From contig NC_081828.1 of the NCBI RefSeq assembly GCF_030867095.1, positions 220,627,978-220,691,977 on the forward strand: DNA of 64,000 nucleotides, written 5' to 3'. This document shows, piece by piece, positions 1 through 64,000 of the stretch (its first letter is position 1; each line of letters begins with the position of its first letter). This DNA is from Alligator mississippiensis (taxonomy: Eukaryota > Chordata > Crocodylia > Alligatoridae). The notes under the pieces are model-generated. The model worked only from the letters and a program-made list of their open reading frames with translations. It was not told the DNA's origin and did no database searches. The position numbers and the translations under genes were made by a program.

Positions 1-157
1 TATGTGGTGGAGGGAGACCACGGTGGTGTGGGACCCGTGGTCAATGGTCAGGGCTTGTGTATGACAATGGTGATCTTTCAGGTGTGTTTGGTCTCCATCC
101 TGCCAGAGGGTGGTGACATCTATCGGCATGCTCTGAACTTGGATGGAGTCCGTGAGT

Positions 158-1605
158 CATAGACTCATAGAAGTCGGGTCGGGAGGGACCTTGTAGATCT
201 TCAGGTCCGACCCCCGGCCTGGGCAGGAAGAAAACTGGGCTCAAATGACCCCAGCCAGGTAGGCATCGAGCCGCTTCTTAAAGCCCCCCAGGGTAGCAGC
301 CAGCACCACTTCCCTTGGAAGTCAGTTCCAGATCCTAGCCGCCCTGACTGTGAAGTAGTTCCTACGGATGTCTAATCTGAACCTACTCTCCAACAACTTG
401 TGGCCGTTATCCCGGGGGGCGCTGGGGGAAACAGGGTCTCCCCCAAACCCTTCTGGTCCTCCCTAGTGAGTTTATAGACGGCCACAAGGTCCCCCCTCTG
501 CCTTCTCTTGTGGAGGCTGAACAGGTTCAGGTCCTGTAGCCTCTCATTGTAGGGCCTGCCCTGCTGTCCCCGGATCATGCGGGTGGCCTCCTCTGGACCC
601 TCTCCATGCTGTCCACATCCCTTTTGAAGTGCGGCGCCCAGAACTGGACGCAGTACTCCAGCTGTGGCCTGACCAGTGTCACGTAGAGGGGGAGGATCAC
701 CTCCTTGGCCCTACTTGAGATGTAACTGTGGATGCACAATAGGGTCCGGTTAGCCCTGCCGACCGTGACCTCGCGTTGTCGGCCCATGTTCATCTTGGAG
801 TCAATGATGACTCCAAGATCCCTTTCTGTCTCCATGCTCTCAAGAAGGGAGTTTCCCATCTTATAAGTGTGCTGCTGGTTACTACTGCCCACGTGCAGCA
901 CCCTGCACTTGTCTGTATTGAAACGCATCCTGTTTTTGTTAGCCCACCCCTGCAACCTATCCAGGTCTTTCTGCAGTCTTTCCCTCCCTACTAGTGTGCC
1001 CACCTCACCCCAAATTTTGGTATCATCAGCAGATTTGAACAGGTTGCTTTTCACCACATCATCCAAATCGCTGATAAAGAAATTGAACAGTGTGGGCCCA
1101 AGGACCGAGCCCCGGGGGACTCCGCTGCCCACCCACTTCCCCCCAGGTCGAATATGACCCGTCCACCACCACCCTCTGAGTACGACCCTTCAGCCAATTC
1201 ACAATCCATCTGACTGTGTAGGCATCGATGCCACAGTTGCCTAGTTTTTTAATGAGGGTGGGGTGGGAGACAGTGTCAAAGGCCTTGCTGAAGTCCAGAA
1301 AGACTACATCCACGGCGACACCTGCATCCAATGCTTTTGTGACCTGATTGTAAAAGGCAATCAGGTTGGTCTGACATGACCTGCCCCTCATGAAACCATG
1401 CTGGTTGTCCTTGAGCATCATCCCCGATGCCGGCCCATCACAGATGTGCTCCTTGATGATCTTCTCAAAGAGTTTCCCCAGGATTGAGGTAAGACTGATG
1501 GGCCTATAGTTGCCCGGGTCCTCCCTCCTCCCTTTTTTAAAGATGGGGACCACATTGGCCATCTTCCAATCATCTGGAACCTGGCCCGAGCACCACAGGC
1601 CTTGT
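158..1605 (-). mobile_element. CR1 LINE, 5'-truncated, reverse orientation
   Basis: A CR1 3' end (TCATAGACTCATAG followed by the GGGTCGGGAGGGACC type tail) begins near 158, and reverse-transcriptase coding sequence follows on the minus strand. Blocks seen include VFLDFSKAFDTVSHP, KSADDTKIWGE and the C-terminal [16 protein letters not shown]. The frame changes near 1100, so this is an inactive copy lacking ORF1 and endonuclease. It lies in an intron of SMARCD3 or upstream of it. Confidence 0.9.
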
Positions 1606-3270
1606 CTTCATGGATGAGGTGGGATCAAGGCTCGGTCCTGTTGCGGTGAAGCTGGGAGCATTTGGATAGCTGCCTCGGGCAGTGGCTGGTTGGCACCATC
1701 CTCTTGATGATGTCTCATGGGGTCCAGATTTGTGCTATGAGTTGCACATCCTGCTCGTTTCCCCAGGGCTCTTCTCAGTCCTGATAGAAAGCAACTGAAT
1801 ATTTATTTGTTTTTATTTGTATAGCAGTGACCGTGCCCTCTGCACTCTGAAGTACTGACAAGTGAGAAGAGCGTTTAAATCCACCGCTTTGCACCTAAAG
1901 GGTTTTCAGTCTAAATGCCAGAGGCATAGCAGGCAGGGTGAGCCGGGATGTCTAGCGATGGTGTTAGGATTCTTGTTCAGACCTGTAAGCTCCCCTCTTG
2001 GGGCATGCTGGAAGAGGTGGATTGTTTGAGGGGCTGTGTACAGAGGGAGCGTGGTAGGATTCATGCAGTAGTGGGAGACTCAAACCGGATGGATCTGCGG
2101 TGCTGGGACCAGCTGCCCACCATGGGATAGGTAGGAAGCGGGAGCAGTTTCAAACTGATGGGATGGGTAAGCAAGAGCTGGGGAGGGTGGAAAGGAGAAG
2201 CCTGTTATGGCTCGTTGTGTGGGGGAGGAAGACAATTTTTCTGGCATGTCTTGGAGGAGCTGCAGGGTTTGGCAGACCAGAGTGCTGGAGCAAGCAGTGA
2301 CACCATTAGGAAAGGAGCAAGGTATGAATAAGGCTGTTGGGCCATCTCACCGGATATGAGTTTTGCTCTTCTAAGAAGAAATGAGGTTTTGGATGCAGTC
2401 TGGATGTGTGGCAAAAAGAGTCAAGGGTGCCTTGCTGGGCAACAGGGAGGAGCCGGGGGTGGTGTCTGCGGTACGGGAGGGAGCCTGAGGGCAGTGCTGA
2501 AGGCTCAGGAGGTCAAATTATGAGGTCAGTTTGAGCCATGATGAGGTGGAGCTGTCAGCAAGATCTCCAGGAACAGCTGTGGAGGGGACAGGTGAGGTGT
2601 GGAGAGGTAGGTCGACAAGTCGCCCATGTGGAGGTAGTATTTATGGGGATTATAAAGTCTGACAGTTTGCTGGAGCCATTTGTGTGCTCAGGGATATAAA
2701 TGCCTCTCTGTGGCTGAGGGAATGGACACACTCCGCTGGGCCCAAGAAGAAAGAATGACTCCTGGAAATCATAAAGCGTGCCAGCTTAATGAAGGAGCAT
2801 GCAGGCTTCATGGGCCAGAGATGAAGGATGCAGAGGCAGCGTGGATTAGCAACCTGTTTCTGACCAGATCTCAAGGCCTCTTCTCTGTTCTTAGCCATCT
2901 TGCTCTGTCACTGCCTGGCTTTAACTGCAGTGTTGTGCAGTGCCCTCCTGCACTGGGCTGCTCTCTCTGGGTGCCTGTAGCCTCCTTCTGTCTGACTGCT
3001 GCCTCTCCCTTCAACCAGCGGAGAACGTAGCATCGTTTCCCTCCTCCATTCCAGCAGCGCCCGTGCCCTTGCTTTCTGCATTTCTCAAACCCGATAGGCT
3101 GCGTACCCTCGGCAGCACGGGGTGAACTTCTAGGGCACTGGTTCTCCAAAGGGGTGCCGTGAGGTGTTCTCAAGGGTCCACAGAGCCGCTGCTGCCACTG
3201 TGGCCAAGTGGAACTGTCCAGCCTGCCTTTGGTCATTTATACACATGCTCCAGGAGATGAGGGTGCTTTA
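1606..3270. other. Non-coding stretch, no gene recognised
   Basis: Short open frames occur on both strands, but none resembles a known protein or shows exon-like splice borders. In particular I did not find the SMARCD3 exons expected upstream of 10849. It is probably intronic or 5' flanking DNA with old, unrecognised repeats. Confidence 0.5.
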
Positions 3271-3279
3271 CTTGGAGTG

Positions 3280-3378
3280 GCTCTGAGAGCCGCTGTAATT
3301 AAAGTGCCTGGGGCATCACATGTGTTGGTGTCCTGGGCTGAAAAATGGCAGCAGGGGTGCTTGAATTAAAGCTCGTTG
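3280..3378. mobile_element. Half copy of a palindromic foldback MITE
   Basis: The stretch containing CTGAAAAATGGCAGCAG and AATTAAAGCTCGTTGAAC matches one arm of the complete palindromic element at 62700-62900. Only one arm is present; a CR1 copy begins exactly where the second arm should start. Confidence 0.65.
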
Positions 3379-3812
3379 AACCTGGGGGTGACAGTGGACA
3401 ATAAGCTGAATATGAGCCAACAGCGTGCCCGTGTTGCGAAGAAGGCTAATAGCATCCTGGGCTGCACTGGTAGGAACGTTGCCAGCAGATTGAGGGAAGT
3501 GATTCTTCCCCTCTGTTTGGCACTGGGGAGGTCACATCTGGAGTCCTGTGTCCAGTTGTGAGCCCCCCACTACAGAAAGGATGTGGACAAATTGAAGAGA
3601 GTCCAGCAGAAGACAATAAAAATGGTTGGGGGTTGGGGCATATGACTTGTGAAGAGAGGCTGAGGGAACTGGGCTGATTGAGTCTGGAGAAGAGAAGACC
3701 GAGGGGGATTGAATAGCAGCCTTCACCTCCCTGCAGGGGGGCTGCAAAGAGGATGGAGCTGGGCTGGTCTCAGTGGGGGCAGGTGACAGGACAAGGAGCA
3801 ATGGGCTCAAGC

Positions 3813-4494
3813 TCATAGATTCATAGATTGTCAGGGGCTGGAAGGGACCTTGAAGATCATCGGGTCCAGCCCCCCTGCTCTAGGCAGGAAGACAACAGGG
3901 GTCAAGTGACCTGAGCAAGGTGACTGTCCAGTCTCCTCTTGAAAACCTCCAGGGTAGGTGACTGCACCACCTCTGCAGGGAGTTTATTCCACAGTCTGGA
4001 CACCCTGACTGCGAAGGAGTTTTTCCTGGTATTAAGCCTGAAGTGGCCTTCCAGGAGTTTATATCCATTGGTCCTGGTCTTCCCCAGGAGTGCCCTAGTG
4101 CAGTGCTTCTCAAAGTGGTGGTCCACGAACCAGTGGCAGTCCGTGAGCCACCGGTCACCAGTCCGCAGCGAGTTGCCAGGAAAGAAAGAAATATATTTTC
4201 AGAAGCATAACATTGATATGTCATAGTGCCACAGTTCGTACGTTCCAGCACTCCAGGTGACGTCACGTCGTGCAAGGTGAGGAAAGAGAAAGAAACAGCC
4301 GATCACGCATTTGTGTAACGCTGTTGCACGCAGTTGCTGCCACCAGCTGAACTGGGCACCGGCCCCTGGCCCGCTGGAAAAAAAATTGCCGTTCCACCAC
4401 ATCAGATAGTTTGAGAAGCACTGCCCTAGTGAACAGTTGTTCACTGAGCTCCTGATGCACTGCTCGGATATAGTGGTAAGCTGCAAGGAAAGTT
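3813..4494 (-). mobile_element. CR1 3' fragment inserted in another CR1
   Basis: It starts with the reversed CR1 terminus (CATAGATTCATAGATTG) and continues into the last part of the reverse transcriptase on the minus strand (NSFAVRVSRLWNKLPAEVV). It is itself split by the hAT element at 4101-4423. Order of events inferred: forward CR1, then this CR1, then the hAT. Confidence 0.8.
4101..4423. mobile_element. hAT-type non-autonomous DNA transposon (323 bp)
   Basis: The ends are inverted (CAGTGCTTCTCAAA at the left, TTTGAGAAGCACTG at the right) and are flanked by a perfect 8-bp target duplication, CCCTAGTG, at 4093-4100 and 4424-4431. An 8-bp duplication with a CAGNGNTTCTCAA terminus is the known signature of the hAT superfamily. 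No transposase is encoded. Confidence 0.88.
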
Positions 4495-4863
4495 GTGGTT
4501 AAATAGTGAGAAAAACTTTCTCACTAGGACGGTAGTAAAACACTAGAACAGGCTACCCAGAGAGGCTGTAGAGTCTCCATCCTTGGAGGTTTTTAAGACC
4601 CAGCTAGACAAAGCCTTGTCTAGGATGATTTAATTGGGGCTGGTCCTGCTTCAAGCAGGGGTTTGGACTAGATGTGACCTCCTGAGATCCCTTCCAACCC
4701 TAATTTTCTACGAGTCTTTGATATTGAAGATCAGTAATGGAGATTTTGGTTATCTTGAATTTGGAACAACTGGTTGACATTAAGGAGCTTTCCATCCATG
4801 CAATATTGGTTACTAACTCCAGATGGAAGTCTATCAGCAGTAAGATAGGAATAGCTGCTATAT

Positions 4864-6027
4864 CAGGGGTGGGCAAAATATGGCCCATGGGCTGGATATG
4901 ACCCGCAGAGGGGCTTTGTCCAGCCCACAGCATGTCTCTTGGTCCTGCCTGGCCCAGGCATCATCCCATGGTGGCACATCCTGCCGCCAGCCAGGCCCAC
5001 AGCGGGGCTGGGGCAGCTTTGCACTGGACTGCCTTTCTAGACAGCAGCTGCTGGCCCTAGCCCTGCGGTACTCGCAGGGACTCACGTCCAGCCTGACCAG
5101 CCTCGCACCTACTCCAGACTCACCTGCTCGTGCTGAGCTGCTGCAACAACAGCAGCGCCAGTGGGGCAGAAGCGTGTGGGCGTCTGGCTGATCCGCTTCT
5201 GCCGGTCAGTCTGGAGCAGGCATGGCATGCTGGGGCTGCGTGCTGTTGGCAGTGGTGGGGAGGTGCCGTAGGGCACGTGGGCTCTGGGCTGTTGCGGGGT
5301 GGGGGCAAGAGCTGACCAGCTTGAGGGAGGCGCGTGGGGAGGGGCTACCATGCACACTCCACCATACCCACAAACCCTACAACCACACTCTCCCCCCATG
5401 CCCAATCACATACTCCACAGACACTGCACCCTCACACACACCTCTCCCCATATGCAGCCCCCCCCCACACACACAAGGGTCTCTGGGGGTAGCCTCACTC
5501 ACTGCTACCTGCACACATCCCACCACATGCACACCCACACCCGCCTCAGCACACCCCACAAACCCCATATACACCCATACATCCCCCCACACACCCCCCA
5601 CATACACTGACAGCCCCCTACAAGCCCCATGCCCCCCTGCCACAATATACAAGAGAAAGACTTCATTTTGAGCTATTATGCAATCACCTTTATATACATG
5701 ATGCAAACACACACAAATCAGGACAAAAAAATCTTTTAAAAATAAAATTAAAATATGTTATTGTGGATGTTAGATTTTTAGTATATAATTTGGGGTTTTT
5801 TTTCCAGTTCCAAGATGGCAAACCCCCTTCCCAAAAGGAATACTTCTGAGGCCAGGGCCAGGACTTCTGGTGGCATAGGTTAGGGGTTAGGGGGACAGGA
5901 CTTCTGGTACCAAGTTGGTGACCAGGGGACGGGGCACCTGTCAAGGTGCGGGGCTACCTTTGCTACCCTCTACAGCTCACCAAAACTCGTGAAGCAGCCC
6001 TCCAGCGAGAATAATTGTCCACCCCTG
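4864..6027. mobile_element. hAT-type DNA transposon, non-autonomous, 1.16 kb
   Basis: The termini are CAGGGGTGGGCAAAAT at the left and ATTGTCCACCCCTG at the right. A perfect 8-bp target duplication, TGCTATAT, occupies 4856-4863 and 6028-6035. No transposase was seen inside. The interior holds a C/A-rich low-complexity tract. It was inserted into the minus-strand LINE, whose reverse transcriptase resumes on either side. Confidence 0.88.
5340..5640. repeat. C/A-rich imperfect tandem tract
   Basis: About 300 bp are almost free of G on the + strand, with repeated CACAC, CCCCCACA and CACACCC words. It is a degenerate microsatellite inside the hAT element at 4864-6027. Long open frames here on both strands are composition artefacts. 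Confidence 0.8.
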
Positions 6028-7041
6028 TGCTATATAGATGGAAAGCCATGTTAGTGCAATCACACACCCTTGCTTGACTTCAGTTCTAACAGTGAAGGGG
6101 TCCATTTCCAAGCCATTGCTTAGGGCAGTTGCTGTCATCTTGTGAAGAAGTCTGATGATGGTAACAAATTTTGGCAAGCATCCAAATCTCATCAGGATCT
6201 TGCATAAGGCCTCTCTTTTGACTGAATCAAAGGCCTTAGTGAGGTCAGTGAAGGCCATGTAAAGATCTTGGTGTTGCCTGTGTCAGCTGTCTAGAAATAA
6301 AGATCATATCTACTGTCTCTCTGTGTGGTCTGAAACCACCCCGGGACTCGGGCAGAATCTCCTCGGCAAGGAGGCGAGTCTTTTGAGGAGAATGTGGGCA
6401 AGGATCTTCCCAGCTATGGACAGGAGTGCAATACCACAATAGTTGCTGCAAAGTAAGCTCTCTCCTGTCTTGAATATGGTAACAGATCTGGCACCTCTTA
6501 AGTCACTGGGAATTTGCTCATGTTTCCATATTTTCATAACGATGACATAGTTGGCGAGAGAGTTTTTTTCCACTTTCGTTATAAATTTCAGCTGATATTG
6601 AATCAAGACCCCATGCTTTGTTGTTTGTCATCTGCTTAATGGCTTTCAAGAGCTCTTGATAAGTTGGCAGATCTACAATGTAGTCCCTAACGGGACTGTG
6701 AAACGGTTGGATAGTTTTGTCTTCGACTTTAGAATTTGGGGTCAGGAACTTTTGAAAATTCATCTTCCACCATGCGTTGATGGTGGAGATGTCTTTGAAG
6801 AGTTTTGTTCAATCCATGAAATTCAGAGGGACTGCTTCTTTGTTTTCCTGGCTCATGAATGGCTCTGTTGGTTTGGTTTTGTTGAAAAAACTGTTCATGT
6901 TGTGGTTGACAGCAAACTTTTGAATCTCTTTTGCTTTGTCCTCCCACCACTTGTTCATTTCCTCTTGAATTTTCCTTTGGGCCTTGGCTTTAACGTGGTG
7001 ATAAGTGTCTTGCTGCTGTTTGACAAGTTTCTTTGAGTAAG

Positions 7042-7147
7042 TCCGATATCTTTTATTAGACCAACTCAAATAGTTGGAAAAATTTTTCTTAGCAAGCTTT
7101 CAGGCACAAACCCTTCCTCAAGCTGAAGAAGCATCTGTGCTCTTCTT
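7042..7147 (-). mobile_element. Penelope-type fragment with hammerhead-like motif, inserted in a LINE
   Basis: The TATCTTTTATTAGACCAACT end and the GCAAGCTTTCAGGC core match the copy at 57435-57550. Read on the minus strand, 7090-7121 resembles a hammerhead ribozyme: a CTGANGA-like box, stem II, GAAA, then the short GCTTGC stem. The core looks partly eroded. Hammerhead motifs are known from Penelope-like retroelements. The LINE coding sequence continues on both sides, so this is a nested insertion. Confidence 0.6.
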
Positions 7148-8029
7148 TGCTTCTGTTTGGAGCTGACATCTTTCTGCCAAGCGTTGAAAGGCTCTCTTTT
7201 CTCTGTCAACGAGAGCTTGAATCTCTGTATCATTCTCATCAAACCAGTCCTGATGCTTCTTTGTAGAGAAGCCTGGAGGTTCATTGCGTGCCTCGCGGAT
7301 GCCTTTCTTGAGGCTCTGCCCAGGATCGGTTGTATCAAGATCATCATGGAGACAGAGCGTTTCTCGTTGAGGCACTGCTGGAGAGGATCACTTCTAGCAG
7401 AGTCTGGAGCAGCAGGAAAAGCTGGAATTTCTCTCGCCCAGCCAGCCCCATGACTGGCTGGGCAGGCAAGCATTATTCCCTGCTGCCCCAAGCCCACAAC
7501 ATGGGTTTATGAAATGAGACAGACTGAGTTTGGGGCACCTTTTCTAGCTTGTTCCCCATACAGGGTGAGCAGAGTAGATCCTACATAGCCCTGCCCAGCT
7601 GGAATTGCTGCTGCTGAATTGCACTGCCTGTCTCGGTTCCAAGTACAAAACAAGCATCATGCAGTCATTGCCTCCGTGTAGGTCCACGTCTAAGGGCTTC
7701 CAGTAAACACTAGCACCTGCCCCTATCACTACTTGCCCATTGCTGTAGGACTTGCTATTGAAGGAAGATGCCTGTGCATGTCTTTTTGCAATGTGGGGAT
7801 GCTGCTGCACATCAGCAACCATGACACTTTGCAGGAAAGAAACTTTGATCAGATAGCAAGGAAAGCCTAGACAACTGGAGGTTTCTATTCTGGTAGCCGT
7901 CATCTCCTTTTGCAGCCAGGGTGGAAAACAACTGCAGAGGGCCTGATGGAAAGGGCAGTAGTCCATGTTGGAGAACAAGGTGTGCAAAGGGGTCAGGGTT
8001 TCTGTTCCAGAAGTAGGTGGCCGGGCACT

Positions 8030-10245
8030 GGTTCTCAACCTTGTTAGACTCAAGGTACCCCTCAGTGGAGTCAAGGCACCCCTTGGAAAATGCCAGCTCT
8101 TAAGTGTTCACTTGATTTTTAACTACAGAAAAATAATAGTGGAAGCAGGGGGCTGCCACCAAGGAGGAGTATACCTGCTTGGTTCCAGCTTGCAGGGAAA
8201 CAGTGAAGAAAGCCAAAGCGGAAATGGAGCTTAGGCTGGCAGCAAAAGTTAAGGATAACAAAAAGTCATTCTTTAGGTACATAGGAAGAAAAGGAAGGTG
8301 CAGGGTAACTTAGGGCCCCTTCAGGATGAATTAGGGCAGCTGGTAACAGATAGGATGGCCAAAGCGGAGCTTCTAAATGATTTCTTTGCATCCGTGTTCC
8401 TGGACATGAATACAAACACGCATCCCATTGGAACCAGTATAGATGCCCACCCACCAACTGTTCGAGCTGACCTAGTAAAGGGGCACCTGGAGGGGCTGAA
8501 AGTATTCAAGTCAACAGGCCCTGATGATCTTCATCCTAGGGTACTTAGGGAATTAGCTGGAGTCATAGTGGAGCCGCTGGCACAACTGTTTGAGCGCTCG
8601 TGGTGCTCAGGACAGGTCCCGGAGGATTGGAAAAGAGCCAATGTGGTCCCTATTTTCAAGAAGGGGAGGAAGGAGGAAGCAGGTACCTAGAGGCCGGCTA
8701 GCCTCCCCTCTATTCTTGGCAAGACCTTTGAGAAAATTGTTAAGGATCACATTTGTGGTGGACCAGAAGGTAAAATGATGCTAAGGGGCAATCAGCATGG
8801 GTTCATAGCAGGCAGATCCTGCCTGACTAACCGGGTTTTATTTTACGACTGGGTCACAAAATGCTTGGATGAAGCAATAGAGGTAGAATTATTTTCTTAG
8901 ATTTTAAAAAAGGCCTTTGACACGGTGTCACACCCAGTTCTTATAAATAAACTAAACAGTTGCAATGTAGATTATTACACAGTCTGGTAGGTAGAAAATT
9001 GGCTCATGGGACACACGCAGAGAGTGGTGGTGGCCGGGTCAGTTTCTACCGGTAGAAATGTGGGCAGCGGCGTCCCCCAGGGCTCTGTCCTGGGACCAGT
9101 ACTATTCAATATCTTCATCAATGACTCGGAGGAGGGAGTAGAAAGCACACTGTCCAGGTTTGCTGACGATACCAAACTATGGGGGGAGGGACACAAACTA
9201 GACGGCAGGGAGCATATCCAGGCTGATTTGGACAGGCTGGGGAAATGGGCCGAGCCAGGACAGTTTAGCAAGGATAAGTGTCATGTGTTGCACCTGGGGA
9301 GAAAGGATCATCAACACTGCTACAGCCTGGGAGGGACCAGTCTGAGTAGCACGACCGCAGAAAGGGATCTCGGAGTCGTAGTTGACTCCAGTATGAACAC
9401 GAGTCACCAGTGTGATGAGGTAGCAACTAAAGCTAATCGCCCCCTTTCTTGCATCAGCAGGTGCATCACAAACAGGTCTAGGGTGGTGATACGTCCCCTC
9501 TATGCAGCACTGGTCAGGCCGCAGCTGGAGTGCTGTGTCCAGTTTGGGTGCTGCACTTCGAGAAGGATGTGGATGGCCTGGAGAGGGTTCAGAGGAAGGC
9601 CACTCATCTGGTTAAAGGCCTACAGAAAAAACCCTGTGTGGACCTATTGGGAGACCTGAACCTCTTCAGCCTCTGCAAGAGGAGTCTGAGAGGTGATCTT
9701 GTGGCCACCTACAAACTCATGGGTGGGGGCAGCAGGAAATAGGGGATACGATGTTTACCACGATGCCTGTCAGGGTTACTAGAAATAGTGGCCACAAACT
9801 GGAAGAGACCAAATTCAGATTGGACATCAGGAAAAAATTCTTTACAGTGAAGGTTGCCAAAATCTGGAATAAGCTTCCAAGGGAGGTGGTGCTGTCCCTT
9901 TCCTTGGAGGTAGTTAAGAGGAGATTGGACAGACACCTGGCTGGGGCCATCTGACCCCAGCACTCATCCCTGCCCAGGGCAGGGGTCGGACTCGACGATC
10001 TAATACGTCCCTTCTGACCCTACTTCTATGAAACTAATAGAACAATACTTCTGTTGTAAAGGACTCAGAAAGCCCACAATAGATCAGAGAGCTTTAGCAC
10101 TATGGATTCCTATTTAAAACCGAGTTTATTTTGTAAATCACATTTGCACACTTAACAGTGATAACATTGTGGGGCACTTTATGGCACTTCTGAAAGGATC
10201 CCAAAGCACCGCAGGGTGCTGTAACGCCCTGGTTGAGAATCACTA
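8030..10245. mobile_element. hAT-like element split by a CR1 insertion
   Basis: A left terminus reading CACTGGTTCTCAACCTTG at about 8030 is matched by an inverted right terminus, CTGGTTGAGAATCACTA, at about 10230-10245. The arms are about 100 and 210 bp. Between them lies a nearly 1.9-kb forward CR1. No clear 8-bp target duplication is visible, so the family call is weaker than for the other hAT copies. Confidence 0.6.
8130..10034 (+). mobile_element. CR1 LINE, 5'-truncated, forward
   Basis: The coding order is normal for CR1. An endonuclease-RT linker piece is followed by KSTGPDDLHPRVLRELAGV, then the 217-codon frame at 9006-9659 with [28 protein letters not shown] and VRPQLECCVQF. The 3' tail ends near 10034 (CTTCTGACCCTACTTCTATGA). 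Several frame changes show it is inactive. It sits inside a hAT-like element. Confidence 0.92.
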
Positions 10246-10249
10246 GAGT

Positions 10250-10848
10250 ATGGGAATGCGATCAAGCGGGCAGCTGCTGGGAGAGCCTGGGGCAGCCACA
10301 GATGTGGGAGGCAAGAGCTGTGCAGGGGCTGGAGTAGTGCATGGCACGAGTGTTACCAGTCAGGTTGTGCCAGACGGAGAGCGTGGTGGGAGGGAGGGGC
10401 TGTGCCGCGCCTCTTTGTTTGCAGACGCAGGTGCTTCACGGCTGGAGGTCGAAATGAAAGTCTAGATTGATTCATCCAGGTGGCAAGAGCTGTGCACCCG
10501 GGCTGCTATCAGGGACCAGCCTGCAAATGTTGTAGAGCAACAGCATTATTTGCTCTTCTCATGAGAGAGCTTCCAAGGACCACAAGGGTCTGGCCGCTGG
10601 GCCTGGGTCAGCATCAAGCTCCAGTCTCCCCTGTGGGTCGCAGTAGGCTTTTGGTAATTCTCCGTTGCCACCTGGCTCCTGAGTACAGTGCACAGACTCA
10701 GCTTTTCAGTAGCGTTGTTACGTGCCCAAGCCCTTGACGTGAGTTGACACAACACTACCAAGCCTGCAAGGCATACAGTGATAGCGTACCCCAAAACGCC
10801 CTCCCCACGGCCGCCCTGTGATACCCTTATTTGTGTGTTGTCTTGCAG
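10250..10848. other. Intronic sequence before the first visible SMARCD3 exon
   Basis: No coding exon or named repeat was recognised. A polypyrimidine stretch and CAG acceptor close it immediately before 10849. Confidence 0.6.
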
Positions 10849-41436
<30,588 letters not shown>

Positions 41437-41810
41437 ACACCACTCACGAAACCCCACTGGCACCGTGCTGGGGGACTTCTCCGTGTTACTTAGCTCACTG
41501 TTACACACGGACCTGCTTAGTGACTGGACAAGAACGTGCCATAGTAACACCAGTCCGAACACCAGCTGTAGAGCGACCCTTGAGAATCCTGCCAGCGCAG
41601 GCATCTCCAACCATCTTTGGCCAGAGAGGGCATCCAATCCCTGTCCCCATACAGTGTCCCAGCAATGAAACTACAGGTTCATCCATCCACTTGCATCATT
41701 AAGTTGTAGTGGGAAGTTCAGCACCATACAGCAACCACAATGGACTGACTATACCAGAGTTATGGGCAGGGGGTTAGCATGAGGGGTACAGAAAACCATG
41801 AATACAGAGA

Positions 41811-41816
41811 AATAAA
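41811..41816 (+). terminator. Likely SMARCD3 poly(A) signal
   Basis: AATAAA lies 375 bp after the stop codon, giving a 3' UTR of about 400 nt. Other AATAAA hexamers at 43850-43855 and 45036-45041 are possible distal sites; the last is followed by a GT-rich stretch. Confidence 0.55.
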
Positions 41817-41836
41817 GACATGGTTCCAGCTAGGAG

Positions 41837-44800
41837 CTGAGACCCTTTCCAGCATTCAGCACCAGCAAGTCCTTAGGATTGAGCAGAATGTTCCCTTGCC
41901 CAGCTGTGAAATCCTTCAGCGACTGAAACACACCACCCTGCCAGCCAGAGCAGTGCCAGGGCTACCTCACCCTGGAGAAGGCGAACAAGGAGGAATTAAA
42001 TGACAAAGCATCACAAATAGCAAGGTACGGCCCGGCCACGTCTTCTGCAAGATCTGCCCCCCCACATGAAAGCCTGAGAAAAACTGCCACAAGGCAGGCC
42101 AGGAGCTCGCAGAGATGACGCAGTGCTCTGTATGGAGAGGAAGAGCACCGATTCGGATCAGGACCCCAGGCGTCCTTGGCAGCAGCACCGCTAGAGCCAG
42201 CTGCATTCTGGGAAAGCTGGAGAAACCAGAGGTTCTTTGTTGGGAACCACTTTGAAGTACCAGGTGCCAGTGGAAGGCTGATGCGCCAGTCACCTGGCAT
42301 TAGCAGAAGCTGGTGCGTCAGACACCCAGTGTCTCTGCTGCTCTTCTGCGCTTGGCTTCTCATTAGGGACCAGTGCTCAAGCAAAGGATTCTGGGTCCTG
42401 AGGTGCTGCCAAGTCCTAGCTGAGCAATGTTGCAGCATGGCAGAGTGGGGCTGTGGCTCTCCTTTCCCTGAGGCTGCCGGGAGGCACAAAGGTCAGATGC
42501 CTGCGTCTTCACCACCACTGCCTCCTCGATCTCGCACAAGGAGCGGCATGCCTGGTTTGTCACGGCTGTACTCCATGGTACATTTTCTCTCCATGTTGCC
42601 CTCTCTGCCCCCGATGTCCTCACAGGTCTCCCCCAGTAACAACTCATCCTTCTCTGGTGACCTTCCGGGTTTCTCCTGCCCAGTCCATGCACCTTTTCTG
42701 CAGTCAGTGTTTGCTCTGCCCACTGTATCGAGAGCGGCGGAGGCACTTGACTTGCAGCTGAGACTCATGCGAGAACCTTGCTGCAGATCACTGTGTCCTG
42801 GGCAGCAAGGCCTTCCATTGTGAGAAGGGCTGGTGCCTCAGCGCTTTGGTGAGGCTTTTGCAGTCCTTGCACCGTGCCAATGCCACAGTCTGACACGGGG
42901 ACTAATGAGGTGCTGGGGAGCAAAGACCATTTAGATCTCACTTACTGTAGGACTTTTAACCTGACCACAGGCAAACTTTTCTGAAGGGAACCGGATTGGG
43001 TCATCTGCTACTGTGCTTCCATATTTATTAGGCTGCTGTGTCAGTTGTGTGCATGCTGTCCAGTGTAAAAGCTCTTTTCTGTATGTGGTAAATCGAGCAG
43101 CTACATTCAGAGGATTGGCTCAGTTTCCAGGAATAAGACATGCAGAAGTATCCTGGGGGGATGTCAGAGAAAAGGCAGGGCCAGGCCTTGGGGCTGGGAC
43201 GACAGCACGTGGACCCAGAGTACTTCAATTAAGGAACTCTCCCAGCAGTGCCACACATCCCCGCTGAGGGGTGCTGCTGGGGTCGGCATGAAGCCCTTGC
43301 TGCTTGTAGAAGCTTGACTGACTTCCAGCTGGAACTGAACACATCTGCTTTAGAACCTCCTTTAACAGTGCAACCACCCAGGGGAACTGCCGCAGCATCA
43401 CGCGGACGCTTACTTCCACGGCAGCGTACTGTACAGGTGCCAGATACAAGCTCAAACGTACCCCGGAAATGTGCCCTGCCAGGGCTGTTTTATCATAGTG
43501 GTCACCCTCCCCTGGGCCTTATATACACCACGATTGCTCTTCCCCAAGTTATCCTTAGGAGTGGCTGATGGCTGTTTCCCTTGGGTAAATGGGGTTTGGG
43601 AGTTTGTGCCTGTCATGTTTGGGAGCAGTGAAAGGGCAGGTCTGGAATGCAGTCCCCTAGAAACAGAAACTGTCCCTGCTCCAACTGCGCAGCCAGGAGC
43701 CGGAGCTAGGGTTATTGGCAATGTGGGCAATTGCCCGCAAGGAACAGCAAAGGAGCACCACTGGGAGGTGCAGGGCCGCACCTGCACCGCCGGGCACTGG
43801 CAGAAGGTGGAGGGACTTGGCTACCTTGTCACCTTGGAAGACTCTGAATAATAAACCTGGTTTGAGCTCAACACGAGCTGGCTTTCACTTCAGGCACGGA
43901 GGAGGTTTAGCGAGGCTGAGGATTCACCAGTTGTCCAGTAGCAACCAATGAATGTTGCAACAAGAGGTCTATCCCATGCCAGAGAAGGAAGGTCAATATA
44001 TGATGTGCAGGCCTCTGGGTCATAGTTAAGACCCAGGAGACAGTGCTGGGGAAGTAAAGCCCTGTCAAGTGCCAGGCTGGGGATGGAGAAGTTGTGTCCT
44101 GGGGCTGAGGATGGGTTGAAGTGGCAGGTTTCAAGCAGTCTTTTACCACTGCTGCTTTTGACCAATGGTTGAGGAATGGGAGTGAGAGCTGCCTGGGAAC
44201 TGCAGGAGGGGACCACATGTGGTCAGTGACCTGCAGCACAGAATACATCAATGGGAGGAGATGGAGCAGAGAGCCCTTGAAGTGCCATAAGTCATAGCAC
44301 AGCGTAATGTGTGGAGTATTATGTGGGTATAGCAGAGTCCATGTGATGCAATAGAGTGAGTGAGTGAGTGTGTGTGTGTGTGTGTGCACGCACACGTGAG
44401 CACATACTCAAGTGAATAGAGAGAGCAAGTGAGCACGACGGCCAGTCTGGTAACTGCTGTATAGCCTGGGAAATGGGCAGGTGGAGGCCCAGCCTACAGG
44501 TCTATGGAAAACTTCATTTGTATTCAGGAAGTTTCCCACCAATACTGATGCTGGCTTTGCTGAGCCACACAGCAGCGTTTGCAGCTCTGGTGCAGACAAA
44601 CACACCTGCACCAGTGCCTCGTTCAAACCCACGAGGATGGGGCTGGAGGGCAACACTGGGGCAGCCGTCGAGGTGTCTGTGCTGGGGCTCCCAATTCTGC
44701 CGACACTGGCCAGTCAGGATTTCCTGGTGAGAGCCCCTCCCTGGGCTGTGGGAGACCGTGCAGGGAAAGGAGGCTCCGTGTTCCTGAAGCGACCCCTCCC

Positions 44801-45560
44801 TACTGTCTGTAGCTGCTCTGTTGTTCAGTGAGATGTTTCTGTCCCATCAGATCTTGTGCCACAAGCGGCTTTGCCAACCGTGTCCAGGAATGGAACTCCA
44901 TAGAAAAAATTGTGTGTGGGTAAGTGTGTGGGTGGGTGTGTGTGTGTGTGTACGAGAGAGCACGGCTCTCTCTACTCTGTAGCCACCATATCTTTGTTGT
45001 ATGATGCAGAGTGATTCGTAGAAAAAGCTTTTAACAATAAACACTTTGTTCCTTTGTATCCTGTGCACTTTCCTCATGTCTGTCCACCGAGCAGGCCCTA
45101 GCAGTGCCTCAGTGAAGCGCTTTGGGTGGGGGCAGTGGGGAAGCAGCTTTCACACTATTCTCATTGAAAGTAACTGGAACATCCCTTTCTGAGAACTCCA
45201 AGGACATCAGGTCCCACAAGGTCCCCAGCACAACGTGGAGGACGTGGACTCCAGTCCAACCCACGGGGCAAAGTGACTCGCATGCAAGCCCAACTATAAT
45301 GGGAATTGATAAACCTGTGGCCTTGTCTGCAGCTCCTCTCCATCATCATGACTGCCTGTTGGAAAAAGAACGGTCCCTGTGAATATTTTCCCAGCACTCC
45401 CAGCTTTCATGTGATCAGCTGGTCGTCTCCTGGTCTTTAAAGGGAGCTGGACAATAGTACAGTCCAGCTCCCTGGGCCCCCATCACCATACCCATCTCTG
45501 CAGGGCTCCCCTCCTTGTGCCACCACTTAGGTCTGTGCGCCCCACAGCTGCCTTTAGCAC
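41837..45560. other. Intergenic or extended 3' UTR region
   Basis: No conserved coding exon was recognised. The 215-codon frame at 42176-42823 has no recognisable domain and low-complexity Ser/Pro/Leu content. Two GT microsatellites lie at 44357-44396 and 44913-44952. An AATAAA at 45036 with a downstream GT-rich element could end a long transcript. Confidence 0.5.
44357..44396. repeat. (GAGT)n/(GT)n microsatellite
   Basis: GAGTGAGT units grade into GTGTGT and then CGCACACG. Confidence 0.95.
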
Positions 45561-45865
45561 TGTAGACCTGAGACATTCTCCGGGAGCGCTGGGGCTGGGT
45601 GGTGGGGAGGGTCTGCCTGCCCTGCCCTGCCCTGCCTTGGGCCCGTGCTTCGGCAAAGGGCTGAGGGCTGTACCAGCAACAGCTCCCAGCTGGTAACAGC
45701 CCAGAGGCTCAAAACCAGCAGGAGTGAGCCAGAGACAGCAGGTGCCAACAGCAGCGTAAAGCAAGTGGACGTGGGAGAGCACCAGGCAGGTCAGGGAGGC
45801 AGAGCTCCTCAACCAGCCTGGTTAGGGAACAAGATGAAAGTAGGGTTACCATAAATCTGGGTTGT

Positions 45866-45899
45866 CCCAGACACGTCCTCTTGTTGAGGCGTGTCTGGG
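45866..45899. repeat. 34-nt hairpin at a transposon-like end
   Basis: CCCAGACACG is mirrored by CGTGTCTGGG with a short CCTC/GAGG inner stem. The preceding AGGGTTACCATAAATCTGG resembles DNA-transposon termini with a GGGTTACCAT start. The opposite end was not found. Confidence 0.55.
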
Positions 45900-46558
45900 A
45901 TTTTTGCTCTGCTCTGCTCTGCTGGCAGCAGGGTGGGAGGGCGACTGGAGGCAGGGGCTGCGTTGGGGGAAGGTGCCTGGCATCTGCTGCAGAACCAGGG
46001 AGGCACCTGCCCTCCAGCGGGGAAGGGCCCCTTTGAGCACAGCGGGGCGCTCTGGCCGGACTGGGCTCGGCTGGGACCAGCGCTGGTGCCCGTGCAGGCC
46101 CCACGGCCCCAGGAGACGCTGCCTGGAGGAAGTGGGGAGCAGGGGGGGCTGCGGCCCGGCGGCCTGGCGCAGCACTGGAGACCCAGCCCAGGGCGGGGGC
46201 GACACGGGCATCCTCCCCTTCTCTCCTGCCCGCACCGGGACCGCTCGCTCCGCCGACACCGAGGCGAGTCGGAGCCACCTCGCTGTGCGCGCTCGAGCGC
46301 CCCTCTGGCAGGGCTGGGGCAGGGTGGCAGCAGCAAGGCTGGAGGCCGCAGGTCTGGAGCGAGGGCCCGTGGGGCCGGGCGGTGTGGGTCGAGGGCAGGG
46401 ACAGCAGCGGGAGCGAGCAATGCCAGCATGGCCGGGGGAGGGGGGAGACGAGGGCTGCGGGTCAGGAGTGCGGGGCGCCAGCAGGGAGGGGACGCGGGGC
46501 AGCAGGGGAGGGCACCGCCAGGGACACGGGCTGCGGGGCGGGAGCGCGGGGCACCCAC

Positions 46559-46807
46559 GGGTCTGTGGGGGCTGGAGGTGGGGAGCGCGGGCACCGACGG
46601 GGAGAGGACCAGGGTGCGGGTCGGGAGTGCGGGGCACTGACGGGTCTGTGGGGGATGGAGGTCGGGAGTGCGGGCACCGACGGGGAGAGGACCAGGGTGC
46701 GGGTCGGGAGTGCGGGGCACTGACGGGTCTGTGGGGGATGGAGGTCGGGAGTGCGGGCACCGACGGGTCGGGGGGGGGGCTGGAGATCGGGAGTGCGGGG
46801 CACCGGC
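46559..46807. repeat. 83-bp GC-rich minisatellite
   Basis: GGGTCTGTGGGGG starts units at 46559, 46642 and 46725, giving an exact 83-bp period. The first two full units are nearly identical and diverged units extend on both sides (about 46430-46960). A shorter motif, GGGAGTGCGGGCACCGAC, recurs inside each unit. Confidence 0.9.
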
Positions 46808-47248
46808 AGGGCCAGGGCGCGGGTCGGGGGTGCGGGGCACCGATGAGGCCAGGGTGGAGGTGGGGAGTGCGGGCACCGACGGGGCTGGGGGGGGTGGTGG
46901 AGGCGGGGAGCGAAGGGCACCGACGGGGAGAGGACGAGGGCGCGGGCGCGGGTCGGGAGTGCGGTGTGGGCCGGCAGGGCTCCTCTTTTCCGGCGCTGTA
47001 GCCGGTAAGCCCGGGCGAAGCGAGGGGCAATGGCGGGACCCCGCAGAGGCGCTCTGGCCGAGCAGACGGGGCGGGCGATGGCGGGCGGGCGCGGCCTCCT
47101 TCCCCCTCCCCGAGCGGACTCGAGGGCGCGCAGAGACGAGCCGCCGTTGCCGCGAGGACGCCGCACACCCGGGCAGGAAGAGGTGCCGCCCGCCCGCCCG
47201 CCGAGCCCTGGGCCGGCCTCGAGACCCGGGCAGGGCCCCGGGGGCACG

Positions 47249-47302
47249 ATGGACGCCGGCGGCTCGCGGAGCCCGCCATTGAACGCGAGTTGCCCGGGAA
47301 AC
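47249..47302 (+). CDS. Possible first coding exon of an unrecognised gene
   Basis: An ATG in the CpG island opens MDAGGSRSPPLNASCPGN and meets a near-consensus donor (AAC|GTAAGG) at 47303. I see no downstream exon that continues it and do not recognise the peptide. It may instead be a non-coding first exon or chance. The X-box-like site overlaps the donor. Confidence 0.22.
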
Positions 47303-47340
47303 GTAAGGCCGTGACGCTGGATGTCGTGTCCCAAGGCCGT

Positions 47341-47670
47341 CTGGGTGATGTGGTCTTCCACTTCTGTACTTCCGGGAGGCCATTTTGGATTATAGGGTGT
47401 GCTGGGAGATGTATTCTTCCGCCTCTACGCCCGGGCAGCCATTTTGGATCTTAGAGCGCGCTGGAAGATGTAGTCTTCCGCCTCGGAACTTCCGGTCGGC
47501 CATTTTAGGATGTAGGGCGCGCTGGGAAATGTAGTCTTCTGCCTGTGTACTTCCGATCGGCCATCTTGGACTATGGCGTGTGTGGGGAGATGTAGTTTTC
47601 CGTTTCTCCACTTCCGAGCATCCATTTTGGGTCCTGGGGCGCGCTGGGAGATGTAGTGTCCCAAGCGGGG
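47341..47670. repeat. 60-61-bp tandem array of promoter-like modules (5.4 copies)
   Basis: Units start at 47341, 47402, 47461, 47522, 47583 and 47644 (the last partial). Each contains CTGGGAGATGTAGTCTTCC, the reverse of the ZNF143/SBS-type ACTACATCTCCCAG. Each full unit then has ACTTCCGG or a close variant (ETS core) and GGCCATTTTGGA or GGCCATCTTGGA (YY1-like). GTGTCCCAA flanks both ends (about 47326 and 47657). The motif classes are known from housekeeping promoters; their function here is inferred. Confidence 0.88.
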
Positions 47671-48785
47671 GGTGACGCCCCTGGGTTTGCTCGAGATGCG
47701 TCGGTGGCTGCACGCCAGCGTTTGGGTTGCTCTGCCAGCCACAGCATCGCACCGGGGGCTCGTGTTCATCTTGTGGTCAGTCAAGACCCGCATGTCTTGG
47801 TCGTGGCGCTAGCGAGCGCAGCACCGCCAGGCGTGTAAGTGCGCTGTCGGCTCGTCCTGCCAGGGTGCAGCGCCCTCAACTTCTCCGCGTCGAAGACCAT
47901 CAGGCTTTGGTCCGCCCAGCTCGCGAGCGTGTCCAGGTCGGCCCGTAACCCCAGCCTGTCTTCCGGTGTGACCGCTTCCCCGCAGCGCGTGCCAGCCCGC
48001 GTCTCGCACCCACATCCACATAACCAGTACAGACACTGAGGAGTACTGGCCCAAGTACTGAGCCCTGGGGGTGCCACTGGTCACCTCATGCCACACTGAT
48101 TTGTTCCCGTCTTTGGGTCCGACCCCGGAGCCAGTCCCCCAGCCGTGGTCAGGCTGCAGCTCCCCAGCTTAACTATGAGGACGTCGTGGGAGACGAAGTC
48201 AAAGGCTTTCTTGACATCCAGATACGTGACATCAACCTAGTCTCCTTTGTCCAGGCAATGCGTCATGGACGGAGACGAGGTTAGTCAGGCAAGACCTACC
48301 AGTAACAAAGCCGTGTTGACTGGCATTCAGATGGTTGCCTTTCATTAGCCTGTTGCTGTTGGATCCCTCGATGATTTTCCCCACAATCGTTCTAGGGATG
48401 GACATCAGACTGACTGGCCTGTAATTCCCTGGATCCTCCTTCCTTCCTTCCTTTCTTGACGATTGGGACCGCAGCTCTTTCCCAGTCTCTGGAGCCTCAC
48501 CCGAGCACCACGAATTTTCATACATCTTTGCTATAGGGCGTGCTATGATGTGTGCCAGCCCCTTCGAGAGTCTTGGGTGCGTTCCTTCTGGGCCCACGGG
48601 CTTATGGATGGCTAGCCTCTTGAGGCGTTCCCTCACCAGAGCTACGGCAAGTGTGGGCCCGTCTGCTCCCTGGGTGTCCTGTGTCCACTCTGACACTCTG
48701 ACCCCCGCGGGCGGGTGAAAGACTGATGCAAAATAGTCATTTAGGAGATTGGCTTTTTCTTGGGCGTCAGATGTCAGTTGCCCCA
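47671..48785 (-). mobile_element. CR1 LINE, reverse, lacking its 3' end
   Basis: The minus strand carries RT pieces: MRVLTDHKMNTSPRCDAV, RADLDTLASWADQSLMVFD, a YRPVSLMSIPRTIVGKII block, HKPVGPEGTHPRLSKGL and MGQLTSDAQEKANLLNDYF. The usual CATAGATTCATAG terminus is missing because the 47341-47670 array borders it. GC-rich coding suggests a distinct subfamily or CpG-island-linked composition. Confidence 0.85.
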
Positions 48786-48789
48786 TTTG

Positions 48790-49812
48790 ATCATGCAGAG
48801 AGTGGTGGTGGATGGGTCAGTATCAACCTGGAAGGATTTGAGCAGTGTAGGACTCAGTCCTTGGACCTGTGCTCTTCAATGTCTTCATCAGTGACTTGGA
48901 TGTGGGAGTGAGGTATACTCTGTCTATGTGGATGATACTAAATTGTGGGGTGAAGTGAACGCACCAGAGGGTAGGGAATGATTGCAGGCAGACCTGGACA
49001 GGTTGGAAGAGTGGGCTGAACACAATAGCATGCAGTTCAACAAGGACAAATGCTGAGTGCTGCACCTAGGGCATAAAAAATATCCAGCACACTTGCCAGC
49101 TGGGGAATGATCCTCTCAGAAGCACAGAAACGGAACGGGATCTCAGAGTCATAGTGGACTCCAAGATGAACGTGAGTTGTCAGTGTGATGAAATCATCAG
49201 CAAAGCTGACCTCATGTTATGATGCATTAGCAGATGCATGACAAATAGAGCCAAGGAGGTGATATTTGCCCTCTGTGCTGCATTGGTCAGACCGCAGTTG
49301 GAGTACTGTGTCCAGTTTTGGGCACTTGTACCTTAAGAAGGATGTGAATAACCTAGAGAGGGTCCAGAGAAGGGCCACTTGTATGGTTAAGGGTTTGCAG
49401 GCCAAGCCCTATGAGGAAAGACTAGGGGACCTGGATCTCTTCAGCCTCCAAAAGAGAAGGTTAAGAGGTGGTCTTGTGGCTGCCTACAAATTCATTGGTG
49501 GGGGGCAGCAAGGAATTGGAGATGCTCTGTTCACCAGGGTGCCTCCTGGGGTAAGAAGGAACAATAGTCACAAACTGACAGAGAGCAGATTTAGGCTGGA
49601 CGTCGGGCAGAACTTCACGGTAAGGATGCTCAGAATTTGGAACGGGCTCCCAAGGGAGGTGGTGCTCTCCTCTACCTTGGGGGTTTTTAAGAGAAGGTTG
49701 GATAAGCATCTGGCTGGGGTCATGTGACCCCAGCACTCTTTGCTGCCCAGGCCAGGGGGTCGGACTTGATCTGATGAGGTCCCTTCCGACCCTAACATCT
49801 ATGAATCTATGA
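48790..49812 (+). mobile_element. CR1 LINE 3' part, forward
   Basis: From RVVVDGSVSTWKDLSS-type codons through the palm to a 153-codon frame at 49266-49727 with LERVQRRATCMVKGLQAKP and KRRLDKHLAGVM. The 3' tail ends with CTATGAATCTATGA near 49812. Its 5' end abuts the reverse CR1, head to head. Confidence 0.9.
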
Positions 49813-49889
49813 CGACACTGTGACATTTCCTAGTGATGCTCCACTCCCTTATAGTAGGTAAAGGATTACTACCACCCAAATCAGATGAA

Positions 49890-50865
49890 GAGGCAAGAGA
49901 CCAGGGGGGTGGCCAGTGGTGTCCCACAGAGTTTGGTTCTTGGCCCCATGCTGTTCAACATCTTTACCAACTATTTAGAAGAGGATGCGGAAAGCTCACT
50001 GGCCAAGTTTGTGGACAGTACTAAGTTATGGGGAAAAGTGATCTCACTAGGGGATAGGATGCAGATCCAAGCAGACCTGGACAAGCTGGAAAGGTGGGCA
50101 GAGCAAAACCAGATGCAGTTCAGTAAGGATAGATGTAGAGTGCTTCATCTGGGGAGAAGTAACCAGTGACATGATTATAGGTTAGGAGATGTCCTGGCCA
50201 GCACGATGGCTGAAAGGGACCCTTGGGTTATGGTTGATTACAGGATGATCATGAGCCACCAGCGCAATGCTATAGTCAAGAGAGCTAATAGCATATTGGG
50301 ATGCATTAGCCAAGGCAATGCAAGCAGGAATAAGAAACTGATACTTCCTCTCTACTTGATGCTGATGAGACCCCAGCTGGAGTACTGGGCGCCGCACTTC
50401 AAAAAAAGATGCATCTATGAAAGGGTCCAGAGAAGGGCCACAAGAATTATTAAGGATCTGGAGGACAAACCTTATGAGGAAAGACTAAGGGATCTGGGAC
50501 TGTTCAGCCTGGGGAAGAGAAGACTGAGGAGGGACATGGTGGCTGTCTATATATATGTAAAAGGTGACTATCGGGTGCCGGGGGGAAAACTGTTCACTAG
50601 GACACCCCAGGGGAGAACAAGGAGCAATGGCTACAAAACTGTTAGACGATGGTCTCAGGTTGGATGTAAGGAAGAACGTCTTTATGGTTAGGGTGACCAG
50701 AAAGTAGAATAGATTTCCCAAGGAGGTGGTGCAGTCCCCAACCTTGGAAGTCTTCAAGAGACCTTGCTGGGATCATTTGATCTTAGCAGTATTCCTGCTC
50801 AGAGCAGAGGAGTTGGACTCGATGATCTTTCAAGGTCCCTTCGAGCCCTTAATTTCTAGGATAAA
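49890..50865 (+). mobile_element. CR1 LINE 3' part, older subfamily, forward
   Basis: GVASGVPQSLVLGPMLFNIF opens a frame followed by SLAKFVDSTKLWGKV, then a 161-codon frame at 50206-50691 with SILGCISQGNASRNKKLIL. The catalytic FADD is replaced by FVDS. The tail lies near 50820-50865. Confidence 0.9.
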
Positions 50866-50869
50866 AACC

Positions 50870-51330
50870 AACAATTTTTTAAAAATTTGGATTTGTAAAA
50901 ATTTTAATCAGACTTTTTTATTTAATCATATTTTTAATTTTTTTGGTTATGGTGCTTTAAAAACAACTATATAAAGATACTTTTAATTTAAGGTATGTTA
51001 CAGCTCAAAGATATTATAAAACATGGATTAGAATTTATATGAATATAGTCTCAAATAGCATGTAACCTTTTTAGAAAAGTCTTATAACTAGGTCACAACA
51101 GGCTATGGACTATATTAGGGACCCAATCTTATGGGGTTCCCAGAGGCTTCTATATAGATTAGTAAAGCTTAAAAGAAAACCACTCTGCCCAATGGGACTT
51201 AGTGCTCAGTCTAGAAGATCCCATTAAGCATCTCTGTGATGCTTAGTTTCAGTTCTCAAACTGTGGCTCTGTGTCTCCAGAGACAACACCCTTGTTAACA
51301 GCAGCATGTGTAGAGGAAGTCCTTGCACAT
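50870..51330. other. AT-rich intergenic stretch
   Basis: T- and A-rich sequence with no gene, repeat family or RNA recognised. Confidence 0.6.
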
Positions 51331-52565
51331 TCGTGGAACTGGAACGTGATTGGAACAATAGGGACGTGGTAGGAGAGCTCACATAACTGAAGCACTGTCA
51401 TGGATGTGTACAAACTGTTCAGGACGGATGGGCAGGGAAGAAAAGGTGGAGGAATTGCATTGTATGTAAAAGAGCCATGTGATTGCTTAGCGTTGCGGTG
51501 TGAAGCTGGAGATAAGCCTGTTGAGAGTCTCTGTGTTAGGGTCATAGTGGGGGGTCTGCTATAGACCACAAGGAAGTGGTGGATGAGGCTTTCTTCAAGC
51601 AGCCAGTGGAAGTTTCCCAGTCACAGGCCCTGGTTCTCATGGGGGACTTCAGTGACCTTGACATCTGCTGGGAGGGCAATACAGCAGTGCACAGGCAATC
51701 CAGGAAGTTTTTGGAGAGCCTTGGGGGCAACTTCCTGGTGCAAGTGCTGGAGCGGCCAAGTAGGGGCCATGCTCTTCTTGACCTGCTGCTCACAAACAGG
51801 GAAGAATTGGTGGGGAATGTAGTAGTGGATGGCAATCTGGGCAGCAGTGACCATGAGATGATTGAGTTAGGACCCTGAAGAAAGGAAGGATGGCAAGCAG
51901 TAGCATAAGGACCCTGGACTTCAGAAAAGCAGACTTCAGCTCGCTTGGGGAACTTGTGGGCATAATCCCCTGGGAAGTCAGACTGAGTGGGAGAGGAGTC
52001 CAGGAGAACTGGCCATACTTTAAAGAAGCCCTACTGACAGAGCAGGAACAAACCATCCCAATGCGCAGGAAGACTAGCAAGTATGGCAGAAGACCAGCTG
52101 GGCTTGGGGAACTCTTCAGTAAACTAGGCCACAAAAAGGAAGCTTATAAGAAGTGGGAACTTGGACAAATAACTAGGGAAGAATACGAGCATTGCTCGGG
52201 CATGCAAGGATGAAGTCAGGAAAGCCAAAGCAGAATTCGAGTGTCAGCTAGCAAGGGATATGAAGGGTAACAAGAAGGGTTTCTACAAGGATGTCAGTAG
52301 CAAAAGGAGGATCAGGGAAAGTGCCTCCCCTTCCTGAATGGGGGCGGCAACCTTGTGACAGGATGCAGAAATGACTGAAGTGCTCAGTGCCTTTTTTTGG
52401 CCTCTGTTTTCACAGGCAAGGTCAGTTCCCACACTACTGCACCAGCAGCACAGTTTGAGGAGGAGGTGAGCAGCCCCCAGCGGTGAAAGAACACATGAGG
52501 GACCACTTGGAAAAGCTGGATGTGTACAAGTCCACGGGGCTGGGGAGACTCGAGACCTGGGAGGA
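51330..52565 (+). mobile_element. CR1 LINE endonuclease fragment, forward
   Basis: The endonuclease C-terminal half is clear at 51576-51878 ([48 protein letters not shown]). Linker sequence follows (RTLDFRKADFSSLGELVG, KKEAYKKWELGQITREEYE). The copy stops before the RT palm, so it is a 3'-truncated relic. Confidence 0.88.
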
Positions 52566-53029
52566 GGGTAACGCACAGATTGGCAGCAGGGTTTTGTATT
52601 TGCTGAGTTCTCCATTTTTTCCTCCAGCCTATGCCAGTATTTATGGATGGTTGATCTAAATAGTCTAATAAATGACCTCTGATGTTTTTCCAGCGAAAGA
52701 CAGCATTTGACACAAAAGGAAGTTTTGCAAACATGTTTTTGCTGGGGAATCCAAGAATATGGAAACCAAATGTTTTAAATGAACAAAACAATACATTCCT
52801 ATTTTTCTAGGTTTAAAGTAAAAAATTGGGAGCTGGTTTTCAAGTAAATGTGAAAAAGTCTCAAGAACTGTCCTTTTGACTAAAGCAAAAAAATCATTTT
52901 TCTTCCCCTGAAATGTTCCTGGGTGGCAGAGGAATCGTTTTGTGAGCAGCACAGCTAATTTAATAAAGCCAGTGGGGCAGGTTCCCATTGCATAGATGGG
53001 AAAAGTGAGGCCTAGCAGAGCGGTTCCGA
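52566..53029. other. Intergenic sequence upstream of the CDK5RAP1 CpG island
   Basis: AT-moderate, no repeat or gene recognised. Confidence 0.5.
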
Positions 53030-53960
53030 GACGAGTTGTACAGCCGACGGAGGAGTCGACGCCAGGAGCGCGACGGGCAGCACTCGCGGGGGGCGGGACG
53101 ACCACCCCCCTCCCCCGGCCCTGAGCACGAGCGAGCCGGGCGGCGGCGCGTCGGGCTCGGCGGAGCGCGCGCTGCTCCAGCCGGCCGGGAGGGGTGTTTG
53201 TAGTGCGCGCTGTTCCGGGGGAGCGGGCCGGGCGCACTGCTCGGAGCCCCAGCCACCGCACCGCACCGCACCGCGCCGCCCGGCGGCGGGGCTGCCCTGC
53301 CCTGGCCCGCCCTGCCGGGCGTGCTGCAACGGAGCGCCTGCAGCGCAAGCCCTTCCCTGCCGAGCCCGCGGCCCGCGCCTGCTCCTGCGCGCGCCCGCGG
53401 CCTGCCCAGCCTGTCCCCGCGGAGATGCGGGTCCTGCTTGGCCCCCGGCGCTGAGCCGCTGCGGGGCAGGTGGGCAGGGGCCTCCCGCCGAGGAGCGGCG
53501 CCGGAGGTAGGAGCCGCCCGGCACGGGACAGCCGGGGGTAGGAACCCTAGTGCCGGGGCCGAGGTTGCGGCGGAGCCGGGCGGGCGAGTGAGCGCGCTGC
53601 CCCTTGCTGCCGGGGTCACCGCCCCGCCCGGGGCCTTGCTGCTGCCGGGAGAGGCAGGGGCGCCTTGCAGCGCGGCGAGGTCGGGCTGGCTCTGCCCCAG
53701 CGGGTGGGGGCGGCCTGGGCTCCGTGGCGCTGCCGTGCCGGTCTGCCCTGTAAGGGACTCAGCCCTGGCTCGGTGAGCGCTGCCTGCGACGAGAGCTCGG
53801 TGCCAGGTCCTGCTCTGTGGGTCGCTGCCGCCCCGGTTGTGCCCGCAGAGGCACGGGGAGGTGCGGGCACCTGGCCTTGGCGGAGTCAACCCCCGGACCG
53901 GGGCATGCCCCGTGTTTACTGGGAGGGTGGAAGGCCCTGGGCCTTGTGAAGCGTCTCCTT
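53030..53960 (+). promoter_or_regulatory. CpG-island promoter of CDK5RAP1
   Basis: Very high GC and CpG from about 53030 to 53900, ending just before the coding ATG at 54030. No TATA box was seen, as is usual for a housekeeping promoter. Transcription probably starts within 53150-53550. A non-coding first exon is possible, because GTCGTAG just upstream of the ATG (about 54003-54009) could serve as an acceptor. Long open frames on both strands here are composition artefacts. Confidence 0.8.
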
Positions 53961-54029
53961 GCGGTAGAGGAGGACCGGCGGCTGCATGCGTGGCTCTGGT
54001 GTGTCGTAGGTTGTCTGGGCTCCGCCGGG

Positions 54030-54315
54030 ATGCTGCAGCCCTTGAAGCGCGTGTTGGGCAGTGCCGGGATGACCTGGTGGCCCGCGTCCTGGGCAATGCG
54101 CACGGAGGTCAGGGCAGGCTCTTCCGCTGGTGCCCAGCCCGGGAAGAAGCAGGGCCTGCAGAAGCTGAGCGCCAAGCTGGCAGCAGGGCCAACGCTGCAG
54201 CAGTTCTTAAGAGCTGCCTCCCCGCCTCAGGAGCCTCCGTGTGAGCTGACAGAAGGGCTGGAGGAGCCGGTGCCGTATCTGGTGCCCAGCACCCTCCCAG
54301 AGGCAGGGAGGAAAG
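54030..54315 (+). CDS. CDK5RAP1: CDK5RAP1 coding exon 1
   Basis: 95 codons plus one base. It carries the presumed mitochondrial presequence and the conserved [18 protein letters not shown]. The donor is GTTTGT, a weaker match to consensus. The frame stays open upstream to 53817, but the upstream part has no conserved sequence. Confidence 0.9.
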
Positions 54316-57300
54316 GTTTGTGTTCCTGTGCTGCCTGCCCCCCTCTCGGCAATGGTCTCAGTCTCTTCTCCGCGTGCCCTCACCTCCCGGGTGTTGTGAC
54401 ATGCGGGAGTTGTGGGAGAGTCTGGTCTCCCCACAGTCATAGTACGGGTGCTTCAGGCCCTGGCAATGGAGAGTCACGGGGTTGGGGCTGGGCTGGGCTG
54501 GGCTGGGCTGGGCCACCGGAGGAAATGCTAGGGCTGGGCGGCGCCCTGGGCAGGGATAGCAGTGAGTTAGATCCCTGGCGGCTCCTGGTCTGTCCCTCAA
54601 GCCAGGCAGCCCATGTGCTGAGGTGAAGGCAGCTTGGGAGCGAGATGCTCGAGTCAGCCCTGAGTGCAAGACAGGCGCAGTACACCAGTGCTTGCATCCC
54701 CTTCCTGGGAAAGAGCCCCCTAGTATGTTCCTTGCCCTGTTCAGCCTGATAACCTGCTGTCTGGTTGTAGTGTACCTGGAGACCTACGGCTGCCAAATGA
54801 ACGTGAATGACACAGACGTCGCCTGGGCCATCCTCCAGAAGAATGGCTATCTGAGGACCAAGAGCTTGGAGGAGGTAGGGCTGCTGCCCTCATCCTGTGC
54901 AGGGGTTGTCACCAGGGCAGTGTAGTGGGGTTGTTCTGCTTGCCAGCTCCTTGCAAACCCAAGCCCTGGACAGCATCTAAAACTGACATGATCTGCTGGG
55001 CACATCTTGTTTTTCTTTCTTAATGATGGTGTCTGTCATTAGTGGCTGGAGGGAGCTTGTGGCCAGGCTTTAACTCAATGCCTTTGTCCCTTCCGTTGAG
55101 GATGAGGGGCTCTTTTCTCTCCATTTCCTCTCTGGGGTCTCGGAGGGGCAAGGTGTTTGTGTGCACGCACGTGCAGACTGAACTGACTGCCTGCATGCTA
55201 GTGACACCTCCCTCCATGCCAATGCAGGGAGTCCTCCTGCTTCTCTGCTTTGTTTGGCTTCTGAAGCCTCTCCCCTCTGTCTTCCCTAATTAGGCAGATG
55301 TCATTCTCCTCGTCACCTGTTCCATCAGGTAAGGGCCATGCACTTCAGAATTGCTGTTACGTTCTGGAGCTCTCCTGGGACTCTTGGGGAGTCTTGGGGA
55401 GGTGACATCTGAGTGTGCTGTGTGGGGAGTGTGATAGGCTAGACTGGCTGTAATGTGTGCAGATCTACTCTGGCATTGCCCTGTCGGCTCTGGGCTTAGA
55501 TGAGCCCGCTCCCTGCGGCAGCACAGGCCATAAATAAACCCAGCAGACACCTAGAGAAGTGTCACACGCGCACAAGAAAAGAGAGAAGCAGCAGCTTTCT
55601 TGTTACAACTGAAACGGCCTCAATGCTTCTTCCAATGCTGACTGTTCTTGTTGTCTCCTCCTCTCTGTTGTGGGATGCAGTTTGCTCACAGGGCAAGTGG
55701 GCGCTTCTGCCACATTTCTCGGCCTGCTGCAGAATGTCCTTGTCAGCCATGAGACCGTTCCACTCCCCAGGACAGGAAGAAAGTGTTTCAGAGTGGAAGG
55801 CCAAGGTCCCCAGCAGGGAGACTGGCCATATCTTCCTCCAACACTTAAGCGTGTTGCTTTGGTTCTGCGGGTCTTGTTGGAGACAGGGAGGGAAACCTGC
55901 CCCCCTGCCTCTCAGATGCTGGGACAGTGCCATGGTGGTAACCCAGGGTCTTGTGGCTCCTAGGGAGAAGGCCGAGCAGGCCATCTGGAACCGCCTGCAG
56001 CTACTAAAGGCTCTGAAATCCAAGCGGCGCCGGACACAGTCTCCCCTCCGAATTGGCATCCTCGGTACCGCGTGGGGTCTGAGTGTGACTGCGGAGTCGG
56101 GGCAGGGGTGGGGTCGCCTGTGCTGATGAGAGGCCTGTTTGCTTTGCCCCACAATGCTGGTTTCCCTGGGTCATAAAGCCCTTTCTGAGGAGGGAGAGCA
56201 CAGTGGTGGCTGGCATGTGCACGCAGGGCTTGTGGCCATGGATGAGCCCCTCTCTGATGCTGCATGTTTCCTGGCCTCAGGCTGCATGGCTGAGAGGCTG
56301 AAGGAGAAGATCCTACACCGGGAGAGGCTGGTGGACATCGTGGCAGGCCCTGACGCCTACAGAGACCTTCCCCGTCTGCTGGCGGTGGCTGAGTCTGGCC
56401 AGCAGGCTGCCAACGTCCTGCTGTCCCTAGACGAGACCTATGCCGATGTCCTGCCTGTCCAGACCAGCCTGAATGCTACCTCCGCATTTGTGTAAGAGCC
56501 CAGGCTTGTTTGTTTCCTCCATGTCTTTGGTAAGGCTCCAGCCCCCTGATCCATCTCTCACCCAGGGGCAGAGGGTGACATGGGGGAAGCCTGCTTGGTC
56601 CCGACCTGTGTCACTGCATAAAAGCGGAGCACTGAGTGCGTGGAGTGGGCCGCAGGACCCCGGAGCAGGGGCTAGGACCAGATGATCCCTCAAGCGCCCT
56701 TCAAGCCTCGTTTTCCTATGGCTCTGTGAACAGCCATGACATTGTGCTGACAGATGGAGGGAACATGCATCTCCCACATGGCACGGCCCAGCCCAGAGTC
56801 AGTGGGACCTATGTGCACAGGGCAGTATGAACAGGGGCAGGGTGGGTGGCAGGCGGCTCCTTGGGCTCTGATTGTTGCCCTTTCCCCTGCACAGCTCCGT
56901 CATGCGAGGCTGCGACAACATGTGCAGCTACTGCATCGTCCCCTTCACCCGTGGCCATGAGAGGAGCAGGCCCATTGCCTCCATCCTGCAGGAAGTGAAA
57001 ATGCTGTCGGATCAGGTGACACAGGCCAGAGGATTGCCTCTTGCAGGGCTGCTCTGGGTATAGGCTTCTGCAGGCTCCTTTGCTTTGTGGAGCCGTCCTG
57101 GTTTCTGCTGTCCCGGGAGGCACCCTAAACAGAGGCCACTGGATAGGGTGATGCACAGATGTGGCAGCTAGGGGTTCAGTGCTAAAGGTTGGCAGGCAGG
57201 GGCATCACTCAAGGGACCCAGGAACACCTGCATGGACACAGGGAGACTCCTCAGGAGCTGGTTCTGGGGAAAAGAGGAAGGTGGTGATGCTCCCTCTTGC

Positions 57301-60300
57301 TGGAAGCCCTACCTTTTCAGCAGCCCAGGCAGTGAGAGACTGGGGCTGCCTGCACCTGTAGGGGGTCTGGGACCTGCCGGTTGGGGCAACTCCATGAAAA
57401 TTAGATGCTGAATGCATGGTTCCTTGGGTGAATTTGATATCTTTTATTAGACCAACCCAAATGGTTGGAGAATAGTTATTAAGCAAGCTTTCAGGTTCAA
57501 AAACCCTTCGTCAGGCTAAGGAAGCTTCAGCAGTTGGTGTGTGCTCTTCCTGGATGGAATGAAAAGCACTGCATCTTTGTGTCTTTCCCAGCCTGCCCGT
57601 GGCCAAGCATTCCCTGCTGGGCAGTGGGCAGGGGCAAGGGCCCAGGCAAATACATGTCTCCTCTTGGCCGCACTGGCACTTGTGAGGGCTGGGCACCTCT
57701 GGGAAGTGGGCTGGGGAGGCTAGGCTGACCAGGAAACCCAGATGTGTCAGCCAGATGGCAGCTTTACCCTGTGGCTCTCAGGCTTCCACCCCGCCCAACC
57801 CTTCTACCCCACTGGGAAGCATCTCCCCCAGGGGTGGCTGTGCAGAGCCATGGCTGTGCCCAAACACCGGCTCTGTCATGCGCTGGGTGCGGGAGCCTCC
57901 CCCTGTGCCTCACATGCCCTTGGTCCATCTCTGCAGGGGGTGAAGGAGGTGACCCTGCTGGGCCAGAATGTCAACAGCTTCCAGGACACTTCTGAGGTCC
58001 AGTTCTGCTCGGCCGCTGCACCCAGCCTGAGCCGTGGTTTCAGCACCGTCTACAAGGCCAAGCCGGGAGGCCTGCGCTTCTCCCACCTCCTGGACCAGGT
58101 CTCCCGCATTGACCCCGAAATCCGCATCCGCTTCACCTCCTCACACCCCAAGGACTTCCCCGATGAGGTGGGTGTGCGGAGCCCACAGCTGGCTCAGCTC
58201 ACGGGGACACGGTTTTTCCGTGGGAGCCTGTCTCCTTGCCAGGGCACTGCAACCCCAGGAGAGGGGAGCCTGATCTGGCAGAGCCTCTGCCTTGAGCAAG
58301 CCCTGCTGGGTGCTTGCAGCTGTCCTCTGCAAGGAAGTCTGCCCCCTTTCCTCCAGGGTGCAGCCGTGTGTGGCTGGGCCAGTCTGTGACAGCCCTTCCT
58401 CTGTGCCACGGGCAGGTGCTGCAGCTCATCCAGGAAAGGCACAACATCTGCAAACAGTTGCACCTCCCTGCGCAGAGCGGCAGCACACGCATCCTGCAGG
58501 CCATGCGGCGCGGGTGAGTCTGGCGGCTGCCCCCTCCTGCTGTGCCAAGTGCTGCTGTCCAGACAGCGGGGTCGGTGGACTTGTGATGAGGCTGAGTCCA
58601 CCTCTGCAGCTCCTGACAGCATCACACCCCAAGAGCTTCTTGCCTGCTGGAGGCCTTTTTAGCTGCTTTTTAGAAGGGGAGACCTCAACTTCCCACGTGC
58701 CTGGCAGAGCATGGGCCAAACCTTGTGGGCAGTTGGACTGGAACTGCTCTGTTGAGTGGAGGCAACACACTTCACCAGCTTGCTGCTCTTCCAATCTGGG
58801 CCCAGCTCCCTGGCTGCCCTTGTGTCCCCTCCCCTCAGCTTTCTAACCAGCCCACCCCGTGCCTTTCATCACAGATACACCAGAGAAGCTTACCTGGAGC
58901 TGGTGCACCACGTGCGGGACTCCATCCCAGGTAGGAGCCTGTGGCCCAGGCACTGCTGCACATATTCCCCTTGCTCGGCTCCTGCCGTACCTGTGGGCCT
59001 GCTGCTCAGGGCTGTGTCGGGGCGTTGTTTTTGGTAGTTGGAGGGGCAGGCGTGGAAACCCGCCATCTGCCCCTGAAGGGATCTGCCAGCTGTGGCCTGT
59101 CTGGCACTCACTTTGTGGCTAAAGTGCTTTATGCTCTCAGACCAGCCTGCCACTACAGACTGGGAGAGAGCCGTGTGTAGGAGTCCTGCTGGGAAATCAA
59201 TCCCCTTGACTGTCCCCCAGAAGCAGGACCTCTGCTCCTCCCAGTCTCACCCCATGCCTCTGACAGGGGTGAGCCTCAGCAGTGATTTCATTGCGGGCTT
59301 CTGTGGGGAGACGGAGGAGGACCACCAGCAGACGCTGTCCCTGCTTCGGGAAGTGGGCTACAATGTAGGCTTCCTCTTTGCCTACAGCATGAGGCAGGTG
59401 AGTTCTGTCTGTGGGCATTGCTATATCCTTTCCATGCCCCTACACCCTGCAGCTCTAAGGGGCTCTAAGAAGACTAGCAACAGGGACACTTTTCCTGCCC
59501 CAGCAGGTGGGATATCACAGGGTATTGAATCCCCTGTGTGATGCTCCAAAGGGATGTGGCAGCATGTGTGGTGAGTGAGGAAGCTCCTGCCCTGCAGGGT
59601 CTAGTGTCCTTGACTGTACAGTTATGTAGCACAGCCCCACAGGACAGGACACAGCCATGGGATGAGGCCGTGTCCAGCCACCCTCTGGAGTGGTCATACA
59701 TACACACATGGGGTGCCTGGCCCTTGCAAAGTGCTGTGTACAGGTGAGGGGATTGTGCTTGCAGGCAGGCGATCCAGTGTGTGGGCAGTTGCCTTGTAAA
59801 GGGAGCTGGGCCAAGCCTAGAGCTCCTCTGTCTCTGCTGACCTGACTCCTGGTGGGTTTGTCTTTGCCAGTGGGAAATTTTGCACCTGTGGTTCATAGCC
59901 AGGCTCAAGGCTACTGGTGCATCCCCAGCTACTAAGCAACTTAGAAGGTTTTTAAAGAGGCAGTAAGAGGCTGCTCCAGGAGCATGGTGGGGGATGGCAA
60001 GAGTGCGACTGACTGAGGAAAGAGTCCTCTCAGGGACTGGGCCTGTTGCACGTGCCCTGCAGAGGGTTTTTCCCTGTCTGGCATGCAGCCAGGCCCAGTT
60101 GTCAGGGGCAGGGTGCAGCACTGAGCCTGACAGGGGCTTTCATTCCGCTGGTTGTTGCAGAAAACTCAGGCGTACCACCGACTGCAGGACGACGTGCCAA
60201 CAGAGGTGAAGCACCAGCGGCTGAAGGAGCTCATCTCCGTCTTCCGGGAGGAGGCAGCCAGGGTCAATGGGGCCTTGGTGGGTTGCACACAGCTGGTGCT

Positions 60301-61420
60301 GGTGGAAGGGGTGAGTGCAGCCTAAGTGGGATGTGGCATCTGCTGCCCCTGCTAGCCTGGCAGCTCCTAGATCACGGGGCTTTCAGGGTACTGTCTTGCC
60401 TGTGCCAGCATGCAAGTGCCCAGGAGTGTGATTTCCTTCTTTTGGGCACAGCTCGGGGCTGATTTTCCAGAGGGCTGAGCTGAGCCCATGGAAGCAACCA
60501 ACAGAAACCATTTCTGCTTAGGGGCCTGGAACCCTGCCCCAGTCCAGGGATGCAACAGGTGAAGGAAGGCCCCCAAACAGGACTTGCAGGGGCAGGGAAG
60601 AACTGAAGAGTTGATGTCCCTATGAAGCGAAGGGTGTGGGGGAGAGAGACCTGCCCTGAGGTGTGTCTCAGGCCCTTGAGCCCTGACATCTGCACAGCAC
60701 AAACAGGAGCACTTAACGACACAGGGGCTGTTAGTACAGCCCATCGTGCTCAATTCCCCGTGCCACTAAGCCCAGCAGCGAGTCAGTTACTGCTGCCCAA
60801 TAATGCTCCCAATCCTCCCCCAGCCCAGCAAGCGCTCAGCCTCAGAGCTGAGCGGCCGCAACGATGGCAACACGAAGGTGATAATTGCTAACCGTGAGCT
60901 GGAGGACAGGGCTGCAGCCAGAGCTCAGCCAGGTGACTACGTGCTGGTGAAGGTGAGGGTGCACAGAGTTCTCTGTGCTGGGGAAGGCCTGGGTGAGAGG
61001 GTTGGTCTGGAAGCTGTGGCAGGGCTGGGCTGACAACCTGCATGGCTGTGCACTTCAGGCACAGCTAGGAACTCTTCCTGCTGCTGCCTTGTGCTGAAAA
61101 CATGGAGCCCCACCATTGCCCAGGGCTCTTGCCTTGCTGGGGGCTCCTAGGCCCACATTAACTGCAGGTTACCAGCAGACCACAGCCCTACAGTGATCGC
61201 TGTCATGATCCTACCTGAGACTAGCAAAGGTGGAAGGCTTCCCCATGCACCCCCATGGGTTCCCTGCAGCCGGTAGTGCTAGAAGGGGCTGGAGTGGGGG
61301 GCTGCCTCCCCCCGGCCACATGCTGCTCTTGTCTTTCAGATCACGTCTGCCAGCTCCCAGACACTGAGGGGGGTCCTGCTTCGCCACACCACCCTCCAGG
61401 AATCAGCAGTTTACTGCTGA
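54030..61420 (+). CDS. CDK5RAP1: CDK5RAP1, mitochondrial tRNA methylthiotransferase, complete
   Basis: A radical-SAM enzyme that adds a methylthio group to i6A37 of mitochondrial tRNAs (ms2i6A). Thirteen coding exons sum to 1734 bp (577 codons plus stop) with consistent phases: 54030-54315, 54771-54874, 55294-55328, 55964-56064, 56281-56491, 56895-57015, 57937-58167, 58416-58513, 58875-58930, 59267-59397, 60161-60310, 60824-60952 and 61340-61420. The N-terminal methylthiotransferase domain has Cys103 (ETYGCQMN), Cys139 (LVTCSI) and Cys177 (GCMAERL). The radical-SAM triad is Cys252, Cys256 and Cys259 ([10 protein letters not shown]). A C-terminal TRAM region (about 500-575) contains QPGDYVLVK. 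Start choice: MLQPLKRVL aligns with the remembered human start MHPLQCVL, and the Arg/Lys-rich, acid-poor N-terminus fits mitochondrial import. The gene is compact (7.4 kb) with few repeats and shows no disabling change. Confidence 0.97.
54485..54513. repeat. (GGGCT)n microsatellite in CDK5RAP1 intron 1
   Basis: About five GGGCT units. Confidence 0.95.
54771..54874 (+). CDS. CDK5RAP1: CDK5RAP1 coding exon 2
   Basis: 104 bp, [18 protein letters not shown] to TKSLEE. It provides the first cluster cysteine (Cys103). The acceptor is TTGTAG and the donor GTAGGG. Confidence 0.96.
55294..55328 (+). CDS. CDK5RAP1: CDK5RAP1 coding exon 3 (35-bp microexon)
   Basis: [11 protein letters not shown] plus two bases of a split Arg. 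It provides the second cluster cysteine (Cys139). The acceptor is AATTAG and the donor GTAAGG. It is too short to appear as an independent open frame. Confidence 0.95.
55964..56064 (+). CDS. CDK5RAP1: CDK5RAP1 coding exon 4
   Basis: 101 bp, [18 protein letters not shown] to PLRIGIL. The acceptor is TCCTAG and the donor GTACCG. Confidence 0.95.
56281..56491 (+). CDS. CDK5RAP1: CDK5RAP1 coding exon 5
   Basis: 211 bp, [18 protein letters not shown] to [10 protein letters not shown]. It provides the third cluster cysteine (Cys177) and the conserved [12 protein letters not shown]. The acceptor is CCTCAG and the donor GTAAGA. Confidence 0.96.
56895..57015 (+). CDS. CDK5RAP1: CDK5RAP1 coding exon 6 (radical SAM motif)
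   Basis: 121 bp, [20 protein letters not shown] to VKMLSDQ. It contains the CxxxCxxC that binds the SAM-cleaving 4Fe-4S cluster. The acceptor is CCTGCACAG and the donor GTGACA. Confidence 0.97.
57435..57550 (-). mobile_element. Penelope-type fragment with well-kept hammerhead-like core
   Basis: It lies in CDK5RAP1 intron 6. Read on the minus strand, 57482-57514 gives CCTGACGA, a stem II of about 15 nt, GAAA, then GCTTGC. This is the order of a hammerhead ribozyme with the very short stem III known for Penelope-like elements. TATCTTTTATTAGACCAACC at the other end matches the copy at 7042. Confidence 0.62.
57937..58167 (+). CDS. CDK5RAP1: CDK5RAP1 coding exon 7
   Basis: 77 codons, [20 protein letters not shown] to [18 protein letters not shown] is a hallmark of methylthiotransferases. 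The acceptor is CTGCAG and the donor GTGGGT. Confidence 0.97.
58416..58513 (+). CDS. CDK5RAP1: CDK5RAP1 coding exon 8
   Basis: 98 bp, [20 protein letters not shown] to [14 protein letters not shown] is conserved in the radical-SAM barrel of the family. The acceptor is GGGCAG and the donor GTGAGT. Confidence 0.96.
58875..58930 (+). CDS. CDK5RAP1: CDK5RAP1 coding exon 9
   Basis: 56 bp, [18 protein letters not shown] with split Gly codons at both ends. The acceptor is TCACAG and the donor GTAGGA. Confidence 0.95.
59267..59397 (+). CDS. CDK5RAP1: CDK5RAP1 coding exon 10
   Basis: 131 bp, [20 protein letters not shown] to [23 protein letters not shown] is the conserved end of the barrel. The acceptor is TGACAG and the donor GTGAGT. 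Confidence 0.97.
60161..60310 (+). CDS. CDK5RAP1: CDK5RAP1 coding exon 11
   Basis: 50 codons, [20 protein letters not shown] to TQLVLVEG, leading into the TRAM domain. The acceptor is TTGCAG and the donor GTGAGT. Confidence 0.96.
60824..60952 (+). CDS. CDK5RAP1: CDK5RAP1 coding exon 12
   Basis: 43 codons, [19 protein letters not shown] to QPGDYVLVK (TRAM). The acceptor is CCCCAG and the donor GTGAGG. It starts P-S-K-R where the human protein, from memory, has L-S-K-R. Confidence 0.95.
61340..61420 (+). CDS. CDK5RAP1: CDK5RAP1 last coding exon
   Basis: [20 protein letters not shown] to SAVYC, then TGA. Relative to the remembered human end (TLRGHVLCRTTLRDSSAYC) it is clearly homologous. The acceptor is TTTCAG. 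Confidence 0.95.
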   Translation: MTSASSQTLRGVLLRHTTLQESAVYC

Positions 61421-61966
61421 TGCCTGGCTGCCACCACTCACGACCAGCTGCTGCTCAGGAGGGAATAGAATCCTGCCCTGGTCCCTGCAACCTGGTCACG
61501 TGCAGCTGGCTCTGTGGGAAACCCATGTGCCCCCAGCACTACAAAGACACTGCAGCCCTGCTGCTTGTGGGAAATGTGACTCCAGTTCAGGCAGAGAGCC
61601 TGAGCAAGGGTAGAAACTGGGATTGGGGGGAGCGTGGGTCTGTGTTCTGTGCACCCGGGGGACTGGTCCCTGGCCAGAGGGGGGATGGGGAGGAGGAGAG
61701 GCTGGCATTGCCCCCCCATGGTTTGTGAATGCCTTGAGGCTGTTGGGCGGAAGGGTACCAGGGAAGTGCAAATTACAGAATGTGCTCTTTTCAAATGTGT
61801 GTCTGATACTTCTCGTCACCATTGGAGGAGGGGAGGAAGGACAAGTCCTGCTCCGTCCAGAGGGTAGAGGGGTCCTGGGAGCACAGCAGTGCTTGGGTTA
61901 CAGTTTCACCACGCCTTCCAGGAACAGCTAGATGTCAGGCTGCCTACTCTCGGAGTCCAGAGTGCT

Positions 61967-62300
61967 CCTGAACATTGGCGACGGGTAGGGGGTGCATATG
62001 CACCCCTTGAGATTGGCGGTATGACCCCTGCGAAAAGCGCTGTTGACGTTGCTGGCAGGTGGTTGCCGCTCGCCACCCCTCCCGCTACCGACAGCATCTG
62101 TGGGCAGTCCCGGATTGCCACTGGATGCTGCTGGCAGCTTCTGTTTGTGGTTGCCACCCCCCCCACCACCACCACCGCTGTGGGAGCTCCCCACTTGGCC
62201 CAACACTGCCACGGCTGCTTGCGGGAGCTCCCCGCTCGCTGCTGACACCACCTGCGGGCGGTCTCTGTGCCTCTGGGGGCATGCGTCGTTCCTGTTTGGG
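61967..62300. mobile_element. Element related to the 35493 hAT-like repeat
   Basis: The left end ATTGGCGACGGGTAGGGGGTGCATATGCACCCC resembles GTGGCGACCTGTAGGAGGTACACGGGTGCACGTGCACCCC at 35494. The right end and target duplication are not clear. The interior is C-rich. Confidence 0.5.
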
Positions 62301-62699
62301 CCTCACATAGATTTTTGGTCAGAGGCAGGTCTTGTACGCAGGTCTCCTGCATCATAAACAAAGACCTCTCCTATCAAGCCACAAGCTGAAAGCTCTGAAG
62401 TCTCCTTCAGGTTCTCCCCTTATTCACTTCATACAGGGCAATACTTAGAGTGAACAGGACTCAAACCTACAGTTCCAACACCCCAGGCGGAGGCCTTCTT
62501 CACAAAACCAAAGCACAAGTGCTGGCGGGGGCTTCCAGGAGAGCATTTCACACACAGCAGAGCCTTTATAAGTATGCCTGGGGCAAGGGAGACTGCTTCC
62601 GTCCTACAGTGCGAAGTATTGAGGTTGGTCACCCCAGGCATTTTTACATGTGCTGTGGGAGGCATGGAGTGGGGGGTGGGGAATTGCTTTAATTAACAA

Positions 62700-62900
62700 G
62701 CTGCACTAATTAAAAGTGCCCAAGTGTCACGTGTATCAGCCTCCCTGTGCTGAAAAATGGCAGCAGGCCACTGTGAACTAAAGCTCATCGAACGAGCTTT
62801 GGTTCAAAACATCCTGCTGCCATTTTCCAGCACAGGGACACTGATTAACGTGACACTAGAGTCTGCTGGAGTGCATTAATTTTCCTGCTCCAGCAGACTT
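62700..62900. mobile_element. Palindromic foldback MITE
   Basis: The left arm 62723-62786 and right arm 62794-62858 are inverted copies with roughly ten differences: both contain CCCTGTGCTG(A/G)AAAATGGCAGCAGG and end AAAGCTC. Outer GCACTAATTA and TGCATTAATT extend the symmetry. Half of a second copy lies at 3280-3378. Confidence 0.8.
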
Positions 62901-63625
62901 GATTAAGTGAGTCTGCTCAATGCGTTGGATTTCCAGTGCCTCGGAGCAGGCTCCCCGCATGTGGATAGGAGCCACCCTCCCCCAGCTCCATGGAAAGCTC
63001 TGGGCTCAAAGGATGCTCCATGAGGCAGGCTGGGCTTGGCTCCAGGCAGGGCCTCACCACTGCATTTGGCTGCAGCCAGGAACCTCGCTGCCTCAGAGAC
63101 AGGGAAGCTCAGGACCTGCCTGTGGACTAAACACATCCTCCCAGCTAGACAAGGAGCCTTCCTGCTCCCTGTGCACCCTCTGATTCCCTGCTCACAGCCC
63201 CAGCCCTGCACCATTCCCTAGAAGGATCATTACCCCAAAAGTCAGCTCCCTTCTGACTCAGGGCCTCCAGCTGCAAGGCCATTGGGGTCCAACTGTGCCT
63301 ATGCTGCAGGGAGCCAAGGGCTGCTGGGGCTTACAGGAAGGAAGCTCTGCCTGCCCCACACCCAAGCAGTTTTTGTTCCAGCAGAGCCTGCTGTGCCTTC
63401 AGGGCGATGGGAGATGTTGGCACCCCCCCACCCGCCCCCAGCTGTGACGCAATGCCCCCAGTTAAGGCTGTCTGGCAAGTGTTCATTGCTGGCCTCCCGC
63501 AAACTCTTGGCCAGCGATCAGCGCCATCCTGAGGCCTGATCCGCTGCACAGTGTGTGCCGAAGTCACGGCCAGTTCTACCCAGCTGGCACAAGGAAGCCC
63601 GGCTGCTGCATCATGCTGCTTTGTT

Positions 63626-63631
63626 AATAAA
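63626..63631 (+). terminator. Candidate distal poly(A) signal
   Basis: AATAAA followed by a TGTCTCC stretch, 2.2 kb after the CDK5RAP1 stop. No AATAAA lies close to the stop codon, so either this or a variant signal ends the transcript. Confidence 0.35.
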
Positions 63632-63904
63632 TATGGCGCTTGTCTCCACCTAACCAGCAGGATGCTCTGTTCTTCCTCCCTGTTTCTGAACCTTAGCCCG
63701 GAGACCCCCCAGACCAGTGCCAGGAAGCAGGGAGCAAGGGCACTCGTGGTCACCCAGCACTCATGCCATCACAATCCCCGGTAGCAGTAAACCGATCACT
63801 GCTGCTGGGACTGGGCCTTCCAGAGGGGTCAGGCTGCTTTCCCACACGGGTGCAACTGCCACAGCCTGGCTTCGTTTCAGGCCAGCACTCAGCTGTGCTA
63901 AAGG

Positions 63905-64000
63905 ACAAACTTTTATTATATCAGCTGAGAAACTGCAAAAAAATATATTTTTCTGCAAGCTTTTGGGCTCATGCGCCCTTCATCAGGCTCAGGGAAAGTT
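63905..64000 (-). mobile_element. Penelope-type end with hammerhead-like motif, cut by window edge
   Basis: On the minus strand CCTGATGAAGGGC, a GGGC/GCCC stem and GCTTGCAG appear in hammerhead order at 63955-63987, with TTTTATTATATCAGCTG at the far end. It is a different subfamily from the other two copies. The conserved core is not fully kept. It continues beyond the window. Confidence 0.55.

Follow-up and report, generated by a model that had tools for sequence, protein, structure and literature searches.

The window, i.e. the whole stretch of 64,000 nucleotides that was analysed (C5:220627978-220691977, in an assembly of 2.35 Gb), contains on its + strand the exons of an upstream SMARCD gene (SWIB domain; the best PDB matches are SMARCD proteins), which we take from its sequence to be SMARCD3. 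The downstream exons, also on the + strand, find their best NCBIfam match in the MiaB methylthiotransferase family, with scores under the curated cut-offs as expected of fragments, and presumably belong to CDK5RAP1; a GC-rich stretch (53.0-54.5 kb) lies with them. Between the two sets of exons a CpG island extends over ~46.1-47.9 kb, with a tandem array on its right side (Table 1). The CpG-island feature was present in 200-bp segments starting at 46.6-47.6 kb (GC 0.55-0.79, CpG observed/expected 0.77-1.05). The latter ratio was 0.95-1.05 for starts at 46.9-47.4 kb and 0.20-0.26 at 45.6-46.0 kb, and values of 0.5-0.7 persisted to the right of the island. ATGGCGG occurs in the island core on the + strand at 47078 and on the - strand at 47279, both copies being conserved in a related island on contig C4, described below.

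The Rfam scan (gathering thresholds) and the tRNA scan of the window gave no match. A coding reading of the island was rejected: the three island ORFs tested matched nothing in Pfam (E up to 0.01), and the gaps in the alignment with C4 are not multiples of three. On the + strand, CTCCTCTTTTCCGG and the CCGGTAAGC that follows it (46982-47008) resemble a TCT-type start and a splice donor. In C4 the first of these is largely conserved and the second, a donor-like GTAAGC, is not.

Table 1. The tandem array and its immediate surroundings, in window coordinates (unit starts were read off the sequence).
Feature	Positions	Strand	Remarks
G-rich tandem repeats, periods 37, 42, 83, 116, 117, 166	46440..46946	+	island's far side from the array; left of the stretch shared with C4
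CpG-island core adjoining the array	46944..47340		kept in the C4 relative
Left copy of the 16-bp direct repeat bracketing the array	47320..47335	+	15/16 identity with 47650-47665
Unit 1	47341..47401	+	61 bp; ZNF143/THAP11 box 2 mismatches, ETS exact, YY1 exact; 90% identity with C4 unit 1
Unit 2	47402..47460	+	59 bp; ZNF143/THAP11 box 1 mismatch, no ETS box, YY1 exact
Unit 3	47461..47521	+	61 bp; ZNF143/THAP11 box 1 mismatch, ETS exact, YY1 one change
Unit 4	47522..47582	+	61 bp; ZNF143/THAP11 box exact, ETS = ACTTCCGA, YY1 exact
Unit 5	47583..47643	+	61 bp; ZNF143/THAP11 box 2 mismatches, ETS = ACTTCCGA, weak YY1 = TCCATTTTGG
Partial unit 6	47644..47657	+	exact ZNF143/THAP11 box, nothing else
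Right copy of the 16-bp direct repeat bracketing the array	47650..47665	+	overlaps box 6

TRF reported a single array at 47341-47657, with a period of 61, 5.2 copies and a 74% match. The sequence-only reading had described five full units of 60-61 bp and a partial sixth, each full unit with three boxes in a fixed order. The array and the box order were confirmed; one unit measures 59 bp, the array ends at 47657, and unit 2 has lost one of its three boxes. On the + strand, a typical unit consists of a CTGGGAGATGTAGT-like box, ~13 bp, an ACTTCCGG-like box, 2-3 bp, a GGCCATTTTGG-like box and another ~13 bp. The first box had been called ZNF143/SBS-like, and it does occur in all six units. In most of them ACTACA is present and the GCATGC that ends a full ZNF143 site is missing.

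Read on the minus strand, this ZNF143/THAP11 box is ACTACANNTCCCAG, and its membership feature was present (two of six boxes exact, four of six with at most one mismatch). With up to two mismatches, ACTACANNTCCCAG matched 19 times in the window against 6.6 expected, a count that none of 100 shuffles reached. The YY1 motif GCCATNTTG had 11 matches in the window (3.2 expected). The ETS motif ACTTCCGG taken alone showed no excess over chance, with two matches in the window and at least two in 34 of 100 shuffles. The strict consensus is satisfied by 2/6 ZNF143/THAP11, 2/5 ETS and 3/5 YY1 boxes, that is by 7/16 boxes overall. An ordered composite, defined as the ZNF143/THAP11 box (up to two mismatches), then ACTTCC, then CCATNTT, occurred four times in the window, every time inside the array. 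It was not found in 200 first-order random sequences of 64 kb with the composition of the window, nor in 200 with that of the island.

Genome-wide, pairs of YY1 or ETS sites at array-like distances are not rare and say little by themselves; what is rare is the combination. The fused ETS-YY1 motif ACTTCCGGNNNGCCATNTTG has six sites in 2.35 Gb and none in the reversed control: three lie in a further array on contig C1, one in the C4 array and one in the window, the sixth being AT-rich and without the other boxes. Tandem pairs of the ETS motif with a gap of 46-58 numbered 49 against 36 in the control; the C1 array accounts for 12 of the 49, and the arrays of the window and of C4 contribute none. 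Tandem pairs of TGGGANNTGTAGT (gap 42-56) numbered 15 against 0, one being the C4 array and the remaining 14 different sequences, and those of GCCATNTTG (gap 45-60) 274 against 1, with a dispersed 59-bp family supplying many of them. The exact 14-mer CTGGGAGATGTAGT was considered as a dispersed repeat and set aside; it has 89 sites in the genome against 3 in the reversed control, an enrichment that is partly repeat-borne. Among the 28 of 89 sites inspected (28 loci, two of them repeating others), such an array was seen by eye at the C4 pair (254877598, 254877658) and at the site in the window, and nowhere else. The sites at L015, L024 and L025 belong to one common dispersed repeat, and the two at L011 form a similar inverted pair.

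Other tandem clusters were seen in the same searches. Those at C8:759310-759449 and C10:416301-416374 are TGGGANNTGTAGT-like, with a spacing of ~31 bp by eye, and lie within 1 Mb of a contig end. At C14:561711-561843, 0.56 Mb from the contig end, ACTTCCGG recurs every ~62 bp in a tandem array unlike that of the window.

Searching the genome with the island and array as query recovered two further places, on C4 and C1; the search scores only the best first-look candidates, and more distant relatives may be missed. In the C4 paralogue (C4:254877215-254877706), three units with the box order of the window accompany the island core; the identity is 72-80%. Apart from the pair of first units (90%), C5 and C4 units are 61-80% identical, and identities inside the arrays are 66-77% on C5 and 67-75% on C4. 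Based on this comparison between and within arrays, the array seems to predate the C4/C5 duplication. CpG observed/expected reaches 1.02 on C4 and is 0.53 over part of its array (c4 20300-20499).

The C1 relative consists of two sub-arrays that together hold at least 25 boxes, with ~67% identity over 260 bp and the same box order; the sequence flanking it had no match to the window. Its box includes the terminal GCATGC of a full ZNF143 site, and ACTCCA or similar replaces ACTACA. With C1-type units as query, C1 was the sole place recovered among the best first-look candidates scored. The spacer consensus of C1 agrees with that of the window in 13 of 28 columns (7.7 expected, p 0.024), with 8/13 in the first spacer (p 0.028) and 4/13 in the second (p 0.39). 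This gives a slight hint that the C1 array may be related by descent rather than convergence.

The right ends of C4, C5 and C1 all bear TTAGGG arrays. The distance to the telomere-bearing contig end is 197 kb on C4, 244 kb for the window on C5 and 3.0 Mb on C1. The C5 and C4 copies have the same orientation and the C1 array is reversed. The neighbours differ among the loci: near the C4 array lies a gene that we assume to be MYO10-like, one fragment of which gave a weak PTB-domain match of the IRS-1 type (22.5 bits with a cut-off of 22), and near the C1 array there is an ORF with 15 C2H2 zinc-finger patterns.

The surroundings of the C4 relative (L009) contain repeats of their own. A 17-copy 60-bp tandem repeat rich in CTAACCCTAACC and an AGGGTC run (L009:7165-8166, L009:4909-4942) are telomere-like interstitial repeats, 0.19-0.2 Mb off the contig end. 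Directly left of the C4 island, L009:3950-4130 belongs to a dispersed, often tandem repeat of ~172-190 bp; the L009 query gave 218 matches from the 40 of 402 candidates scored, and nearly all among the matches listed fell on 3950-4130.

We have then compared divergence in boxes and spacers. Among the five window units, identity was 0.826 in boxes and 0.614 in spacers (permutation p 0.0012), in what is a guided test on few units since the boxes were named beforehand, after being seen. None of the 60 circular shifts of the labels reached the observed difference. Adding the three C4 units gave 0.819 against 0.617 (p 0.00025), and the first units of C5 and C4 differ in 1 of 33 box columns and 5 of 28 spacer columns. 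Thus, the claim that binding cores were kept over spacers was upheld for the window and C4 units, whereas the difference was nearly absent (0.799 vs. 0.776) in the ten C1 units tested, out of at least 25. The C1 expansion looks more recent.

These comparisons bear on the serious rival explanation, namely that the array is an old minisatellite that no longer has a function. A unit derived from a promoter would once have multiplied in a chromosome-distal region that is GC-rich and unstable, and would now be drifting, the motifs being remnants of the founding promoter. The window units are only 66-77% alike and therefore have seen no recent homogenisation, 9 of the 16 boxes are off consensus, further tandem repeats share the island, each of the three arrays is 0.2-3.0 Mb away from a contig end with telomeric repeats, and box constraint is absent among the C1 units tested. 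The lower divergence of boxes than of spacers in the C5 and C4 units and the CpG content that the window island has kept speak against such drift, and we regard this explanation as rather unlikely.

At active human CpG-island promoters, HCFC1 reportedly coincides with ZNF143, THAP11, YY1 and GABP occupancy. The array has the same site set as these HCFC1-type promoters (M4 motif ACTAYRNNNCCCR and partners), likewise on a CpG island, and the feature of nearby ETS/GABP and YY1 sites was present (ETS exact in 2/5 units and ACTTCCGA in 2 more; YY1 exact in 3/5). It differs from them in having no gene assigned and in stringing six boxes together in a heterotypic tandem array of 60-bp units; human M4 genes mostly have one M4 copy, and DFFA has two (PMC5006282, excerpt). 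A proposal made in passages of PMC7154149 is that ACTACA directs THAP11 and HCF-1 to the sites that ZNF143 occupies. The monomers of the mouse L1 Tf 5'UTR are, as in the array, tandem units each with a YY1 site; in the portion of PMC11602158 concerned, each monomer needs this site and the monomers work synergistically as a promoter.

Because of the HCFC1-promoter factors, the role of ACTACA and the synergy of L1 Tf monomers, we have interpreted the array as a promoter cassette in multimerised form. It would be the proximal part of an HCFC1-type CpG-island promoter, amplified and kept as a multi-copy recruiting platform, which we place slightly on the probable side. The sequence-only reading had proposed a multi-copy promoter or insulator, and its promoter half agrees with the three motifs of one promoter class, with the CpGs kept on the island and with two further genomic arrays of the cassette. 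Against a promoter, the boxes off the strict consensus and the lost ETS box of unit 2 fit slow decay too. Fixed spacing in repeats need not mean binding either: an excerpt of PMC11687419 attributes a reported ZNF143-CTCF spacing to an artefact of unbound SINE/B2 repeats.

The likeness to L1 Tf raises the further possibility that the units are promoter monomers of a transposable element. The genome does have a dispersed family of 59-bp monomers, each with a YY1-like GCCATATTG, and a 19-bp stretch at the YY1 site of this family matches unit 1 at 15 positions (16 of 1000 monomer shuffles score as high); CR1-like sequence, in reverse orientation, also abuts the array on the right (by eye). However, the family had no window match at E up to 1, its best matches in the C4 and C1 stretches having E of 0.30 and 0.92, the array family was found at three places only among the best first-look candidates scored, and no element body was seen attached to the array. 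The array differs from L1 Tf in that no LINE body was seen and in having two further boxes per unit and three loci found, and an origin as element monomers is highly improbable. As for the 59-bp family itself, its monomers stand in tandem, two to ~5 in a row by match spacing, at C1:71024847-71024914, C3:264049442-264049626 and many other places (99 matches, 84-100% identical, from 40 scored of 1392 first-look candidates). By analogy with mouse L1 Tf, it looks like the promoter monomers of a young mobile element.

Under the promoter-cassette reading, full units would each offer predicted landing sites for THAP11/ZNF143 and YY1 and, in most, for an ETS factor such as GABP. One three-box cassette would have been amplified head to tail long ago, and the island and array would later have been duplicated between chromosome ends. 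The cassette may now be retained as a recruiting platform that keeps the island unmethylated in the germ line; the retained CpGs suggest such a state, although CpG is scarcer over part of the C4 array.

The platform would start an unannotated, probably non-coding transcript, and the array probably drives it leftwards. YY1 sites have an orientation habit, which was used for the direction of transcription. Since the minus strand carries the three motifs in sense orientation as well as the ATGGCGG conserved at 47279, we infer that the likeliest start is at ~47290-47320. The stretch near 46982-47008, with its TCT-like start and its donor-like GTAAGC, would instead favour the rightward direction. 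Bidirectional activity has been reported for ZNF143 (PMC7154149, in the passages concerned).

The position of the arrays could also suggest a TERRA-type subtelomeric promoter, an analogue of the human 61-29-37-bp repeat islands, which are likewise chromosome-distal CpG islands with ~61-bp and 37-bp tandem repeats (PMC6600276, excerpt). The window island bears 60-bp and, among others, 37-bp tandem repeats, and the C5 and C4 copies share their orientation near telomere-bearing ends. However, the telomere is 197-244 kb off with genes around, so that neither copy adjoins telomeric repeats, the C1 array is reversed at 3.0 Mb, and the preferred transcription direction is away from the telomere. Moreover, no NRF1-like consensus (GCGCANGCGC or TGCGCA) was found in 46000-47700 or c4 19500-20700. 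With its other motifs the array is set apart from the human islands by description, and this explanation, which is not supported, is hardly likely at all. Crocodilian 60-bp satellite DNAs of group 2 share the unit length; they are described as built of 20-bp subunits in the part of PMC10900743 concerned, and the array is again set apart by description.

Clustered YY1 sites in tandem on a CpG island also recall the Peg3-DMR, whose tandem YY1 array lies at a promoter CpG island (PMC4361396, excerpt), and would fit an insulator or imprinting-type element. YY1 is exact in just 3/5 boxes here, this explanation leaves the ETS and ZNF143 boxes of the units unexplained, and imprinting is not supported. 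Nothing favoured the insulator half of the sequence-only reading: no CTCF-like core was found in the island with a crude consensus rather than a matrix, and ZNF143 itself reportedly needs neither looping nor CTCF to act (PMC11687419, excerpt). An insulator or imprinting-type element is accordingly not supported and very unlikely.

Returning to the multimerised promoter cassette, no description of a tandem ZNF143-ETS-YY1 array was found among the literature matches listed (titles and abstract starts). A broader proposal, which we consider decidedly doubtful, is that such natural multimerised promoters form a class: a complete three-factor housekeeping cassette would spread, in the manner of a minisatellite, from one chromosome-distal CpG island to another and be selectively kept at three loci with unrelated neighbours, driving non-coding transcription near chromosome ends. 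If inactive, the array would be an old promoter fossil. If active, it would be a known promoter cassette multimerised in nature, with damage graded across its units, and would reveal how promoter strength depends on the number of THAP11/ZNF143, ETS and YY1 site copies and on their order and spacing. It would also mean that such cassettes are able to multiply as minisatellites and to move between chromosome ends.
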